This document shows, piece by piece, positions 1-64,000 of a stretch of 64,000 nt of DNA. A model generated the notes under the pieces. It was given only the letters and a program-made list of their open reading frames with translations, ran no database searches and was not told the origin of the DNA. Both the position numbers and the translations under genes were made by a program. The first letter of the stretch is position 1. Every line of letters begins with the position of its first letter. Source of the DNA: Flavobacterium sp. CBA20B-1 (GTDB lineage: Bacteria; Bacteroidota; Bacteroidia; Flavobacteriales; Flavobacteriaceae); contig NZ_CP092370.1 in NCBI RefSeq assembly GCF_028473145.1, positions 310,001 through 374,000 on the forward strand, in the 5' to 3' direction.

Positions 1-2
1 TA

Positions 3-650
3 AAAGATTATTTAATAATGAACGATTTCGAGGTAACTCTTGCCAAAAACGGTATGGAAGGATTCGAAAAATTTAAGAAAGATACATTCGATTTATGCAT
101 TCTAGATGTAATGATGCCTTATAAAGACGGTTTTACATTGGCGCGCGAAATTAGAGATAAAAATAAGGAAATTCCGCTTATTTTCTTAACTGCCAAAACA
201 ATGAAAGAAGACGTTTTGAAAGGATACAAAGTAGGAGCAGACGATTATTTAAACAAACCATTCGATTCTGAAGTTTTACTAATGAAGATTAAAGCAATTA
301 TGCAACGCAAATCATCGGAAGTAAAAGCAGAAAATACCAAATTCGAATTTCAAATCGGAAAGTTTAATTTGAATTCCAAACTTCGCTTTTTAACATTCGA
401 AAACGAAGAACCTATCAAATTGTCACCAAAAGAGAATGAATTGTTGAAAATGTTGGCTCTTTATGAAAACGATTTAATGCCACGCGAAGTAGCCTTAACA
501 AAAATATGGCGCGATGACAATTATTTCACATCAAGAAGTATGGACGTGTATATTGCCAAATTGCGAAAATACTTAAAGCCCGATGAAAATGTAGAGATTT
601 TAAACATCCACGGCGAAGGTTTCCGATTGGTAATTAAAAATAAGGAGTAG
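3..650 (+). CDS. OmpR/PhoB-type response regulator, 5' end outside window
   Basis: DNA-binding response regulator of a two-component system. The receiver domain shows the phospho-acceptor Asp in LDVMMP, the conserved Thr in FLTAKT and the Lys in NKPF. A winged-helix output domain follows (about the last 100 residues, with SPKENELLKML and the MDVYIAKLRKYL recognition helix). The first in-frame ATG is at 18, but the frame is open to base 3 and reads KDYLI before it. That is the expected sequence of receiver helix 1, and the usual N-terminal acidic pocket is missing. The true start therefore lies upstream of the window and the gene is only partly seen. The partner histidine kinase is probably upstream too (inference). 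Confidence 0.93.
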   Translation, partial: KDYLIMNDFEVTLAKNGMEGFEKFKKDTFDLCILDVMMPYKDGFTLAREIRDKNKEIPLIFLTAKTMKEDVLKGYKVGADDYLNKPFDSEVLLMKIKAIMQRKSSEVKAENTKFEFQIGKFNLNSKLRFLTFENEEPIKLSPKENELLKMLALYENDLMPREVALTKIWRDDNYFTSRSMDVYIAKLRKYLKPDENVEILNIHGEGFRLVIKNKE

Positions 651-672
651 TATATTAAACTCCAAGAATGAA

Positions 673-709
673 AAATGCCCCAATTAGTTTCTTACTATTT
701 GGGGCATTT
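673..709 (+). terminator. intrinsic terminator after the response regulator
   Basis: An 11-bp perfect stem, AAATGCCCCAA (673-683) with TTGGGGCATTT (699-709), has a 15-base loop and starts 22 bases after the stop codon. No long T-run follows the arm. Confidence 0.7.
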
Positions 710-822
710 CCATCACCCAAACTAAAATAATTCCACATTAAAAAAGGGCATCTTAAATTCCGCATTTATTTGTCAAATTTTAAAAAAATACCTACATTGT
801 ACTTTTAAAACTCTTATAAAAC

Positions 823-1113
823 ATGCTTCAAATTATTAACCAAATTTTTGAAATCGAAAAAAAATCCAACGATCAAAACATTTCCCTTTTTGAACGAAAT
901 TTTGAACGTATTCATCATGAATTGCAAGAAATGGGCTACACAATCAGCAATCCAATTGGCAAACACTACGATGCTCGCGATACTTCGGTAGAAGCTAATA
1001 TTGTTGGAAATGCTGCAAATCCAATCATTACTAAAGTTTTAAAGCCTGCCATTTTTCAAAATGATGGCACAGAAACGGTTTTGCTACAAAAAGGTATCGT
1101 AATAGCTGAATAA
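823..1113 (+). CDS. short GrpE-like co-chaperone (beta-wing type)
   Basis: A 96-residue protein lying one base upstream of an Hsp70 gene. After about 35 residues of helix, it contains P-x-G-K-x-Y-D (residues 45-50) and then KVLKPAIF and LLQKGIVI. These resemble the beta-domain of GrpE nucleotide exchange factors (PxGxxFDP and RPAxVxV). GrpE is usually 170-200 residues with a long dimerising helix, most of which is absent here. The likely role is nucleotide exchange for the adjacent Hsp70. The family call rests on a weak motif match plus gene context. Confidence 0.6.
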   Translation: MLQIINQIFEIEKKSNDQNISLFERNFERIHHELQEMGYTISNPIGKHYDARDTSVEANIVGNAANPIITKVLKPAIFQNDGTETVLLQKGIVIAE

Positions 1114-1114
1114 T

Positions 1115-3625
1115 ATGGGAACAATTAATTTCGGAATAGATTTAGGAACAACCAATTCGGGTATTGCTCAATTCACAAACGGTAAAGTTACTATTTACAA
1201 AAATCCCGTGGGCTTTAGCGATACACTACCTTCTATTGTTGCTTACAAGAAAGGCAGAATATTTATTGGCGACAAAGCCCGAGAGCTTCTAAAAACGGCT
1301 CATTTAGATGTGTTTTCGTCTTTCAAACGGAAAATGGGTACCGAACATTTATATCAGATAGCCGATACACAAGAGCAAAAAAGCCCGGTGGAATTATCGG
1401 CAATGATTCTTAAAGAGCTGCAAAGTTTTTTGCCCGATGAAAAACCGCAAGCTATTGTGATTACCATTCCGGCTTCTTTCGATACGGTACAATCAAATGC
1501 TACAAAAAAAGCCGGATTATTGGCCGGTTTTCAACAAGTGGTTTTGTTGCAAGAACCCATTGCCGCTTGTTTGGCTTATGCCAATTCGCAAGAACAAGAT
1601 CAAACGCAAGAAAAAAATTGGTTGGTATATGATTTTGGTGGCGGTACTTTTGATGTAGCTTTGGTGAAAATTAACGAACGCGAACTAAAAATAACCGACC
1701 ATGAAGGCAATAATTTCCTGGGAGGTGTAGATCTAGACCATTTGGTGATTGAACATTTGTTTGTTCCCAAGATTGAACAAATTTTGCAAGAACAACATTT
1801 ATTCAAAAAATTAATAACCAAAGAAAATAACTTCTATGCAAAATTGTATTACGAATTGCTGTACAAGGCAGAAGAGGTGAAAAAAGAATTGTCTGTGAAG
1901 GAAATAATTCATACCGAACTTGAATGGAACGACGGCGACCATTACATTGATTTTGAAATTTCTAGAACGCAATTTAATGAGGTAATTGCTCCGAAAGTTG
2001 ACGAAACCATTGTATTGATACAAAAACTTTTAGAAGACAATCAAAAAAGTACCAACGAAATAGAACGCATTATTTTGGTGGGCGGCACCACATATATTCC
2101 TTACATACGACAACATTTGCAGGAGGTTTTTGGCATTATGGTAGATCATTCTATTGACCCTACAACTGCTGTAATGGCTGGCGCAGCGTATTTTGCCGGT
2201 ACCAAAGAAACAGACCCCGAGCTTGTAACCATAAACAATTCTGTGACTGAAAACACGGAAAATCGACCAAAAAAATCAATCGATTTTAAATTGATTTATG
2301 AAGTAAACACCCAAGACAGTGAAGAACTTTTGGTGGGTCAAGTTTTGAGTGATTTTGATGGATTTTATCGAATCATTAGGAAAGATGGAGGATTTGATAC
2401 CGGTTTAATGACTTTTAAAAACAAATTTTCTGAATTTGTAAAAATTCTTCCTAAACAAAAAAATCAATTTACGGTTTCGGTTTTCAATCAAAATCAGGAA
2501 TTAGTTTATGAAGAAAATAATGTAGCTATTAATCACGGAATTTATAACATATCGGGTCAACCTTTGCCCAATGACATTTGTTTAGAAGTCGATGATCAGT
2601 TTGGCGACACTTATTTAGAGCGAATTTTCAAGAAAAATGATATTCTGCCGCTTACAAAAACCGTTTATAAAACCACATCGAAAAATTTTAGTGTAGAGGC
2701 AAACGATAAATTAATCATCAATATTTTAGAAGGAAAAAGTGCCACATTGCCAGCAAGCAATATGAGTATTGGTTATATTGAAATCAATTCCAAAGATTTT
2801 CCGATGAATCTTTTGAAAGGAATGGATATTGAACTGAAATTCAGTATGAGTGAATCGCGCGATCTTTCGGTGGCGGTTTATATCAGTTCGATTGATTTTG
2901 AAAAGAAAGAAATTTTTAATCCACACACCAAAAATATCAATAGAAAGAAATTTGATGAAGATATTGATAAGGTTCTTGATGCTATTGAAACCGAATTGAG
3001 CTATGTGGATGATATTGATAATGCAGATCCGGAAGATATTGCGGTTTTAGTGAAATTTAAAAAGATAAAAGACGAACTTTTCAATATAAAATTTGATTTG
3101 GTTGAGGTGGATGAAGACGACCAATCGGAACGCATTTTTCAGCTGGATGAACGCAAAAGACGTGCTTTGCAAGCATACGATCAAATCGTGCGTTTTCGAG
3201 ATGTGATTTATGAGATTGATCTGTACAAAAATACAAAAGCCGAAGCGGAAAGTAGATTGGATGAAGCAACTCCTCGTCAAAAAGAACAATTTCAAAAAAT
3301 CATTAAAAGCGAAAAAGTTTTTCTTGAATCGAACGAAAAAGCGCTTATTAAACGTAAAACGAAAGAGTTGGATCAATTGTGTTCCGATATTTATTATCAA
3401 AAAGAAGAATCGTATGGCAACCTGTATTATTATTACAAATACCGCGATTTAGATGATTATAAAGATGCCAAAAAAGCAAGCAAATTAATCGCTTCGGGTG
3501 ATAAAGCAATGGAAAACAATAATTTTAAAGAAGTGAAATTTATCATCCATGAGTTGTACGACTTGCTAAAAGTGAAACCCAAAGATCGATACGAAGATAC
3601 CAATGGAAGTTTAGGTTTAAAATAA
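1115..3625 (+). CDS. Hsp70-family chaperone with extended C-terminus
   Basis: An 836-residue Hsp70-like ATPase. The nucleotide-binding domain (about 1-380) shows phosphate loop 1 (GIDLGTTNSG, from residue 7), the connect/phosphate 2 segment (VYDFGGGTFDV) and the adenosine motif (ILVGGTTYIP). A beta-rich substrate domain follows at about 400-560. It is then followed by an unusually long, charged helical C-terminal region (about 610-836) rich in E, K and D. It lacks the EEVD-type tail and is much longer than DnaK (about 640), so it is a specialised Hsp70 and not the housekeeping dnaK. It shares an operon with the mini-GrpE (stop at 1113, start at 1115). Clients are unknown. Confidence 0.9.
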   Translation: MGTINFGIDLGTTNSGIAQFTNGKVTIYKNPVGFSDTLPSIVAYKKGRIFIGDKARELLKTAHLDVFSSFKRKMGTEHLYQIADTQEQKSPVELSAMILKELQSFLPDEKPQAIVITIPASFDTVQSNATKKAGLLAGFQQVVLLQEPIAACLAYANSQEQDQTQEKNWLVYDFGGGTFDVALVKINERELKITDHEGNNFLGGVDLDHLVIEHLFVPKIEQILQEQHLFKKLITKENNFYAKLYYELLYKAEEVKKELSVKEIIHTELEWNDGDHYIDFEISRTQFNEVIAPKVDETIVLIQKLLEDNQKSTNEIERIILVGGTTYIPYIRQHLQEVFGIMVDHSIDPTTAVMAGAAYFAGTKETDPELVTINNSVTENTENRPKKSIDFKLIYEVNTQDSEELLVGQVLSDFDGFYRIIRKDGGFDTGLMTFKNKFSEFVKILPKQKNQFTVSVFNQNQELVYEENNVAINHGIYNISGQPLPNDICLEVDDQFGDTYLERIFKKNDILPLTKTVYKTTSKNFSVEANDKLIINILEGKSATLPASNMSIGYIEINSKDFPMNLLKGMDIELKFSMSESRDLSVAVYISSIDFEKKEIFNPHTKNINRKKFDEDIDKVLDAIETELSYVDDIDNADPEDIAVLVKFKKIKDELFNIKFDLVEVDEDDQSERIFQLDERKRRALQAYDQIVRFRDVIYEIDLYKNTKAEAESRLDEATPRQKEQFQKIIKSEKVFLESNEKALIKRKTKELDQLCSDIYYQKEESYGNLYYYYKYRDLDDYKDAKKASKLIASGDKAMENNNFKEVKFIIHELYDLLKVKPKDRYEDTNGSLGLK

Positions 3626-3630
3626 ATCAA

Positions 3631-3658
3631 CTAAAAACCCTCGCGTTGAGGGTTTTAG
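3631..3658. terminator. bidirectional terminator between convergent genes
   Basis: AAAACCCTC and GAGGGTTTT arms with a 5-base loop, A-rich on one side and T-rich on the other. It sits between the stop of the Hsp70 gene and that of the leftward gene at 3671, so it can serve both strands. Confidence 0.85.
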
Positions 3659-3670
3659 TTTTTAATATGG

Positions 3671-4843
3671 CTAGTTCTTTTTGATGGTTGCTCTAATAAT
3701 CCAGAAAATAACTAAAAATCCACCAATACCAACACCTCCAGATAAAAAGACTATTCCAACCAATGCCGCACCTAACGCCAAAATTGCTGCAACTGCTAAC
3801 GCATACACCTGAAGAATTAGCAATTTGAAACTGAATTTTTTTAGTTTTCTGCGAAACGAGGAGTCGTTTGTTACTTGTGATGTTTCTTTGTAATGCCCAT
3901 TTAGTTTTTTATTCAAAATAGCGAACAGCAGCGTTTCAAACACCAGCAAAATCCAAAAAGCACTATTAAATTTCGTGTAGATTAAATAACCAATTATACA
4001 AAGCACCAGATAAAAAATTACTAACAAAATCCACTCGGCAGTTTTGCCATAGTCTTTTTCAACTATAACTTTTTTCTTTTTGGGTTTTGTTATTTTTTTG
4101 CTTGCCCAACTCATTCCAATTTTTGCGTTATCTGCTAAAATCTTTTTCAGGTCATCGGTATAAGCATCAAAAGCCCCTAAAGCAATTAAAATTCTTCCCA
4201 GATACGGTTTGGATGAAATATGTTCTGATTGATAATCAGCAATATCGTTATTTATATCTAAAATTTCACTGTTGAAATAGGCAGCATCAATATCAGATTG
4301 TATGGCAAAAAAATTTCTATCCACACTAAATTTATATTCGTTCAGCAACAACTGATAATGTTCAGGATAAGGAATAACAGTTCTAATCAGGTTGTTTTTT
4401 GAGGTTATACTTTCAATTAACAAATCTCTGTTTTCAAAACTGATGATTTGGTGGTAATTGTTATAGAAATTTTTAAGATTTGCCCAACAATTATTTTTTA
4501 CATTCCATTGGATATAATCAGCAACAGGTTCTGCAAAATCAACCGCAAACTCTTCATATAAATCTTTAAATTTAGCAAAAAAGACGCAATCGGCTAAAAC
4601 TATTTGATGCGCTGGATCTGCAAGAAGTTTGTGTATGTTTTTTTCTTGTAACAGTTCCTCATACTTATTTCCATTGTTTTTATAGAAATCAAGAAATGCT
4701 TCAATCTCGTTGTGGCTTAGTGCGGCATCGGTCTTTTGATAGGCTTTTAAAATTTTTTCAGCTTTTATTAAATCACCTTCATTATTTACATCAAATTGGG
4801 GCAAGGTTTGCTTAATAATTTCTATAATCTGAAGCTGTGTCAT
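3671..4843 (-). CDS. membrane protein with soluble N-terminal region, function unknown
   Basis: A 390-residue protein. The first 250 residues or so look soluble and helical. A KPKKKK basic patch precedes several hydrophobic segments in the last 130 residues (AEWILLVIFYLVLCIIGYLI, then AFWILLVFETLLFAI and a glycine-rich pair near the end). It would be anchored in the inner membrane by its C-terminus with the long N-terminal part in the cytoplasm. I do not recognise a family. It is convergent with the Hsp70 gene, so co-regulation is not shown. Confidence 0.8.
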   Translation of the reverse strand: MTQLQIIEIIKQTLPQFDVNNEGDLIKAEKILKAYQKTDAALSHNEIEAFLDFYKNNGNKYEELLQEKNIHKLLADPAHQIVLADCVFFAKFKDLYEEFAVDFAEPVADYIQWNVKNNCWANLKNFYNNYHQIISFENRDLLIESITSKNNLIRTVIPYPEHYQLLLNEYKFSVDRNFFAIQSDIDAAYFNSEILDINNDIADYQSEHISSKPYLGRILIALGAFDAYTDDLKKILADNAKIGMSWASKKITKPKKKKVIVEKDYGKTAEWILLVIFYLVLCIIGYLIYTKFNSAFWILLVFETLLFAILNKKLNGHYKETSQVTNDSSFRRKLKKFSFKLLILQVYALAVAAILALGAALVGIVFLSGGVGIGGFLVIFWIIRATIKKN

Positions 4844-4921
4844 GTTTTATTATTTTCCAGTACGTGTTTTTTCTCTATTCAATTTTGGCATTTTACTATA
4901 CCGGTGCTAAAATTAAATAAA

Positions 4922-4948
4922 AAAAGGTCAGCTTTAAACTGACCTTTT
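4922..4948 (-). terminator. terminator of the menD-DUF4197 operon
   Basis: A 10-bp perfect stem AAAAGGTCAG/CTGACCTTTT with a 7-base loop, three bases beyond the leftward stop at 4951. The leftward transcript ends in a T-rich tract. Confidence 0.88.
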
Positions 4949-4950
4949 CA

Positions 4951-5673
4951 TTATTTCTTGTCTTGCATGGCAAAAACAGATTTCAGAAGGTTTGTGGAAC
5001 GTGCGGAAACATTTGTTCTAATGTTTGCTTCTTCTTTTTCAATCATGGTGTAAACGCCGTTTAATGCTTGTTGGGTAACATAATCGGTTAAATCGGGATT
5101 TACTTTTTTCACCATTGGTAGTGCGTTGTATTTTGTAATGATATTGCTCCATACTTTATCTGCACCAACTTTGGTAAACGAAGATTTAATTACAGGATTA
5201 AATTTGTTGTAAAGCGATGTTTTGGTAGTTTTTTGCAAATATTGAGTAGCTGCATTTCGGTTGCCCATTAAAATACTTGTAGCATCAGAAATAGTCATGC
5301 TGGTAATGGCATCTACAAAAATGGGTGTTGCTTCTTTAACGGCGTTGCTTGCTGCTTTGTTCAACGATTTAATTCCTTCATCTGCAAGGCTGCCCAAGCC
5401 CACATCACGCAAGGTTTTTTCTACTTTTTGTAACTCACTGGGCAAACCAATACGCACCAATGAATTGTTATAAAAACCATCGGTTTTGGTAAGGTTTACC
5501 ACTTGTTTGTCTATACCTTGCTGTAAAGCTTCTTTTAAACCAGCAGCAATTTGGGTTTGTCCTAGCGAACCATTTTCTAAGATTTGCGGAAGTTGATTAG
5601 CAACTTGTTGTAAGCCCGAGCAGTTTGCCAACATAAATGAAACAACTGCGATTGGAATGATCATTTTTTTCAT
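4951..5673 (-). CDS. DUF4197 family lipoprotein
   Basis: A 240-residue protein with a signal peptide ending in a lipobox-like LANC (MKKMIIPIAVVSFMLANC). The body is typical of DUF4197: GLKEALQQGIDKQV near the start, the KVEKTLRDVGLGSLAD segment and TDYVTQQALNGVYTMI toward the end. The DUF's function is not known, and a periplasmic or outer-membrane-attached location is predicted. It begins 13 bases after the menD stop and is probably co-transcribed with menD, but no functional link is obvious. Confidence 0.88.
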   Translation of the reverse strand: MKKMIIPIAVVSFMLANCSGLQQVANQLPQILENGSLGQTQIAAGLKEALQQGIDKQVVNLTKTDGFYNNSLVRIGLPSELQKVEKTLRDVGLGSLADEGIKSLNKAASNAVKEATPIFVDAITSMTISDATSILMGNRNAATQYLQKTTKTSLYNKFNPVIKSSFTKVGADKVWSNIITKYNALPMVKKVNPDLTDYVTQQALNGVYTMIEKEEANIRTNVSARSTNLLKSVFAMQDKK

Positions 5674-5686
5674 ACTAAATTTTTAT

Positions 5687-7342
5687 TTAAGAGATACTTG
5701 TGAAATAATTTCGCAACAAATCACGATTAATCTTAGAAGGTGTAAAAATTTCTAAAATTTGTGGATGCGAATCGTTAGCGAATAGCAATTTCAATGCCAT
5801 ATTTAATTCTTCTTCATTTTTTGCCGTAAGATAATCAAATTGATACATTTTTGATAAATGTTCGGCTGTTAAATGATGTTCTGTTTCGAAAAATGTATTA
5901 AAAGTGTTGTTTTCTTGATGACCAGGCAAAATTCTAAAAATGCCACCACCGCTATTATTTATGATGATGATTTTAAAATTTTTTGGAATATAATTGTTCC
6001 ATAATGCATTGCTGTCGTAAAAAAAGCTGATATCACCCGTTAAAAAAACAACGGGTTGCTGTGCGGCAACTGCTGCCCCAATTGCGGTTGATGTGGATCC
6101 ATCAATACCACTCGTGCCGCGGTTGCAATACACATCTATACTTTGGTGTGTTTCAAATAATTGAGCATACCTTATCACAGCGCTGTTGCTTATTTGCAGT
6201 TGTATATTTTGCGGTAAATGGTTCCAAATAATACCAAACGATTTTAAATCGGAAAAAGGAATAGATGCCACATATTCGTTGTGCTTTTCTCTTCTTCTTT
6301 GCATTGTTTCTAGGAAGAAGTCTGCATACGAAGAACTTTTTGCACTAATTTTCTGCTTCATTTGATCAATAAAATCGTTGGGAGCACTTACCAAATGATC
6401 GGTTAAAACACCAAAAGTGTCATAAGCTCTTAATTCATCGATATGCCAATGAAAAGCAAGTGGATATTTTCTGAACAACGCTTTTATTCGTTTTGATACA
6501 ATCATTCCTCCAAAAGTTAGTAAAACATCGGGTTGGAAATCCTGAATTTGTTCTTCAGAAAAAGTAGTTATCAAAGTATCAATATTGGCCACAACACGCG
6601 CATGATGCACATTGGAATTGCTTTCGGTTAAAAGCAATACATTGGGTAAATTGGCTAAGTAATCAATATGTTCTTTTGAAATTGCGTTTGGATTTTGAGC
6701 TCCAATTAATACAACTATTTTATTTGCATTTTCTATGGTTGAAAAAACTTTTTTGAAATCAGATGAATCTACCACAGCTTGCGGTATATCAATAACCCTT
6801 GCTTGGTAAGTTGGTGCATGTATCAAATTATAAAGTGGTTCTTCAAAAGGAACATTGATATGCACCGGACCTTTTTTATTTTTAGCAGCAGCTATGGCAT
6901 TTTGAATCAATTCATCGTTTGCCACGGAAGCTACGTCTGATAAATTGGCATTAAACAGCGAATGATTTTCAAAAACATTTCGTTGGCGAATGGTTTGTCC
7001 GTCGCCAATATCGATTTTTGAAGTAGGACGGTCTGCGGAAACAACAATCAAAGGAATTTGACTGTAAAAAGCTTCGGCAACTGCTGGGTAATAATTGAGC
7101 AAAGCCGAACCCGATGTACACAAAACGGCAGCAGGTTGAAGGGTTTGCTGAGCAATTCCCAAAGCAAAAAAAGCAGCACAGCGTTCATCTACAATGCTGT
7201 AGCAGGTGAAAAAAGAATCGTTTGTAAACCCAATTGTGAGCGGTGCGTTTCTAGAACCTGGTGATATAATAATATGTTTGATTTCCTTTGCCTTAAAAAG
7301 TTGCAAAATGCTCTGAGCCAAAGGTATTTCAGGATAATTCAT
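5687..7342 (-). CDS. menD: MenD, SEPHCHC synthase (menaquinone biosynthesis)
   Basis: A 551-residue thiamine-diphosphate enzyme. It joins isochorismate and 2-oxoglutarate to make 2-succinyl-5-enolpyruvyl-6-hydroxy-3-cyclohexene-1-carboxylate, the first committed step of menaquinone synthesis. Visible marks are the catalytic Glu region DERCAAFFALG (about residues 52-62), CTSGSALLNYYPAV, SADRPTSKIDIGDGQTIRQ (about 101-119, typical MenD) and the ThDP-binding GDISFFYDSNALWNN. The length is normal. It lies in the cytoplasm. A -7 box is present just upstream (7361-7368). Confidence 0.96.
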   Translation of the reverse strand: MNYPEIPLAQSILQLFKAKEIKHIIISPGSRNAPLTIGFTNDSFFTCYSIVDERCAAFFALGIAQQTLQPAAVLCTSGSALLNYYPAVAEAFYSQIPLIVVSADRPTSKIDIGDGQTIRQRNVFENHSLFNANLSDVASVANDELIQNAIAAAKNKKGPVHINVPFEEPLYNLIHAPTYQARVIDIPQAVVDSSDFKKVFSTIENANKIVVLIGAQNPNAISKEHIDYLANLPNVLLLTESNSNVHHARVVANIDTLITTFSEEQIQDFQPDVLLTFGGMIVSKRIKALFRKYPLAFHWHIDELRAYDTFGVLTDHLVSAPNDFIDQMKQKISAKSSSYADFFLETMQRRREKHNEYVASIPFSDLKSFGIIWNHLPQNIQLQISNSAVIRYAQLFETHQSIDVYCNRGTSGIDGSTSTAIGAAVAAQQPVVFLTGDISFFYDSNALWNNYIPKNFKIIIINNSGGGIFRILPGHQENNTFNTFFETEHHLTAEHLSKMYQFDYLTAKNEEELNMALKLLFANDSHPQILEIFTPSKINRDLLRNYFTSIS

Positions 7343-7360
7343 TTCTAAAAATTAATTAAT

Positions 7361-7368
7361 CAAAGATA
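7361..7368 (-). promoter_or_regulatory. menD promoter, -7 element
   Basis: On the minus strand this reads TATCTTTG, an exact match to the Bacteroidota -7 consensus TAnnTTTG, 19 bases before the menD ATG. Confidence 0.65.
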
Positions 7369-7401
7369 CAAACTATCCTGAAATTTTTTGCTTGAATAAG
7401 C

Positions 7402-7986
7402 TTATTTTCCTTCAATCCAATTGATTATTTCTTGATCGTTTGGCAATGTACGCGGACTAATCACTTTTGCTAGTTTACCATCTTCATTAATCAAAAACTT
7501 TTGAAAATTCCATTCCACCTCATAATCATCTAAACCATTCTGTGCTTTGGTGGTAAGATATTCAAACAAAGGTTCTTTGTTGTCGCCTTTTACTACAATT
7601 TTACTCATCATTGGAAAAGTAACTCCGTAATTCAACTTACAAAATTCTGCAATTTTTTCATTAGTCCCCGGATCTTGACTCATAAAATCGTTCGTTGGAA
7701 AACCAATAATTACAAAGTTTTGATCTTTATATTTTTGATACAAGGCTTCTAATTGTTCAAACTGTGGGGTCAATCCGCATTTAGATGCTGTGTTTACAAT
7801 AAGCACTTTTTTTCCTTTTAAATCGGACAGGTTAAAATCGCTGCCAGTGATATCTTTAACTTTAAATTGATAGATTGGTTCTACACTTTTTTGTTGTTCC
7901 ATAACTTGTTCAGGATTAGGGGTTGGTTTTTGTTTATCGTTGCAACTCAATGCTAAAAAAGCGGCTGCACATACTAAAATTTTCAT
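7402..7986 (-). CDS. glutathione-peroxidase family thiol peroxidase, lipoprotein
   Basis: A 194-residue peroxidase of the GPx/BsaA family. The peroxidatic residue is Cys in NTASKCGLTPQ, not selenocysteine. The second conserved block is GFPTNDFMSQDPGT, and WNFQKFLI carries the conserved Trp-Asn-Phe. A frame extension to 8034 exists, but ATG 7986 gives a proper lipoprotein signal (MKILVCAAAFLALSC, Cys at residue 15), so it was chosen. It probably reduces peroxides in the periplasm with thioredoxin-like donors. Confidence 0.92.
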   Translation of the reverse strand: MKILVCAAAFLALSCNDKQKPTPNPEQVMEQQKSVEPIYQFKVKDITGSDFNLSDLKGKKVLIVNTASKCGLTPQFEQLEALYQKYKDQNFVIIGFPTNDFMSQDPGTNEKIAEFCKLNYGVTFPMMSKIVVKGDNKEPLFEYLTTKAQNGLDDYEVEWNFQKFLINEDGKLAKVISPRTLPNDQEIINWIEGK

Positions 7987-8020
7987 TGTTTTAAGGATAT
8001 TTAGGTTTATAAATTTACAA

Positions 8021-8047
8021 AAAAAGCCTTCCAAAGGAAAGCTTTTT
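8021..8047 (-). terminator. terminator of ccsBA
   Basis: AAAAAGC/GCTTTTT outer arms and TTCC/GGAA inner arms with one mismatch and a 3-base loop, directly after the leftward stop at 8052. The leftward transcript finishes in a T-run. Confidence 0.75.
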
Positions 8048-8051
8048 ATGT

Positions 8052-11000
8052 TTATTTTTTATAGTATTTTCTGTATTTGTAAAAGGCTAGTGAACCAAGT
8101 AAAACTACCGATCCTACCGAAATCCATATAAATGATGGTGTTACTACTTGATCGCCTTTTGCATAAGAGTGCAAGCCTGATAAGTAGAAATTTACTCCAA
8201 AATAGGTCATTAAAATACTGTAAAACGCTAAAACAGATATAAGGTTGTAAATCCATAAACCGCGCAATGCTGGAACAAAGCGCATGTGAATCACAAAAGC
8301 ATAAACCATAATTGATATTAATGCCCATGTTTCTTTAGGATCCCAGCCCCAATAGCGTCCCCAACTTTCATTTGCCCATTGTCCGCCTAAAAAGTTTCCT
8401 ATTGTTAGCATCACCAAACCAACTGTTAATGCCATTTCATTGATATAAGTGATTTCTTTTAGGTTTAATTCCATTTTGGCTTTATTGTTTTTCGTGGTGA
8501 AAACCATTAAAAGCAATGCTACAACGCCTAAAATCATTCCTAACGTAAAAGGTCCATAACTACCAACAATTACGGCAACGTGAATCATTAACCAATAAGA
8601 ATCAAGCACTGGTTGAAGGTTTCCAATTGCAGGATCCATCCAATTCCAATGTGCAATCATTAAAATCATGCTGGCAACAAAGGCAGTGGAAGCAATGGTT
8701 AATTCGGATTTTCGTCCAAAGAGCAATCCAAATAAAACCGTAGCCCATCCCACAAAAATCATCGATTCATAAGCATCAGACCATGGTGCATGTCCTGAAA
8801 CATACCAACGGGCAATTAAGCCAAAGGTGTGTAATGCAAATAACCCTATAATTAAAATGGTACATATTTTTGTTAAAACGGCTAAGATTATATTTTCTTT
8901 AAAGATACGAACGATTAAGATAATGAACATTAACGCTGAAACATACATATAATAAGAGAACAACTTTTTAAAGATGTCGTATTTATTATATAAAATTTCG
9001 GTTTTAATTTTTTGTTCGCTTGGCATCACTTCGCTGCCGTATTTTTTTTGGAAGTTTATTATGGATGTTAAAAGCTCATCTGACGGTTTAAAGTCTTTTG
9101 TTTCGATTGATTTTAAAAGCGTGGTGGTGTACATGGGCAAGATGTTTTTTGAATAGATAGAATCCATACCTTTCATGCCCGATTCATTCAATTCTAAATA
9201 CGAAACCCATTTGTTGTTTTCGTGTCCGGGAATTGGAAATATTTTCATGATTTGTCCGCTAATTGCCGAATATAAAAGATTTACTTTTTCATTGGCATTG
9301 ATGTAATCTTTTTGAAACTGATCTTTTACAGCGGCTCTTTGGGCTTCATCTAAATATTTATCTAATTTATAGTTTCCTTTGTCGTCAAAAAAATCGGCTA
9401 ATGTTGCAAATTTTGCATCGGCAGGAATTCCAATAACAGAGCGGATACTATCGTTTCCTTTTTTAAGATTAATAATGGGTACATGGTACCACAACTGCGG
9501 AAATTGGGTGATAGAAAGCATTACTTGATCAGAATCCATACCTCGGAAATGATCGCTTTTGCTTACTTTTCGGAGCAATTCAGATGAAAAGGTGTTAATG
9601 GGTTTCATACGTCCGCCTGCATCCTGAATGATAATAGTTCCAAACAAATCGGCATGTTCTTGTGAAACGGTTGTTTTAACCAATAACGAATCAATCTGTT
9701 TTGCAGTAGGTTTATTGTGTGCGTGTTGTGCGTTTGCAATAAATCCAAAAAAGAGCAATAAAATGGTTAGTGCAGCTTTTTTACTGCGAACTTTGTCTAA
9801 TTTCTTTTTTAGGTCGTTAAAACGGGTGTTTTTGTTGAATAAAATACACAACATGGCAATATATAACAACGTGTAGCCAATATAAGTAATCCAAGTTCCC
9901 CAAAAATCGTGGTTTACAGAAAGAATTGTTCCTTTTTCATCAGGTTGATACGAAGCTTGAAAGAAACGATAGCCTTTGTGGTCTAAAACATGGTTCATAT
10001 AAATGCGGTAATCAAATGTTTTTTCTGGATCGATAATCGTTACTTGACTTTCAAACGAAGAATAATTCTTTTCGGTTCCTGGATATTTTTCAGCAATAAA
10101 ATCGTTTAGTTTTACTTGAAAAGGAGTGGTGTAAACTTTTGATCCATAAAATAAAGTGAATTCTAAATCACCTAATTTAAAAGATTGCGGAACGCCCATT
10201 TGTCCTTTCGATCCCATTAAAGTAACCTCTTTTTCTTGTCCTTGTGAACGCACGTTTAAAACCAAAGCATCGATTGTGCCTTTTGCCTTATAATCTCCGT
10301 TCGATTTCAAAACACGCTTTCCAATTATTGGCCGATCCATTACAAACTGTACCAAACCACCCAATTCATATAGGGAACGATAGTTTAACGGAGCGGTAGT
10401 GTTTGCAGTAACTTCGCCAGTAGCTTGTGTGGCCATGATACGGTATGAACCAGAAAATGGCGTGTTTATTTGCATTTCACCGCTTTCGTTTGTAAAGAAA
10501 TTTACGGCGCCTTCTACCTTTTTGTTGTAGGTGTACAGCATACCATGGATATCTTGTTGGGTTCCTTCTTCAATAAAATGTTCATGGCGTTCTCCATGGC
10601 TGGATTCTACTAATTTCAGAAAACTTTTTCCGTTTTTATCTGCTACAATTGTTTCTTCGGCACCCATTATAAAGTTTTTGAATTCTACTTCAAAAGGTGT
10701 TTGATCAAATTTATCCTTGATTTTAAAATCATTTGAAGCAAAATTGCTAATGAAATTGTCTTGATTAAGTGCTGCCGAGAAATAGCGTTGCTGCTCAATT
10801 TTCTTACGTTTAGGTTCACCTTGATAATCACCATCAACCCAAATAGATACAAAAGTTTTGTCGGAATAAAATTGATTTTCTGTTTCGCCCTCTCGAATCG
10901 GCATCATTCCTTCAAAGCTAATATAACGAGTTACAAAAGCTCCGATTAAGATTAAAATAAAAGACAAATGCAGAATTAAAGTGTCCCATTTAGCCTTGCT

Positions 11001-11213
11001 GAACAAATTGTATCTTTTAATATTTCCAATAAAGTTAAAAACAAAAATTAGCATAATGGCTTCAAACCATTTGGTGTTGTAAACCAAAATGCGGGCAGTG
11101 TCTGTATTGTATTCATTTTCTATAAAAGTTGCAATTCCCATTACAGCTGCAAAAACAAGGAAAAGAACGGCCATTAACCGGGTAGATGACAAAAAGGAGA
11201 TAATTTTGCTCAT
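8052..11213 (-). CDS. ccsBA: CcsBA (ResB-CcsA fusion), cytochrome c haem ligase
   Basis: A 1,053-residue inner-membrane protein. The N-terminal half is ResB/CcsB-like: membrane segments near 10-30, 50-70 and 80-100, then a large periplasmic domain. The C-terminal half is CcsA-like, with the haem-handling WWD motif WGRYWGWDPKETW and flanking His-containing segments (ALHTFGLIARWY, IAHWNWMDP). It exports haem and attaches it to CxxCH apocytochromes (system II). The frame extends to 11243, but a -7 box lies at 11244-11251, which would leave no room for that start; ATG 11213 begins the standard ResB sequence. The fused form is usual in Bacteroidota. Confidence 0.95.
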   Translation of the reverse strand: MSKIISFLSSTRLMAVLFLVFAAVMGIATFIENEYNTDTARILVYNTKWFEAIMLIFVFNFIGNIKRYNLFSKAKWDTLILHLSFILILIGAFVTRYISFEGMMPIREGETENQFYSDKTFVSIWVDGDYQGEPKRKKIEQQRYFSAALNQDNFISNFASNDFKIKDKFDQTPFEVEFKNFIMGAEETIVADKNGKSFLKLVESSHGERHEHFIEEGTQQDIHGMLYTYNKKVEGAVNFFTNESGEMQINTPFSGSYRIMATQATGEVTANTTAPLNYRSLYELGGLVQFVMDRPIIGKRVLKSNGDYKAKGTIDALVLNVRSQGQEKEVTLMGSKGQMGVPQSFKLGDLEFTLFYGSKVYTTPFQVKLNDFIAEKYPGTEKNYSSFESQVTIIDPEKTFDYRIYMNHVLDHKGYRFFQASYQPDEKGTILSVNHDFWGTWITYIGYTLLYIAMLCILFNKNTRFNDLKKKLDKVRSKKAALTILLLFFGFIANAQHAHNKPTAKQIDSLLVKTTVSQEHADLFGTIIIQDAGGRMKPINTFSSELLRKVSKSDHFRGMDSDQVMLSITQFPQLWYHVPIINLKKGNDSIRSVIGIPADAKFATLADFFDDKGNYKLDKYLDEAQRAAVKDQFQKDYINANEKVNLLYSAISGQIMKIFPIPGHENNKWVSYLELNESGMKGMDSIYSKNILPMYTTTLLKSIETKDFKPSDELLTSIINFQKKYGSEVMPSEQKIKTEILYNKYDIFKKLFSYYMYVSALMFIILIVRIFKENIILAVLTKICTILIIGLFALHTFGLIARWYVSGHAPWSDAYESMIFVGWATVLFGLLFGRKSELTIASTAFVASMILMIAHWNWMDPAIGNLQPVLDSYWLMIHVAVIVGSYGPFTLGMILGVVALLLMVFTTKNNKAKMELNLKEITYINEMALTVGLVMLTIGNFLGGQWANESWGRYWGWDPKETWALISIMVYAFVIHMRFVPALRGLWIYNLISVLAFYSILMTYFGVNFYLSGLHSYAKGDQVVTPSFIWISVGSVVLLGSLAFYKYRKYYKK

Positions 11214-11243
11214 AGTATGTTGTTGTGTACTTTGAAATTTCAC

Positions 11244-11251
11244 AAAAATAC
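11244..11251 (-). promoter_or_regulatory. ccsBA promoter, -7 element
   Basis: The minus strand reads TATTTTTG (TAnnTTTG consensus), 30 bases before ATG 11213. This supports the shorter start. Confidence 0.6.
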
Positions 11252-11330
11252 TTAAATTATATAGGTTAGCCTTTATTTTAACTAAATTTAAACAAATAAA
11301 AAAAGAGGTGTTTTGTTTGATATAAAAAAC

Positions 11331-11338
11331 TAAATTTG
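11331..11338 (+). promoter_or_regulatory. promoter of the aminotransferase gene, -7 element
   Basis: TAAATTTG matches TAnnTTTG, 22 bases before ATG 11361. TTTG sequences lie upstream but not at ideal spacing. Confidence 0.6.
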
Positions 11339-11360
11339 CAAATCAAATAAACTAAACATC

Positions 11361-12551
11361 ATGCCTAGAATTTCACATAAAGGCTTGCAAATGCCAGAAT
11401 CACCAATAAGAAAATTGGTTCCTTTTGCCGAAACAGCAAAGAAAAAAGGAAATAAAGTGTATCACTTAAACATTGGTCAACCCGATATTAAAACGCCAGA
11501 GGTTGCCTTAAACGCTGTTAAAAATGTCGATATCTCTGTGCTAGAATATAGTCATTCTGCAGGTTTTGATTCATATAGAGAAAAGTTGGCTGCCTATTAT
11601 CAAAAGCAAGGACTGCCTATTAATAAAGAAGACATCATTATTACCACGGGAGGTTCAGAAGCATTGATTTTTGCAATGGGATCTACAATGGACGAAGGAG
11701 ACGAAATCATTATTCCGGAACCTTTCTATGCAAATTATAATGGATTTTCAACGCAAAACGGTGTGAAAGTAGTTCCAGTAATGTCGGGCATTGAAACAGG
11801 TTTTGCATTGCCACCAATTGCCGATTTTGAAAAACTAATCACTTCAAAAACCAAAGCAATATTAATTTGTAATCCAGGTAATCCTACGGGATATATGTAC
11901 AGCAAAGAGGAAATTCAGCAATTGGCAGCATTGGTTAAAAAACACGATTTGTTTTTAATTGCCGATGAAGTTTATCGCGAGTTTGCTTATGATGGATTCG
12001 AGCATTTTTCTGTAATGAACGAAGAAAGTATTGCTCAAAACGCTATCATGATTGATTCTGTATCAAAACGTTTCAGCATGTGCGGTGCCCGTATTGGTTG
12101 CATTGTTTCAAAAAATAAAGAATTAATGGCAACGGCTATGAAATTTGCACAAGCACGTTTATCGCCCCCAACTTATGCCCAAATTGCTTCAGAAGCAGCT
12201 TTAGATACGCCGCAATCGTATTTTGATAACGTAATTACAGAATATAAAGACAGAAGAGATACCTTGGTAAACGCACTAAATGCTATTGATGGCGTTCAGG
12301 TTTCCATGCCAAAAGGTGCTTTTTATTGTATCGCAAAATTGCCAGTTGCAAATGCAGAAGATTTTGCAAAATGGCTATTAGAATCGTATGATTTAAACGG
12401 CGAAACTGTTATGGTTGCACCAGCTGCAGGTTTTTATTCAACACCTGGTGTTGGTTTAAACGAAGTGCGATTGGCTTATGTTCTCAATAAAGAAGACTTA
12501 ATTAAATCTGCCGATATCATTAAAGAAGCATTAAAGGTTTATAATGCATAA
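11361..12551 (+). CDS. class I PLP-dependent aminotransferase
   Basis: A 396-residue fold-type I aminotransferase, probably of the aspartate/aromatic group. It shows the substrate-side GQPDIKTPE, the NPGNPTG motif, the PLP O3' and ring contacts in LIADEVYREFAYDG, the Schiff-base Lys in DSVSKRFSMCGARIG and the carboxylate-binding Arg in GVGLNEVRLAY. The length is typical. The exact amino donor cannot be told from sequence. It is monocistronic: own promoter and a terminator directly after it. Confidence 0.93.
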   Translation: MPRISHKGLQMPESPIRKLVPFAETAKKKGNKVYHLNIGQPDIKTPEVALNAVKNVDISVLEYSHSAGFDSYREKLAAYYQKQGLPINKEDIIITTGGSEALIFAMGSTMDEGDEIIIPEPFYANYNGFSTQNGVKVVPVMSGIETGFALPPIADFEKLITSKTKAILICNPGNPTGYMYSKEEIQQLAALVKKHDLFLIADEVYREFAYDGFEHFSVMNEESIAQNAIMIDSVSKRFSMCGARIGCIVSKNKELMATAMKFAQARLSPPTYAQIASEAALDTPQSYFDNVITEYKDRRDTLVNALNAIDGVQVSMPKGAFYCIAKLPVANAEDFAKWLLESYDLNGETVMVAPAAGFYSTPGVGLNEVRLAYVLNKEDLIKSADIIKEALKVYNA

Positions 12552-12559
12552 AAAATTGA

Positions 12560-12592
12560 AAACCCTCATGAAGTTAAACTTTTTGAGGGTTT
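12560..12592 (+). terminator. intrinsic terminator
   Basis: AAACCCTCA (12560-12568) pairs with TGAGGGTTT (12584-12592), just after the aminotransferase stop. Confidence 0.8.
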
Positions 12593-12640
12593 ATTATTTC
12601 TGTCTGCTTTTTTTTATATTTGATAAATTATAATTCAACA

Positions 12641-13441
12641 ATGAAATACAATCCGTTTAAAGTTATTCTTTGGTTGCTGTTTTTAACATGGGTATTGTTA
12701 AACAGTGTGCGCCTGTTTATTTACGGTTTTGTAATCAGTTTTATAATTGTAATTATAGACCGCGCTTTTTTTGGTACACGAAAAAGATCCGACAAACAAT
12801 TCGTGAATTTATTTTGCACTTTTACAGTAATTGCTGCCATTTGCTACACCTTTTCACCTTATTTCAGGTCGTTAGAATTTAAAATTTCGCATCCAAAGTG
12901 GAACAAACTAGAAGTGGTGTCTATTCATAAAGAAGAAACCAGAAAGGTATCCACGCCGCTTAATTTCCTAGAAATGATTTATACACCAGTTGCAATTCAC
13001 TATGTAGATGAAAAGGGTGCTGAACAAATCAAAAATGAAAAAATTAAACACTATGCCATAGTGGGGGTAGAACCTTTTTTTAGTAAGCAGATTATTGAAA
13101 AAGAATTAGAATATATCCACGAAAGAAGTTTAAATAAACTTATCGATAAAAAAGCGGTCAACTTGTACCAGCATCCGCTGAAAGATAAAATGAAAATGTT
13201 TAAAGGCAACGACGCCTTTGCATTAAGGCATTCTATTGGATTTCAAATTGCGTTGCTGCTTGCATATTTATTAGCCATTACGCTCTCAATTTATACAATT
13301 TTTAATTATAGAAAACTCAAAAAGCACATACGAAGCGCATCAACTAAAGAACGTAAAACAGCATGTATCATTTTATTTATTTTATTATACAGTTATGCAG
13401 TGGTGGCAATTACAATCATTCACTATTTAAAATTTAAGTAG
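12641..13441 (+). CDS. membrane protein, function unknown
   Basis: A 266-residue protein from ATG 12641; a TTG start at 12620 is possible but unlikely. Two or three hydrophobic segments lie near the N-terminus (FKVILWLLFLTWVLLNSVRL, then FVISFIIVIIDRAFF and TFTVIAAICYTF). A charged central domain of about 130 residues follows, then two C-terminal membrane segments. The topology suggests a central extracytoplasmic or cytoplasmic domain between two hairpins. I do not recognise a family. Confidence 0.75.
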   Translation: MKYNPFKVILWLLFLTWVLLNSVRLFIYGFVISFIIVIIDRAFFGTRKRSDKQFVNLFCTFTVIAAICYTFSPYFRSLEFKISHPKWNKLEVVSIHKEETRKVSTPLNFLEMIYTPVAIHYVDEKGAEQIKNEKIKHYAIVGVEPFFSKQIIEKELEYIHERSLNKLIDKKAVNLYQHPLKDKMKMFKGNDAFALRHSIGFQIALLLAYLLAITLSIYTIFNYRKLKKHIRSASTKERKTACIILFILLYSYAVVAITIIHYLKFK

Positions 13442-13501
13442 TGTTAAAGCAATCATTTTCAAAACGTTAATAAATAAAATATTTTACATTAAAAAAATCA
13501 C

Positions 13502-13509
13502 TACATTTG
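13502..13509 (+). promoter_or_regulatory. promoter of the alpha-oxoamine synthase gene, -7 element
   Basis: TACATTTG matches TAnnTTTG, 23 bases before ATG 13533. Confidence 0.62.
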
Positions 13510-13532
13510 CACGGTTAAAAAAACAAATAAAA

Positions 13533-14798
13533 ATGGTTAAAGATTTATTTGAAAGAATTCACGATAATAAAGGTCCATTAGGAAAATGGGCCTCACAAGC
13601 AGAAGGTTATTTTGTATTTCCTAAATTAGAAGGAAAGTTAGGACCAAGAATGCAGTTTCAAGGGAAAGAAGTGTTAAACTGGTCTATAAACGACTATTTA
13701 GGTTTGGCTACGCACCCTGAAGTTATGAAAGCTGATGCCGATGCAGCAGCAGAATTTGGCGCAGCATACCCAATGGGAGCTCGCATGATGTCTGGGCATA
13801 CAGATTGGCACGAAAAATTACAAGATGAATTAGCCGCTTTTGTACATAAAGAAGCCGCTTATTTATTAAATTTTGGATACCAAGGAATGGTATCTACTAT
13901 CGATGCATTGGTTACTAAAAACGATGTAATTGTTTATGATGTTGATTCACATGCGTGTATTATCGATGGTGTACGTTTGCACATGGGTAAACGTTTCACT
14001 TACAAACACAACGATGTGGAGTCTTTAGAAAAAAACTTACAACGTGCTACTAAAATGGCTGCCGAACAAAACGGAGGTATTTTGGTGATTACCGAAGGTG
14101 TTTTTGGTATGCGTGGTCAGCAAGGAAAACTAAAAGAAATTGTTGCTTTAAAAGAAAAATACAATTTCCGTTTGTTGGTTGATGATGCACACGGTTTTGG
14201 AACTTTAGGAAAAACAGGAGCAGGAGCAGGAGAGGAGCAAAATTGTCAAGACGGTATTGATGTGTATTTCTCTACTTTTGCAAAATCTATGGCTTCAATT
14301 GGTGCATTTATTGCTGCCGATCAAGATATTATCGATTATTTAAAATACAATTTACGTTCGCAAATGTTTGCCAAAGCACTACCAATGATTTTGGTTAAAG
14401 GTGCATTGAAACGCTTACAGTTGTTGAGAGAAAACCCTAGCTTAAAAGATACATTGTGGGACAACGTAAACCGCCTACAAAATGGTTTAAAAGACCGCGG
14501 TTTCAATATCGGTGATACCAACACCTGCGTAACACCTGTTTATTTAGAAGGATCGATACCTGAAGCAATGATTATGGTAAACGATTTACGCGAAAATTAT
14601 GGCATCTTTTTATCAATTGTGGTATATCCGGTTATTCCAAAAGGAATCATCTTATTGCGTGTAATTCCAACCGCGTCACATACCTACGAAGATATCGACC
14701 AAACATTGGCTGCTTTTGAAGCTATAAGAGGAAAATTAATCGATGGAACTTACAAAAAAATCGCTGCAGAAACTACGGTTGATATGGAAGCGCAATAA
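13533..14798 (+). CDS. alpha-oxoamine synthase, probable serine palmitoyltransferase
   Basis: A 421-residue PLP enzyme of the KBL/BioF/SPT family, which condenses an amino acid with an acyl-CoA and releases CO2. Visible marks are NDYLGLATHPEV near residue 50, the GARMMSGHT loop, DSHACIIDGV (His stacking on PLP), LLVDDAHGFGTLGKTGAG and the Schiff-base Lys in STFAKSMASIGAF. Bacteroidota use such enzymes to start sphingolipid or sulfonolipid synthesis, so serine (or cysteate) palmitoyltransferase is the best guess. BioF or Kbl activity cannot be excluded from sequence alone. There is no bio or threonine operon nearby. Confidence 0.85.
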   Translation: MVKDLFERIHDNKGPLGKWASQAEGYFVFPKLEGKLGPRMQFQGKEVLNWSINDYLGLATHPEVMKADADAAAEFGAAYPMGARMMSGHTDWHEKLQDELAAFVHKEAAYLLNFGYQGMVSTIDALVTKNDVIVYDVDSHACIIDGVRLHMGKRFTYKHNDVESLEKNLQRATKMAAEQNGGILVITEGVFGMRGQQGKLKEIVALKEKYNFRLLVDDAHGFGTLGKTGAGAGEEQNCQDGIDVYFSTFAKSMASIGAFIAADQDIIDYLKYNLRSQMFAKALPMILVKGALKRLQLLRENPSLKDTLWDNVNRLQNGLKDRGFNIGDTNTCVTPVYLEGSIPEAMIMVNDLRENYGIFLSIVVYPVIPKGIILLRVIPTASHTYEDIDQTLAAFEAIRGKLIDGTYKKIAAETTVDMEAQ

Positions 14799-14828
14799 TT
14801 AATTCTTAAAAAAATAACACTATAAATT

Positions 14829-15413
14829 ATGAAAAAAGTTGCACTAATGTTTTCACTGCTTGCAGGCATTATTGGAAACGCACAGACCACTTATCCCGAG
14901 TCATCGGATATGGTTTTCAACAAAAAAAATGAATTGCGCATAGGTACAATAAGATTGTTAACTGGAAATTCATTCGATTTAGGTTACGAAAGAATTATTG
15001 ACAGAAACCAAAGTTTTGGTGCAAATATGCTTATTGGCTTTGGAAGCAATCAAGATATAGCTTATACAGAACAGCTTTTCTCAATATCACCTTACTACCG
15101 ATTCTATTTCAACAAAAGTCAAGAATACGGTGCAAAAGGGATGTTTGTAGAAGGTTTTGCAGATTTCTATTCTGGTAGAACTTATAACTACTTTAATAAT
15201 TATACAATAGATCCTTATGGAAACTATTATTATTATGAAAGAAAAGATGATTACTTTGACGTTGCAGCAGGTTTTGCTTTAGGTTGGAAGTGGGTAAACA
15301 CTATTGGTTTTGTTTTCGAAATAAAAGCAGGTTACGGTAGAAACCTTATGGATGAAAACCCTAATGCGTCTGGTATTTTTAGAGGCGACTTTAGTGTAGG
15401 ATATAGATTTTAA
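14829..15413 (+). CDS. secreted beta-rich protein, probable outer-membrane beta-barrel
   Basis: A 194-residue protein with a signal peptide (MKKVALMFSLLAGIIGNAQ) and alternating hydrophobic beta-strands. It is rich in Gly, Tyr and Phe, and ends in GDFSVGYRF with a C-terminal Phe, as in outer-membrane barrels. It starts 30 bases after the oxoamine synthase and could be co-transcribed. It probably is a small 8-strand barrel of unknown role. Confidence 0.78.
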   Translation: MKKVALMFSLLAGIIGNAQTTYPESSDMVFNKKNELRIGTIRLLTGNSFDLGYERIIDRNQSFGANMLIGFGSNQDIAYTEQLFSISPYYRFYFNKSQEYGAKGMFVEGFADFYSGRTYNYFNNYTIDPYGNYYYYERKDDYFDVAAGFALGWKWVNTIGFVFEIKAGYGRNLMDENPNASGIFRGDFSVGYRF

Positions 15414-15414
15414 T

Positions 15415-15448
15415 AAAAAAAGCTGTTCGATTGAACAGCTTTTTTTTA
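15415..15448 (+). terminator. intrinsic terminator
   Basis: AAGCTGTTC/GAACAGCTT stem with GATT loop, preceded by A7 and followed by T8. It can act on both strands. Confidence 0.88.
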
Positions 15449-15489
15449 TGATTATCAATGAGATAGTTGTTTTTTTAGCAGAAAAACAA

Positions 15490-16248
15490 CTATCTTTTCT
15501 TATAAGAACCTTTATACGGAACAAAACGAACGGTATCGTTACATTTAAAACGCAAAGAATCTTTTGAAACATTTTCAAACAAAACATGAGCAGCTTTCCG
15601 AGTGAAAACAATGCGTAAATCGCCCAAACTATCATTCAACTTGCTGTTTAATTGCAGATTTTTATCTAAAACAGCTTTAAATGAGGTTTTGCAATTACTC
15701 AACGAATCCAATTTATTGTAGTGCGAAAAAACCAAATTATAGTTTTCTTTTTTCAAATGTTTTATATGCAATTTGTTGTATAAATTCAATGTATCGCCCA
15801 CCCAATAAATACCTTCAATATTTTCAGGCTTAAAGGTTTTGCGTTTGTGCAACACGTAATCATTTGCAAATTCGCCGGTAACTTCTTTTAAATCGCTACC
15901 CACACGCAAAATTTTATTGTAATCTTTAATCTTGAAAAACAATTTTTCTCTGTCAAAAGTTGCCGTAAAAATACTATCGTTTAGTTTCCAAGTGCCCACT
16001 TTGGTAACCGGCAATTCATTTCGGTCTTGGTAATAAACCGTTCGCGAAATGGTGCTGTCGCTATAAATTCTTACAGATGATTCAATTCCAGGACAATCCG
16101 GACAAGGAATTACGCCTTCAAACGAACTGCTAAAAATGGTGTCTAATAAATCCGGCCGAATAAAAACTTTTTCTTCTTTCTTTTCTGTGCAAGAAAAAAA
16201 AGCAGGTACAAAAGCCGCAGCAAGAAGTAAATTCTTAAAAGAATTCAT
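15490..16248 (-). CDS. NlpE-like lipoprotein
   Basis: A 252-residue lipoprotein (signal MNSFKNLLLAAAFVPAFFSC from ATG 16248; ATG 16254 is two codons earlier). Residues around 45-60 read FEGVIPCPDCPGIESS, the CxxC motif characteristic of the NlpE N-terminal domain, followed by the short beta-barrel (GTWKLNDSIFTATF). Enterobacterial NlpE senses surface contact and copper through Cpx. In Bacteroidota the role is open, possibly metal or envelope-stress related. It is isolated, with no obvious operon partner. Confidence 0.82.
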   Translation of the reverse strand: MNSFKNLLLAAAFVPAFFSCTEKKEEKVFIRPDLLDTIFSSSFEGVIPCPDCPGIESSVRIYSDSTISRTVYYQDRNELPVTKVGTWKLNDSIFTATFDREKLFFKIKDYNKILRVGSDLKEVTGEFANDYVLHKRKTFKPENIEGIYWVGDTLNLYNKLHIKHLKKENYNLVFSHYNKLDSLSNCKTSFKAVLDKNLQLNSKLNDSLGDLRIVFTRKAAHVLFENVSKDSLRFKCNDTVRFVPYKGSYKKR

Positions 16249-16365
16249 AAGCAAAACAATTTTTTATCTTTTTGTAAGTTTAACAAAAATAATTCCATTA
16301 TTTATCAAAACAAAAAAATAATGGTAAAAAAGGCATAATATATTTTAAAAATGCAAGATTTAGGT

Positions 16366-16373
16366 TATTTTTG
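16366..16373 (+). promoter_or_regulatory. guaA promoter, -7 element
   Basis: TATTTTTG matches TAnnTTTG, 20 bases before ATG 16393. It lies inside the longer reading frame that begins at 16351, so it argues for the downstream start. Confidence 0.65.
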
Positions 16374-16392
16374 CACAAACACAAACAGCACA

Positions 16393-17925
16393 ATGACACA
16401 AGGTATTATTATTTTAGATTTTGGTTCGCAATATAACCAGTTAATTGCCCGCCGAATTCGAGAATTTGGAGTTTACACTGAAATTATTCCCTACAATGCA
16501 CCTATTAGCGAAATAAAAAAACACGATCCCAAAGGAATTATTCTCTCTGGCGGTCCTTCGTCTGTTTTTGGCAGTGAGGCTGCTTTAGTGGAAAAAGAAT
16601 TGTTTGAAATGGGAGTTCCTGTTTTGGGAATTTGTTATGGAATGCAGTTGATCTCGCATCTTTTGGGTGGCGAAGTGAAGAAAGGTGTAAAAGGCGAATA
16701 TGGAAAATCTGAATTAACCGTATTAGCTGCTAATAGATTATTTAACGGAATTCCTGATAAATCTACCGTTTGGATGAGCCATTTTGATGAAGTGGAAAAA
16801 GCACCAGAAGGTTTCGTTGTTTCAGGAAAATCGAATATAGAAATTGCTGCTTTGGCAAACGAAGCCAAAAGTATTTATGCGGTGCAGTTTCACCCCGAAG
16901 TAACCCATTCTGAATTTGGATCTAAAATGTTAGAAAACTTTGTTTTTGATATTTGTAAAGCAGAGAAAAACTGGGTTTTAAAAGATTTTATCGAAACCGA
17001 AATTCAACGAATTAAAGAAGTGGTTGGCGATAAAAAAGTTATTTTAGGGCTTTCGGGCGGAGTTGATTCTTCGGTTGCAGCTGTTTTAATTCATCGTGCC
17101 ATTGGCGACCAATTAACGTGTATTTTTGTTGATACAGGTTTGTTGCGCAAAGACGAAGGCAAAAAAGTAATGGAAAATTACGGCAAGCATTTTCACATGA
17201 ACATTAAAATGGTTGATGCTTCGGAACGTTTCTTAACCAATTTAAAAGGAATCGATGAGCCTGAAGCAAAACGCAAATCAATAGGGCGTGACTTTGTGGC
17301 TGTTTTCGATGAAGAATCTCAAAAATTTGGCGATGCATCATTCTTGGCACAAGGAACAATTTATCCTGATGTTATTGAATCGCAGTCGGTAAAAGGACCA
17401 TCGGCAACTATAAAATCTCACCACAATGTGGGCGGATTGCCAGAACACATGAAATTGCAATTGTTAGAACCTTTGCGCGAATTGTTTAAAGACGAAGTGC
17501 GTAAAGTGGGTGTTGAGTTAGGTATTCCGCGCGAATTGGTTTACCGCCATCCGTTTCCAGGACCAGGATTAGGAATCCGTGTTTTAGGTGAAGTTGATGC
17601 CGAAAAAGTGAGAATTTTGCAAGAAGCTGATCAGATTTTTATCGATGAGCTTTACAATCATAATTTATACGACGAAGTTTCGCAAGCTTTCGTAGTATTG
17701 TTACCAGTAAAATCGGTAGGTGTAATGGGCGATGAGCGTACGTATGAATATACAGCGGTTGTGCGTTCGGCAAACACTATTGATTTTATGACGGCAACTT
17801 GGAGTAAATTACCTTACGAATTTTTAGAATTGGTTTCAAACCGAATCATAAACGAAGTAAAAGGTATTAACCGCGTTGCATACGATATAAGCTCTAAACC
17901 ACCAGCAACAATTGAGTGGGAATAA
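16393..17925 (+). CDS. guaA: GMP synthase (glutamine-hydrolysing)
   Basis: A 510-residue enzyme converting XMP, ATP and glutamine to GMP. The N-terminal class I amidotransferase has FGSQYNQLIARR, the nucleophile in GICYGMQ and His-Glu in VQFHPE. The PP-loop ATP pyrophosphatase motif is GLSGGVDSS. The C-terminal dimerisation domain contains HPFPGPGLGIRVLG and ends KPPATIEWE, as in all GuaA. ATG 16393 (MTQGIIILDFG) was preferred to 16351 because of family alignment and promoter position. Confidence 0.98.
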   Translation: MTQGIIILDFGSQYNQLIARRIREFGVYTEIIPYNAPISEIKKHDPKGIILSGGPSSVFGSEAALVEKELFEMGVPVLGICYGMQLISHLLGGEVKKGVKGEYGKSELTVLAANRLFNGIPDKSTVWMSHFDEVEKAPEGFVVSGKSNIEIAALANEAKSIYAVQFHPEVTHSEFGSKMLENFVFDICKAEKNWVLKDFIETEIQRIKEVVGDKKVILGLSGGVDSSVAAVLIHRAIGDQLTCIFVDTGLLRKDEGKKVMENYGKHFHMNIKMVDASERFLTNLKGIDEPEAKRKSIGRDFVAVFDEESQKFGDASFLAQGTIYPDVIESQSVKGPSATIKSHHNVGGLPEHMKLQLLEPLRELFKDEVRKVGVELGIPRELVYRHPFPGPGLGIRVLGEVDAEKVRILQEADQIFIDELYNHNLYDEVSQAFVVLLPVKSVGVMGDERTYEYTAVVRSANTIDFMTATWSKLPYEFLELVSNRIINEVKGINRVAYDISSKPPATIEWE

Positions 17926-17933
17926 TAAATTAC

Positions 17934-17964
17934 AACAGCCTTAAAAATTAACTTTAAGGCTGTT
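17934..17964 (+). terminator. guaA terminator
   Basis: A perfect 12-bp stem AACAGCCTTAAA/TTTAAGGCTGTT with a 7-base loop, followed by T-rich sequence. Confidence 0.9.
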
Positions 17965-17985
17965 TTTATATAAGATAGTTTCTAA

Positions 17986-18867
17986 ATGAATCATTCAAAA
18001 GATAAATTGCATCCTAGAAGTTTTCACAACAAGCCTTATAATTTTCAGGAATTGATTGTAAAAGTTCCCGAATTAAAACAATTCATTGTAAAAAATCGAG
18101 AGGGAATTGATACCATTTTGTTTGCTAATCCAAAGGCAGTTTATTATTTGAACAAAGCTTTACTGCTGCATTTTTATAATTTGAATTTTTGGGATATTCC
18201 CAATCAAAATCTGGTGCCGCCCATTCCGGGTAGGGCAGATTACATTCATTATGTAGCTGATTTATTAAAGGCTGATGATTCTAAAAAAACATCTATTTTA
18301 GATATTGGCACAGGTGCAAGTTTGGTGTATCCGTTAATTGGAACTTCGGTTTATCATTGGAATTTTGTTGCAACCGATATCGAGCCAAAATCAATAGAAA
18401 TTGCTCAGAAAATTATTGAGAAAAATCCGCATTTATCTTCAAAAATCGAATTAAGACATCAATCTAATCAAAAAAAGATACTTTCAGGAATCATTACTAA
18501 AAATGATTATTTTGACGCTGTGATGTGCAATCCGCCATTTTTTAAATCGAAAGAAGAAGCCGAAGCACAAACGCTTCGTAAATTAAAAGGATTAGCTAAA
18601 CGCAAAACACCCAAACTGATTCATAATTTCTCGGGTAAAAACAACGAATTGTGGTGCAAAGGCGGCGAATTATCTTTTGTGTTGAATTATATTAAAGAAA
18701 GTTTTCTGTTTAAAACACAAGTGGGTTGGTTTAGCAGCTTAATATCAAACGAAAATCATTTGAAACCCTTACAAAATCAACTTCAACAAAAAGCAAAGCG
18801 CATAGAAATAGTGCCCATGATGCAGGGCAATAAACGAAGCAGAATTTTAGCGTGGAGCTTTTCATGA
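17986..18867 (+). CDS. rlmF: RlmF, 23S rRNA adenine-1618 N6-methyltransferase
   Basis: A 293-residue SAM-dependent methyltransferase. Motif I is LDIGTGASLVYPLIG (around residue 105) and the N6-adenine catalytic motif is MCNPPFF. The family-specific N-terminus HPRSFHNKPYNFQELI and the MQGNKRSRILAWSF C-terminus are those of RlmF. It methylates A1618 of 23S rRNA. It has the usual length and is transcribed after the guaA terminator. Confidence 0.93.
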   Translation: MNHSKDKLHPRSFHNKPYNFQELIVKVPELKQFIVKNREGIDTILFANPKAVYYLNKALLLHFYNLNFWDIPNQNLVPPIPGRADYIHYVADLLKADDSKKTSILDIGTGASLVYPLIGTSVYHWNFVATDIEPKSIEIAQKIIEKNPHLSSKIELRHQSNQKKILSGIITKNDYFDAVMCNPPFFKSKEEAEAQTLRKLKGLAKRKTPKLIHNFSGKNNELWCKGGELSFVLNYIKESFLFKTQVGWFSSLISNENHLKPLQNQLQQKAKRIEIVPMMQGNKRSRILAWSFS

Positions 18868-18949
18868 AATAATAAATCGCACATTAAGAAGTCAAATTAT
18901 TAAATATTTGATGGTGCAAAAAAGCCTATTTGTTTTTATATTTGTTTTT

Positions 18950-20863
18950 ATGAAAAGAATATTATTAACATTATCGGTTTTGTTTGGTGCAACAACTTTG
19001 TATGCACAAACAGCTACTACAACACACACTGTTGCAAAGGGCGAAACAGTTACACAGATTGCAAAAAAATACAATACCACCAAAAATGTTTTGTTTTTAT
19101 TGAATCCGGAAGCAGTTGATGGCATCAGTGAAAATCAAATATTAAAAATACCAACCACAGCGGGTGTTCAGCATACTGTGCAACCGAAAGAAACCATTTA
19201 TGGCATCTCAAAGCAATACAATATTGCCATTGAAAAATTATACGATTTGAACCCTGGTTTAAAGGAAAATGGTTTAAAGATTGGGCAATCTTTAAATTTA
19301 AGTGGTGTTCATTCCAATGCGTCATCGTTAAAAAACGTTGCCAGCACAACAGTAATTGTTGAAAAAGGCGAAACTATTTACGGAATTGCCGTTAAAAACA
19401 ACACAACGGTTTCGGTTTTGTATGAATTAAATCCGGGGCTGTTAGAAAATGGTTTAAAGGTAGGGCAGGCGATTAATATTCCTGTTTTCATTGATAATAA
19501 AGGTACAATGATTATTGATGAGTATAAAAATAGACCTTTAAAAGTTGAAGGAACTAAACGTAATCCTAAAACCATTGTTGTTCAACCCAAGCAGACCATT
19601 TATAGTATCGTGAAATCCTACAATGTTTCACAAGAACAATTAATGAAATGGAATCCCGAACTTATCAATGGTTTAAAACAAGGAACCACACTAATTGTGG
19701 GTTATGAATCGGATAATAGCATCCCAAATAGTAAAATTCCTAATACAGTTCCTTTTGAAAACAGCGTTTTTTCTACAAAAAAAGGAATCGATTTAACGTT
19801 GCCAAACGATGGTTCAACTAAGGAATTGGTTTTGTTGTTGCCTTTTAATACAGTAAAACATCATTTTAATAACCCATCGATACATCAAAATATTAAAGAA
19901 GACGTGTTTTTAAACATGACTTTAGATTTTTATTCGGGTGTAAAGCTGGCAATTGAACATTTAAAAGATAAAAATTATAATTTAAACATCCGAATTGTAG
20001 ATTCTAAAGAAACAAAACGAGCACTTGATGTAAGCACTTTAAAAGATGATTTCGATTTTGCTGCAACCGATGTAATTATTGGGCCATTTTTTCAAAAAAA
20101 TGTTGATGCTGTTTCCGAAGCTTTTAAAAACCAGCACACTATTGTGGTTTCGCCACTTTCTACCGACAAAGGTAAACCGTATCCTCGCCAAGTACACACC
20201 ATGCCAAACAGCGATATGGTAAAAAAAGAAATGCTTGAATATTTGCTTTCTAAACAAGAGCGAATCATTGCCATTACCGACGGAAAGAATACAAATGCCA
20301 ACTATTTTGCTACGAATTTTCCTACAATTACCTCGTTAAATGTGCTAACAGATGAAAAAGTAAGTCCAACGATTTTAAGAAATTTACTGTCAAAAGAGCA
20401 AACAAATTATATTCTGTATGATGCCAATTCGTTAACCACAACGGTAGAGCTTTTAAACACACTGAAAACATTGCAAAAAGAGTTTATAATTCAGTTGGTA
20501 ACACTTGAAAAGTTAGAGGTATTAGATTCTTCAGATGTAGCCATTAATGATCTAATTGCTTTAAAATATACCTTTCCATCAATTACAAACGATGCCGAAA
20601 ATTCCAAGAAAAGCAAGTTTATAAACACCTATCGAACTGCTTATGGAAAAAATCCGAGCAGGTTTGCCGTTCGTGGATACGATGTCACCTACGATGTTAT
20701 TACCCGCATGTTTGAATCTGAAGAAGATACTAATATTTTTGATTACGGATCGCAACAAGTTGAAAACAAATTTGCATACGTGAATGAAAATGGTGGTGTT
20801 TATAACAATGCAGTTTACATTTTGCAATACAATGAAGATTTAACTCTAAAAGAAGCTCAATAA
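18950..20863 (+). CDS. LysM-repeat periplasmic protein with ABC-type ligand-binding-like domain
   Basis: A 637-residue secreted protein (signal MKRILLTLSVLFGATTLYAQ from ATG 18950; the frame extends to 18908). Four LysM repeats follow in the first 270 residues, with landmarks HTVAKGETVTQIAKKYN, HTVQPKETIYGISKQYN, VEKGETIYGIAVKNN and VQPKQTIYSIVKSYN. The remaining 370 residues look like a type I periplasmic-binding fold (LVLLLPFN, DFYSGVKLAIEHLK, DVIIGPFF, FAVRGYDVTYDV). The LysM repeats would hold it on peptidoglycan while the second domain binds a small ligand or a partner. It overlaps the OsmC start by one base. Confidence 0.9.
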   Translation: MKRILLTLSVLFGATTLYAQTATTTHTVAKGETVTQIAKKYNTTKNVLFLLNPEAVDGISENQILKIPTTAGVQHTVQPKETIYGISKQYNIAIEKLYDLNPGLKENGLKIGQSLNLSGVHSNASSLKNVASTTVIVEKGETIYGIAVKNNTTVSVLYELNPGLLENGLKVGQAINIPVFIDNKGTMIIDEYKNRPLKVEGTKRNPKTIVVQPKQTIYSIVKSYNVSQEQLMKWNPELINGLKQGTTLIVGYESDNSIPNSKIPNTVPFENSVFSTKKGIDLTLPNDGSTKELVLLLPFNTVKHHFNNPSIHQNIKEDVFLNMTLDFYSGVKLAIEHLKDKNYNLNIRIVDSKETKRALDVSTLKDDFDFAATDVIIGPFFQKNVDAVSEAFKNQHTIVVSPLSTDKGKPYPRQVHTMPNSDMVKKEMLEYLLSKQERIIAITDGKNTNANYFATNFPTITSLNVLTDEKVSPTILRNLLSKEQTNYILYDANSLTTTVELLNTLKTLQKEFIIQLVTLEKLEVLDSSDVAINDLIALKYTFPSITNDAENSKKSKFINTYRTAYGKNPSRFAVRGYDVTYDVITRMFESEEDTNIFDYGSQQVENKFAYVNENGGVYNNAVYILQYNEDLTLKEAQ

Positions 20864-21267
20864 TGCCTACAAGTACAGTTGTTTACAAAGGAACATTACG
20901 CACCGAATCGACCCATTTGCAATCGGGTACAGTTATTATAACCGATGCCCCAACCGATAATCATGGCAAAGGCGAAGCTTTTTCACCAACAGATATGGTT
21001 GCCAATTCACTGGCAACGTGTATGTTTAGCATTATGGGTATTAAGGCAAATGCTATGAATGTTCATATAGAAGGATCCACAGCCGATGTTACAAAAATAA
21101 TGCAAGCCGAACCTAGAAAAATCAGTGAAATAATAGTGGTTTTAAATATGAAAGGAGTTTCCGATGAAAAAAACCGAGTTATTTTAGAGCGTGCAGCAAT
21201 GACCTGCCCAGTTTTTTTAAGTTTGCACCCCGATATTAAAAAAACCATAAATTTTAACTGGAACTAA
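20863..21267 (+). CDS. OsmC-family peroxidase-like protein
   Basis: A 134-residue OsmC/YhfA-type protein. The two conserved cysteines are in LATCMFSIMG and MTCPVFLSL, as needed for a peroxidatic/resolving pair. GEAFSPTDMVANSLATC is a family signature. It likely reduces organic hydroperoxides in the cytoplasm. Its ATG overlaps the stop of the LysM gene, so it is translationally coupled. Confidence 0.92.
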   Translation: MPTSTVVYKGTLRTESTHLQSGTVIITDAPTDNHGKGEAFSPTDMVANSLATCMFSIMGIKANAMNVHIEGSTADVTKIMQAEPRKISEIIVVLNMKGVSDEKNRVILERAAMTCPVFLSLHPDIKKTINFNWN

Positions 21268-21336
21268 TTTCTGGGTCATGTAATTGTAAGGTTTTATAAA
21301 AATGCGTACATTTAGGTGAACCTTAAATTAAAAAAT

Positions 21337-21540
21337 ATGCTATCAGAAGAAGAAAAAGAAATCATTCTTTATGATCTTACTAAAATTATTATTGATCAAA
21401 AAGAAGAAAAAAATTATCATTCAATAGAAGATTTAGACGAAGAAGATTTACACAGATTATCAATTTTGCAAAAAGTGCATCCTGATAAATACCTATTCGC
21501 AAGAGCTCTAATTGAAGATAATTTAAGAGCAAGTGTTTAA
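21337..21540 (+). CDS. small acidic protein, function unknown
   Basis: A 67-residue, Glu/Asp-rich protein from ATG 21337 (MLSEEEKEIILYDL); a GTG at 21316 in frame is less likely. TACATTTA at 21308-21315 resembles a -7 box. It is the last intact chromosomal gene before the prophage. No family recognised. Confidence 0.65.
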   Translation: MLSEEEKEIILYDLTKIIIDQKEEKNYHSIEDLDEEDLHRLSILQKVHPDKYLFARALIEDNLRASV

Positions 21541-21586
21541 TGTAACACTTTAATTAAAAAACCACAATGTGTTCATTTATAATCAA

Positions 21587-21685
21587 ATGGAAAATCAAAA
21601 TAAAGAATTGTTAGATTTAGCACATACAAAAATGCCCTTTGGAAAATTCAAAGGGTATTCTGTTTTTGTAATCCGTTATAATTAA
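21587..21685 (+). pseudogene. 5' fragment of a DUF3820-type gene cut by prophage insertion
   Basis: The 32-codon frame reads MENQNKELLDLAHTKMPFGK followed by FKGY, the standard start of DUF3820 proteins (MPFGKYKG...). These normally continue with a conserved LPEYYLVW-type segment to 70-80 residues. Here the match stops after KGY and the frame ends nine codons later. The integrase gene begins 155 bases further on. The simplest reading is that phage integration replaced the 3' part; the rest should lie at attR beyond the window. Confidence 0.7.
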
Positions 21686-21690
21686 TTGGT
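21649..21690. other. inferred left attachment site (attL) region
   Basis: The boundary is placed where the DUF3820 homology ends (GGGTATTCTG). The core cannot be defined without the matching attR, which is outside the window. Confidence 0.45.
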
Positions 21691-21790
21691 TTTCACTTTA
21701 TTTATATAGTATATAAGTTCTTACGGAATTTGTAAACGAATAATAAAACGTAAAAAAGCATTAAAAAAGAAATATAATAGTGCAAATTGA

Positions 21791-21815
21791 TTGCAAATAA
21801 TTTTAAATTTGCAAT
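21791..21815 (+). promoter_or_regulatory. integrase promoter with operator-like inverted repeat
   Basis: TTGCAAAT (21791-21798) and ATTTGCAA (21807-21814) form an 8-bp perfect inverted repeat with an 8-base spacer. The right arm overlaps a -7 box, TAAATTTG (21804-21811). A further TGCAAATT lies at 21781. The arrangement suggests a repressor or the integrase itself controls the gene at 21840. Confidence 0.5.
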
Positions 21816-21839
21816 GACCTTAACCCGCTATATATTGTT

Positions 21840-23135
21840 ATGATAAGTGCCGAAATAATTATTGATGATAGACGAAAAACCAAAAAAGGATTTCCAGTTA
21901 AAATAAGAATATACGATTCTTTAGAAAAGGAGAATTCCCCCCATAGATATATTCCCTTAAAAGTTTACCAAAATTCCAAAATACTTAAACTAGATAGTTT
22001 TTTAAAAAGACGATACCTTGATCTTGAAAAAGAAATAGATTATTGTAACAAAAATAATTTAAGGTTAAACCAAGCGTTCGATATTATTCTTAACGGCATT
22101 CCATTAGATGATATTGAAAGTGAAATAAAATTGTTAGAATTTAAGCTCGAACAATTATACAAGAAAAGTTCTATCAAAAATAAAAAAGGTTTTTTGCAAT
22201 TTACCCAGGAATTAATCAAAGAAAGAAAGCTTTTAAATAAAGATGTAAAAGCTCATACTACTATTTTAAATATTCTTAAAATATTAATTGAACCAGAGGA
22301 GGATTTTGCAATAAACGATTTAACAAAAGAGTTTCTTATCGATTTAGAAATTAAGATGTCCGAAAGAGGTAATAAACCAAAGACTATAAAAACATATTTC
22401 ACATATTTAAGTTCAATTTACAAAGAAGCGCAATCCAGAGAGTCTTTAAATATCAAGAAAACAAATCCTTTTTATAAAATATTTATTCCTGAACGAAGAA
22501 AAATTGAATACGAAATCAGTATCGAAGATTTATCAAAATTAGTCAATAGCGATTTTAAAGAGGTTTCTTTAAAAAATATTACGAGAGTTAGCACGGTAGA
22601 AACCATAAAAAGAGATATTGATATTTTTCTTTTTCAATTTGCTATCGGCGGTCATGACTTCATTGATGTAGCTAATTTGAAATGGAACAACATAAAAAAA
22701 AATCGTTTGGTTTTTCATCGTACTAAAAACAGAAATAAAGTAAGCCCAGTAGAAGTGAGTGTTATGTTAAGTGATTTTGCTAATGATGTAATTGAAAAAT
22801 ATGGAGATAAATCATCAGAACGTATTTTTAGCCATATTCCAGATCCTAATGATGATTACGAGATTTATCATAATTTCTTAGCAAGACTTAATAAGTCAAG
22901 ATTTAAAAAAGCAACCCAGTACCTAGGTATTGATACAGATATTAAAACAAAAGCACCGAGGTATTTATTTAGAACAATAGCCGGAAACCTTTTAATAAAT
23001 GATTTAATCATTATGAAAATTCAAGGGCATAAACCTCAGGGCATGACTTTTGGGTACCAAGGAGCTATAAATCATCAAGTACAAGATCGTGAACATAAAA
23101 AAGTATTAGACTTAGTTTTTAATTCTATAAAATAA
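21840..23135 (+). CDS. tyrosine-recombinase integrase
   Basis: A 431-residue phage integrase of the Bacteroidota SAM-like type. The N-terminal half holds a coiled arm-binding/core-binding region (KKGFLQFTQELIKERK, then TIKTYFTYLSSIYKEA). The catalytic half has IGGHDFIDVANLKW, the beta-hairpin LVFHRTKNRNK, APRYLFRTIAGNLLI, the QGHKPQ box and a terminal Tyr in GYQG. In relatives the segment before DFIDVA usually carries the first catalytic Arg (RGM/RGI), but here it reads GGH. The HxxR box is also weak. It is the first prophage gene, next to the cut DUF3820 gene, and should drive integration and excision. Confidence 0.9.
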   Translation: MISAEIIIDDRRKTKKGFPVKIRIYDSLEKENSPHRYIPLKVYQNSKILKLDSFLKRRYLDLEKEIDYCNKNNLRLNQAFDIILNGIPLDDIESEIKLLEFKLEQLYKKSSIKNKKGFLQFTQELIKERKLLNKDVKAHTTILNILKILIEPEEDFAINDLTKEFLIDLEIKMSERGNKPKTIKTYFTYLSSIYKEAQSRESLNIKKTNPFYKIFIPERRKIEYEISIEDLSKLVNSDFKEVSLKNITRVSTVETIKRDIDIFLFQFAIGGHDFIDVANLKWNNIKKNRLVFHRTKNRNKVSPVEVSVMLSDFANDVIEKYGDKSSERIFSHIPDPNDDYEIYHNFLARLNKSRFKKATQYLGIDTDIKTKAPRYLFRTIAGNLLINDLIIMKIQGHKPQGMTFGYQGAINHQVQDREHKKVLDLVFNSIK

Positions 23136-23161
23136 TGTCAATAACTTTGTTAGTTATTATC

Positions 23162-23191
23162 TTGCTTTGTAAAATATATAAAGTACTTTTG
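23162..23191 (+). promoter_or_regulatory. host-type promoter in the integrase-terminase gap
   Basis: TTG (23162-23164), 19 bases, then TACTTTTG (23184-23191): a full -33/-7 match to the Bacteroidota consensus. A copy of the late-promoter upstream motif TGTCAATAACT lies at 23136-23146. Confidence 0.6.
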
Positions 23192-23197
23192 AAGCAT

Positions 23198-23266
23198 TCA
23201 TCAACAATCATGGATTAAGGTGATCTAGGTTAAGCTATAAAGAGGGGGTGGTTCCCCTCTTTTTTT
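23198..23266 (+). ncRNA. candidate small RNA, about 70 nt
   Basis: Transcription from the promoter at 23162-23191 would start near 23198 and stop at the strong hairpin 23239-23262. No credible ORF lies between (the only ATG, 23210, is followed by a stop two codons later). The region also could simply be integrase 3' UTR. Together with the terminators and late promoter nearby, this accounts for the 325-base gap between integrase and terminase. Confidence 0.4.
23239..23266 (+). terminator. intrinsic terminator
   Basis: AAAGAGGGG (23239-23247) and CCCCTCTTT (23254-23262), 6-base loop, followed by T's. It ends the integrase transcript and the candidate small RNA. Confidence 0.9.
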
Positions 23267-23320
23267 AAAATTTTATTAATATCTTTTCCTGTCATAAATT
23301 TTTAGTAATTAATTTTTGTA

Positions 23321-23352
23321 AAATCCTTTAGTACTGCTATACTAAAGGATTT
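23321..23352. terminator. intrinsic terminator, probably bidirectional
   Basis: A 13-bp perfect stem AAATCCTTTAGTA/TACTAAAGGATTT with loop CTGCTA, preceded by A's and followed by T's. It insulates the late promoter that starts 15 bases further on. Confidence 0.88.
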
Positions 23353-23366
23353 TTTAATTTACTAAA

Positions 23367-23425
23367 TGTCAATAACTCATTTGGCATTTTCTTCTCACTC
23401 ACAAACATATATTTTACTTTAGATA
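23367..23425 (+). promoter_or_regulatory. putative phage late promoter P1 (terminase-portal unit)
   Basis: Upstream box TGTCAATAACTCA at 23367 and downstream box TTAGATA at 23419, 52 bp start to start, 35 bases before the small-terminase ATG. The same pair at the same spacing occurs before three other late units (28768, 39905, 44219). Confidence 0.65.
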
Positions 23426-23460
23426 TAGTTTTTTTTCATAATAAATTTTTAAGGTTAGTA

Positions 23461-24054
23461 ATGAGTAATAAACCTCTCACAGTTAAACAGGAAGCTTTTT
23501 GCCAAGCGTATATGCGTTTAGGTGATAAATCTGCTGCTTACAGAGAGGTTTATTCTTGTTCTAAGATGAAGCCTGAAACTATTCATGAAAGAGCATCAAG
23601 GTTGTCAAAAGAGTACAAGGTTAATGCAAGGATAGATGAACTACAATCAAAAGCGAGAGAAATTGCAGAAAAAGAATTTCAAATCACGCACAAGGAAATA
23701 TTGAACCATCTTAATATTTTGAGAAAAGCTAGAATAGATGATTATGTTGTTTTGGAATATCGAGAAAGTACAGAACTTGATGATGATGGTTTTCCGCGTA
23801 CTAGTAGCTACCCAGTGCTAAAATTTAAGCCTTTTGATGAACTAACAGAAGAACAACTTATGTGTATCGAAAGCATTAAAGAAGGTAAGTACGGACTTGA
23901 ATTAAAATTACATGGTATTGATTGGTCAATTGAAAAAATATGTAAACATCTAGGCTTCTATGAAAAAGACAACAAACAAAAAGCAATCAACATATTTAAA
24001 CAGGAAGACCGCCAAAGCCGACTAGAGCAATTAAAAAGCAAACTTAAAGGGTAA
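23461..24054 (+). CDS. terS: terminase small subunit
   Basis: A 197-residue DNA-packaging protein of the Terminase_2 type. The N-terminal signature is LTVKQEAFCQAYMRLGDKSA followed by AYREVY and the helix-turn-helix segment RASRLSKEYKVNARIDEL. A charged oligomerisation region fills the rest. It recognises phage DNA and recruits TerL to begin packaging. Its TAA overlaps the ATG of the next gene (TAATG), so the two are coupled. Confidence 0.93.
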   Translation: MSNKPLTVKQEAFCQAYMRLGDKSAAYREVYSCSKMKPETIHERASRLSKEYKVNARIDELQSKAREIAEKEFQITHKEILNHLNILRKARIDDYVVLEYRESTELDDDGFPRTSSYPVLKFKPFDELTEEQLMCIESIKEGKYGLELKLHGIDWSIEKICKHLGFYEKDNKQKAINIFKQEDRQSRLEQLKSKLKG

Positions 24055-24500
24055 TGTTAACCGATGCCGAAATATTAGAAATGGAACAACTTATCAAAAT
24101 TGAAGAGTTGAACATTTTACCGAAAGAAGTTAACATAAACTATAAGTATTTAAAAAAGCAGTTTGAAGATCAAAAGTATGTTAACGAACAATTAGTCGCT
24201 GGTTCAAAAGGCGTAGTATTAGAAGGGGGGGCGCGTTGTTTTAGCCCTAATCAATTAGTTGTAACAGAATACGGTAGTAAGCCGATTAGCGACATTGAAA
24301 TTGGAGAACGTGTTTTGTCATTTAATCATTCCACAAATGAAACGGAATTAAAAAAAGTATTAGACAAAATTCCTCAAAAAAATGTAAAAAAATGCCTTGA
24401 AATAACATTAAAAGATGGAAGTGTTATAAGGTGTACTGAATCACATAAATTTTTTTATAAAGGTGAGTATTTAGCAATTAAAGATATTTTGAATTTATAG
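24054..24500 (+). CDS. terL: TerL N-terminal fragment fused to split-intein N-half
   Basis: 148 residues. Residues 1-61 are the start of a large terminase, ending in VVLEGGAR, the first half of a Walker A loop. At Cys62 an intein begins: CFSPNQLVV (block A), ISDIEIGERVLSF, and GSVIRCTESHKF (block B with the T-x-x-H motif). The frame stops at residue 148. The missing GKT half of Walker A lies on the ORF starting at 25018, after the C-terminal half of an intein. The 87-residue N-half is the size known for natural split inteins such as gp41-1. This fragment must be joined to its partner by protein trans-splicing to make active terminase. Confidence 0.92.
   Translation: MLTDAEILEMEQLIKIEELNILPKEVNINYKYLKKQFEDQKYVNEQLVAGSKGVVLEGGARCFSPNQLVVTEYGSKPISDIEIGERVLSFNHSTNETELKKVLDKIPQKNVKKCLEITLKDGSVIRCTESHKFFYKGEYLAIKDILNL
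24237..24500 (+). other. intein 1, N-terminal half (IntN, 87 aa)
   Basis: Runs from the splice-junction codon TGT at 24237 (Cys1) to the stop codon. The extein residue before it is Arg of GGAR. Blocks A and B are present. Confidence 0.9.
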
Positions 24501-24502
24501 TT

Positions 24503-25027
24503 ATGGATAATGAAAAATTAATATGGAAAAAAGTAAAAGGATATTCAAGATATGAATATTCAAATACTGGATTGATTAGATCTACTAATTATAAAAACTC
24601 AAATAGAAAAGTAATTCTTAAACCTGCTCTTGATGGAGGTTATTATAAAACAGTTTTACTAAATGATGATAATAAATATAAAACAGTCCGGGTTCACGTA
24701 GTAATAATGAATTCAGAGCAGAATAAACCATCGTTAAAACATGAAGTTAATCACATAGATGGCAATAAATTGAATAATAGACCTGACAATCTGGAATGGC
24801 TCACGCATTCTGAAAACATTCAACATTCTTTTGATAATAAACTTCAAATTCCATTAAAGGGAGAAAGCAATCCTGCATCAAAATTAACTAGAGACCAAGT
24901 TGACTTTTTAAGAAACGAAAAGAGAACAAAAGGAAGGTTTTGGGGCAGAAATAAATATGCGTTAGAATTCGGCGTATCCGCTAAACATATTCAGGAGATA
25001 GTAAACGGTAATGTTTTATGGAAATAG
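24503..25027 (+). CDS. free-standing HNH homing endonuclease between split-intein halves
   Basis: A 174-residue HNH endonuclease. The NUMOD4-like start is WKKVKGYSRYEYSNTG and the HNH_3 core is HEVNHIDGNKLNNRPDNLEW. A C-terminal DNA-binding segment (ASKLTRDQVDFLR...) contains a helix-turn-helix-like part (LEFGVSAKHIQEIVNG). It starts two bases after the stop of the TerL N-fragment and overlaps the ATG of the C-fragment by 10 bases, in a third reading frame. It sits exactly where an in-frame endonuclease domain would lie in a normal intein. It should cut intein-less terL genes at the Walker A site and promote intein spread (inference). Confidence 0.92.
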   Translation: MDNEKLIWKKVKGYSRYEYSNTGLIRSTNYKNSNRKVILKPALDGGYYKTVLLNDDNKYKTVRVHVVIMNSEQNKPSLKHEVNHIDGNKLNNRPDNLEWLTHSENIQHSFDNKLQIPLKGESNPASKLTRDQVDFLRNEKRTKGRFWGRNKYALEFGVSAKHIQEIVNGNVLWK

Positions 25028-25146
25028 ATTTCGAAAATATTGAATCTATCAAATTAATAGACGTTCCTATTGTTTATGATATTGAAGTAGAGGATAATTC
25101 TAATTTTTTTATTGAAACAAATTCAGAGCCAATTTTAGTACATAAT
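25018..25146 (+). other. intein 1, C-terminal half (IntC, 43 aa)
   Basis: Contains VYDIEVEDNSNFFIE (block F) and ILVHN (block G) with +1 Ser of the extein. The layout resembles the C-half of gp41-1-type split inteins. Confidence 0.9.
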
Positions 25147-27312
25147 TCAGGAAAAACTTATTCTAGTCTTTACTTCATATTATACATCTGTTTACATGTT
25201 GAAGAAACATGCGTTATTAATATCGTACGTGAAACATACAACGAATTTAAAACAACACTGTATTTAGATTTCAAAAAGATATTGCGTGAATTCGGTTTAC
25301 CAAATCCATTTGAAACTGCTAAAGATGTACAATCGTTTTACATCGGTCGCAATCAAATAAATTTCATGGGAGCCGATCAACCAAGTAAGGTGCACGGTGC
25401 AACATCTGACTATTTATATTTTAATGAAGTTCTTACCATTGATCAGGCAGTATTCAAAAACCTTACAATGCGTTGTAATAAGTTTTGGATATCGGATTTT
25501 AACCCGTCTGTAACTGAACATTGGATATTTAATGAAGTAATCACACGTGATGATGTTGGGCATTTACGCTCAACATTCAGAGGTAATCCACATATTCCTA
25601 TTGGTCAAAAAATAGAAATATTAAATTCTGAACCATGGCTTCCAGGATCTTATATTGTTGAAGATGATATTATCAAATGCTTTAATAAGAAAACCGGAAA
25701 AGTTGAGCCAATATCAGATGATAACCAACCGCCTCCGCACCCGAAAAATATCAAGCAGGGTACAGCGAATGAGTTCTACTGGAAAGTATATGGCTTAGGA
25801 TTACGCGGCGCAATGACCGGCGTTATTTTCTCAAATGTTGAGTATGTAACCAAATGGCCAGAAGATATTGCATGGACATATGGTCTTGATTTTGGTTTCA
25901 CTAATGACCCAACCGCATTAACTAGATTTGGTGAAGATGATCAGAATATATGGATTGAACTGTTGCTTTACGAACCAATTGACCATCCAGATGATTTAGA
26001 TACAGCATTTGTTAGCCTCAAGGTTGAAAAAGATATTCCAATTACCGCAGATTCATCTGATAAATACACCGGTGAAAACAAAGGAACTGTTGAAATGGTC
26101 AGATCATTAAAAAAGAAAGGATATGCCATTAAAAAGGTTTCTAAAAACAAAGGTGTTGTCTATTGGATTGGTTCAATGAAAAAAAAGAAAATTCATCTGG
26201 TGATAAGAAATGAGAAGTTAGGAAAGTTCGTAAAGATCGAGCAGCAGAATTACAGATTTAAAGAAGTTAACGGAATACCAATAAACCAACCAATAGATAA
26301 ATACAACCACATGTGGGATAGTTGTTTTGTAGGCGATACATTAGTCAAAACCGATAAAGGGGTAAAATGTATAAAAAACATCGCTATTGGAGATTATGTG
26401 TACACTTCTGGAGGTTTAAATTTGGTAAATCATGTTTTTAAAAACGGAATCAAGAAAGTTAGAAAATACACATTAATTCTCGAAGGTAAAACACTAGAAT
26501 TAGAGTGTACCGAAAATCATAAAATAAAAACAAATAAAGGATGGATAGAGATTTCAAAATTGAAAGAGGGGATGACGGTTTACTTAAACAAGAATTCAAC
26601 GGAAAATGTTACAAACTTTATAAAAACGAACGATACTTTTCAAGAGGGAACAAAAGAATGCATATCGACGTTTGGGAATTCTTTAATGGAAAAATACCCA
26701 AAGGATTTCATGTTCACCATAAAGACAATAACCCGCATAATAACAGAATTGAAAATTTGGAGTTGCTTGAAGGTGCTTTACATATATCAAGGCATACGAA
26801 AGAAAGAGTTCAAACGAATAAAAAATGGTTTGAAGATTTTATTTCAAAAGGTGTTAAGTCAGCAAAAGACTGGCATGGTTCGCCAGAAGGAATTAAATGG
26901 CATAAAGAACATGCAGAGAAATTCAATTTTGGTTCAAAAAAATATGGGCTATCCAAATGCAAATCCTGTAATAAAGAATTTGAAAAGAGTAACATTGACC
27001 ACCAATTTTGCTCAAACAAATGTAAATCAAAGCACAGAAGAGCAATCGGAAGTGATAACGTCACTAAAATATGCCCAAGTTGCAACAAAGAATACACAAC
27101 CAACAAATATAGTAGAGGCAAAACTTGTTCGCTTACATGTAACTGGGCTCTACGAAAGAGAGGTCTTTGATTTGTCTGTTGATAATGAGCACGAATATTT
27201 TGCAAATGGTATTTTAGTTCATAACTGTAGATACGCTCACATGGCATTTAATACACCGCTTACCTTACACCAAACCACCGAAACATTGAATGAATTGGGT
27301 ATTAATTATTAG
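25018..27312 (+). CDS. terL: split-intein C-half + TerL C-fragment containing a second intein
   Basis: 764 residues. Residues 1-43 are an intein C-half ending ILVHN, followed by extein Ser44-GKT, which completes Walker A (EGGAR|SGKT). Then come the ATPase (YLYFNEV Walker B region, WISDFNPS coupling motif) and the nuclease domain, with GLDFGFTNDP (first Asp) and ITADSSDKYTG. After HMWDS, a second intein (residues 436-736) interrupts the last nuclease motif, which continues as CRYAHMAF. Removing both inteins and adding the N-fragment gives 61 + 392 + 28 = 481 residues, a normal TerL size. Neither ATPase nor nuclease centre exists before splicing. Start ATG 25018 overlaps the HNH gene, suggesting coupled translation. 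Confidence 0.93.
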   Translation: MEIDFENIESIKLIDVPIVYDIEVEDNSNFFIETNSEPILVHNSGKTYSSLYFILYICLHVEETCVINIVRETYNEFKTTLYLDFKKILREFGLPNPFETAKDVQSFYIGRNQINFMGADQPSKVHGATSDYLYFNEVLTIDQAVFKNLTMRCNKFWISDFNPSVTEHWIFNEVITRDDVGHLRSTFRGNPHIPIGQKIEILNSEPWLPGSYIVEDDIIKCFNKKTGKVEPISDDNQPPPHPKNIKQGTANEFYWKVYGLGLRGAMTGVIFSNVEYVTKWPEDIAWTYGLDFGFTNDPTALTRFGEDDQNIWIELLLYEPIDHPDDLDTAFVSLKVEKDIPITADSSDKYTGENKGTVEMVRSLKKKGYAIKKVSKNKGVVYWIGSMKKKKIHLVIRNEKLGKFVKIEQQNYRFKEVNGIPINQPIDKYNHMWDSCFVGDTLVKTDKGVKCIKNIAIGDYVYTSGGLNLVNHVFKNGIKKVRKYTLILEGKTLELECTENHKIKTNKGWIEISKLKEGMTVYLNKNSTENVTNFIKTNDTFQEGTKECISTFGNSLMEKYPKDFMFTIKTITRIITELKIWSCLKVLYIYQGIRKKEFKRIKNGLKILFQKVLSQQKTGMVRQKELNGIKNMQRNSILVQKNMGYPNANPVIKNLKRVTLTTNFAQTNVNQSTEEQSEVITSLKYAQVATKNTQPTNIVEAKLVRLHVTGLYEREVFDLSVDNEHEYFANGILVHNCRYAHMAFNTPLTLHQTTETLNELGINY
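26323..27225 (+). other. intein 2 (301 aa, continuous) in TerL nuclease motif
   Basis: Starts with CFVGDTLVKTDKG (Cys at 26323-26325, block A) and continues with LELECTENHKIKT (block B). It ends with VFDLSVDNEHEYFANGILVHN-type blocks F and G at 27225, with +1 Cys (27226). The residues between about 26,600 and 27,130 show no recognisable endonuclease in this frame; that stretch is occupied by an HNH ORF in another frame. There is no stop codon in the intein frame. Confidence 0.9.
26541..27170 (+). CDS. HNH endonuclease nested out of frame inside intein 2
   Basis: A 209-residue frame shifted by -1 (equivalently +2) from terL and fully contained in intein 2. It shows an HNH_3 core (KGFHVHHKDNNPHNNRIENL, then ELL and a His-rich continuation) preceded by a typical N-terminal segment (MHIDVWEFFNGKIP). 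It is followed by two treble-clef/zinc-finger-like units (CKSCNKEF...FCSNKCK and CPSCNKEY...CSLTC). The real start could be ATG 26541 or the internal ATG of MHIDVW near 26660. Its end overlaps intein codons of the C-terminal splicing domain, so the same bases encode both proteins. Confidence 0.88.
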   Translation: MDRDFKIERGDDGLLKQEFNGKCYKLYKNERYFSRGNKRMHIDVWEFFNGKIPKGFHVHHKDNNPHNNRIENLELLEGALHISRHTKERVQTNKKWFEDFISKGVKSAKDWHGSPEGIKWHKEHAEKFNFGSKKYGLSKCKSCNKEFEKSNIDHQFCSNKCKSKHRRAIGSDNVTKICPSCNKEYTTNKYSRGKTCSLTCNWALRKRGL

Positions 27313-27322
27313 TTGTAAAAAC

Positions 27323-28741
27323 ATGGATATTTTAGAATTATTAAAAACAGACATTCAGAAAGCAATTGGTTTTATTGAAAAAAACCAAAAGCATCGTTTA
27401 GAAGCTTATACTTGGGAATATCTAAATAAAGAGTTTAACGGAAATGCAAGAGATTTGCGAAACTCCCAAGTTGGTAGAATTCAAAAAGATAAGATTGTTG
27501 GCACCGGTGAAAAAGCAAAATCGGTTACTGCAATTCGTTTATCTATTCCTTTTGCAAAGAAGATTGTAAATACAGCAGTTGCTTTTGAATTAGGTGAACC
27601 GGTTACTTTGATTGCTGATGAAAAGAACGAGCTATATGATTCGGTTAAAAGCACATGGAAACTGAATAGAATGGATTCTAAACTCCAAGAAGCGTTAAAG
27701 AAAAAGAAATCAGAACTTGAAAGCTGTATTATTTTTCATATTGAAGATGTTCCAAGAGATAAAACATGGATTACTAAGCTATTTACTACCCAAAAGAAAA
27801 GGATAAAATCAAATGTAAAAACTAATAAAGAGGGTAGAATGTATCCTATATTTGACCAATACGGTAATATGCAAATGTTTGTATGGCGTTTTACTTCTAA
27901 AAGTGAGAGCCATTCCGAAATTGATAATATTTGGATTTATACAGATAAAGAACGTATTGATTTAGATAACTCGGTTAACAACACTTATTCAATCACATCT
28001 AGAAAACCGCACGGTTTTGATCGTATTCCAGTTATGTATCTGCAACAAGATTTGCCAGAGTGGGAGGATGTAAAAACAATAATTGACCGTTTTGAAGTTG
28101 CATTGTCAAAGCTTGGAGGTTCAAATGATTATGCAGGTTATCCTTTATTAAAGCTTTACGGTGAGTTGGTATCAATGCCAGACCGCAACGACGATGGAAA
28201 AACTTTACGTTTTCCTATGAAAGAAGTTGACGATACAGGTAAAACAATACATGGTGATGCAGAATTTTTAACTGCAAATAACGCTGCTGAATCCGTTAAA
28301 TTAGAATTGGAAAAACTTTATTCATTAATCCACGCTATGAGTTCAACCCCAGATATCGCTTTTGAAAATCTAAAAGGTTTAGGCGCTATGAGTGGAATTG
28401 CTCTAAAATTAATGTTCCTTGATGCAATAATTAAGGCAAAAATGAATGAAGGAGAAAACAGGACGATGGTTGAACGTTGTTTAAATATCATTGCATCTGG
28501 TACCAAAAAAACAGTTGAAACAAAATTAAGTAAACAAGATCTACTTATTACAGTTCAATTCAATTCCATACTTCCAAATGATTTAAAAGAAGCTGTTGAA
28601 ATTGCTACAAGCGCGGTGAATGGTGGTGTTATGAGCAAAGAAACTGCTGTCGATTATTTAGATATGGTTGAGGATAAAACAGAAGAATTGGATAAAATAA
28701 ATAACGAAAAAAGTATTACAAATGAAAAAGCACCTTTATAG
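27323..28741 (+). CDS. portal protein (SPP1 gp6-like)
   Basis: A 472-residue phage portal protein. It follows terL directly and has the size and layout of the family: N-terminal helical clip region, ETKLSKQDLLITVQFNSILPND near the end and a charged C-terminal crown. The motif ALSKLGGSNDYAGYPLLKLYG is common in Bacteroidota phage portals. ATG 27323 (MDILELL) lies after the terL stop and was preferred to the in-frame ATG 27290, which overlaps terL. It forms the dodecameric ring through which DNA enters the head. Confidence 0.88.
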   Translation: MDILELLKTDIQKAIGFIEKNQKHRLEAYTWEYLNKEFNGNARDLRNSQVGRIQKDKIVGTGEKAKSVTAIRLSIPFAKKIVNTAVAFELGEPVTLIADEKNELYDSVKSTWKLNRMDSKLQEALKKKKSELESCIIFHIEDVPRDKTWITKLFTTQKKRIKSNVKTNKEGRMYPIFDQYGNMQMFVWRFTSKSESHSEIDNIWIYTDKERIDLDNSVNNTYSITSRKPHGFDRIPVMYLQQDLPEWEDVKTIIDRFEVALSKLGGSNDYAGYPLLKLYGELVSMPDRNDDGKTLRFPMKEVDDTGKTIHGDAEFLTANNAAESVKLELEKLYSLIHAMSSTPDIAFENLKGLGAMSGIALKLMFLDAIIKAKMNEGENRTMVERCLNIIASGTKKTVETKLSKQDLLITVQFNSILPNDLKEAVEIATSAVNGGVMSKETAVDYLDMVEDKTEELDKINNEKSITNEKAPL

Positions 28742-28752
28742 GTGTTTTTTTT
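28725..28752 (+). terminator. terminator after the portal gene
   Basis: A-rich plus CACCT arm and AGGTG plus T8 arm with a TTAT loop, overlapping the portal stop codon. It ends late unit 1. Confidence 0.85.
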
Positions 28753-28767
28753 ATTACCATTCTCAAA

Positions 28768-28826
28768 TGTCAATAACTCACTACCTAAAAATTTTTATCT
28801 ACCACAACCGCTAACTAAATTAGATA
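28768..28826 (+). promoter_or_regulatory. putative phage late promoter P2 (scaffold-tape measure unit)
   Basis: TGTCAATAACTCA at 28768 and TTAGATA at 28820, 52 bp apart, 30 bases before ATG 28857. The first 13 bases are identical to P1. Confidence 0.68.
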
Positions 28827-28856
28827 CTGAACATTAAATAACTTAATAACAGTATC

Positions 28857-29480
28857 ATGAACAAAAGACAAAAGATAGCAGGTAGACTTAAGGCACTTTT
28901 CCCTAAGGCTAACTTATCGACTAAAAGGATAGACGTGATTACGGCTAAACTTGAATCTAAAGTATCAGATGATGCAGACGATACGGCAATTGACGAGATT
29001 GTAAATCAAGCTAACGAATTCATGGACTTTGAAGCAATAGCCAAAGAGGACGATAGAGTAAGAACGCTTGAAGCAAATCAAAAAAAAGGTGATGAAGGTG
29101 GAAATCCGCCAAAAGATGATCCTACACCTGAGCCGCCAAAAGATGACACACCTGAATGGGCTAAAGCTTTACTTAGTAAAGTGGATGCTTTAGAAAAAGG
29201 TAAAATCACCGAATCAAAAGCCAATACCGTTGCAGATTTATTCTCAAAATCTGAAATATTGAAAGGACTTCCAGAAAATCAAAAACAATCTTGGTTAAAA
29301 CGTGTGAATTTAGAATCTGAAGATTTAGCTGCTGAAGTAGCATCATTAGAAACTGAATACACCGAACTAAGACAGTCTTTTGCTGATTCAGCAGATTTAG
29401 CTGGCGGCACTTTTAATAAAACCGAGGGTAAAACAGCAGTTGCTGATGCTGATCTAGATGCTGTAATGGGTAGATTGTAG
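28857..29480 (+). CDS. probable scaffold protein
   Basis: A 207-residue, acidic, mostly helical protein between the portal and capsid genes. It has a Pro/Asp-rich linker (PPKDDPTPEPPKDD, about 85-100) and a coiled-coil C-terminal part (LAAEVASLETEYTELRQSF). Position, composition and length fit a capsid scaffolding protein, which would be absent from mature heads. No protease gene is seen nearby. Confidence 0.65.
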   Translation: MNKRQKIAGRLKALFPKANLSTKRIDVITAKLESKVSDDADDTAIDEIVNQANEFMDFEAIAKEDDRVRTLEANQKKGDEGGNPPKDDPTPEPPKDDTPEWAKALLSKVDALEKGKITESKANTVADLFSKSEILKGLPENQKQSWLKRVNLESEDLAAEVASLETEYTELRQSFADSADLAGGTFNKTEGKTAVADADLDAVMGRL

Positions 29481-29498
29481 AATTTAAAACTAATTAAA

Positions 29499-29894
29499 AT
29501 GGGAGTAACTGCTTCATTAAACAATGAAAAACAAGGTTTTGATACAGGGAATGACACTATTGTTATACCTCGTGTAATGGAAACCGTTATCGGTGGTAGG
29601 ACACTAGATACTACAGGTTTTACACCTGAAATTATTAAGGCTGGTACAGTTGTGATTAAAGAAGATTCAACGGGAGACCATAAACCAATGCCGCTAAATA
29701 GTAATGCTGATGCGTATGAAGCTTTACCTGCTGGTCATTCATTTGTTGGCGTGGTAATATCAACCGTTGATGCTAAAAAGCCATTTGTTGGAATCTGTGT
29801 TAGAGGTACAGTAAATGAAATTGCTTCACCATATCCGCCAACAACAGCTATTAAAAATGGACTTGCTCCATTAATTCGTTTCATTAAAGAATAA
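29499..29894 (+). CDS. probable head decoration protein
   Basis: A 131-residue beta-rich protein (VIPRVMETVIGGRTLDTTGF, VVIKEDSTGDHKPMP) immediately before the major capsid gene. Small beta-rich proteins in this position often coat the capsid surface, as lambda gpD does. The family was not recognised with certainty. Confidence 0.6.
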   Translation: MGVTASLNNEKQGFDTGNDTIVIPRVMETVIGGRTLDTTGFTPEIIKAGTVVIKEDSTGDHKPMPLNSNADAYEALPAGHSFVGVVISTVDAKKPFVGICVRGTVNEIASPYPPTTAIKNGLAPLIRFIKE

Positions 29895-29901
29895 ATAAAA
29901 G

Positions 29902-31194
29902 ATGGAAAAGTCAATTTTTGTACACTTAAAAGAATGGTTCGGTAAAATTGTAGGTAAATTATCTGTTTTTACAGATGGTAAGCTAGAAAATGATGGTGAA
30001 GATTACTTACATAAAAAAATGCTTAAAGAAGAGCATTCTGCCGATTTAAGATGGGGGAGTTCTACATACAACAAATCAATTATTAGAGCTGATGTTGTTG
30101 CTATGGATTCTGAATTACCATTAAAAAGACAAGATGCTATTGAAACAGCGTCTGGTGAAATACCAAAACAAGGTATGATGTTTAAGTTGACCGAAAAGCA
30201 ATTATCTGATATTGATACAATGATTGCTAAAGGTATGTCCGTTGTAAATTATGTGAGTAAAATATTTGAACAAGTTAAAAAATCGATACTGGGTATCCAT
30301 GAAAATAACGAATTCATGTTTTTACAAGCGTTATCGACAGGTCAAACATTAATCGAAGATAAAGATAATGTAGGTCTTGGAGTTCGTATTGACTTTGGGT
30401 TTAAAGAAAAAAATAAACACAATGCTTCGAAACCTTGGAGTGATAACACAGCTTTAATAATTGATGATATCAGTCGTGTGATTAAGGCTGCTAAAGCACA
30501 AGGGATAAAGTATAAGGTTTTGATGATTGATGATAGTACATTATCGTACTTATGTGCTAATGATCAAGTAAAAAATCATTTTGCGTTTAATAAAGGTATT
30601 GTAACTGAAGGAGGAACCGTTCCCACACTTAGTGATGAACAATTGATGTCCTTCTTCAAAACTAAATTCAAATTAAACCTTATCGTAGTTGATCGCACTA
30701 TGAACTCAGAAAAGAATGGAATACGTTCTACGCAAACGCCGTGGGAAACAGGTATTGCAACATTCTTACCTTCTGAGAATGTCGGTCGATTAGTATACGG
30801 AACCCTTGCGGAAGAGACAAGAAAAAACACATCGATTTCATACGAAAAAGCTGGTGCTTATATCTTAGTAAAGAAATGGTCTGAAAACAAACCTTTTTCT
30901 GAGTGGACTTCATCAGAGGCTTTATGTTTACCGGTTATTGATAATGGAGGTTTGATTTCTTTATTAGATACCAAAATAGCAAACGTAGAAGATGAACAAA
31001 CAGAAGGTGATGCTAATTTCGACTACAACGGAACAGCATATACAAAAGCTTCAGTAGTTGCAGCAATTAAAGTTGTAAAACCAACATCTACTGTTACAGT
31101 TGATTCAACAGATGCAGCATTAGCGAACATCATTAACAAGTTTAATGAAGAGCAGGTTGCGGTATTTGAAGCTAACATAACCGAAGCTGTGTAA
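29902..31194 (+). CDS. major capsid protein
   Basis: A 430-residue capsid protein, by position and by features shared with HK97-fold/gpE-like capsids of Bacteroidota phages: an N-terminal extension, a long alpha-helix (QLSDIDTMIAKGMSVVNYVSKIFEQV) and a conserved region with YKVLMIDDSTLSYL and LNLIVVDRTMNSEKNG. About 75 C-terminal residues (from DYNGTAYTKASVVAAI) look like a separate added domain. The stop overlaps the next ATG. Confidence 0.82.
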   Translation: MEKSIFVHLKEWFGKIVGKLSVFTDGKLENDGEDYLHKKMLKEEHSADLRWGSSTYNKSIIRADVVAMDSELPLKRQDAIETASGEIPKQGMMFKLTEKQLSDIDTMIAKGMSVVNYVSKIFEQVKKSILGIHENNEFMFLQALSTGQTLIEDKDNVGLGVRIDFGFKEKNKHNASKPWSDNTALIIDDISRVIKAAKAQGIKYKVLMIDDSTLSYLCANDQVKNHFAFNKGIVTEGGTVPTLSDEQLMSFFKTKFKLNLIVVDRTMNSEKNGIRSTQTPWETGIATFLPSENVGRLVYGTLAEETRKNTSISYEKAGAYILVKKWSENKPFSEWTSSEALCLPVIDNGGLISLLDTKIANVEDEQTEGDANFDYNGTAYTKASVVAAIKVVKPTSTVTVDSTDAALANIINKFNEEQVAVFEANITEAV

Positions 31195-31775
31195 TGTATT
31201 CTGAAAGTAGCAAAATATTAATTAGTAAAAGAGTTGGCTGGGATAACCCGGCTGGCTCTTTAATTCCAATTTCTATTAATGAGGAAAATCAAATTGCTAC
31301 TTCCGGCAGACGTGTTAATTCATTTCATCAATTAGCAAATGCTATTAATCTATTTCACACGGTAGATGAAAGCTATTTAAGCGAAAATTATTTTAATGAA
31401 TTGTTAAATGATATTCGTTTACAAGGTGCTATTGAAGTAATGAATAAAATACTCGATCAACATCATTGTTATGATTTTGAATTCGATTACGATAAGAGAA
31501 TTGAGAAGTATCAATCATTATTTGATGAACCTTTGGGCTATGCTTTAGCCATAAAATGCATTGAAACCTTTTTGAGTTCAAACCGCTCAAACTACATTGA
31601 GCGAAATACCAAATTAGGTTTTGAAATGCTTAAAATAGAATTGGAAGGAGTTAAAAACGAGCAAGGTTTTACAATTTCGCAAGGTTTGAATGCAAAATTC
31701 TATTCTTCAATTCGAAAAGCGCAAAAAATATTTTTTCCAGAACCAATTCAAATAATAGGAGGTGCCGAATGGTAA
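31194..31775 (+). CDS. probable head-tail connector (adaptor) protein
   Basis: A 193-residue, largely helical protein directly after the capsid gene, overlapping it by one base and the next gene by seven. Position and size fit the adaptor that sits under the portal. No diagnostic motif was seen. Confidence 0.55.
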   Translation: MYSESSKILISKRVGWDNPAGSLIPISINEENQIATSGRRVNSFHQLANAINLFHTVDESYLSENYFNELLNDIRLQGAIEVMNKILDQHHCYDFEFDYDKRIEKYQSLFDEPLGYALAIKCIETFLSSNRSNYIERNTKLGFEMLKIELEGVKNEQGFTISQGLNAKFYSSIRKAQKIFFPEPIQIIGGAEW

Positions 31776-32275
31776 ATTACGGATTAGATAGAGAGGTTTC
31801 AATCATCAAAAAGCATTTAGAGAAAAAACTAAAATGGCAGAATGTTGATTTTCATGGAAGGGTTTACAAAAACCCAACCAAATCTGATAATGGTAAGATG
31901 ATTCCAGAGATTTATTCAGGTGCTAAAAACTATCAGGAAGTTTTTACAAACGATTTAAAATCGGGTACAGTATTCTTCTCGGATTCTTTTAAGCATACAG
32001 TTGAGAATACTCAACACATGCAAACTGATTTGTCAATCATTTTTATTCTTAACCTTTCTCAATTAAAAGGTGACAATCTTAGAAATGATATCGAAGTGCA
32101 GCATGAAGTTCTTGAACTTTTAGTACAGTTGCCGCAATTCGAATTAGCAGATTTAACTATTGGTTTGAATGCCTTAAATGATTTTGATACTTCTAAAATT
32201 AAATTGAGTGATATGCAGCCTTGGCACATATTCTCAATCACAGGTAAAATAAAATATAACATTAATAATTGTTAG
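31769..32275 (+). CDS. probable head-tail joining or tail completion protein
   Basis: A 168-residue protein with a mixed alpha/beta pattern (FILNLSQLKGDNLRNDIEVQ, HIFSITGKIKYNI). It lies between the adaptor and the tail tube, the usual place of stopper and tail-terminator proteins. The call is made on position. Confidence 0.5.
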   Translation: MVNYGLDREVSIIKKHLEKKLKWQNVDFHGRVYKNPTKSDNGKMIPEIYSGAKNYQEVFTNDLKSGTVFFSDSFKHTVENTQHMQTDLSIIFILNLSQLKGDNLRNDIEVQHEVLELLVQLPQFELADLTIGLNALNDFDTSKIKLSDMQPWHIFSITGKIKYNINNC

Positions 32276-32277
32276 TT

Positions 32278-33156
32278 ATGAATAGACCTTACGTAGAGTG
32301 TGGCTCTAAAAAAACAAGTTTTAAAAATACAGGTGCTAAAAAGCAATGTACATTAAAGAAAACGGTGCGTTATGCCGTTGCGGTAAAAGGTTTTAGTTTT
32401 GATTCTATTGAAGATGCAAAAGACAAAACCAAATGGGATGCAGCTATTGCAGACAAAAAACTATTCCCATTATACGATGCTGAAGAATATGCAGTAGCAG
32501 ACACAGAAGCTGCATATTGGGAAGGTGAAAACACGCGAATTGAAACCACTCCGGCAAAGAAAATTAGAACTTTCCGTTCTATTTTAGGATTGTGTTCTTA
32601 CAACGCTTTAAAATCTTTTGACGGTCAAGAAATGCAAGCTTTCGAGTTTACAACTGATCCTGGTGTAAAGGCGGTTTTAACTGCTGATGGAAAGGTGAAA
32701 GGCCAAACAGTTACGTTGAACGTAGGTAGATTGCAAGATTCTACAGCTGAATTACCACAAAACGCTGTGGTAACAGTAAACTACAAAGATTTTAACGAAC
32801 GTGAGGATATGGGTGCCGATTTACGTCCTGAATGGAGTTACATTGAGTTGTACGGAATTTTCGATGCCTTTGTAAATGTAGTATCTGCTTCATCAACAGA
32901 AATCAAGTTTACAGTAGCTTCAGGTTGCGGTTCTGGCGATGAGCAAGTACACGATTTAGCATCCGGGGATGTTGAGGTTCGTGATGCTTCTGGAGCATTA
33001 GTTACTGTTTCTTTTGTTGCAGCCGATTCAGATGGAGTTTATACAGTTACAGGCACTGGTTTCGCTACCGATTACACAATCGGATTAACAAATGTTGTTA
33101 CGGTGGACGATATGAACTTTGAATCTCCTGAACCAACTAAAATTACAGTTGCATAA
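32278..33156 (+). CDS. major tail tube protein with Ig-like C-terminal domain
   Basis: A 292-residue protein from ATG 32278 (a TTG three codons earlier is possible). The first 130 residues or so match a tail-tube layout (MNRPYVECGSKKTSFKNTG, TFRSILGLCSYNAL). The last 100 residues (ASSTEIKFTVASGCGSGDEQ, VEVRDASGALVTVSF, GVYTVTGTGFATDYTI) look like a surface beta-sandwich of the kind that decorates tail tubes. It overlaps the next ATG by one base. Confidence 0.7.
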   Translation: MNRPYVECGSKKTSFKNTGAKKQCTLKKTVRYAVAVKGFSFDSIEDAKDKTKWDAAIADKKLFPLYDAEEYAVADTEAAYWEGENTRIETTPAKKIRTFRSILGLCSYNALKSFDGQEMQAFEFTTDPGVKAVLTADGKVKGQTVTLNVGRLQDSTAELPQNAVVTVNYKDFNEREDMGADLRPEWSYIELYGIFDAFVNVVSASSTEIKFTVASGCGSGDEQVHDLASGDVEVRDASGALVTVSFVAADSDGVYTVTGTGFATDYTIGLTNVVTVDDMNFESPEPTKITVA

Positions 33157-33371
33157 TGGGCAGCTATAAAGGAATAACATTCGCAGAGGGCTATAATAAG
33201 TCCTTTGCGGATTTTAAAAAAGAGTTTGCTTCAACTCATGTTTTTAAAAATATTCCAGAAAATAAGCGAGAAGCAGAATTAAAAAAGGCTTACCAAATAG
33301 CAACTAAAGCTAATAGAGATGGCAACGCTAAAACAGGCACTAAAGACAGCCAAACAGATCCAGCCAAATAA
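33156..33371 (+). CDS. small phage tail-region protein, function unknown
   Basis: A 71-residue, Lys-rich protein (MGSYKGITFAEGYNKSF...). It is coupled to the tail-tube stop and overlaps the next gene by 53 bases in another frame. It may belong to the tail assembly chaperone group by position. Not recognised. Confidence 0.55.
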   Translation: MGSYKGITFAEGYNKSFADFKKEFASTHVFKNIPENKREAELKKAYQIATKANRDGNAKTGTKDSQTDPAK

Positions 33372-33786
33372 TATTGAAAAGTTTCTTTTTGCAATTATTA
33401 AATCAATTCAAAAAGATATAATCGATGCCAATAAAGACCAATTGTCAAAAGGTAAAGATGTTTATAATAAAACCATTGGTTTGTACTCAAAAGCTACTGA
33501 AGCAATTACCACAAATCAATATTTATTAGGTCAAAGAAAGGATATAAAGAAAGCAGGAACACCTTTCACAGCACAAGAAACAGGTGCTTTTTTCAAAGGT
33601 TTTTACCTTGAAATTGTAGGTGATGCTTTCAGGTTGTTCTCTAAGGATCCTAAAACGTACGAAATACTCGACACTTGGGAATCAGATGCATTATTTGGTT
33701 TGACTGATAACAAATTAAGGGAGATTGTCAGTAATGATATTCTCCCTTTTTTATTAAAAAATATTAGAAATACTTTAAATATTTAA
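33319..33786 (+). CDS. tail-region protein, function unknown
   Basis: A 155-residue protein beginning MATLKQALKTAKQIQPNN. Its start overlaps the previous gene by 53 bases, which is long, but there is no later ATG before the conserved-looking N-terminus. Helical overall, with a hydrophobic end (NDILPFLLKNIRNTLNI). Possibly a virion protein or assembly chaperone (position only). Confidence 0.6.
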   Translation: MATLKQALKTAKQIQPNNIEKFLFAIIKSIQKDIIDANKDQLSKGKDVYNKTIGLYSKATEAITTNQYLLGQRKDIKKAGTPFTAQETGAFFKGFYLEIVGDAFRLFSKDPKTYEILDTWESDALFGLTDNKLREIVSNDILPFLLKNIRNTLNI

Positions 33787-33790
33787 GTAT

Positions 33791-34024
33791 ATGAATCCAG
33801 AAGTTTTACAGATTATAGCACAAATGCTATTAAAAGGGAGAGTTCATAAAGAAGAATTATATCAGTTGAGTAGTTACATACCAGGTATTAATGATTTGTT
33901 AGCATCTTTTATGAAAATAGATGCCCAACAATTATTTGAAAAAACGGATAAAGGTGAAGTTATTACAAATGATATAATTATTCCTCTTTTAGGTATTATA
34001 TATAAAAAAATAAAAGGATTATGA
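33791..34024 (+). CDS. small helical phage protein
   Basis: 77 residues, amphipathic helices (MNPEVLQIIAQMLLKGRVHK), overlapping the next ATG by four bases (ATGA-type coupling). It lies in the position of tail assembly chaperones, between tail tube and tape measure. No slippery frameshift site was evident. Confidence 0.55.
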   Translation: MNPEVLQIIAQMLLKGRVHKEELYQLSSYIPGINDLLASFMKIDAQQLFEKTDKGEVITNDIIIPLLGIIYKKIKGL

Positions 34025-34614
34025 TTTACAACACTTTAGACCTTTTACCTATCAAAACCTTTTACAAAATTCAGGAAACAGGCAATTTAAAACTGCTGAA
34101 CGCCCCAAATCTTGATGAAACAGAATTAAAAGATTTATTTGATAGTCTTTCAGATCAATTCAATAAAATTGACAAAGGTGAGGAGTTTGACCGCGAATTT
34201 TTATTACAAAGAGAAATTTCGCATTTAGAAACAAAAGTGAAAATCATCACTTTAGGAGTTGAGATATTAAGATTTGAATATGATGATGAAGTAAAAGCAT
34301 CAATAGAACAAGAAGCTCATCACAAAATACGGACAAACAGAACCGAATATTACTACAAGGACTTAGAACGTATTGAAAAGAAAATAAGTCTTATCAATAC
34401 AAAGATTCAGCGATTAAAAGAACAACAAAAAACAACTCAAAAGAGCAATGACAATTCTTCGATTGACGATATGCTGGCTTCTATATGCAGCATATTAGGT
34501 GTTTCTTTTGATTTCAACACCATACCATGCACAACCTATTTAGCCTATAAAAAACAAACCCAATCCAAGATTAAAGCGCAAGATGAACAAATTCAAAAAC
34601 TAAACATTCGATAG
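34021..34614 (+). CDS. probable tail assembly chaperone-region protein
   Basis: A 197-residue charged helical protein directly upstream of the tape measure gene, with a coiled-coil middle (LERIEKKISLINTKIQRLKEQ). Position suggests a tape-measure chaperone. Sequence gives no firm family. Confidence 0.5.
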   Translation: MIYNTLDLLPIKTFYKIQETGNLKLLNAPNLDETELKDLFDSLSDQFNKIDKGEEFDREFLLQREISHLETKVKIITLGVEILRFEYDDEVKASIEQEAHHKIRTNRTEYYYKDLERIEKKISLINTKIQRLKEQQKTTQKSNDNSSIDDMLASICSILGVSFDFNTIPCTTYLAYKKQTQSKIKAQDEQIQKLNIR

Positions 34615-34616
34615 TT

Positions 34617-37600
34617 ATGGCATCAGGAGACGGTATTATCACGCGAAAAGAAATCATCACCGATGAAGCTTTGTATTTTGGTAAAGAATACAGCAAGAGC
34701 GTTGAAGAAGCTATTGCTTCCAATAAAATATTAATAGATCAGTTTAAAATATTATTCAAAGTATCGGGCGAATACCGAAAAGCGCAAGATAACTTTGATT
34801 TTCGTAAAGCTGCCAAAGAAGAAAGTGCGGCTCACCAACAGATTTTAAATGAACTAAGGCAAATGGCTACTCTCGAAAAAGAGTTGGAGCGAATTAAACG
34901 CGAAAAACTAAAAACCGAAAGGGAAATGCTAAAGGTTGCGCAAGAAAGTTTGAACGTGTCGATTAAAAAGGCACAAATGGAAGCAGCTGCCGAAAAGGAA
35001 ATCGAAAAAATAAAACAAGAGCGCGCTAAAACCGAAAAAGAACTTTTAAAAGTACAGCAGGAAAACGAAAAGTTAAGTAGGCAAATTGCCCAAAACGAAC
35101 AAACCAACGCAAAAGAAGTTGAGCGCGTAAAACAAGAGTTGATTAAAACCCAACGAGAAGAATCTCGTTTAAAAAGAGAGTTAATCAATCTTGAAAATGC
35201 AGAAAACAACCAAAAGAAAAAAAACAAGGTTGTTACCATGGAAGAACGCGTTCAGCAACAATTGGCAAACAAAGCCGATAAAGAAGCGGTGCTTGCTAAA
35301 ATGGGGCTTATTGGCCCATATCAAAAACTAAATAGGCAAAGAACCGAAGCCAAAAAGAAATTACTTGATTTAATTGCAGCAGGTAACGCTTCTAATAAAC
35401 AATTACGCCAAGCACAAAGGGAATTTGATGTTCTTGATAAAAAAATTAGGAGAGCAGATCAAGCCGCAGGCGATTTTACTAAAAATGTAGGAAATTATAA
35501 ATCGGCTTTTGCCGGTGTATCTAATATTTTAGGAGCATTTGGGATTGTTGGGGGTTTGACTGGTTTGGTAGCATTGGGTAAATCGATTTATGAAACTACA
35601 AAATTAATTCAAGGCCAAGAAATTGCTTTAAAAATGCTTTCTGAAACGGAAGAAACATACGCAAAGAATAAAGAATTTTTGGTACGCATTTCAGAGCAAT
35701 ATGGATTAGAATTGATTACAACAACCAATGCCTATAAAAATTATTACGCATCAGCAAAAACAGCTATTCAGGAAGGTAGATTATCATTTGAAGAAATGCA
35801 AACCATTTTTGAAAAGATTTCTAAATCTTCATCGATGCTTGGTTTATCAGTTGACCAACAAGAAGGTGCGTTTTTGGCAATTTCGCAAATGATGTCTAAA
35901 GGAACTGTTCAGTCCGAAGAGTTACGCGGACAATTAGGTGAACGTTTACCCGGTGCATTTGAAGTTATGGCAAAAGCTTTGAATGTAACAACTATGGAAT
36001 TAGGCGAAATGCTTAAAAAAGGTGAGGTAATGGCAGCGGACGTATTGCCACGATTTGCGGTTGCATATGAAAAGGCTATTGGAGCCAATCAAGTTGAACG
36101 AGTAGAAACATTAGCAGCTGCACAAAACAGAGCTTCAAATAAATGGACGGAATTTGTTGAGAATTTGAATAATGGTAAGGGAACTATAACTGAAGTTGGA
36201 ATAGGATTTTTTGAAATGACTTCAAAGATTTTAGATTTAATTGGAGCAAAAGAACAACTTTCTAAAACTATTCAAAATGAACAGTTAGAATTGAATATGC
36301 TTATTGGCAGAATAACATCAGCTAATGTTTCAAACGCAGAAAGACTTTCATTGATTGAAAAATTGAAAAAAAACTATCCTGATTTTATTTCTTTTATCCA
36401 AGATGAAGATTATTCCAATAAAAATTTAATTGAAACTTTAAACCAAGTAAATGATAATTATAAAGAAAGAATAAGATTACAAATAATAGCAGAAGAAAAA
36501 CAAGATAGGTTAAAAGGTATTGAAGCAGCAACAAGATCTGTTATTGTAGCAGAAGATAATCTTTTTGAGAAGCTCGTTGAGCTAAATTTAAAATATAATT
36601 TAGGCTTAAATGTAACAAGAGATAACCTAAACGAAACCGCAAAAAAAATGCGTGAATTAGGTAAAGAAAATAAGGCGTTACAATTTGATTCAAGAGGTGT
36701 AAATAGGTTTGAGAAAGATATTTTAAGGCTTACAGAAAACTTAAACCACTTAAAAAATCTTTATGATAAATTTAACGAAGAAAATCCTATAACTTTTACT
36801 GCATTAGAAAAAATACCTGAATCAAGAAGACAGTATTTAGAGGATGAGTGGGATAAAGAGCAAGCAGAAAAGCGTGCAGCAGAAAAAAAGAAACTGGAGG
36901 AAGCACAAGCTAAAGAAACCGAAGAACAAAAAAAGAAAAGAGAAGCAGCAGAGCGAAAAGCAAGAGCCGCTAGGGAAAAGGCGCAACGAGAAGCAGAAAA
37001 AGCGGAACAAGACCGTTTGAAGAAGCAAAAAGAATTATACGAAGCTGAAATCGATTTGGCGATTTGGCGTACTGAAAGCAAAGCAGAAATTTTGAAAGAC
37101 GAATCAATCAACGAAAAGAATACCCAAGAAGAAAGATACAATGCTTTAATGGAATCCCAGCAGTTAGAAGAAAGTGCTTTGCGATTGAATCTTGAAAAAA
37201 AATTAACCCTTTCGCGTGCTTTTCAAAAACGTACTGATGAATTTACCAAACAAGAAATACAAGATTTAATTGATCGCAAAGAGATTAAAAATCAATTATC
37301 AAACGAGGAACTTCTAATTCTTGAAAAGTTTTATGCAGCGCAGGAAAAATTGCGTAAGGATAATGAGAAGGATTTAAAAGATAGTGTTGAATTTGAAGCA
37401 AACCTTTTAAAGAAACAAGCGCAGGAAAAAGTAAAAAAAATCACTTCACAAAATAATAAAGATGAAGCTGGTGAAATAAATGCACTTTCGATAGGTAGCA
37501 ATCTTACTGATGTTGAAAATTACGAGAAATCAGTTTACAAAATAAAAAGAAAGTATTTGCTTAAAAACCTTGAAGATGAGTTAGCGGTTTATAATACAAT

Positions 37601-38543
37601 TGTTGAAAGCGAAAAGAAAAAAGGTAAAGTAAATCAAGACATACTTGATAAGCAGTTAGAATTAGAAAATCAAGTCCGTGAATTTAAAAATGAATCACAT
37701 GTTGAATCATTAGAGCAAACTGAAGAGATAGCGCAACGTTACAAAAAATTAGCAGAAGACATAAAAATAGCTTTAATAGACTTGACAAATGCTATTTTTG
37801 ACAACCGTATTCAACGCATCGATGAGGATATTGAACGTACTGATGATAAATATGAACGAGAATATGAACTTGCAGAAGGTAACGAACAGGAGCAGGAGCG
37901 CATTAGAATCCGCCAAGAAAAAGAAAGGGAAAAATTAGAAGCCAAGAAGCGAAAAGAGCAACATAAACAAGCTGTTTTTAATAAAACAATGGCTATTGCG
38001 GATATTGGTATAAGCACTGCAAAAGCAATAATGAGTATTTGGGCTGAAGTTCCTAAAGCTGATTTTGGTATTACTGCAACAAAATTATCAATAATGGCTG
38101 GAATTTTAGGCGCTATACAAACCGCTGCTGTTTTAGCTACTCCAATACCAAAATATAAAATGGGGCGTGAAGATGGCCCGGAAGAAATAGCGATTGTTGG
38201 TGATGGTGGTGTGCATGAGGTTATTGAGCATAAAGACGGTTCTGCTGAAATTACACCAAGAAGAGATACTCTCGTTAAGCTATTAGAAGGCGATAAAGTA
38301 CACAGCTCTATTGAAAAATACCGCCAATCTCGAAGAAATCAATTTAAAAATGATTTGGTAAAAGATCATCTTAAAATGCAGGCATTTATTAACAATCAGC
38401 CGATTTTAGATAATTCAACAATAGAAAGAAAACTCGATGAACTTATTAAGATTACGAAATCCAAAAATATGTCTGTAACGGTCAACACACCAAAGATTGA
38501 TTTAGCACACGCAGCATGGAGAGCAAAACAATTGGGATATTAA
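34617..38543 (+). CDS. tail tape measure protein
   Basis: A 1,308-residue protein, by far the largest in the phage. Residues 60-270 form a long charged coiled coil. Residues 290-490 hold the conserved tape-measure domain (GAFGIVGGLTGLVALGKSIY, MLGLSVDQQEGAFLAISQMM, ELRGQLGERLPGAFEVMAKA). Two further Lys/Glu-rich coiled coils lie around 740-810 and 1070-1120. A hydrophobic segment (KTMAIADIGISTAKAIMSIW) near 1130 could pass the host membrane. It sets tail length and marks the phage as a siphovirus with a long tail. Confidence 0.93.
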   Translation: MASGDGIITRKEIITDEALYFGKEYSKSVEEAIASNKILIDQFKILFKVSGEYRKAQDNFDFRKAAKEESAAHQQILNELRQMATLEKELERIKREKLKTEREMLKVAQESLNVSIKKAQMEAAAEKEIEKIKQERAKTEKELLKVQQENEKLSRQIAQNEQTNAKEVERVKQELIKTQREESRLKRELINLENAENNQKKKNKVVTMEERVQQQLANKADKEAVLAKMGLIGPYQKLNRQRTEAKKKLLDLIAAGNASNKQLRQAQREFDVLDKKIRRADQAAGDFTKNVGNYKSAFAGVSNILGAFGIVGGLTGLVALGKSIYETTKLIQGQEIALKMLSETEETYAKNKEFLVRISEQYGLELITTTNAYKNYYASAKTAIQEGRLSFEEMQTIFEKISKSSSMLGLSVDQQEGAFLAISQMMSKGTVQSEELRGQLGERLPGAFEVMAKALNVTTMELGEMLKKGEVMAADVLPRFAVAYEKAIGANQVERVETLAAAQNRASNKWTEFVENLNNGKGTITEVGIGFFEMTSKILDLIGAKEQLSKTIQNEQLELNMLIGRITSANVSNAERLSLIEKLKKNYPDFISFIQDEDYSNKNLIETLNQVNDNYKERIRLQIIAEEKQDRLKGIEAATRSVIVAEDNLFEKLVELNLKYNLGLNVTRDNLNETAKKMRELGKENKALQFDSRGVNRFEKDILRLTENLNHLKNLYDKFNEENPITFTALEKIPESRRQYLEDEWDKEQAEKRAAEKKKLEEAQAKETEEQKKKREAAERKARAAREKAQREAEKAEQDRLKKQKELYEAEIDLAIWRTESKAEILKDESINEKNTQEERYNALMESQQLEESALRLNLEKKLTLSRAFQKRTDEFTKQEIQDLIDRKEIKNQLSNEELLILEKFYAAQEKLRKDNEKDLKDSVEFEANLLKKQAQEKVKKITSQNNKDEAGEINALSIGSNLTDVENYEKSVYKIKRKYLLKNLEDELAVYNTIVESEKKKGKVNQDILDKQLELENQVREFKNESHVESLEQTEEIAQRYKKLAEDIKIALIDLTNAIFDNRIQRIDEDIERTDDKYEREYELAEGNEQEQERIRIRQEKEREKLEAKKRKEQHKQAVFNKTMAIADIGISTAKAIMSIWAEVPKADFGITATKLSIMAGILGAIQTAAVLATPIPKYKMGREDGPEEIAIVGDGGVHEVIEHKDGSAEITPRRDTLVKLLEGDKVHSSIEKYRQSRRNQFKNDLVKDHLKMQAFINNQPILDNSTIERKLDELIKITKSKNMSVTVNTPKIDLAHAAWRAKQLGY

Positions 38544-38546
38544 ATT

Positions 38547-38573
38547 ACAAAGGCAGTTAAAAGCTGCCTTTGT
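38547..38573. terminator. bidirectional terminator between tape measure and moron genes
   Basis: A 10-bp stem ACAAAGGCAG/CTGCCTTTGT with loop TTAAAAG. The leftward gene's stop codon lies in the loop. It ends late unit 2 and the leftward moron operon. Confidence 0.85.
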
Positions 38574-39573
38574 TTATAAAATAAAAAACTAAACCAAATA
38601 TTATTACAGATATAATAAATCCAAAAACAGTTTTTAATCTATCTGGCTTATATTCTTTTGAAAATACACTATGAAACAATGTAGTGGAGAATAAACTAAT
38701 TAATAATAGTATAATAATATTTAAAATTAATTTGAAAAAGCCTCCTTCTAAATAAAATGGAATAATAAAACTTATTATTATTTCGGTAAGTAACAGAATG
38801 GCTAAAAACGAATTTATATCAAAACTCCTTCTCCTTTTAACAACTTTTTCTTCAATATATCTAGTGTTTAAATTAATAATTTTGTTGCCGTTGATTTTAA
38901 AATAGTGTCCAGGAACTGTTACGAATTTTTTTTGATTATTTGAAAAACGATTTACGTCAGTTAAAATAAGAGTATCTATATCGTTACTATCTTTCTTTAA
39001 TGTATGATTTACATAGTATCCAGAATATAATCTGCTATCATTGGGAGTTTCAATTAACGCATCTATAATCGTTGAATTAATTTTTACGTTTTTAATTTTT
39101 TTTCTAAAACGATCATTGTTAGGTATATTACCTCTAAAATAATAATACCAATAATCATTTGATCTAAAATAAGATATATATAAATCCAAGTTAAAAAAAC
39201 AAATCAACTTATTAAAAAGTAAGCCTATAAAAAATGGGAAAACGGAACTGAATAGTAAATATTTTAAAACGAAAACTAATGTTTTTCTATCAAAATCAAT
39301 ATTATTATAATTCGATAAAAAATCTTCTTGCAAGGGTGTTGTGTAGGTTTTAAAACTTATTTTAGAATCGAAAAAATAATTATTTAGTAAAATAATGCAT
39401 ATCTGAAATAGTATTGATATAAAAATTGTCGAAACTAATCTATCTTGAAAAGAACCTCTATTTAATAAACTTTCAAATCTTTGTGTATAATAACCTCCTT
39501 TAAAAGATATTCCTGGTATAACCAGGAATAAAATAAGTGCAATTGCGCTTGTGGCTAATTTTAAATCTTCCAT
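38557..39573 (-). CDS. moron-encoded multi-pass membrane protein, function unknown
   Basis: A 338-residue protein on the strand opposite to all surrounding late genes. About five hydrophobic segments: N-terminal LATSAIALILFLVIPGISF, then LVSTIFISILFQICIILLNN, LKYLLFSSVFPFFIGLLF, and two C-terminal ones flanking ILLLTEIIISFIIPFYL. A soluble middle of about 130 residues contains SNDYWYYYFRGNIP. The layout recalls uncharacterised DUF6338-like membrane proteins, but the match is uncertain. Reverse orientation and its own promoter suggest expression in the lysogen, for example in superinfection exclusion or host alteration (inference). Confidence 0.8.
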   Translation of the reverse strand: MEDLKLATSAIALILFLVIPGISFKGGYYTQRFESLLNRGSFQDRLVSTIFISILFQICIILLNNYFFDSKISFKTYTTPLQEDFLSNYNNIDFDRKTLVFVLKYLLFSSVFPFFIGLLFNKLICFFNLDLYISYFRSNDYWYYYFRGNIPNNDRFRKKIKNVKINSTIIDALIETPNDSRLYSGYYVNHTLKKDSNDIDTLILTDVNRFSNNQKKFVTVPGHYFKINGNKIINLNTRYIEEKVVKRRRSFDINSFLAILLLTEIIISFIIPFYLEGGFFKLILNIIILLLISLFSTTLFHSVFSKEYKPDRLKTVFGFIISVIIFGLVFYFINKGSF

Positions 39574-39578
39574 TGGTA

Positions 39579-39815
39579 TTACTTAAGAGATTTTAAAACT
39601 AAAGTATCACCATTTTTTAAGTTTATTTTAACACGATTTACATTTCCGTCTCTAATATCGCTTAAGGCTTTCTTGTATTCATTCTCTACTTCAGATATCC
39701 TGTTATCAAGACTAATTTCTTTTAATGATTTATCTTTAAAAATCCAGTCAAGAATAGGGGAAATAGCTGAAAATACTGATAGAAAACTTGTTGTTATAAT
39801 ACTGATAAATTTCAT
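39579..39815 (-). CDS. small moron protein with N-terminal membrane segment
   Basis: A 78-residue protein: MKFISIITTSFLSVFSAISP forms a signal or membrane anchor, then a charged part (EISLDNRISEVENEYKKALS). It ends with RVKINLKNGDTLVLKSLK. It lies five bases upstream of the membrane protein gene in the same leftward operon and is probably its partner. Confidence 0.7.
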   Translation of the reverse strand: MKFISIITTSFLSVFSAISPILDWIFKDKSLKEISLDNRISEVENEYKKALSDIRDGNVNRVKINLKNGDTLVLKSLK

Positions 39816-39851
39816 AATTGTATTATATAAATATTGAACAAAATATTATTA

Positions 39852-39859
39852 CAAAATTA
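39852..39859 (-). promoter_or_regulatory. moron operon promoter, -7 element
   Basis: The minus strand reads TAATTTTG (TAnnTTTG), with a TTTG about 22 bases upstream, 37 bases before the ATG at 39815. It is host-type, unlike the late promoters. Confidence 0.6.
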
Positions 39860-39904
39860 GAAAATAGTTTAATATAAATTACAAATAATAAAAAAATATT
39901 TCGT

Positions 39905-39963
39905 TGTCAATAACTCCTTTACAAATTCTACCCATTTAATTTTCACATCTTTTAAATTAGATA
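39905..39963 (+). promoter_or_regulatory. putative phage late promoter P3 (distal-tail unit)
   Basis: TGTCAATAACTC at 39905 and TTAGATA at 39957, again 52 bp apart, 16 bases before ATG 39980. The downstream box is in an inverted repeat, TTAAATTAGAT/ATCTAATTTAA (39952-39976). Confidence 0.66.
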
Positions 39964-39979
39964 TTCATCTAATTTAATT

Positions 39980-42229
39980 ATGGCAACTAACATATTTACA
40001 GAATATTCAGACCGTGTCCGCTACTTTCTAAGTAGTAAAAGTTTTGGTACTATTCAAATACCAGAGCCAATTGGTTGGGATGAAGATGAAAAAGAATTTG
40101 GCAGAAACAAAGAAGAGCATGGTATTTTCACGACCCTTTCAAATGCGCTGAGATTTACAAAATTAAGCAAAGACTTTATCGAATTAGTGTCTGAAACAGA
40201 TGGTATTAATGCCGAAATTAGGTTAACAAAAGAAAGCAAGAATGACCAAACAGATGTTTGGGAAACAGCTTACACAGGTTATTTAGATTTGTCTACCGAA
40301 GAAACCGAAAACAATCAATTAAGTTTAAAATTCAATTCAGGTGGTTTAGAATCTATTTTAAAAAACAGAGAGGGTGAAGATGTAGAAATAGACCGAAAAG
40401 ACACGATAGATGGCAAAGTGATTGATACGCTAAAAACCGTAAACGTTGAATTGAATGGACGTAGGATATTTCTAGAGTCAACGTGGAAAGCTGCGCCTAT
40501 GACGTATCAAAAAGAATTGCTTATTAAGAGTACAGCCGGAGAAAAAAGATATTTATCTAATACTTTACCATTTGATATTGATAAAAAGTCACACGAACAA
40601 GCAAACCCAACTTTTGACGGTTCAGATGGGAATGAGCACATTGGGCAATCAACAATGATGCTTTTATCAAACATTGATAGAACTAGAAAGTTTAAAGTAA
40701 AAGTTAGCGATTTAAAAGTTTTGCTCTTCACAAACCAATCATGGGAAGTAGATAACGGTTATGCTTCTATTTCTTTGGTAGTGTATGCAAATGGTTCTAA
40801 TTTCGACAGAACTGGAAACGTTAATGATATTTGGAGGTTTGATTTTTCTGGAAAGGATCCAATATACTCTGGAAATGTATTTATTGATGAGCAAACGTTC
40901 GATATCACACTAAATCAAGGTGAAAGTCTAGGTTTAGAGGTGATGATATATTCAGATTTCAAATCTGATATATTGGGTGGTTGGGGTAGAACATATAAAC
41001 GTAATTTGTTTTACACATTAAAATCAGGCACTATCAAAATCCAAGAAGATTCTGAATTTAAAAAAACGGCATGTAAGGCCGTAAAACCTTTTGAATTAGC
41101 AAATAGACTTGTTGAAATTATAACTGGCAGGAAAAACGCTGTAAAATCAGAGATTCTTCAATCAGGAAAATGGAAAAATCTTCTGATAACACATGGTTTT
41201 TGGATTCGTGGATTTAGTAGAGATGTTGATGCAAGTCTTCCAGAAGAAGATCGTAAATTCAAACCATTAACTACAAATTTCAGAGATTTTACACAGTCTT
41301 TAATGGCTGTGGCAAATATTGGCGTAGGTATTGAAAAAATAGGAGCAAGGGAGTATGTAGTTATAGAGGATTTAAAATATTTCTACAATAGAAACACAAC
41401 TATAAAACTACCAAACAAAATCACCAAAATAAAACGTTCAACAGATCCAACTAGTTTTTACAAAAGTATTGAAATTGGTTTTGAAAAAGGAGGGGAGTAT
41501 GAAGAGGCCATGGGATTGGATGAATACAACATTCGCAATTCCTATACAACTTGCATTCACCGCGTGGAAAATAAATACACCAAGCTTTCAAAGTATCGGG
41601 CAGATACTTACGGAATGGAGTTTGCAAGACGAAAACCATATTTTGACTATCCTACCGAAGATACCAGTTACGATCAAGATATTTTCTTCATAGATTGTAA
41701 AGATGAGCCGAAAACAGTAACATTTCCAACATGGCCATTTAGGGGAGCGACCAAAACCCTTGAAAGCTATATACCGCGTTTATGGAATGATGATTTTAAC
41801 CAAATGCCAACAGGTGTATTTTCGCCTGAAACAGCATTTAATTTACGCATCACGCCTTTTAATTCCATGTTAAGGCACGGATGGAACATTTCAGCAGGAT
41901 TGACAAAATATAGTTTTGAAAAAATAAAATATTCAAGCTCAAAAGGAAATAGCAGTTTGGTTACTTTATATGCCGAAAATGGGGAGATAGAGAATGTAAA
42001 ACTTGAAAAACCTAGGTATTATCCGCGAATTATTGAATTTGAACACATCTGTAATGATGAGATAATGAAAATGGTTGAGGGTAGAAGCAATATCCTTGGC
42101 AAGGAAATTAGAAATTGCTATGGCCTTGTGGAATTTATCAATGAGAATGGAGAGATAGAAAAAGGTTATTTATTGGCATTAAAACCAAATGGAGCTGGAA
42201 ATTTTAAACTGTTACAATATCAAAAATAA
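39980..42229 (+). CDS. distal tail / baseplate hub protein
   Basis: A 749-residue beta-rich protein that opens the unit after the tape measure, the usual site of distal tail and tail-tip (Tal-like) proteins. It contains repeated beta segments (FRFTKLSKDFIELVSE-like start, FELANRLVEIITGRKNAV, SFYKSIEIGFEKGGEYEEA, FHICNDEIMKM near the end). No enzymatic motif was seen. The stop overlaps the next ATG. Confidence 0.65.
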   Translation: MATNIFTEYSDRVRYFLSSKSFGTIQIPEPIGWDEDEKEFGRNKEEHGIFTTLSNALRFTKLSKDFIELVSETDGINAEIRLTKESKNDQTDVWETAYTGYLDLSTEETENNQLSLKFNSGGLESILKNREGEDVEIDRKDTIDGKVIDTLKTVNVELNGRRIFLESTWKAAPMTYQKELLIKSTAGEKRYLSNTLPFDIDKKSHEQANPTFDGSDGNEHIGQSTMMLLSNIDRTRKFKVKVSDLKVLLFTNQSWEVDNGYASISLVVYANGSNFDRTGNVNDIWRFDFSGKDPIYSGNVFIDEQTFDITLNQGESLGLEVMIYSDFKSDILGGWGRTYKRNLFYTLKSGTIKIQEDSEFKKTACKAVKPFELANRLVEIITGRKNAVKSEILQSGKWKNLLITHGFWIRGFSRDVDASLPEEDRKFKPLTTNFRDFTQSLMAVANIGVGIEKIGAREYVVIEDLKYFYNRNTTIKLPNKITKIKRSTDPTSFYKSIEIGFEKGGEYEEAMGLDEYNIRNSYTTCIHRVENKYTKLSKYRADTYGMEFARRKPYFDYPTEDTSYDQDIFFIDCKDEPKTVTFPTWPFRGATKTLESYIPRLWNDDFNQMPTGVFSPETAFNLRITPFNSMLRHGWNISAGLTKYSFEKIKYSSSKGNSSLVTLYAENGEIENVKLEKPRYYPRIIEFEHICNDEIMKMVEGRSNILGKEIRNCYGLVEFINENGEIEKGYLLALKPNGAGNFKLLQYQK

Positions 42230-44214
42230 TGGAAGATAATTTTTTAGAAATAGGCATTAGTTTATCGGAAAATGTTTCTTTAGAGAATAATTTTGCTATT
42301 TACTTAAAAGACAATATAGGCGCTAATTACAATGTGATAGGTACTTTCACAAATCAAAGAACTGGTCGTTATCAAATTGAACTAGGGCAAACAAAACAAC
42401 AAACTATTCAAAATTTAAACAATGCATTCAAAGCTGATTATGGTAATGAATTCAATATATCATTTGATGGTTCGTTGGTTTCTATGAAATCAAAATTACC
42501 TGGTTGGGAATTTGTTGATAGTATCAAAATACCGATAGGACTTCCATTAGATTTAAACCCTCAATTAATTCCTGTTTCTGGGTTTAATATTAGTTCCGTT
42601 GAATTTTATACCGCGGAAAATTCACCTTGCAGTAAAGTTATGGTAAAAGTTACTGCAAATCAGCCAATAGCTCAAGCAAGTATCAATCACGGAGCATGGA
42701 TACCTATAAATGGTCCGGTTTACGAATTTGAATGGTACAGAGGTTTTGCATTAAATTTAAGATTAACCGATTACATAGGCACTCAAATAAGTAGAAACAT
42801 AACCACACCGCCACTAATTGAAACGGTAAATGATAGTATAAAAGTTGTGGTTAATAAAGGAGATAACAGTTCAACAGCTACTGTAATCCATCCTTACACT
42901 GATATGCTGATTTATGAATTTTCATTGGATAATGAAAATTGGCAAACAAGCAACACTTTTGCAGGTTTATTAGAAGGTGAATATTCTCTGTATGTAAAAG
43001 ATAATTTAGGATGTTCTAAAATTATTCCTTTTTCAATCTTAGGTGAAAACTTTGGTGAGCCGGTTGTTTTTATATCAAAAGAAAATTCCATAAGATTTGT
43101 TGAACCATCAGGTGCATACGAAACAGACGAAAATAGAACTTTCTGCAAGTCTGCTGCTAAATTGAATTACGGTTATATTCAAGAATTTTTAAACACAGAT
43201 ATAATAACTACACAGTTTAGATCAAATTATAATGATGTAAATGTTAGTTTATTCAATAAAACCGATGATAATAATGATTTCGTATTCGTAAGCAAATTAA
43301 CCAACAACATCGGTTTAAAAGCAAAATACAATCAAGTAAAAAAGTATCAAATAAGCCCAACGCAATTTGGTATCTATTTTGAAACCGGCCAAATATTAGA
43401 CTATGATACCAATGCTGTTTTCGATACTTACAACTTAAATGGAAGTTTGCCAATTTGGGCAGTTTTAGGCAATGTAATTGATATAAATGGCACTTTTTAC
43501 GCAGTTGATTCAATAGGATATGATGAAAATGTAAACGCTGAGGTTCTAATTTTCAATGGCACATCATCGCCTAATACGCAAGATGTTATTGTGTCTTGTG
43601 TTTATAATATTCAAGATTACGAGGTTTACGAGTTTACCATAGATATGCAGCATTATTTAGGTAAAGAAATAATGATTGAAATTAGAAACCAAGACCCTAA
43701 TTTTGGTACTCATATTTGGAAATCTGAAACTATTAGTGTAGTTGAAAGTTTAGAAAAGTATTTAGAAATACGTTATTTTAATTCAACAAACACAAATGTC
43801 ATTTATTCATCTGGAATACAACATTTACTACGAATTCCATATAATACGATTAAAGCGGTTGATAGTGATTCCAACGAAAGTTACAAAACAGATACCAACA
43901 CCGAATTACTAAAATCAGACGTTTACGAAATTACAGATTTTGAATTTATTCCACTGCCTTTAGAAATGTATCGAAAAGTAAAATTAGCCTTATCAATGGA
44001 TTCTGTTTTTATAGATGGTGTAGGATATACGAAAAATGCTGAATTTCAAAAAGAAAACCTTGGTTCAACGAATTTATACAAGTTGACAGCTTCAATGATT
44101 AAAAACGGTTTTGTATTCAATAGCAATTCTAATAACAGTCAAATAATTACAGATGTAACTATCAATGTCCCTGGTTTAATTGAAAATACAATTGATGGAT
44201 ATATTGGGTTATAG
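42229..44214 (+). CDS. large tail-tip protein, function unknown
   Basis: A 661-residue protein, coupled to the previous stop by one base. Beta-rich throughout, with Ig-like stretches (YEFSLDNENWQTSNTFAGL, EGEYSLYVKDNLGCSK) like those of adhesive and carbohydrate-contact domains. Location suggests a tail-tip or upper-baseplate structural protein. Confidence 0.6.
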   Translation: MEDNFLEIGISLSENVSLENNFAIYLKDNIGANYNVIGTFTNQRTGRYQIELGQTKQQTIQNLNNAFKADYGNEFNISFDGSLVSMKSKLPGWEFVDSIKIPIGLPLDLNPQLIPVSGFNISSVEFYTAENSPCSKVMVKVTANQPIAQASINHGAWIPINGPVYEFEWYRGFALNLRLTDYIGTQISRNITTPPLIETVNDSIKVVVNKGDNSSTATVIHPYTDMLIYEFSLDNENWQTSNTFAGLLEGEYSLYVKDNLGCSKIIPFSILGENFGEPVVFISKENSIRFVEPSGAYETDENRTFCKSAAKLNYGYIQEFLNTDIITTQFRSNYNDVNVSLFNKTDDNNDFVFVSKLTNNIGLKAKYNQVKKYQISPTQFGIYFETGQILDYDTNAVFDTYNLNGSLPIWAVLGNVIDINGTFYAVDSIGYDENVNAEVLIFNGTSSPNTQDVIVSCVYNIQDYEVYEFTIDMQHYLGKEIMIEIRNQDPNFGTHIWKSETISVVESLEKYLEIRYFNSTNTNVIYSSGIQHLLRIPYNTIKAVDSDSNESYKTDTNTELLKSDVYEITDFEFIPLPLEMYRKVKLALSMDSVFIDGVGYTKNAEFQKENLGSTNLYKLTASMIKNGFVFNSNSNNSQIITDVTINVPGLIENTIDGYIGL

Positions 44215-44218
44215 TCAA

Positions 44219-44277
44219 TGTCAATAACTTAATTACCAAATGTTTTAATGAGAAAAGAGATTTAATGAAATTAGATT
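44219..44277 (+). promoter_or_regulatory. putative phage late promoter P4 (fibre-lysis unit)
   Basis: TGTCAATAACT at 44219 and TTAGATT at 44271, 52 bp apart, 14 bases before ATG 44292. The downstream box lies in the loop of a terminator-like hairpin. Confidence 0.6.
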
Positions 44278-44291
44278 AAATCTCTTTTTTT
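44253..44291 (+). terminator. terminator-like hairpin just before the fibre unit
   Basis: A perfect 14-bp stem, AAAAGAGATTTAAT (44253-44266) with ATTAAATCTCTTTT (44275-44288), loop GAAATTAG, followed by more T's up to the ATG at 44292. It ends unit 3 and contains the downstream box of P4. Confidence 0.8.
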
Positions 44292-44951
44292 ATGGATCGT
44301 ACTCTTAACTTGGTTTTAGAAAAATTAACGCAGTTAACTAACCGCTTAAATTCAATTGCTCAAAATTCAAAGAAAATACATGAGCTATCAGACTTCGTAC
44401 CTAATGAAGAAGCTGATTTATATATAGCGGTGAGCGATGGAACTTCTACCGGTAAAAAAATTTATAAAGCAACTGAGGTAACATCTGAAGAATTTGAAAA
44501 CCTTAAAAATCTAGAATTATCTAATCCTTTAGGTTCTTCTATACTCCAAATTAAAGATTCGGAAGGTAACATTTTGGCGACTTTAGACCAATCTTATTTA
44601 GACGGAAACAAAGTTTCATTAGCAGTAAACCAAGAAACAAATGCACTTGAGTTGTTAGATTTTGTGGGTGAACCATTATCAATCATTCCAATTTCAAGTT
44701 TTACAGAAGCCCCCAAACAAAAACAAATATTCGTGCACACGCTCACCCCAACCGATATAGAGCAAGCGACCATTACTTTAGAATTGCAAGCAACGCCTTT
44801 GCTTAATGAGTTTTACGATTTACATATAAACGGACTATATGTAAACGACGATGATTATATCGTACAAGATCATCAAGTAATAATAGCCAAATCAAATATA
44901 GGTTATGAGATTTTGGCAGGTATGAAATTAACATTTAGATACAGATACTAA
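44292..44951 (+). CDS. tail fibre-associated protein
   Basis: A 219-residue protein with an N-terminal coiled coil (LNLVLEKLTQLTNRLNSIAQ) and a beta-rich C-terminal half. It starts a group of three genes ending in the collagen-like fibre, so it may anchor the fibres to the baseplate. Not recognised by family. Confidence 0.55.
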   Translation: MDRTLNLVLEKLTQLTNRLNSIAQNSKKIHELSDFVPNEEADLYIAVSDGTSTGKKIYKATEVTSEEFENLKNLELSNPLGSSILQIKDSEGNILATLDQSYLDGNKVSLAVNQETNALELLDFVGEPLSIIPISSFTEAPKQKQIFVHTLTPTDIEQATITLELQATPLLNEFYDLHINGLYVNDDDYIVQDHQVIIAKSNIGYEILAGMKLTFRYRY

Positions 44952-46030
44952 TGAGCACGCAAAAAATAGATCAAGAGCAAATAGACGGTAATTTAGTAAA
45001 TAGTATTACCGGAAACTATATCGATAATACCGATCCTAAAAATCCGCAATCAACATTACCAGCTAATGTTGCAACTGAAAGTTATGTAAACAGTCAAGGA
45101 TTTTTGAAAACCGAAGCTGATCCAAAAGGCGTTGCTTCAATTGCTTTTTCGGGTACAACAACCAAAACGTTGACAATTACCTTGAACGATGGTAATACGG
45201 TAACGGGTACATTTTCTGATATGAATACCGTTTACAATGCTATATCGGCAGCATCATTAGCAGCAGGAACCAGCACCGAAAACAAGGTAATTTCAGATAA
45301 AGTATTAGTAGATTATTTAAACGCTCGTTTAGCGGCGGCAATGGTTTATAAAGGGCAGGTAACCAATTATGCGAATTTACCAACAACTGGAAACCAAACC
45401 GGGCATACCTACAATATTGTAAATGCTTTCACAGTAGGTGGGCAAAATTACCCAGCTGGCTCAAACGTAGCATGGAACGGAACGGCATGGGATGTTTTGG
45501 CAGGTTTTATAGATACATCTATTTTCTTAACCGCAGAAACCGACCCAACAGGTGTTGCTAGCATAGTCGTTACCGGTTCTGGAACCAAAACTATTACGGT
45601 TACGTTAAACAATGGTTCAACACGTACGGCAACGTGGACGGATACTAATACAACCTATACCGCAGGTACATTGGCAACGTTAAATGCTGGAACCGATACA
45701 ACTGCAAAACTATGGAGCGATAAAGTGTTGAATGATTGGTTGAATGGTAAAAGCTTTGCATCGTTGGCCGATGTTACAACCTTTATGGGCACACAACGTA
45801 ATGATATGTTTATTGTTGTTGCCGGTAATATCTCGGGTGGAAACGTAACGCTAAACTTAACGGCAGTAAGAAAAACCACCTCGTTAATAATGGCTTTTTA
45901 TAATGGCGTAAAAGTGCCAGCACCAGCAATCAACATTAACGGAGCAGGGAATCAAATGACTATTAACCAATCGCTTTTACCAACGCCTATTAAAGTAGGC
46001 AAACAGGTAGAGGTAGTTTATATGGGGTAG
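44951..46030 (+). CDS. tail fibre / host-contact protein with internal duplication
   Basis: A 359-residue protein beginning MSTQKIDQEQIDGNLVNSI, similar to the start of the next gene. It contains two related blocks of about 70 residues: TEADPKGVASIAFSGT...VISDKVLVDYLN and TAETDPTGVASIVVTGS...LWSDKVLNDWLN. These look like triplicate beta-helix/shaft repeats typical of trimeric phage fibres. The C-terminal part probably holds the tip. Confidence 0.65.
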   Translation: MSTQKIDQEQIDGNLVNSITGNYIDNTDPKNPQSTLPANVATESYVNSQGFLKTEADPKGVASIAFSGTTTKTLTITLNDGNTVTGTFSDMNTVYNAISAASLAAGTSTENKVISDKVLVDYLNARLAAAMVYKGQVTNYANLPTTGNQTGHTYNIVNAFTVGGQNYPAGSNVAWNGTAWDVLAGFIDTSIFLTAETDPTGVASIVVTGSGTKTITVTLNNGSTRTATWTDTNTTYTAGTLATLNAGTDTTAKLWSDKVLNDWLNGKSFASLADVTTFMGTQRNDMFIVVAGNISGGNVTLNLTAVRKTTSLIMAFYNGVKVPAPAININGAGNQMTINQSLLPTPIKVGKQVEVVYMG

Positions 46031-46033
46031 ATT

Positions 46034-48130
46034 ATGTCGCAAAAAATAGAAATAGAACAAATAGAAGACGGTTTAGCCAAAATAGACGGTACCAACATAC
46101 CAGTACAAACATACTGGCCAAACCACCGTTCAGGAGGTTTAGGAACTTACACATTTACGGACTTTAATGTAGGCAGTACGTTCGACAATGTTTTCGTTGA
46201 AACAAACGGCGGGATTTTTCAGACGAACAAATCAGGTATGCAATCTTGGTTGGGGTTAGATGAGATTAAAGAAAATATAGGTGGTAGAAATTTAGCTAAT
46301 CCTGGAGGGCATTCCAATAACTATTCTCCAAGTTTCTTTTATAGCACCGATTATGCTTCAAATGGACTCACTCCTACATTAATTGATGGCAAACAATGGC
46401 TAAGAAAAACAACTAGCGTCACATCGTTTAGAATTCAGTCTACACCTATATTTCCTAACAAAACCTACACGTGGTCAATGGATGTATTTTTAGATCCGTC
46501 TGTTGGGATTTCACAAGCTATAAGAATCGCTAGTTATTATTTAGGGAGTTACAACATTACTAATCATTTGGTTACTAATACGCCAACGAGAATATATCAT
46601 ACGTTTATATCGAAATCTATTGCAACTTATGATATTCCTCATATTTATGATACCGTCGAGGGTATACACTTTGCTAATTTTCAGCTACAAGAAGGGTCTG
46701 TTGGTACTAATTGGCACTTAAACCCAAATGAATCTGTGGCCGATTGGAACCAAACCGATCCTACAAAATTTGATTTTATTAAAAACAAACCAACGCTAGT
46801 CAACAACTACCTAGACCAAATTATAACCACAAACGGCACAACAGCAGGTACTGTTTACACGTTTAAACGTGTTGGGTTATCCGATTTAACCTTACAATTA
46901 ACACCTGCGAGTGCATCGTTTTCTGGGGTTGTTACGACTGGGGCGCAGACTTTTGAGGGTGTAAAAACGTTTAACCAGCAAATAAACACAGTTTCTCATG
47001 GTAATAGCTCACAATGGAAACAAGCGTATGATGCAACTCAAAGTTTAAAGGATAATTTTGTAGCAAAAGGTGCGGTAGCTAACAGTGTATTACCTAATCA
47101 CGTTATTGACTTAAACGCACCGCCATTAGGAACATATCTATCTTACACAAGGTCTACATCTTCGAATAAACCAATAAGTGGTGGTGGATTTTTAATTCAG
47201 CAGTATTTTTCTACCGCCGGTACTAACTATGTTCTACAAGATTGGACTTCTTTGTCGGGTAATAGGTTTTTTAGACGTTCTAATATAAATGAAAATTTCG
47301 TAGAATTTTGGCACACAAGTAACTTCGATCCTGCTAATTATGTGTTACTTTCCCAAACCTACACCCAAGCACAAGCTTTAGGTTTGTTTGTCGGCAAAAC
47401 GGGAGTTGAAACAATCCAAGACACCAAGACTTTTACGCACAGTCCGGTTGTTCCAAACGGTACGTTAAGTGGTCATGCAGTTAATTTGGGGCAGTTAGAT
47501 CTAAAAGCCGATATAACATACGTTGACCAAGAAATTCAGAATATATCACTTACCCCGGGTCCAAAGGGTGATACCGGCGATAAAGGCGATAAACCAGCAC
47601 ACAGCTGGAGTGGCACGCAACTACGTTTTGAAAACCCAAACGGTACTTGGGGTACTTACGTAGATTTAAAAGGCGATACGGGCGCAACTGGTCCGCAGGG
47701 TATTCAAGGAGTAAAAGGCGACAAAGGTGATAAAGGTGATAAGGGCGATACAGGAGCGACAGGCGCACAAGGTCCGCAAGGTATTCAAGGTGCTACCGGT
47801 GCACAAGGTCCGCAAGGGCCACAAGGACCAGCAGGCGCAGGTTTGCCAAATCCGGGTGTTGAAGTTTTGGATTTCACTCCGGGAGGACATGCAATTGATA
47901 ATCAGTTAGCAATGACGATTGTGCGATGTACCGCAGGCGGCGGTCCTTATACATTCGATTTAGTAAATGGTAAATATGATGGTGACGAAGTTTGTTTTAC
48001 GACGTGTGGATATGAATACAACGTAGGCGGTGAATTGCTCTCTATGTGCGGTACGAGTTCTTTTGGCAGTTCAACAGGCAGCAGATGGATTTGGGCAGAA
48101 CAAATAACGAAATGGGTGCAAGTGCCTTAA
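46034..48130 (+). CDS. collagen-like tail fibre (receptor-binding candidate)
   Basis: A 698-residue fibre. It shares the MSQKIEIEQIEDGLAK start with the preceding gene. Residues 90-240 include a carbohydrate-binding-like domain (GGRNLANPGG...TNWHLNPNES). Another beta-shaft follows. At about 515-600 there is a run of Gly-X-Y triplets (GPKGDTGDKGDK, GDTGATGPQGIQG, GPQGPQGPAGAG) interrupted once by a 30-residue insert. It ends in a Cys-containing globular tip (FTTCGYEYNVGG). Collagen-like triplets trimerise fibres and vary in length between phages. Probably recognises the host surface. Confidence 0.82.
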   Translation: MSQKIEIEQIEDGLAKIDGTNIPVQTYWPNHRSGGLGTYTFTDFNVGSTFDNVFVETNGGIFQTNKSGMQSWLGLDEIKENIGGRNLANPGGHSNNYSPSFFYSTDYASNGLTPTLIDGKQWLRKTTSVTSFRIQSTPIFPNKTYTWSMDVFLDPSVGISQAIRIASYYLGSYNITNHLVTNTPTRIYHTFISKSIATYDIPHIYDTVEGIHFANFQLQEGSVGTNWHLNPNESVADWNQTDPTKFDFIKNKPTLVNNYLDQIITTNGTTAGTVYTFKRVGLSDLTLQLTPASASFSGVVTTGAQTFEGVKTFNQQINTVSHGNSSQWKQAYDATQSLKDNFVAKGAVANSVLPNHVIDLNAPPLGTYLSYTRSTSSNKPISGGGFLIQQYFSTAGTNYVLQDWTSLSGNRFFRRSNINENFVEFWHTSNFDPANYVLLSQTYTQAQALGLFVGKTGVETIQDTKTFTHSPVVPNGTLSGHAVNLGQLDLKADITYVDQEIQNISLTPGPKGDTGDKGDKPAHSWSGTQLRFENPNGTWGTYVDLKGDTGATGPQGIQGVKGDKGDKGDKGDTGATGAQGPQGIQGATGAQGPQGPQGPAGAGLPNPGVEVLDFTPGGHAIDNQLAMTIVRCTAGGGPYTFDLVNGKYDGDEVCFTTCGYEYNVGGELLSMCGTSSFGSSTGSRWIWAEQITKWVQVP
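47560..47841 (+). repeat. Gly-X-Y coding repeat of the fibre gene
   Basis: Degenerate 9-base periodicity encoding GxKGDK, GATGPQ and GPQGPQ triplets. The high local GC and repetitive nature make replication slippage and length variation likely. Confidence 0.8.
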
Positions 48131-48531
48131 AAAAATACATAGTGGAAGAAAAATTAAACATATTCAAAAAAACACTTCTGTTTTTGCAATCATACAGCAA
48201 AACAAGATTTGGCAGCGGTGCTATCGGCTTTTTAATTGCTGGTTTTGGCATGTGGTACGGCTTTGTAGAGAATCTTCGTTTAACGGTTACAAGTCTGCAA
48301 AACGAAAATAAAGAGCTCAAAAAAACATTGAACGATGTTCAAAATAAAATGATTGTGCTAAAAGAAGAAGTCCGAAATGAATTGAAAGCAGAGCAGCGCG
48401 AATATCTCGAATTCACTTACGATTATATGCAAAAGGTTCAAGAAAATATTTCAAATACTAATATCAAAAAATCGAAAGAAATTGAAAAGTTAGAAGAAGA
48501 GATTCAAAAAAGAAAGGAGGTTTTAAAATGA
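48112..48531 (+). CDS. holin-like or structural membrane protein
   Basis: A 139-residue protein from ATG 48112 (earlier in-frame ATGs overlap the fibre gene further). One membrane segment (GSGAIGFLIAGFGMWYGF, about residues 35-53) is followed by a long coiled coil (LTVTSLQNENKELKKTLNDV, and on to the end). It is the first of four genes in a lysis cassette with an amidase. A holin or a lysis regulator is possible from position. Confidence 0.55.
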   Translation: MGASALKKYIVEEKLNIFKKTLLFLQSYSKTRFGSGAIGFLIAGFGMWYGFVENLRLTVTSLQNENKELKKTLNDVQNKMIVLKEEVRNELKAEQREYLEFTYDYMQKVQENISNTNIKKSKEIEKLEEEIQKRKEVLK

Positions 48532-48848
48532 GAAAGATACTTTTTGTGGTTCCATTTCTGTTTTTAGGAATCAAACCATATCAGCAAATTACATCTGAAA
48601 AATACGACAAAACAAATGAAGATTTAACGCAATTTGAAAAAGACACACTAGCACTTACTGTATTAAAAACAAGTGTTGAATTTCAATTAAATGTTTCTGA
48701 AAAATTAGACGAAAGAAAACAACAACTGCTAATTGAATTAAAAACAATACGTCAGCGTGAAAGGGACTTAAAGCGCCAACGCTTAGAAAAAAGAGAGTTA
48801 CAAAAAATGATTAACGATTTAGAAAAATTTAATAATAGAGGATTATGA
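48528..48848 (+). CDS. small lysis-cassette protein with signal anchor and coiled coil
   Basis: 106 residues. N-terminal hydrophobic start (MRKILFVVPFLFLGIKPY), then helical, with an Arg-rich coiled coil (LKTIRQRERDLKRQRLEKRE). It overlaps both neighbours by four bases. Layout resembles an inner-membrane spanin (Rz-like), with the lipoprotein at 49257 as a candidate outer partner (inference). Confidence 0.5.
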   Translation: MRKILFVVPFLFLGIKPYQQITSEKYDKTNEDLTQFEKDTLALTVLKTSVEFQLNVSEKLDERKQQLLIELKTIRQRERDLKRQRLEKRELQKMINDLEKFNNRGL

Positions 48849-49255
48849 GAACAATTAAATACATAGCCGTACACTGCACGGCAACAAAGCCAAACACCAC
48901 TGTAGAATCAATCCGAAATTATTGGAAAAGAAATTTGGGTTGGAAACAACCTGGCTACCATATTATTGTAAAACCTAACGGAGATCATGAACGATTGGCG
49001 CTCGATGAAACAATTTGCAACGGCGTAAAAGGCTATAACAGCCAATCAATACACGTTAGCTACATTGGGGGAATAGACGATAAAGGAAAAGCAATTGATA
49101 ACCGAACCGAAGCGCAGAAAAGAACACTTTTGCAAATTATTTGTGGTTTAAAAGCTAAATATCCAAATGCTATTATTCAAGGTCATAGAGATTTCCCAAA
49201 CGTTGCGAAAGATTGTCCGTCTTTTGATGCGAAAACAGAATATAAACATTTATAA
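48845..49255 (+). CDS. N-acetylmuramoyl-L-alanine amidase (endolysin)
   Basis: A 136-residue Amidase_2/AmpD-type endolysin. Zn ligands are seen as IAVHCTAT (His), GHRDFPN (His) and AKDCPSFD (Cys), plus the family Tyr in GYHIIVKPNG. It cuts the bond between muramic acid and the stem peptide. It has no signal peptide, so export depends on a holin. Overlaps the preceding gene by four bases. Confidence 0.92.
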   Translation: MRTIKYIAVHCTATKPNTTVESIRNYWKRNLGWKQPGYHIIVKPNGDHERLALDETICNGVKGYNSQSIHVSYIGGIDDKGKAIDNRTEAQKRTLLQIICGLKAKYPNAIIQGHRDFPNVAKDCPSFDAKTEYKHL

Positions 49256-49256
49256 A

Positions 49257-49793
49257 ATGAAAAAAATACATCTACTTATAACCATTTTGCTGATAATAGC
49301 AACATGGTCGTGCAAAACCAAAAAAAGCACAACCGATTTTAAAGAAACGCAGACCGAAAACGTTTCTGTGATTGATAATTCAACCGTTGCAAAAAAAGAA
49401 ACGGTTGAAGAAAACCAAGTTATTTCCAAAACGGAAACAACTGCCGATAAATCATTCTTTGAAGCGTGGATGCAAATAAAATCTGATGAAGCAACGTTTG
49501 AAGATAAAAACGGCAACAAATGGACTTTTAAAAATCCGCAGGTTAGTCAAAAATCATCACAGACAAACGATATTGCAAAAACCGAACAAACGGATAACAA
49601 AAGCAATAAAGTTGCTGCAACCGAAGAAAACACGCAAACAGAACGCAAAGAGAATGCGCAAACAGAAACAAAAACCGATTTACAACAAAAACAATCCTCA
49701 AAAGGTAGAGAGCCGTTTTGGCTGTGGATTGTAGGTGGTTGTGTAATTGGTGGGTTGGGTTATTTTGTTTTAAAAAGATTTGGATTAGTTTAA
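49257..49793 (+). CDS. lipoprotein with C-terminal membrane segment (possible spanin)
   Basis: A 178-residue protein from ATG 49257 (MKKIHLLITILLIIATWSC, lipobox Cys at 19). An in-frame upstream start at 49167 would overlap the amidase. The middle is low-complexity, rich in Thr, Glu and Lys (TEENTQTERKENAQTETKTD). A membrane segment ends it (WLWIVGGCVIGGLGYFVL). A protein tethered at both ends suits a unimolecular spanin that fuses the two membranes in the last step of lysis. Confidence 0.65.
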   Translation: MKKIHLLITILLIIATWSCKTKKSTTDFKETQTENVSVIDNSTVAKKETVEENQVISKTETTADKSFFEAWMQIKSDEATFEDKNGNKWTFKNPQVSQKSSQTNDIAKTEQTDNKSNKVAATEENTQTERKENAQTETKTDLQQKQSSKGREPFWLWIVGGCVIGGLGYFVLKRFGLV

Positions 49794-49842
49794 CTAATGT
49801 GCATTATTTGCACATTGCAAAAGAAAGGAGAAACTATCTATT

Positions 49843-49871
49843 AGCGATGCAGAAATGTGTCGCTTTTTTTT
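49843..49871 (+). terminator. terminator of the late region
   Basis: AGCGA/TCGCT stem with a 12-base loop followed by eight T's. A second small hairpin, TGTGCA/TGCACA (49798-49814), precedes it. The 255 bases between the lipoprotein and 50049 hold these plus the operator and promoter listed next. Confidence 0.7.
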
Positions 49872-49928
49872 GTTTTATAAACCCAGTAAAACCGTTGCAA
49901 ATGTTAAATTTTGAAAAAAAACAAAAAT

Positions 49929-49952
49929 AATTATATCATATATGATATAATT
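49929..49952. promoter_or_regulatory. 24-bp perfect palindromic operator
   Basis: Two 12-base arms, AATTATATCATA and TATGATATAATT, without spacer. It ends 14 bases before the -7 box at 49966 and so covers the -33 region. A dimeric regulator, perhaps one of the helix-turn-helix proteins of this operon, is the likely binder. Confidence 0.6.
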
Positions 49953-49965
49953 TAAAATATAGTTG

Positions 49966-49973
49966 TATCTTTG
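49966..49973 (+). promoter_or_regulatory. promoter of the regulatory operon, -7 element
   Basis: TATCTTTG, a match to TAnnTTTG. The transcript would start near 49980, leaving a leader of about 70 bases before ATG 50049. Confidence 0.65.
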
Positions 49974-50048
49974 TATAAGAGTTAAGGAAGTGATTTACAC
50001 AGCAAACTTTAAAAAGAGGCGGCAACTCGATAATACGGCAAGATTATT

Positions 50049-50303
50049 ATGAAAGCAATTATCAGCAACAACACAACTTACAAAGTAACAGGCGAAAGAG
50101 GTGATTTCTTTATTACAGAAGATAATAAAGGTAAATTAAAGATGTTCGCGAAATCAACTGTAGAAGTTGTAGAAATTGAAGAAATGCCAAAAGCAAAAGT
50201 TTTTAAAAAAATTGCAAAATCAAGCCAAGCAGTAATAGATGCGGATTACAAGAATTTTCAAAAAAGAATGGCAGAAGCAGAATATTACGAACACAAAAAC
50301 TAA
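50049..50303 (+). CDS. small protein of the regulatory operon, function unknown
   Basis: 84 residues, an N-terminal beta-rich part (YKVTGERGDFFITEDNKGKL, SH3-like) and a charged helical end. It is the first gene after the palindromic operator. Not recognised. Confidence 0.65.
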   Translation: MKAIISNNTTYKVTGERGDFFITEDNKGKLKMFAKSTVEVVEIEEMPKAKVFKKIAKSSQAVIDADYKNFQKRMAEAEYYEHKN

Positions 50304-50309
50304 TTAATT

Positions 50310-50546
50310 ATGAAAAATTTACAAACAAACAATAATCAAGAATCTCTAATAAAAGATTGGAACAATTTAAATGATCAACAAAAGGCTGCTTTCGGCGATA
50401 GATACATAACACATGATACTAACTTAAGAGCGTGGTGCAAGAATTTTGAAGATCTTTCAGAACTTAAAAAACAAAGAGTATTAAGAGATTTTAAAGAAGA
50501 ATACAAAGAAGGTCTTAACAATTTAATAGGATATGGAATACAATAA
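50310..50546 (+). CDS. small acidic helical protein
   Basis: 78 residues (MKNLQTNNNQESLIKDWNNL). It overlaps the next gene by 14 bases. No family recognised; probably a DNA-mimic or regulatory partner only by guess, so no function is given. Confidence 0.6.
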   Translation: MKNLQTNNNQESLIKDWNNLNDQQKAAFGDRYITHDTNLRAWCKNFEDLSELKKQRVLRDFKEEYKEGLNNLIGYGIQ

Positions 50547-50850
50547 TAATAATAACGAGCAGTGGAAATTGCTCGTTTTACTTCTTAAAGAAATCGCAGA
50601 AAGCAAAGGAATTACACAGCAGGAAATAGCTGATAATACGGGGTTATTACAATCAAATGTAAACCGTTTTTTTGCGCTAAAATATAAACCTACTTTAGAT
50701 ACTTTTTTGAAGATTGCAAAAGTGATAAATGTAAATTTCTTTTTTGAAGACCAGGAAGGTAAAACAGATTTAAATCTGATGTTTGAAAAAGCGATAAATG
50801 CGTTGGGTCGTAGAACTGATAATTTGCCTAAAAATTTAAAAACTCTATGA
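50533..50850 (+). CDS. XRE-family transcriptional regulator
   Basis: A 105-residue Cro/CI-like protein. The helix-turn-helix is KGITQQEIADNTGLLQSNVNRFFA (residues 24-47), with the rest of the domain PTLDTFLKIAKVINVNFFFE. The short charged tail may mediate dimerisation. It is a candidate repressor or Cro for the palindrome at 49929, and so a candidate lysogeny switch. The opposing early operon's promoter is outside the window, so the switch layout is unproven. Confidence 0.85.
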   Translation: MEYNNNNNEQWKLLVLLLKEIAESKGITQQEIADNTGLLQSNVNRFFALKYKPTLDTFLKIAKVINVNFFFEDQEGKTDLNLMFEKAINALGRRTDNLPKNLKTL

Positions 50851-51062
50851 AGCCAAACGACTTCCATAGCTACGTTATCATGCTGCTAAAAATCGGATTA
50901 ACGCAAAAAGAAATATCCGAAGAATTGAAGAAAAATAACATTGAGCCTAATGGATTAAGTTCCATTGAAAAAGAAGTGCGGAAAATCAGAATTAAATACG
51001 GTGCAAAAACATTAGTGCATTTGGGTTATTTATTGGCAAAAGAAGAAGAAAACCACTCGTGA
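50847..51062 (+). CDS. small DNA-binding-like protein
   Basis: 71 residues with a helix-turn-helix-like segment (LTQKEISEELKKNNIEPNGL). It overlaps the XRE regulator by four bases. It resembles LuxR-type HTH proteins common in Bacteroidota phages and may act with the regulator. Confidence 0.65.
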   Translation: MKPNDFHSYVIMLLKIGLTQKEISEELKKNNIEPNGLSSIEKEVRKIRIKYGAKTLVHLGYLLAKEEENHS

Positions 51063-51077
51063 TTGAGTAGCTTTTTT
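51053..51077 (+). terminator. weak terminator of the regulatory operon
   Basis: CCACTC/GAGTAG, five of six pairs, loop GTGATT, followed by C and six T's, overlapping the stop codon. Confidence 0.4.
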
Positions 51078-51103
51078 ATCGGTCAGTCAAACGATATTTT
51101 AAA

Positions 51104-51265
51104 TTATCGCTTAATTAGCATATAATACATAAAATTTAAAAATCTTTTGAAAATATTAATGTTTTTAGACTTTACGATGCCACAGCTTTCGCAAGTTTCA
51201 CCCTCGTAAAATCCATCAAAATCTAAACCGAGCTTTTTGGAGCATTTAAAACAAAATTCTGCCAT
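51104..51265 (-). CDS. zinc-ribbon microprotein (53 aa)
   Basis: The leftward frame begins MAEFCFKCSKKLG and continues ETCESCGIVKSKNI, giving two CxxC knuckles 19 residues apart (a rubredoxin-like ribbon). The Lys/Phe-rich tail (FKRFLNFMYYMLIKR) may contact membrane or nucleic acid. It is the last gene of the leftward early operon, 27 bases past the stop of the gene at 51292. Function unknown. Confidence 0.65.
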   Translation of the reverse strand: MAEFCFKCSKKLGLDFDGFYEGETCESCGIVKSKNINIFKRFLNFMYYMLIKR

Positions 51266-51291
51266 TATCAATTAAAAATCTAGTCATAAAT

Positions 51292-51681
51292 TTATAAATT
51301 AATTTGTAATTCTTCACCCTTTAATGCGAAGTAAAGGTTTTGAAGTTGGTGTAGATATTTAATTTCAGAATTAATAAAACCTTGTACCTTTAAAGGGTAT
51401 TTAATATTTTTATCCCCTCTTAAATGTAATTCTTTATAATCCCAATAGGCTAAACCTTGCCACATATCAGCGCCTTGTATTCCACATGGTCTGTATTTAA
51501 ACCTACACTTCAACAAAATTTCTTCTGTTAGTTCGATTGGTTTAATGTTGCTCATAAATTCAGATGACAATTTTAAATCTTTTCCTATATACCAAATTCC
51601 AACATTGGTTATAGAATCTACATTTATAAAATAACCATCTATGTTTACATAGTTTCCTATTCTTAATTCATTTGCTTTCAT
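51292..51681 (-). CDS. conserved phage protein, function unknown
   Basis: A 129-residue protein of a type common in Bacteroidota phages ([15 protein letters not shown] start, [14 protein letters not shown]). Mixed beta/alpha. The stop region is followed by the zinc-ribbon gene. It overlaps the upstream gene's stop by four bases. Confidence 0.7.
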
Positions 51682-51887
51682 ACTTTCTTCTTATTAAACA
51701 GCCTTCTTACGCAGTACCCACGAAAAATAGATACAACGGTAAAAATAGCTGTGATTTGTAAATTTTGATTAAAATTAACCTCTAAATTATATATTGGGAA
51801 AACGATAATTTGAGTTAAAAATGAAACGGCTAAACCTATCAATGTAGATGTAACCGTTTCGATTAGTGATTGGCGTTTAGTTTGCAT
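51678..51887 (-). CDS. small membrane protein, DUF7220-like
   Basis: 69 residues from ATG 51887 ([20 protein letters not shown]). Two membrane segments: [20 protein letters not shown] and [20 protein letters not shown]. It matches the small DUF7220-type phage protein with the same [10 protein letters not shown] start. Its ATG shares a base with the upstream stop (TAATG), so a longer frame to 51932 is unlikely. Role unknown. Confidence 0.72.
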
Positions 51888-52312
51888 TAATATTCGTCTT
51901 CTTTGATAAAATCTTCGATATAGAAATGCCAATCTTGAATTGTACCATCTTCACTTATATCCATTATGATATAATCACCATAACCAGGCTCTTTAGGGGA
52001 AAGTGTACCTGGAACATAATCACCTTCAGATTTTAAAACAAGATTACCTTCGATATCTTTTATTCCCCAAGCACAACAATCGCAAACTTTGTAATGAATT
52101 TCTGCTGTTTTTCCTTTTTCCCAATTGGTAATAATTCCAGTATCAATATCAATAATGGGGCACCAATTATCATCAACCTTACAAGGAATTAAATCTCCAT
52201 TCTCTGTATCGTCTTCTTCGTTTACAGATGAATCTTCCCAATATCTTACTTTTGCAAAAACTTCTAATGTTTTTAAGTCAAACTCTTTTTCTACTTTGAT
52301 AGTTGCTTTCAT
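51887..52312 (-). CDS. acidic phage protein, function unknown
   Basis: A 141-residue, strongly acidic protein (NEEDDTENGDLIPC) with four cysteines in the middle (CDCCAWG among them). It overlaps the next ATG. Not recognised. Confidence 0.65.
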   Translation of the reverse strand: MKATIKVEKEFDLKTLEVFAKVRYWEDSSVNEEDDTENGDLIPCKVDDNWCPIIDIDTGIITNWEKGKTAEIHYKVCDCCAWGIKDIEGNLVLKSEGDYVPGTLSPKEPGYGDYIIMDISEDGTIQDWHFYIEDFIKEDEY

Positions 52313-52341
52313 AATTCTTATTTTAAATATTCATTAATAAC

Positions 52342-52776
52342 TTACCTCCCAAAAATCAACATAAACGAATCCCTCATTTCTTGGTTTGTGCGCTGATTTA
52401 TTTTAGTAATTGATTTAAAAGTGGATGCATCTAATTTTCTCCGTGTTGGTCTAACTTGGATATATTTCAATCCTAAATATTCGCACATTTCGCATAGTTT
52501 TTTAGCAACTTCAAAATTAGCGCCTGTTCTTTCTCCTATTTTTGCATTTACATTAGCCGATTGATTTACTATTTTATGCCAATTTGATTTATTTAAAAAT
52601 CCGCATTCAATGTAAACGGTGATACATTCGGTGCCATGAAGTAGGATAAGTTCTTTAAACCGCTTGAATATATCGAAAAAGGTTAATGTTTGCAGTTCGT
52701 AATGCTCGCCATTAATCAAAGAAAATCCAGACTTATCACAATCTGGATCTATGCCAATGGAAATTTTATTTTTCAT
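52342..52776 (-). CDS. RuvC-like Holliday-junction resolvase
   Basis: A 144-residue RNase H-fold protein from ATG 52776 (MKNKISIGIDPDCDKSGFSL). The first acidic residue is in GIDPD, the second in VYIECGF, and the C-terminal helix ends TNQEMRDSFMLIF with a final Asp/Glu set. This is the RuvC-like phage resolvase pattern, used to clear branched DNA before packaging. The frame extends to 52845, overlapping the upstream gene. Confidence 0.75.
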   Translation of the reverse strand: MKNKISIGIDPDCDKSGFSLINGEHYELQTLTFFDIFKRFKELILLHGTECITVYIECGFLNKSNWHKIVNQSANVNAKIGERTGANFEVAKKLCEMCEYLGLKYIQVRPTRRKLDASTFKSITKINQRTNQEMRDSFMLIFGR

Positions 52777-52798
52777 ATTTTGGGTTATTAAAATATTA

Positions 52799-52987
52799 TT
52801 AAAAAGGACAGTCTTCAATTGTTGGTTTTGGTTGTAAATCTGCATGATCTCGATTGATTTTTTCTTTTATTGCTTCACGAACAAACTTTTGCACCACAAA
52901 ACCACGTTGTTTAATTTTTTGAAGCGTTTGTTTTTGTGTTTTGCTTATTTTTAAAACAAATACTTCGCTGTACTTTAAAGGCTTCAT
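52799..52987 (-). CDS. small DNA-binding-like protein with SSB-like acidic tail
   Basis: 62 residues. A ribbon-helix-helix-like start (EVFVLKISKTQKQTLQKIKQ...FVREAIKEKI) ends in TIEDCPF, close to the acidic D-x-P-F tail of single-strand binding proteins that recruits replication partners. It lies directly upstream of the resolvase gene. Confidence 0.65.
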   Translation of the reverse strand: MKPLKYSEVFVLKISKTQKQTLQKIKQRGFVVQKFVREAIKEKINRDHADLQPKPTIEDCPF

Positions 52988-53025
52988 AAGTTATAAGTAT
53001 TACTTTTATTGCGTGTATATCGGTG

Positions 53026-53589
53026 TTAGAGCAAATGCCCCGACAACGCACGGGGTACAAGCTCCGATTTCAAGTATAGTGGATGTTTGGGCGTTCCGTC
53101 TTTCGCAAAGTCAATAGCGTATAGCTTGCCCTCCGCAAAACGAACCAAATCCATTTCGCTTTGACCCTTCAATACTTTTTTCAGGATTGGCCGATTGCCC
53201 CACGCACAAATCACTTTATCAACCCTGTCAGCTAATTTCTTGGTACACCATATATTTTTATCGCCAAATGGGTTATCCGCTTTCAATAATTCTTTCGGGT
53301 CTGTAGCTCTATAAGCAAATAAGTTGCAGACATATAATCCTCCATATCCCCACGCCTTCGCAAATCCAATACATCTTCTAATTGTTGGGTCGTCTTGCTC
53401 ACCATCTGCGGTTGATGGGTTCAGCATTATAAACAACACTTTCGGCTTTTCTGAATCCCAAATGCGGGTCAAAGAATAACGATATTTTCCGCAATCACTA
53501 ATTAGGGCACTTGCTCTAACATCACCTAAAAAACAGGCGGGGTTATCGCTTTTCGATTGGTCTAAGGGTATTTGCAATTGTTCGTTCAT
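53026..53589 (-). CDS. DUF1643 protein (cassette gene 1)
   Basis: A 187-residue DUF1643 protein. Landmarks are KVLFIMLNPSTADGEQDDPT, RRCIGFAKAWGYGGLYVCNL, FAYRATDPKELL and VICAWGN. The fold is a presumed enzyme of unknown activity. Its last codons overlap the 3' cassette-boundary sequence (GCATTTGCTCTAACACCG on the minus strand). More GC-rich than the neighbouring phage genes. Confidence 0.88.
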   Translation of the reverse strand: MNEQLQIPLDQSKSDNPACFLGDVRASALISDCGKYRYSLTRIWDSEKPKVLFIMLNPSTADGEQDDPTIRRCIGFAKAWGYGGLYVCNLFAYRATDPKELLKADNPFGDKNIWCTKKLADRVDKVICAWGNRPILKKVLKGQSEMDLVRFAEGKLYAIDFAKDGTPKHPLYLKSELVPRALSGHLL

Positions 53590-53639
53590 AATTCAAAGTT
53601 TGTGGGCTTTAATCCGCCCGATTTTTTAGCTGCGACACG

Positions 53640-54284
53640 TTATGCACAAATGCTACGTTTGTGTTCCATAAGGAAGTTTCCCCATTGTTTCGCCATAGCT
53701 TGTGCCACACCTTGAAAAGTCTTTGAACGTAGTTTTGCACGTTCTGGACCAGGTGGCAAATAGTGTAATCTTTGAGCTTCATTTTTTGGGAGTTGCTTCC
53801 ATTGCTCTTTTACGTCATTCGTGGCTATCAACTTAGGTAGCCCTTTTAACCAAAAACAAGTTGCTTTGCTTTCTGTATGTCCGAAATGATAGGGTTGCAC
53901 CAATTGGTCATATTTTCTACCAATCAATTCAACCGCATATTTATGAGGTATTGGGTTTTCAATCGCAATTAAAGGAATTGGTGCATCAAGCAACTTCTTA
54001 AAAAATTCAGCAGCATCTTTAAGGTTTTGCCACCTTTCCTCATTTCGGCTTCCGTCTTTATTGTAAAGCCAGCAAACACCGCTGTTAGTTAAGTACGTGC
54101 AAGTCGGGTGAGCTATCATCATATCCCAGCCTTCATTTAGCACATTCAAAACATCGTCTTTTATGTGCCATTCAGGGTGTCCACCACTACAATCCTGTAA
54201 GTCGCAACTATAAGCCTCAAATCCAAGTTTTCTAAGTTCAATTGTTGTTGCTTGGCTTTCCTCACAAGCTATTAGTATCTTCAT
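53640..54284 (-). CDS. DNA methyltransferase-like protein (cassette gene 2)
   Basis: A 214-residue protein of a phage family often labelled DNA cytosine methyltransferase. A Rossmann start (MKILIACEESQATTIELRKL), an acidic loop (EAYSCDLQDCSGGHPEWH) and a HPTCTYLTNSG segment take the place of motif IV; the usual PPC is HPTC. The C-terminal recognition part is short. Base-modifying activity cannot be assumed. It is flanked by cassette boundary repeats on both sides (53635-53653 and 54321-54383). Confidence 0.7.
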   Translation of the reverse strand: MKILIACEESQATTIELRKLGFEAYSCDLQDCSGGHPEWHIKDDVLNVLNEGWDMMIAHPTCTYLTNSGVCWLYNKDGSRNEERWQNLKDAAEFFKKLLDAPIPLIAIENPIPHKYAVELIGRKYDQLVQPYHFGHTESKATCFWLKGLPKLIATNDVKEQWKQLPKNEAQRLHYLPPGPERAKLRSKTFQGVAQAMAKQWGNFLMEHKRSICA

Positions 54285-54320
54285 TCTATTAAAGTTTTAA
54301 GATTAATAATCCGCATCAGT

Positions 54321-54383
54321 GCATAACAACGGCTATACTCCAGGCTTCCTATCGTCAGCCGAACGCATAGCCAAACCGTTAGC
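54321..54383. repeat. cassette-boundary inverted repeat A (63 bp)
   Basis: Outer ends GCATAAC (54321) and GTTAGC (54378-54383). Inner arms CGGCTAT and ATAGCC. Size and layout resemble an integron attC site but the end heptamers differ from the strict consensus. Confidence 0.65.
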
Positions 54384-54390
54384 AAACAGC

Positions 54391-54606
54391 TTACCTAGCA
54401 ATGCCATTCAAAGGAATTGAGCCAAACGCTCTTAATTGAGGCATCCCATTGTCGTGGTCTAATTCACTTTCTAATCTATGTTTTACCTCTTTAAAAGCTT
54501 TCATTCTTTCTTTTAATCCTAGCCTAGTAATTTCGTTTTTTTCTTCGTCAATTCTGTTTTCACAGCTTTCAATTTCAAAGTCGATAAATAATAATACTCT
54601 TTCCAT
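54391..54606 (-). CDS. small coiled-coil protein (cassette gene 3)
   Basis: 71 residues (MERVLLFIDFEIESCENRID), helical, lying between boundary repeats A (54321-54383) and B (54642-54751). Not recognised. Confidence 0.6.
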   Translation of the reverse strand: MERVLLFIDFEIESCENRIDEEKNEITRLGLKERMKAFKEVKHRLESELDHDNGMPQLRAFGSIPLNGIAR

Positions 54607-54641
54607 TTTTTTAAGTTTTAAAAAGCCGATTTGCTAACACT

Positions 54642-54751
54642 GCATAACAGTAATTTAGGCAATAGACTAGATTTATAATTGTTTTTGTACTTGTAATCTT
54701 GGTTTTTAACTACGATAGATTAGGCTTACTTTTCCTAAACTACTGTTATGC
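54642..54751. repeat. cassette-boundary inverted repeat B (110 bp)
   Basis: Arms GCATAACAGTAATTTAGG (54642-54659) and CCTAAACTACTGTTATGC (54734-54751): 17 of 18 pair. The loop is AT-rich and about 74 bases. Confidence 0.75.
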
Positions 54752-54752
54752 G

Positions 54753-54919
54753 ATAACGATGTAGCGAAATCCGCTTACGCTCCTTTCGCTACATCGGGGC
54801 GGCGCCTGCACCGCACGATGCGCTTGTCGCTTCGCGAACTTCGCACATCATGCGGTTTTGCAAAATCCTTTCCCCGAGCAAGCTCGGAAAAAGAACTTCG
54901 TAAAGCCGCCGCCCCGTTA
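54753..54919. repeat. GC-rich cassette-boundary structure C (167 bp)
   Basis: Ends TAACG and CGTTA. Inside, a 12-bp perfect repeat GATGTAGCGAAA/TTTCGCTACATC (54758-54795) and GGGGCGGCG/CGCCGCCCC (54796-54804 and 54907-54915). It is far richer in GC than the rest of the prophage. With repeat B it fills the 320-base gap between genes; no ORF is seen. Confidence 0.7.
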
Positions 54920-54929
54920 CCTACAAGTG

Positions 54930-55121
54930 CTATTCCTCGTCCAAAACAAGAACATTATCCTGTGCTAAAACTTCACCATCTGGCTCTTCCATAAAGTTTA
55001 TCATCTTCACAAAGGCACTGTTTACAAGTCCGTATGTAAACTCTGTTTTTCGTTCAGCAACAAACACATCCATACTATCAGGTAGGTTTGCGATTTTTTC
55101 TTTCAATTCTTTGACTGTCAT
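54930..55121 (-). CDS. small acidic protein (cassette gene 4)
   Basis: 63 residues (MTVKELKEKIANLPDSMDVF...), a DNA-binding-free, beta-containing protein ending DNVLVLDEE. It lies between structures C and D. Such small MTVKELKEKI proteins are frequent in phages and cassettes. Function unknown. Confidence 0.65.
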   Translation of the reverse strand: MTVKELKEKIANLPDSMDVFVAERKTEFTYGLVNSAFVKMINFMEEPDGEVLAQDNVLVLDEE

Positions 55122-55147
55122 TTTGTTTTCATTTACCGCACCGAACC

Positions 55148-55246
55148 GCTAACAAGGCATATACGCTACCTCTGCGGACGATACGCTGTTCAACTTATGT
55201 TTTGCAATTTCGGGGCAGCGTATATGCCCCGAAACGTAACGTTAGC
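55148..55246. repeat. cassette-boundary inverted repeat D (99 bp)
   Basis: Ends GCTAAC (55148) and GTTAGC (55241). Inner arms GGCATATACGCT (55156-55167) and AGCGTATATGCC (55217-55228), a perfect 12-bp pair. Confidence 0.75.
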
Positions 55247-55254
55247 TACTAATT

Positions 55255-55629
55255 TTACAACCTAACTTTTAAATATTCTTTTAAATCGTTGCTTAAATAC
55301 TTTTCATTGTCATTAATGAATTCAGCAAGCAAATACTTATCTAAAGGCCCTTTGTTTTCCATAAAATTCTGGAATTTTAGGAAGTTAATTCTGTCTTTTT
55401 TATAGATTTCCAAACCGTTTTTAAAAGAATTTGCGCCATAAATTACAGTAGCGTGGTCTAAATTGAAAAATTCACCTATTTTTCTAAATGTCCATTTTCT
55501 ATTTTCTCTTAAAAAGTAAAATATAAGATACCTTATTTGAACAATTTCTTTTTTTCGTGTATGATTAAAAATATCATTTCCATCAATACCGTATAGTCTA
55601 TTGACTACACTTATAATATTCTCTTTCAT
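55255..55629 (-). CDS. DnaA domain IV-like DNA-binding protein
   Basis: A 124-residue protein. The centre has the DnaA domain IV layout: RKKEIVQIRYLIFYFLRE, then KWTFRKIGEFFNLDHATVIYGA, where DHATVIYG matches the DnaA-box-reading DHTTVxHA motif. The AAA+ module is absent. It could bind DnaA boxes on the phage or host origin. It overlaps the upstream gene by four bases. Confidence 0.82.
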   Translation of the reverse strand: MKENIISVVNRLYGIDGNDIFNHTRKKEIVQIRYLIFYFLRENRKWTFRKIGEFFNLDHATVIYGANSFKNGLEIYKKDRINFLKFQNFMENKGPLDKYLLAEFINDNEKYLSNDLKEYLKVRL

Positions 55630-55973
55630 CTATTTATCTTTTTTACAATTCCCTCAATACTACTTCGGTCTTTAAAATAAGCTTTTACTACTTGTGTGAA
55701 ATTTTCCATTTCCCAAATTGGGATTTTTGATATTACACTTGTGAATTTCTCAAGAACATTATAAACTTGTTTTAAAGAATCTTCTTCTTTATCAAAAAGT
55801 AAGTCAAAATCTTTTTCGCGTTTGATAAGTTCTTCTAAATAGTTGTTTGTTCGTGATTTTAAAGTTTTTGAAAATACATTTGGCAATGAATTTTTTAAAT
55901 CTTCATTGTTGTTTAACGCTAATTGTGATGAAAGAATAGCGTGTACTATTTTGTCTTGTGTTGATTTTACCAT
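55626..55973 (-). CDS. helical phage protein, function unknown
   Basis: 115 residues, all helical (VKSTQDKIVHAILSSQLALN), coupled to the DnaA-like gene. No family recognised. Confidence 0.65.
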   Translation of the reverse strand: MVKSTQDKIVHAILSSQLALNNNEDLKNSLPNVFSKTLKSRTNNYLEELIKREKDFDLLFDKEEDSLKQVYNVLEKFTSVISKIPIWEMENFTQVVKAYFKDRSSIEGIVKKINR

Positions 55974-56053
55974 AAATACATCATTAAAATTGTTAGTAAA
56001 AAAATAAAGGCTACAAATAAGTAGCCTATGGTGTCAAATCTGTTTTTGCGCAT
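55967..56053 (-). CDS. candidate membrane microprotein (28 aa) overlapping a hairpin
   Basis: MRKNRFDTIGYLFVAFIFLL followed by TILMMYLW: a single hydrophobic segment. Its stop overlaps the next ATG by seven bases, and its start is three bases after the stop of the PcfJ-like gene. The DNA also forms GGCTAC/GTAGCC followed by T7, a terminator-like hairpin on the minus strand (56009-56026). Either or both may be real. Confidence 0.4.
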   Translation of the reverse strand: MRKNRFDTIGYLFVAFIFLLTILMMYLW

Positions 56054-56056
56054 TTT

Positions 56057-57343
56057 TTAAGCAGTATTTTGTAGTTTATTTTTTCGTTGTGAAATCAAAT
56101 CTAAATTTTCGTTAACTAGAGATATAATTGATTTATGATACTTGGTAGCTTCATTTCCAAATCCTCTAGATTGAATAATTTTTAATTTTGAAAGTGAAAG
56201 TTCAACCGTTTCTACTTTTTTACCGTTATAAGTAGCAGAAAATATTAAAGAATCATCTTTTGAATAATACTTATTAGTATAAACGCAATGTTTGTGCGTA
56301 TCAGCTTCATCAATAAAATCCTGAATAGTTTCTAAAACTTTTACCGATAATTTTCCTTTTGAAAATTCCAATCCAACAAAGTCTTGAATTTTTTGAGAGT
56401 AATTCTTTTGTTCTTGTTTAATTTGTTTTAAACGCTCTTTTAACTCTTTTTCTTTATCAATTTTCTTTTTCTTTTCGACTAACCTATCATGCGCTTTATT
56501 TAAGTCAATTGGAAATAGATATTTCGGACTTCTCAGATCTTTTAAGAAATACGAAAGTAAATCAAGGTAATCAAGCCACAAACTTGCATCTGCTACAACA
56601 TAATTATTTCGCATAGCTATTTTTATTGATGCCCAATATGTAGCGATGAGGTTTGGATGATAATTTGTATGAGCAAATAAGCTAAATTGTTTTGCCTTTA
56701 ATAACGTTTCTGCTTTATTGTTGTATTTAAGTACTTTTGATGCTCCTAAAAACGTTAATCCTTGTAGTTCGTGGTTTATTCCGTATTTAGAATATTCGTC
56801 TTTGAATTGTGATCCAGGATAGTATTTGAAAGGATACGGATTGTAGCATTGTTCCTTGTAGTAAGACGGTTTTCTGTTCTCTAAAGCTCCATATCTTGGA
56901 TTACCAGCGCCAGTGTTGCACATTCTTCCGATATACTGAATTTTCGAATGATCTGGAGGAATAAATTGCATTACGTTTTCTCGTATGCTAAAAATAGCTT
57001 TTGTATATTTTTTGTGATATGAAATTATTTCAAACAATCTAACAACTTGATAATCGCCTAAAACTTCCGCAAAAGCAACGTAGTAACTTTGTTCGAACGT
57101 TCTTTTCAATGATTTTGTAATATTTAATTCAGTATTGCAGGCAGGGCAGGTTACTTTATTGTTTTCAACCATGTCTATAGAATGTTCGTTTCCGCAATCA
57201 ATACACCAAAAGTATTTTTTAGTTGCTATTCCAATATGTTCGTTGCACTCTTTGAAAGCCCAGTCTTTAATTTTATCTTCTACATCGAGTACAATTTTAC
57301 TTAAATTAAAGACTTCAACTTGGGCTTTTGTTCTTGGTTTCAT
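56057..57343 (-). CDS. PcfJ-like protein
   Basis: A 428-residue protein. An N-terminal zinc ribbon (CIDCGNEH...CPACNTEL) precedes the PcfJ-type domain (RMCNTGAGNPRYGALENRKP region, HELQGLTFLGASKVLKY, ETIQDFIDEADTHKHCVYTN). PcfJ genes occur beside PcfK on conjugative plasmids, integrative elements and phages of Firmicutes and Bacteroidota; the activity is undefined. It starts four bases inside the pcfK-like stop. Confidence 0.82.
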   Translation of the reverse strand: MKPRTKAQVEVFNLSKIVLDVEDKIKDWAFKECNEHIGIATKKYFWCIDCGNEHSIDMVENNKVTCPACNTELNITKSLKRTFEQSYYVAFAEVLGDYQVVRLFEIISYHKKYTKAIFSIRENVMQFIPPDHSKIQYIGRMCNTGAGNPRYGALENRKPSYYKEQCYNPYPFKYYPGSQFKDEYSKYGINHELQGLTFLGASKVLKYNNKAETLLKAKQFSLFAHTNYHPNLIATYWASIKIAMRNNYVVADASLWLDYLDLLSYFLKDLRSPKYLFPIDLNKAHDRLVEKKKKIDKEKELKERLKQIKQEQKNYSQKIQDFVGLEFSKGKLSVKVLETIQDFIDEADTHKHCVYTNKYYSKDDSLIFSATYNGKKVETVELSLSKLKIIQSRGFGNEATKYHKSIISLVNENLDLISQRKNKLQNTA

Positions 57344-57729
57344 ACACCTTCAAAATCAAAAAGTGATACCTGTTTTGATGTGTCCATTTCAACAACTTTC
57401 TGTTTTTTAGTAGGCTTCGCTACTTTTTTAGGTTTTTCTATATTTACCTTTGACTTATTAGTAGCTGTATGATTAACAACAACAGTTCCGTTTAATGGCT
57501 TTCCGATAGCAATATCATCTTCATCATAGTAATGAACTGCCATTTGATATATTTCTTCATCTGCAAAGCCGTTACAACCTGATGCTTTTACTTGGTTTAA
57601 GATGTAAGTGATGCAGTCATCTATATTTTTATTATCTTTTTTCAAACTATCGGCAAATAATTCATCTTTTGCAGCTAAACCATTCAAGTGGTTTTGAATG
57701 GCGGTTTTAAAATGATCTGTTCCTTTCAT
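57340..57729 (-). CDS. PcfK-like protein
   Basis: A 129-residue PcfK-type protein: KGTDHFKTAIQNHLNGLAAK start, IDDCITYILNQVKASGCNGF and EEIYQMAVHYYDEDDI, followed by a Lys-rich linker and a conserved acidic/aromatic tail (KQVSLFDFEGV). It is paired with PcfJ downstream, as usual. Confidence 0.82.
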   Translation of the reverse strand: MKGTDHFKTAIQNHLNGLAAKDELFADSLKKDNKNIDDCITYILNQVKASGCNGFADEEIYQMAVHYYDEDDIAIGKPLNGTVVVNHTATNKSKVNIEKPKKVAKPTKKQKVVEMDTSKQVSLFDFEGV

Positions 57730-57803
57730 AATAGTATCCTTAAAAAATTAAACACTAAAAAAGCGGTAAATAATACCGCTGCTACTTTATCTATTTTGTT
57801 CAT
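57726..57803 (-). CDS. candidate membrane microprotein (25 aa) overlapping a hairpin
   Basis: MNKIDKVAAVLFTAFLVFNF followed by LRILL. Its ATG overlaps the end of the gene at 57787, and its TGA overlaps the pcfK-like ATG (TTATGA). The DNA also forms AGCGGTA/TACCGCT followed by T6 on the minus strand (57762-57780). It resembles the microprotein at 55967 (L-F-x-A-F in both). Confidence 0.4.
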   Translation of the reverse strand: MNKIDKVAAVLFTAFLVFNFLRILL

Positions 57804-57966
57804 TCTTGTGAATTTTAATTGTTGACAAATCGCCTTTCTTTGATTCAGCCCAATTAAATATATCTTCAATTGAATTCTCTTTGTGAAATGTTCCAACAAT
57901 TAGAACTCTTTCCCAGGATTCATTGCTTACTTGAATTGTTGATTTAACTGATACTATGTAATCCAT
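57787..57966 (-). CDS. small phage protein, function unknown
   Basis: 59 residues from ATG 57966 (MDYIVSVKSTIQVSNESWER); a longer frame to 58080 overlaps the upstream gene and lacks support. Beta-rich. Not recognised. Confidence 0.6.
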   Translation of the reverse strand: MDYIVSVKSTIQVSNESWERVLIVGTFHKENSIEDIFNWAESKKGDLSTIKIHKNEQNR

Positions 57967-57970
57967 AACT

Positions 57971-59029
57971 CTACGATTTTTGTTCTTTATTAAAATAAAC
58001 AAGATAATAGTACATCTGCTTTTCTTGGTCCCAACCTTTTTCAATGAACTTTTCGGTAGATTCAGGATTGATAAAATCAAGTTTGATAGTTACGTTCGTA
58101 TCAAGATTAATAACATTTTTAATCTTTTTTCTAGCTTCCGAAACAGCTCCATTATCAATCGGAAATGTGCTTAAATCTTCGATTGAGTACTTCTCGGCAC
58201 GGTCTGTTTTATAGCTTTTAAATTCAGCTTGTAAGTCAGGATTTTCAATTACTTCATTTATAAAATTTTCCTCTTCAAACTCGTCATTTTTAGCGAAGTA
58301 GTTTACTGATCGGTTCATAAACATCACTTCTTCTTTTTTATCTTCGGCAGGTAATACCACGTCTTTTGCAAAATCCTGAACAAACTTCAAGTATTTTTTA
58401 GTGTTGAATTTTTCATCTTGAAAAGTATCAACCGATAAAAAATGTTCCATCCAGTAACGCGCATCATAACGATTGCTATCTATTGTTAAGATTTTATAGC
58501 CTTCTTCTTTTTTGTAGTTGAAAATAATGCAGCCTTTATCCAATTTTGACAAATTTATTCCCTGCTTCAATTCCATTTCTAGGTTACTTTCCTTTTCTTG
58601 AAACTGAATGAAATCTGCTTTTATTTCACTTTTGAATATTCCTATTGCATCAACAACATTGTTATCAATGGTAACGTTTGTAAGGTAGCAGACATAAACC
58701 TCACCGTTTTTAATATGCGGATGGTTTGATTGTTCGTAAAGATGCTTTGTAATCTTTTTTGAAACATCGTGCGCTTTATTCGGATTAGAGAAAATCTCAT
58801 TTGCGAATTGATAAACATCGTTATAATCTAAATCAACATCGTGTGCAAATTGGTAGTAATTTTCTTCTTTTTCACGAAAAGGTTTGAAGAAATATTCTTT
58901 TAAAAGCGGTGTAACTTCATCGTTTAATCTGAAATTATTTTCAGATAAAAAAACCGCTTCGTTACGGCTTTTATTTCCCACACGGTGGATTGATAAACTT
59001 TCGATTTGGGTATTAAATAAATTAATCAT
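57971..59029 (-). CDS. nucleoid-associated protein, NdpA/YejK family
   Basis: A 352-residue protein with the NdpA layout: IESLSIHRVGNKSRNEAVFL at the start, NGEVYVCYLTNVTIDNN, VDAIGIFKSE, a YDARYWMEHFL block and the final VINLDTNVTIKLDFINPEST. Enterobacterial YejK coats the nucleoid. The phage copy may protect or organise replicating DNA (inference). Confidence 0.85.
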   Translation of the reverse strand: MINLFNTQIESLSIHRVGNKSRNEAVFLSENNFRLNDEVTPLLKEYFFKPFREKEENYYQFAHDVDLDYNDVYQFANEIFSNPNKAHDVSKKITKHLYEQSNHPHIKNGEVYVCYLTNVTIDNNVVDAIGIFKSEIKADFIQFQEKESNLEMELKQGINLSKLDKGCIIFNYKKEEGYKILTIDSNRYDARYWMEHFLSVDTFQDEKFNTKKYLKFVQDFAKDVVLPAEDKKEEVMFMNRSVNYFAKNDEFEEENFINEVIENPDLQAEFKSYKTDRAEKYSIEDLSTFPIDNGAVSEARKKIKNVINLDTNVTIKLDFINPESTEKFIEKGWDQEKQMYYYLVYFNKEQKS

Positions 59030-59054
59030 GTGATATAAAAATTTAGGTTAAAAA

Positions 59055-59213
59055 TTATTTTTTTAAAATCATGCTTCTAATCGGGCCAGAAACATATTTT
59101 GCGCCTGCTTTAATTTTTTCGGCTGTTTGCTTTCTAGCAATTTCTTGAGCTTTTAAGGCTTCTTTTCTTTCAATTTGATGCCTTGTGTGTTTGAATTCTG
59201 AATTATCCGCCAT
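59055..59213 (-). CDS. small basic helical protein (52 aa)
   Basis: MADNSEFKHTRHQIERKEAL followed by KAQEIARKQTAEKIKAGA and ISRSMILKK-type end; it is rich in Lys and Arg. It lies in the leftward operon between 59029 and 59224 and fills that gap. Short, so moderate confidence. Confidence 0.5.
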   Translation of the reverse strand: MADNSEFKHTRHQIERKEALKAQEIARKQTAEKIKAGAKYVSGPIRSMILKK

Positions 59214-59223
59214 TGTTCAAAAA

Positions 59224-59430
59224 TTATAGTTTCAATAATGCTTCAATTTTATCCACAAAAAGCCTTTCTAGTTTTTTATTGGAAGTATGTAGTAGTGATT
59301 TTTCTAAACAATTCAAATATTTTTCAATATTCATAATCGTTGTTGCTTGATCTAATTTTATGGGTGTTTGTAGGTTTTTATTCCTGATTTCAACAAGGTT
59401 TTCTTGTAGCCAGAGTTCTTTTTTAGACAT
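59224..59430 (-). CDS. small helical phage protein
   Basis: 68 residues (MSKKELWLQENLVEIRNKNL), helical, overlapping the ASCH gene by eight bases. Not recognised. Confidence 0.55.
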   Translation of the reverse strand: MSKKELWLQENLVEIRNKNLQTPIKLDQATTIMNIEKYLNCLEKSLLHTSNKKLERLFVDKIEALLKL

Positions 59431-59863
59431 TATTCAAAATTGAAGGGTCAAAATCCCAAAAACTCAACTTCCCTTTAACGTTTAGGATTGGTTTTTCGTA
59501 TAGAATTGGATTTGCAAGTACCCAATTGTAAACTTCTTTGTATTGCGTTCCATCATATGAAGCATAATTAAACCCTTTTTCAGCCCAAATACTCGGATGA
59601 TTTATCACACAATCAACAATATCAACTTCTCCGATGATAGCGGAGAATAAACCTGTAGTTTTTTTATAATCATCAAGGCTGATTTTTACTAATTCATCAT
59701 GAACAATAGACGCTTGCTCTGTTAACCAAAAATTAGCCTTTTTTGCCGATACGTGAATATAAACTCTTCCTCGAAAGTGAGTTTTCCAAGTACGGTTTTC
59801 GATGTCTTTGACGCCTGATGCTATAAGATAAGCCCATGGTTGTTTTATTGTGATTGCTTTCAT
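59423..59863 (-). CDS. ASCH-domain protein
   Basis: A 146-residue ASCH protein: MKAITIKQPWAYLIASGVKD with the conserved ENRTWKTHFRGRVYIHVS. ASCH domains are PUA-like and bind RNA or act on modified nucleosides. It overlaps the DnaC-like gene by four bases and is co-translated. Its target in this phage is unknown. Confidence 0.88.
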   Translation of the reverse strand: MKAITIKQPWAYLIASGVKDIENRTWKTHFRGRVYIHVSAKKANFWLTEQASIVHDELVKISLDDYKKTTGLFSAIIGEVDIVDCVINHPSIWAEKGFNYASYDGTQYKEVYNWVLANPILYEKPILNVKGKLSFWDFDPSILNNV

Positions 59864-60711
59864 ACTCTAAATGATTTTCCTTTAAATTCAATGATGTTGA
59901 ACATTTCAAATAATCGATCGTAAACACGTCCACCGTATTTTTCTCCAAACTCTTTCAAAGCTTCGTTGATGTCGTTAGGGAATTGATCTTTGTAATTACA
60001 TGAGATGTAAGTTTTTGATTCCCTATTGTAACGTTCTTCGAGTATTTCTTTGAAGATATTTACTTTGCCGTAATTTGATGCGATACGCTCTGTTTTTAAG
60101 TCATCAAAATACCTACGCCCTTTGAACATTCTGCGTTCAAAGTCTTTTCTTAATTCTTCATCAGAACATTTTTCAAATTCAGAAACAACGTAATTTGCGG
60201 TGTATCCGGTAAAAATATGGCTTGGTAATTTTTTAAATAAACTTTCAAAAGTTTTAAAAACAGTTGTTTTTCCGTTTCCAAAATCTCCGATAACTAAAAG
60301 CCCCTTTTCAAAAGATGGTTTTGATAAATTTGTGAGATTTTTACAGCTAAAGAATTTTTTATCATTTGAAAAATAGTAGAGAAATGGCGCTATATTTTCA
60401 CGTGTAATTTCGTTTAAAACAAATTTTTTATTTTGTTCAATTTCGAATTGATTTTTAAAAGCCGAAAAAAGTTGGTTAGCTTCGATTTTTATTTCTCGTA
60501 CCGGTTTTGGTTTGCTTATTTTTTCGAAATAATCATGAATATAAGCATTGGCTTCTTTTCCACGGTTGTTACGATGTTCATAAATTTCTATTTGCCTTTT
60601 TTCAAATTCTGTGAGAATTTTAGGATCTTTTGATTTTAGCTCGGCATATTTATGCCTGCCAATTCCTTTGCCAATTAGATTATCGGTTTGTTGAGAATGT
60701 TGATTTTCCAT
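59860..60711 (-). CDS. DnaC-like helicase-loader ATPase
   Basis: A 283-residue AAA+ ATPase. Walker A is GDFGNGKTT, Walker B lies in RRYFDDLKTE and sensor sequence in KTYISCNYKD. The N-terminal 90 residues (KYAELKSKDPKILTEFEKRQ) are charged and probably contact the helicase. With the DUF1376 protein beside it, it likely loads the host DnaB on phage DNA. No phage helicase is visible in the window. Confidence 0.85.
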   Translation of the reverse strand: MENQHSQQTDNLIGKGIGRHKYAELKSKDPKILTEFEKRQIEIYEHRNNRGKEANAYIHDYFEKISKPKPVREIKIEANQLFSAFKNQFEIEQNKKFVLNEITRENIAPFLYYFSNDKKFFSCKNLTNLSKPSFEKGLLVIGDFGNGKTTVFKTFESLFKKLPSHIFTGYTANYVVSEFEKCSDEELRKDFERRMFKGRRYFDDLKTERIASNYGKVNIFKEILEERYNRESKTYISCNYKDQFPNDINEALKEFGEKYGGRVYDRLFEMFNIIEFKGKSFRV

Positions 60712-61474
60712 TTTGACTTATTTTTTTATCATCTTTAAACCATACGGCGCGCATTTTTTGTTTCCAAGACAAAACCTGCTTGCCGGAAGAATCTTTCCAA
60801 TTTGCATCGTTGTAGTATTTAAAAACATGCTGGGCGTAATTTTCAGGAAAATCATTTTCTTTAAAAAAATCAACAACATCATCTAAACATGGCGGAATGA
60901 ATTTTTTGTTTTCTTTTTCCCCCACACCCCCTTTATCTTTATCTACATTTATATTTGCATTTGCATTTGCATCTGCATTTGCATCTGCTAAATTGTTAAC
61001 CATTTGGTTAACCATTTTATTAAACCACTCTCTAACGCTTGATTTTATTAGGTTTTCATCATTAATTAAAATTCCATTTTCATATATAAAATCAGAAATT
61101 TGGAAACTTTTTTTGATTTTTTGCGTTTGTTTTAAGTTTAAATTTGACTTAGAAATAAGCCCGGCAAAAGTTGCCGAAGCTATTTTTTTAGGTTTGCCGG
61201 TTGCTCTTTCGTTGACCTCTCGGTTAAGCCTTTGGTTAACCAAATGGTTGTCCGTTTGGTTGAATTTTTTACCAACCATTTCCCAAATTGCATCAAATTT
61301 TGATTCTAAAAAAATACCCGTTATTCGCATCAATCTTTCTTTTTCATTCGGTATTTTTTCATTTTGATGTTGATACAATAAAAGCCTTAAGTAAGCTCCA
61401 ACCTCTTCACAACTCATATCCTGAGTACCGGATTGAAAATCTTTTGAATAAAGTAAAAATGCAGGATCTTTCAT
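60680..61474 (-). CDS. DUF1376-type replication protein
   Basis: A 264-residue protein starting KDPAFLLYSKDFQSGTQDMS and continuing EEVGAYLRLLLYQHQN, the DUF1376 pattern (winged-helix, related to replication initiators and DnaD-like proteins). A low-complexity linker (LADANADANANANINVDKDK) precedes a C-terminal region with KYYNDANWKDSSGKQVLSWK, seen in replication-initiation proteins. Overlaps the DnaC-like gene. Confidence 0.82.
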   Translation of the reverse strand: MKDPAFLLYSKDFQSGTQDMSCEEVGAYLRLLLYQHQNEKIPNEKERLMRITGIFLESKFDAIWEMVGKKFNQTDNHLVNQRLNREVNERATGKPKKIASATFAGLISKSNLNLKQTQKIKKSFQISDFIYENGILINDENLIKSSVREWFNKMVNQMVNNLADANADANANANINVDKDKGGVGEKENKKFIPPCLDDVVDFFKENDFPENYAQHVFKYYNDANWKDSSGKQVLSWKQKMRAVWFKDDKKISQNGKSTFSTNR

Positions 61475-61490
61475 GTAAAAAAGTTTGTGA

Positions 61491-61754
61491 TTAGTTGTTT
61501 AAAAAATACTCTTTGAATCGTGTTCCTGGAACAAAAGAAGATTGAATATCAACGTTGTGATAATCTTTAAGGTCTTTGATTCTTCGCCTTAAATCGCCTA
61601 TTTTGTATTTCATTAAGGCCGTAATAGTAGTAAGTCGTTCACCGCGTTGCAAAGCTTGTAAAACGATACTACACTGCGCAGAAAAATGTCGTTTGTTTTG
61701 GTCGAAATGTTTTTGGTTTTCAGGTAGGTTTTCATGATGATTGATTACTAACAT
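61491..61754 (-). CDS. helix-turn-helix phage protein
   Basis: An 87-residue basic protein (HFDQNKRHFSAQCSIVLQAL, RGERLTTITALMKYKIGDLRR). The pattern of a winged-helix DNA-binding domain (Q-A-L-x(3)-ERL) is common in Bacteroidota phages. Exact role unknown. Confidence 0.7.
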   Translation of the reverse strand: MLVINHHENLPENQKHFDQNKRHFSAQCSIVLQALQRGERLTTITALMKYKIGDLRRRIKDLKDYHNVDIQSSFVPGTRFKEYFLNN

Positions 61755-61767
61755 AATAAATAATTTA

Positions 61768-62160
61768 CTATCCTTGATATGAATGTAAGGCTTGATATTC
61801 TGCCTTACCTTTTGAAATTACAGTCCTACACCATTCTAATTGGCGCGAACATGCTGCGTTAATTCTATCAGCCCATGTAACAAGATGATTTTCATCTTTG
61901 GTTAATGTTTCGATGAATTTATTTGAAGTACTTGCTGGCAAACTCAAAAGCTCTTTTATTCGTGCCATTGTTTCGCTTTTAAGCGCTTCATCCTTATGAA
62001 TTTTAGCATCAGCTAAAAGCTTTCCAGAACGAGCCATATAAACTGCTAAATCGTTACCGCGAACAACAGCTTCATTTATATCCTCGCTGAGAGTAATCTC
62101 AAGGAAATTTTGTATTTCCCCGAGTTCTTTTTGAATATTTTCTTTTGATGTGATACTCAT
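61768..62160 (-). CDS. phage protein, function unknown
   Basis: A 130-residue protein from ATG 62160 (MSITSKENIQKELGEIQNFL); a longer frame to 62211 overlaps the MBL gene. Helical, with a Trp/Cys-containing end (AACSRQLEWCRTVISKGKAE). Not recognised. Confidence 0.65.
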   Translation of the reverse strand: MSITSKENIQKELGEIQNFLEITLSEDINEAVVRGNDLAVYMARSGKLLADAKIHKDEALKSETMARIKELLSLPASTSNKFIETLTKDENHLVTWADRINAACSRQLEWCRTVISKGKAEYQALHSYQG

Positions 62161-62161
62161 T

Positions 62162-62896
62162 CTAAAAAGGATTTTTATTAAATAGAATATCAAGTCCGTT
62201 ATACGCAACAATGGTATTCTTTCCGGTTGCTTCTAGGACATTCTTTTGGAACTCTATTTCGTTAGAGTTGGAATCAGATAAATGGATTAAAACAATGTTG
62301 TTAACTGCCGTTAAATCATTCACATTAAGCAGATCGATACACTTCTGAATAGATAGGTGTGATTTTAAAATACGATCTCTTAAAAACTTTCTATCAAACT
62401 TTAATTTTTGGTCGATGATGTCCTCACAAAAATTAGCTTCAATTATCAAGTTGTTTAAACCGTTGAATTTGTAAGGCGAATAAAAGCTATCCGTCAAAAA
62501 TAATGTTACACCACACTCGGGATGCTGTATTAAAAAACCTAAAGGTTCATTTGCATCGTGCCGTATATCAAATGGAATAATTTTAAAGTTTCCGATTTGA
62601 TATATTTTTTTTGATTGAATAGGGTGAGTGTTGTGATGTTCTGCTACTCCGGATGCTTCTAACGTTCCATGACTTGCGTAAACTTTAATCCCGGCAGAAA
62701 GAACATCTTTTATCGCTTTATTATGATCGCCATGTTCGTGAGAAATCAAACAGCCTACAACCTTTGAAAAGTCGTAATTTAAAGCTTCTTTTATCTTTTT
62801 GATAACAACACCACATTCAATAAGCAATACCTCCTCTTTGTTGTAGAGAAGGTATGCGTTACCTTGGCTTCCTGTGCCTATTACTTTAAGGTTCAT
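62162..62896 (-). CDS. MBL-fold metallohydrolase
   Basis: A 244-residue metallo-beta-lactamase-fold protein. Zn ligands: ISHEHGDHNKAI (HxHxDH), a further His in FDIRHDANEP, an Asp in FLTDSFY and a final His in VLIHLSDSN. It resembles YycJ/WalJ-type nucleases and phage MBL proteins near replication genes. Processing of phage DNA or RNA is possible. It starts 11 bases inside the next upstream gene's frame. Confidence 0.85.
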   Translation of the reverse strand: MNLKVIGTGSQGNAYLLYNKEEVLLIECGVVIKKIKEALNYDFSKVVGCLISHEHGDHNKAIKDVLSAGIKVYASHGTLEASGVAEHHNTHPIQSKKIYQIGNFKIIPFDIRHDANEPLGFLIQHPECGVTLFLTDSFYSPYKFNGLNNLIIEANFCEDIIDQKLKFDRKFLRDRILKSHLSIQKCIDLLNVNDLTAVNNIVLIHLSDSNSNEIEFQKNVLEATGKNTIVAYNGLDILFNKNPF

Positions 62897-63179
62897 CTTT
62901 AATTCTTTTTAAGACGTTTTGAATTTTAGACCATAAAAAATTCGGTATTGAATTATCGTCATTTTCTAATGTGTCAAGGATTTCAAACATATCTTCGGCG
63001 TGAATACATTTCAAAGCGTTTTGCCTTTGCTCATCCATTTCTTTATTATTCCATTCTTCAGAAAAGTCTTGACTAATTAAGTATGAAAATTGTGCGATTT
63101 TATATCTACCACCCAATTGCGTGCCTACAATATTCCAAGCAGGTTTGCTTTTACTGTGTTGAAGTTTCCATTTTGCCAT
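62886..63179 (-). CDS. small phage protein, function unknown
   Basis: 97 residues (MAKWKLQHSKSKPAWNIVGT), coupled to the MBL gene by an overlap of 11 bases. No family recognised. Confidence 0.6.
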   Translation of the reverse strand: MAKWKLQHSKSKPAWNIVGTQLGGRYKIAQFSYLISQDFSEEWNNKEMDEQRQNALKCIHAEDMFEILDTLENDDNSIPNFLWSKIQNVLKRIKDEP

Positions 63180-63197
63180 AATTGATATTTATAAAAA

Positions 63198-63222
63198 GCA
63201 CGATTATTAAGTCTAATCGTGC
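63198..63222 (-). terminator. intrinsic terminator in the early operon
   Basis: A 9-bp perfect stem GCACGATTA/TAATCGTGC with a 7-base loop. On the minus strand it is followed by T5. It lies just after the stop of the gene at 63230 and could limit expression of everything to its left. Confidence 0.78.
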
Positions 63223-63229
63223 AATTACT

Positions 63230-63937
63230 TTAAGGTTCATTGATAATGAACTTAAAATGATCCCCTCCAAGAAACAGAGGTTTGTGTTCCTTTTTAAAAG
63301 ATTTAATAACTTTTATTTTTTTTAAAAAATCAACAACTTCTTCCAACTGTTCATCTATTAAATTTATTCTACTTTTAGAGAAATGTTTTGGAGCTATAAT
63401 TTCAAACAGTAGATTTTTTGTTATCTCAAAGGTTGTGTTTTGAGATAAAATGAAAATAAACGATCTAAAAAAAAGCTCACTCACTCTTGAAGTACCTTTG
63501 TTAAAGGTAAAGTAGTTATTGAATTTGTAAATAAAATCAATATTTGAGTAAATGAATTTAAAAACCTGAGTATCTGTTAAAATCGGATCAATTAATACGC
63601 GAATTTCGTTCGTGTTACAAAAACTTATTTTTAGAGTCCCATGCTTTGAACTAATACTTTCAAGCGTTTGAATAACTTCTTTTTGTTGTCTACCTCCTGG
63701 TTTATCACTACTAAATTTATGTTTTGATATTTCAAAACTTGATGTTTTTAATGATATAAAAACGTTACTTCCGTTAGTGTTTAAGAATTGAGAATTAAGA
63801 ATTAATTTATGAGGGGCAGAAAGATTTTTTTGTCTAAAAGCCAATATTGAAAATATACTCAAGATTGTTTTTAGCTCAATTGAACTGTAATTTTTAAAAA
63901 GATTTAGTTCACTTAAATTATATTTATAGATTTTCAT
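63230..63937 (-). CDS. phage protein with possible replication-initiator fold, function unknown
   Basis: A 235-residue protein rich in Phe, Asn and Ser (MKIYKYNLSELNLFKNYSSI). Two halves with repeating helix-strand patterns recall the twin winged helices of Rep_3 initiators, but no diagnostic motif is seen. It has its own terminator. Confidence 0.6.
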   Translation of the reverse strand: MKIYKYNLSELNLFKNYSSIELKTILSIFSILAFRQKNLSAPHKLILNSQFLNTNGSNVFISLKTSSFEISKHKFSSDKPGGRQQKEVIQTLESISSKHGTLKISFCNTNEIRVLIDPILTDTQVFKFIYSNIDFIYKFNNYFTFNKGTSRVSELFFRSFIFILSQNTTFEITKNLLFEIIAPKHFSKSRINLIDEQLEEVVDFLKKIKVIKSFKKEHKPLFLGGDHFKFIINEP

Positions 63938-63952
63938 ATTTCACTTTTTAAA

Positions 63953-64000
63953 TTAAAACCCTGGTCCATCCATTACTGTTTGCGGTGCTTCTTGTTCAAC
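63953..64000 (-). CDS. C-terminal end of a leftward gene, cut by the window edge
   Basis: The minus strand reads ...VEQEAPQTVMDGPGF then TAA. Only 15 residues are visible. The tail with D-G-P-G-F is reminiscent of an SSB acidic tip, which would fit the replication context, but the family cannot be fixed. Confidence 0.4.
   Translation of the reverse strand, partial: VEQEAPQTVMDGPGF

What the first reader, a model, noticed from the sequence alone, without database searches (positions are those of the whole stretch)
26323..27225. HNH endonuclease encoded out of frame inside a continuous intein
Intein 2 runs without a stop from Cys (26323) to the terminal Asn (27225) in the terL frame. A 209-codon HNH plus zinc-finger ORF (26541-27170) lies inside it in another frame. 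Normal inteins carry the endonuclease in frame. Both ORFs look functional at the overlap ends: the HNH's last zinc knuckle (CSLTC) shares bases with the intein's VEAKLVRLHVTGLYE strand, and the intein frame through the HNH core stays open for about 175 codons of odd composition. In DNA this AT-rich, a random frame should meet a stop roughly every 15-20 codons, so selection to keep both frames open is likely. That would be a homing element with overprinted endonuclease.
Basis: partly seen in the sequence, partly recalled or inferred. Interest (0 to 1): 0.94.

Follow-up and report, generated by a model that had tools for sequence, protein, structure and literature searches.

The report
Endonuclease overprinted inside terminase intein
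In the DNA-packaging gene of a bacterial virus, one stretch of DNA reads in one frame as an intein (a protein insert predicted to splice itself out) and in a second frame as a predicted DNA-cutting enzyme that likely copies the insert into other viruses, and the same double reading recurs in dozens of other such genes.

Summary
Confirmed, and it is a class, not a one-off. Window 26323-27225 is a continuous terL intein; an intact 209-aa HNH/zinc-knuckle ORF (26541-27170) lies inside it one frame away. The intein frame has 0 stops across the HNH (about 4-6 expected; P about 1e-4). Of 162 loci with this HNH, 116 have intein halves around it: 87 (window included) are one unbroken ORF in the same relative frame, one is in the other frame, 28 are on separate ORFs. 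All 76 intein frames scanned match Pfam Intein_splicing. Of 95 loci with both halves in this frame, 88 have no stop within the HNH, 7 have four or more, none lies between. HNH catalytic residues are invariant in 88 of 88. Selection keeps the HNH protein and an open intein frame; the linker looks like a by-product. The same HNH family also sits between split intein halves, or free-standing downstream of intact terL. Close relatives (91-97%) lack both inteins. Most likely a homing intein with an overprinted, internally started endonuclease; splicing, expression and cutting are untested. Prior art: a passage on brucellaphages (2015) and intein-less 'ShiLan' insertions (2025).

The parts
25018..27312 (+). 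terL C-terminal ORF (764 aa): C-half of intein 1, TerL body, intein 2, TerL C-terminus
   Evidence: phrog_2 terminase 1.1e-25
26323..27225 (+). intein 2, continuous, inserted at MWDS|C(RYAH), which I take from recall to be the TerL nuclease motif
   Evidence: site empty in 7 of 7 close relatives inspected
26323..26592 (+). N-terminal splicing part (Hint), residues 1-90, pLDDT about 96-98
   Evidence: Foldseek of the whole intein model to gp41-1 intein 6qaz E 3e-8, TMt 0.82
26593..27102 (+). linker in the intein frame (residues 91-260), lower-confidence, mostly helical; by-product reading of the HNH core
27103..27225 (+). C-terminal splicing part (Hint, blocks F and G)
26541..27170 (+). overprinted HNH/zinc-knuckle endonuclease ORF (209 aa), -1 frame of the intein; ATG lies on the W codon of the intein motif HKIKTNKGW
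   Evidence: AlphaFold mean pLDDT 93.7
26655..26768 (+). HNH_3 core (residues 39-76); H59, H60, N72 and nearby H81 invariant in the family
26958..27140 (+). Cys knuckles (residues 140-161 and 178-200)
26541..26592 (+). 5' zone where both frames encode confidently modelled protein
   Evidence: in relatives, intein-frame identity over the first 15 aligned HNH codons 0.209 vs 0.170 null
27103..27167 (+). 3' zone where both frames encode confidently modelled protein (last zinc knuckle / Hint C-strand)
   Evidence: last 15 codons 0.218 vs 0.180 null
24054..24500 (+). TerL N-terminus (P-loop GGAR|) plus N-half of split intein 1 (Cys at 24237), then stop
   Evidence: (TIGR01445 1.1e-7)
24503..25027 (+). 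free-standing NUMOD4-HNH between the halves of split intein 1
25018..25146 (+). C-half of split intein 1, ending VHN|SGKT

Best explanation
Intein 2 of this phage terL is continuous and a predicted HNH endonuclease is encoded inside it in an overlapping -1 frame, and the whole likely works as a homing intein with an overprinted endonuclease. Shown: one stretch of DNA keeps two frames open, the Hint splicing parts are complete by sequence and model, the HNH catalytic residues are intact, and the arrangement and frame recur in 87 loci. Inferred: ribosomes on the terL message make TerL with the intein, which cis-splices, while internal initiation makes the HNH (at the GGATGG of the intein's GW motif in this clade, at Shine-Dalgarno sites in others). 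The HNH would cut or nick intein-free terL near the insertion site, and repair would copy in the intein with the HNH. Selection keeps the HNH protein and an open intein frame; the translated linker is presumably tolerated because splicing removes it.
For: 0 stops in the intein frame over the HNH, P about 1e-4. 87 of 116 loci with both intein halves are continuous in the same frame. Bimodal stop counts: 88 of 95 loci with 0, the other 7 with 4 to 14 (one of the 88, L117, has a single TAG just after the HNH). Split and free homologues at neutral expectation: 7.15 vs 7.32 and 7.17 vs 7.40. 76 of 76 scanned intein frames match PF14890 at E up to 0.01. HNH position-3 excess. Catalytic H59/H60/N72/H81 in 88 of 88. 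HNH model pLDDT 93.7; Hint halves above 90 with a weaker linker. SD core upstream of the HNH in 17 of 38 loci that start off the GW motif vs 3.9 expected. Both terL sites empty in 6 of 6 relatives 91-97% identical, and the second site in a seventh, partial one. The +1 residue is Gly in those relatives and Cys here, as co-conversion would leave it.
Against: No expression, splicing or cleavage data. For the window's own clade (start on the GW motif) SD frequency is at chance (4 of 38 vs 4.0), so initiation there is only inferred. No phage pair that differs only by intein 2 was found. Spread was not tested by comparing intein and TerL trees. No solved structure matches the HNH model confidently (best sequence match I-HmuI, E 0.0077). 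The absence of A after the start codon in 76 of 76 overprinted loci (13 of 26 split have A) follows from the open frame itself and is no independent support.
Confidence: 0.83

Rival explanations
1. The HNH is a packaging partner of the terminase, as proposed for HNH proteins next to terminases (Kala et al. 2014, seen only as cited in the PMC4422536 passages), and the overlap merely keeps it in the packaging operon.
For: The HNH family is strongly tied to terL, and free-standing members sit directly downstream of a terL with an intact end (9 of 12 F loci; phages PAE1 and SN1 as annotated).
Against: Close relatives (91-97% TerL identity) have no insert at either terL site. The HNH lies between intein halves in 116 of 162 loci, and a more distant overprinted HNH occurs in a DNA methylase gene (L160).
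Confidence: 0.08
2. The HNH is reached by programmed -1 frameshifting from the intein frame, giving an intein-HNH fusion rather than a separate protein.
For: The HNH is in the -1 frame of the intein in 87 of 88 continuous loci.
Against: In-frame start codons with SD sites in other clades (17 of 38 vs 3.9 expected) fit internal initiation. ATG choice at the GW motif leans the same way (Gly codon GGA in 25 of 29, against 9 of 16 in split loci and 489 of 1870 in exteins), though it is conditioned on a start codon and the rows are related. A stop in the HNH frame lies two codons upstream of the window's ATG. The one-frame bias can come from the +1 frame of these HNHs being stop-poor (about 7 stops, against about 20 in the +2 frame, in split and free loci).
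Confidence: 0.06
3. Relic: the HNH is no longer expressed and only the intein frame is selected.
For: Intein-frame openness alone would follow from the need for TerL.
Against: HNH catalytic and first-knuckle residues invariant across 88 loci; substitutions concentrate at HNH position 3.
Confidence: 0.03

Closest known systems
[quoted passage not shown] passages read)
   Same: HNH out of frame inside a terL intein; direct precedent
   Different: No analysis of selection, relatives or mechanism in the passages read; an accession I recalled was not in the phage collection, so homology was not tested
ShiLan domain / Pacc40 hidden HNH in mycobacteriophage DNA methylases (PMC11855218, Genes 2025; text parts 1-4 of 6 read)
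   Same: HNH with zinc fingers encoded out of frame in an in-frame insertion with no stops; disjunct distribution
   Different: That insertion has no detectable splicing domains; here a full Hint intein is present and the host gene is terL
Split inteins in fractured genes with an endonuclease between the halves (Dassa et al. 2009, PMC2677866, seen only in reference lists, content recalled; phage MIJ3 PolB, PMC6892783, passages)
   Same: Endonuclease ORF between intein halves; intein 1 of this same terL has that layout
   Different: Intein 2 is continuous, with the endonuclease overlapping the intein frame
Inteins with the endonuclease in the same polypeptide, e.g. cyanophage CL131 dCTP deaminase (PMC6293099; passages read)
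   Same: Intein plus homing-type endonuclease
   Different: There the endonuclease is described as part of the inserted polypeptide; here it is a separate protein in another frame

Membership tests
Intein | N- and C-terminal splicing blocks, Cys1, block B TxxH, terminal His-Asn and +1 Cys/Ser/Thr | tested here: met
   (C1, T63, H66, N301 invariant in 76)
Intein | Continuous in frame with host; host joined in empty alleles | tested here: met
Intein | Protein splicing activity | not testable with these tools
HNH homing endonuclease | HNH_3 domain and catalytic residues | tested here: met
   confident model but no confident solved match
HNH homing endonuclease | Sequence-specific cutting of the empty site and copying | not testable with these tools
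   only sporadic presence in relatives
Intein with in-frame endonuclease domain | Endonuclease in the intein polypeptide | tested here: not met
   HNH in another frame
ShiLan-type hidden HNH insertion | Out-of-frame HNH in an open in-frame insertion | tested here: met
ShiLan-type hidden HNH insertion | No intein splicing domain | tested here: not met
Split intein / fractured gene | N and C halves on separate ORFs | tested here: not met
   intein 2 is one ORF; intein 1 of the same gene does meet it

The most novel reading that the evidence does not exclude
One HNH family at one terL site exists in three genomic states: free-standing beside intact terL, overprinted inside a continuous intein, and between the halves of a split intein. 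Overprinting may be the missing link by which inteins gain an endonuclease without an in-frame fusion, and by which continuous inteins become split inteins.
Probability: 0.4. Interest if true: 0.87.

Novelty: new variant of a known kind. Interest (0 to 1): 0.76.

Why it matters
Inteins are usually described as carrying their endonuclease in frame, so that nuclease and splicing domain share one chain. Here the two are separate proteins sharing the same bases, in loci whose record titles name Bacteroidota, Bacillota, Pseudomonadota, Actinomycetota, Patescibacteria and archaea (mostly metagenome-assembled) and in many viral contigs. Annotation can hide it: in three named phages only terL is annotated over the HNH. 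It gives a large natural set of long overlapping genes with matched non-overlapping homologues, so the cost of dual coding and the origin of split inteins become directly testable.

Tried and rejected
Sequencing error or compensating indels: rejected, the same frame in 87 loci. Chance open frame: rejected. Recoded stops: not needed, the standard code is open throughout; one relative, L117, has a single TAG. A conserved functional linker in the intein frame: little support (0.253 vs 0.237 over 300 overprinted pairs; split control 0.216 vs 0.209 over 281 pairs). Multiple switches between overprinted and split: parsimony gives 5 changes on a quick tree, but one clade of split forms is not rejected (24 of 26 S rows, L117 and L120 left out; p-AU 0.559, the held tree scoring higher), so I claim neither number nor direction of switches. 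The same test for the overprinted rows did not finish. The HNH model found no confident solved relative. A nucleotide search of plasmids found nothing. A nucleotide search of phages with terL found 12 records at 60-80% identity, none covering 80% of the query.

Literature: 10 of 10 searches used. Passages were read in PMC4422536, PMC6145125, PMC6293099, PMC8228797, PMC5418858 and PMC6892783; of the 11 papers listed, 7 were not opened. A bioRxiv survey of actinobacteriophage inteins with 'non-canonical architecture' (10.1101/2025.01.02.630785), cited by PMC11855218, is not held and may hold related cases.

Limits of the counts. 'Overprinted' loci were chosen by an open frame, so 0 stops in that group is by definition; the fair test is the 95 loci chosen only by both intein halves lying in relative frame 1. 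The intein HMMs were built from nested loci. Of 175 loci, 162 had an HNH hit (the other 13 are L003-L015); 128 passed score and length cuts; 117 remained after de-duplication. Four contig-truncated loci (L062, L065, L084, L101) were counted as overprinted. Some of the 87 are near-copies; 79 overprinted rows remain after de-duplication at a score cut of 110. Three of those 79 had no usable start context and were left out. Two of the 28 'split' loci are borderline: L117 (one TAG) and L120 (break near the HNH start).

Full report
Observation. The window's terL gene carries two inteins. Intein 2 (26323-27225) is in one open frame with the TerL body and C-terminus. Inside it, one frame away, lies a 209-codon ORF with an HNH_3 domain and two Cys knuckles. 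The intein is the +1 frame of the HNH. It has 0 stops inside the HNH, the third frame 29. Codon permutation, recoding with the codon usage of window genes and within-gene synonymous shuffling give 0 stops in 2, 2 and 7 of 20,000 trials. The 18 other window ORFs examined have 6.3-11.3 stops per 100 codons in their +1 frame (same call).

Both products look real. The intein frame matches Intein_splicing, Hint_2 and the intein C-terminal model. Its AlphaFold model has Hint halves (residues 1-90, 261-301) with pLDDT above 90 and a weaker, mostly helical linker (residues 91-260). It matches the gp41-1 intein best (TMt 0.82). The HNH frame gives mean pLDDT 93.7. No solved structure matches it confidently by fold; by sequence the best is I-HmuI at E 0.0077.

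Relatives. A close search found an HNH of 40% identity in a viral contig, nested in the same relative frame inside a terL-like ORF (L002). A homologue search gave 58 proteins. A profile of 39 sequences (37 of those 58, the window and L002) was scanned against viral and genome contigs. Of 162 loci with the HNH, 99 have the +1 frame open through the whole hit. With profiles for the two intein halves, 116 loci have both halves around the HNH. In 88 they are in one ORF: 87 in the window's relative frame (the window itself is L001) and one, L163, in the other frame, with a distant HNH. In 28 the halves are on separate ORFs. All 76 intein frames given to Pfam (75 relatives and the window) match Intein_splicing. 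Of these 76, 71 have RY, and one more RF, within eight residues after the intein, so they sit in the same TerL motif, with the exact point varying by up to three codons (read; that this is the TerL nuclease motif is recalled). L160 shows the same layout in a DNA methylase (N6_N4_Mtase 2e-12; Intein_splicing 6.8e-8, 32.9 bits against a cut-off of 35.8).

Selection. Of 95 loci in which both intein halves lie in relative frame 1, 88 have no stop in that frame within the HNH and 7 have 4 to 14; none has 1 to 3. Homologues of the split (26) and free (12) kind carry 7.15 and 7.17 stops on average, against 7.32 and 7.40 expected from synonymous shuffles. So openness is specific to the continuous state. 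In overprinted loci HNH codon position 3 diverges 1.5 to 2.9 times as much as positions 1-2; in split loci 1.6 to 5.0 times. HNH residues H59, H60, N72, H81 and Cys 140, 143, 157, 161 are invariant in 88 of 88 overprinted loci; the second knuckle is missing in 40 of them (gap at 178). Intein-frame identity in the HNH core is close to the shuffled null (0.253 vs 0.237), but at the two ends it exceeds it more (0.209 vs 0.170; 0.218 vs 0.180), while split controls do not (0.152 vs 0.148 at both ends; 300 and 281 pairs). Hence two proteins are constrained at the ends, and in the core one protein plus an open frame.

Expression. In 38 of 76 overprinted loci the HNH start falls on the Trp codon of the intein's GW-type motif; in the window this is GGATGG with an A-rich lead. 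Glycine before that Trp is GGA in 25 of 29, against 9 of 16 in split loci and 489 of 1870 in the exteins. This comparison is conditioned on a start codon, and the rows are related. In the other 38 loci, 17 have a Shine-Dalgarno core 3-12 nt upstream, against 3.9 expected; in the GW group 4 against 4.0. Internal initiation is therefore supported in other clades and inferred in this one.

Mobility. Six relatives with TerL 91-97% identical have both sites empty (GGAR|SGKT and MWDS|GRYAH), and a seventh, partial one has the second site empty; the five more distant loci were not inspected. The window has Cys where the relatives have Gly, as expected if the +1 nucleophile came with the intein. A search of 296 related genomes found TerL in four, the window's own and three others at 58-59% identity; two of those show an uninterrupted second site (L184, L186), the third (L185) has an internal stop.

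Three states of one HNH. Besides the overprinted and split states, 9 of 12 'free' loci have the HNH directly downstream of a terL-like ORF with an intact end (judged from the printed C-termini; only L125's was run on Pfam). L034 has it between terS- and terL-like ORFs, L130 follows a terS-like ORF, and in L128 the terL ORF stops at the motif. Of seven named phages looked at, TJE1, Highwayman and LS06-2018-MD07 are overprinted, CL2 is split, and in PAE1, SN1 and Exiguobacterium phage vB_EauM-23 no intein half was detected. On a quick tree of 117 HNHs the states are clustered. A single split clade is not rejected, so direction and number of switches stay open. The window itself combines a split intein 1 at the P-loop with an overprinted intein 2.

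Prior knowledge. The kind has been noted: brucellaphages (PMC4422536, passages) and, without an intein, ShiLan and Pacc40 (PMC11855218, parts 1-4 of 6 read) and Applejack (PMC12613952, start of the abstract in a listing). In ten searches of the held library I found no description of the class, its frame rule, the selection evidence or the three states; several listed papers were not opened, and one relevant preprint could not be read.

Noticed in passing
24054-25146: Intein 1 of the same terL is split: N-half ends at a stop (24500), a NUMOD4-HNH ORF (24503-25027) follows, and the C-half ORF starts 10 bases before the HNH ends. TerL thus likely needs trans-splicing at the P-loop and cis-splicing at the second site.
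   Followed up: partly
L117:3973-3975: In a Methanimicrococcus locus the otherwise open intein frame holds a single TAG just after the HNH stop; in an archaeon this could be a pyrrolysine codon, or decay.
   Followed up: no
L125:1879-4149: Spirosoma locus: terL, then the HNH, then a second copy of the TerL C-terminus in the +1 frame (LGDCFRYALVNFEYSTYKQI), as if an insertion inside terL had been repaired by a duplicated end.
   Followed up: partly
L163:1531-3210: A weakly intein-like ORF with an HNH ORF nested in the other (+2) frame; distant HNH. Pfam finds no family in the long frame at 0.001.
   Followed up: partly
L152:2338-4110, L159:505-2649: DNA methylase genes with an out-of-frame HNH and no splicing domain found by Pfam, like the published ShiLan insertions.
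   Followed up: partly
L149:247-4452: A 1402-aa ORF with a LAGLIDADG domain, a weak intein splicing match (26.8 bits, under the cut-off) and an out-of-frame HNH.
   Followed up: no
26810-27247 minus strand: A 145-codon open frame on the opposite strand across the same region; no evidence that it is a gene.
   Followed up: no
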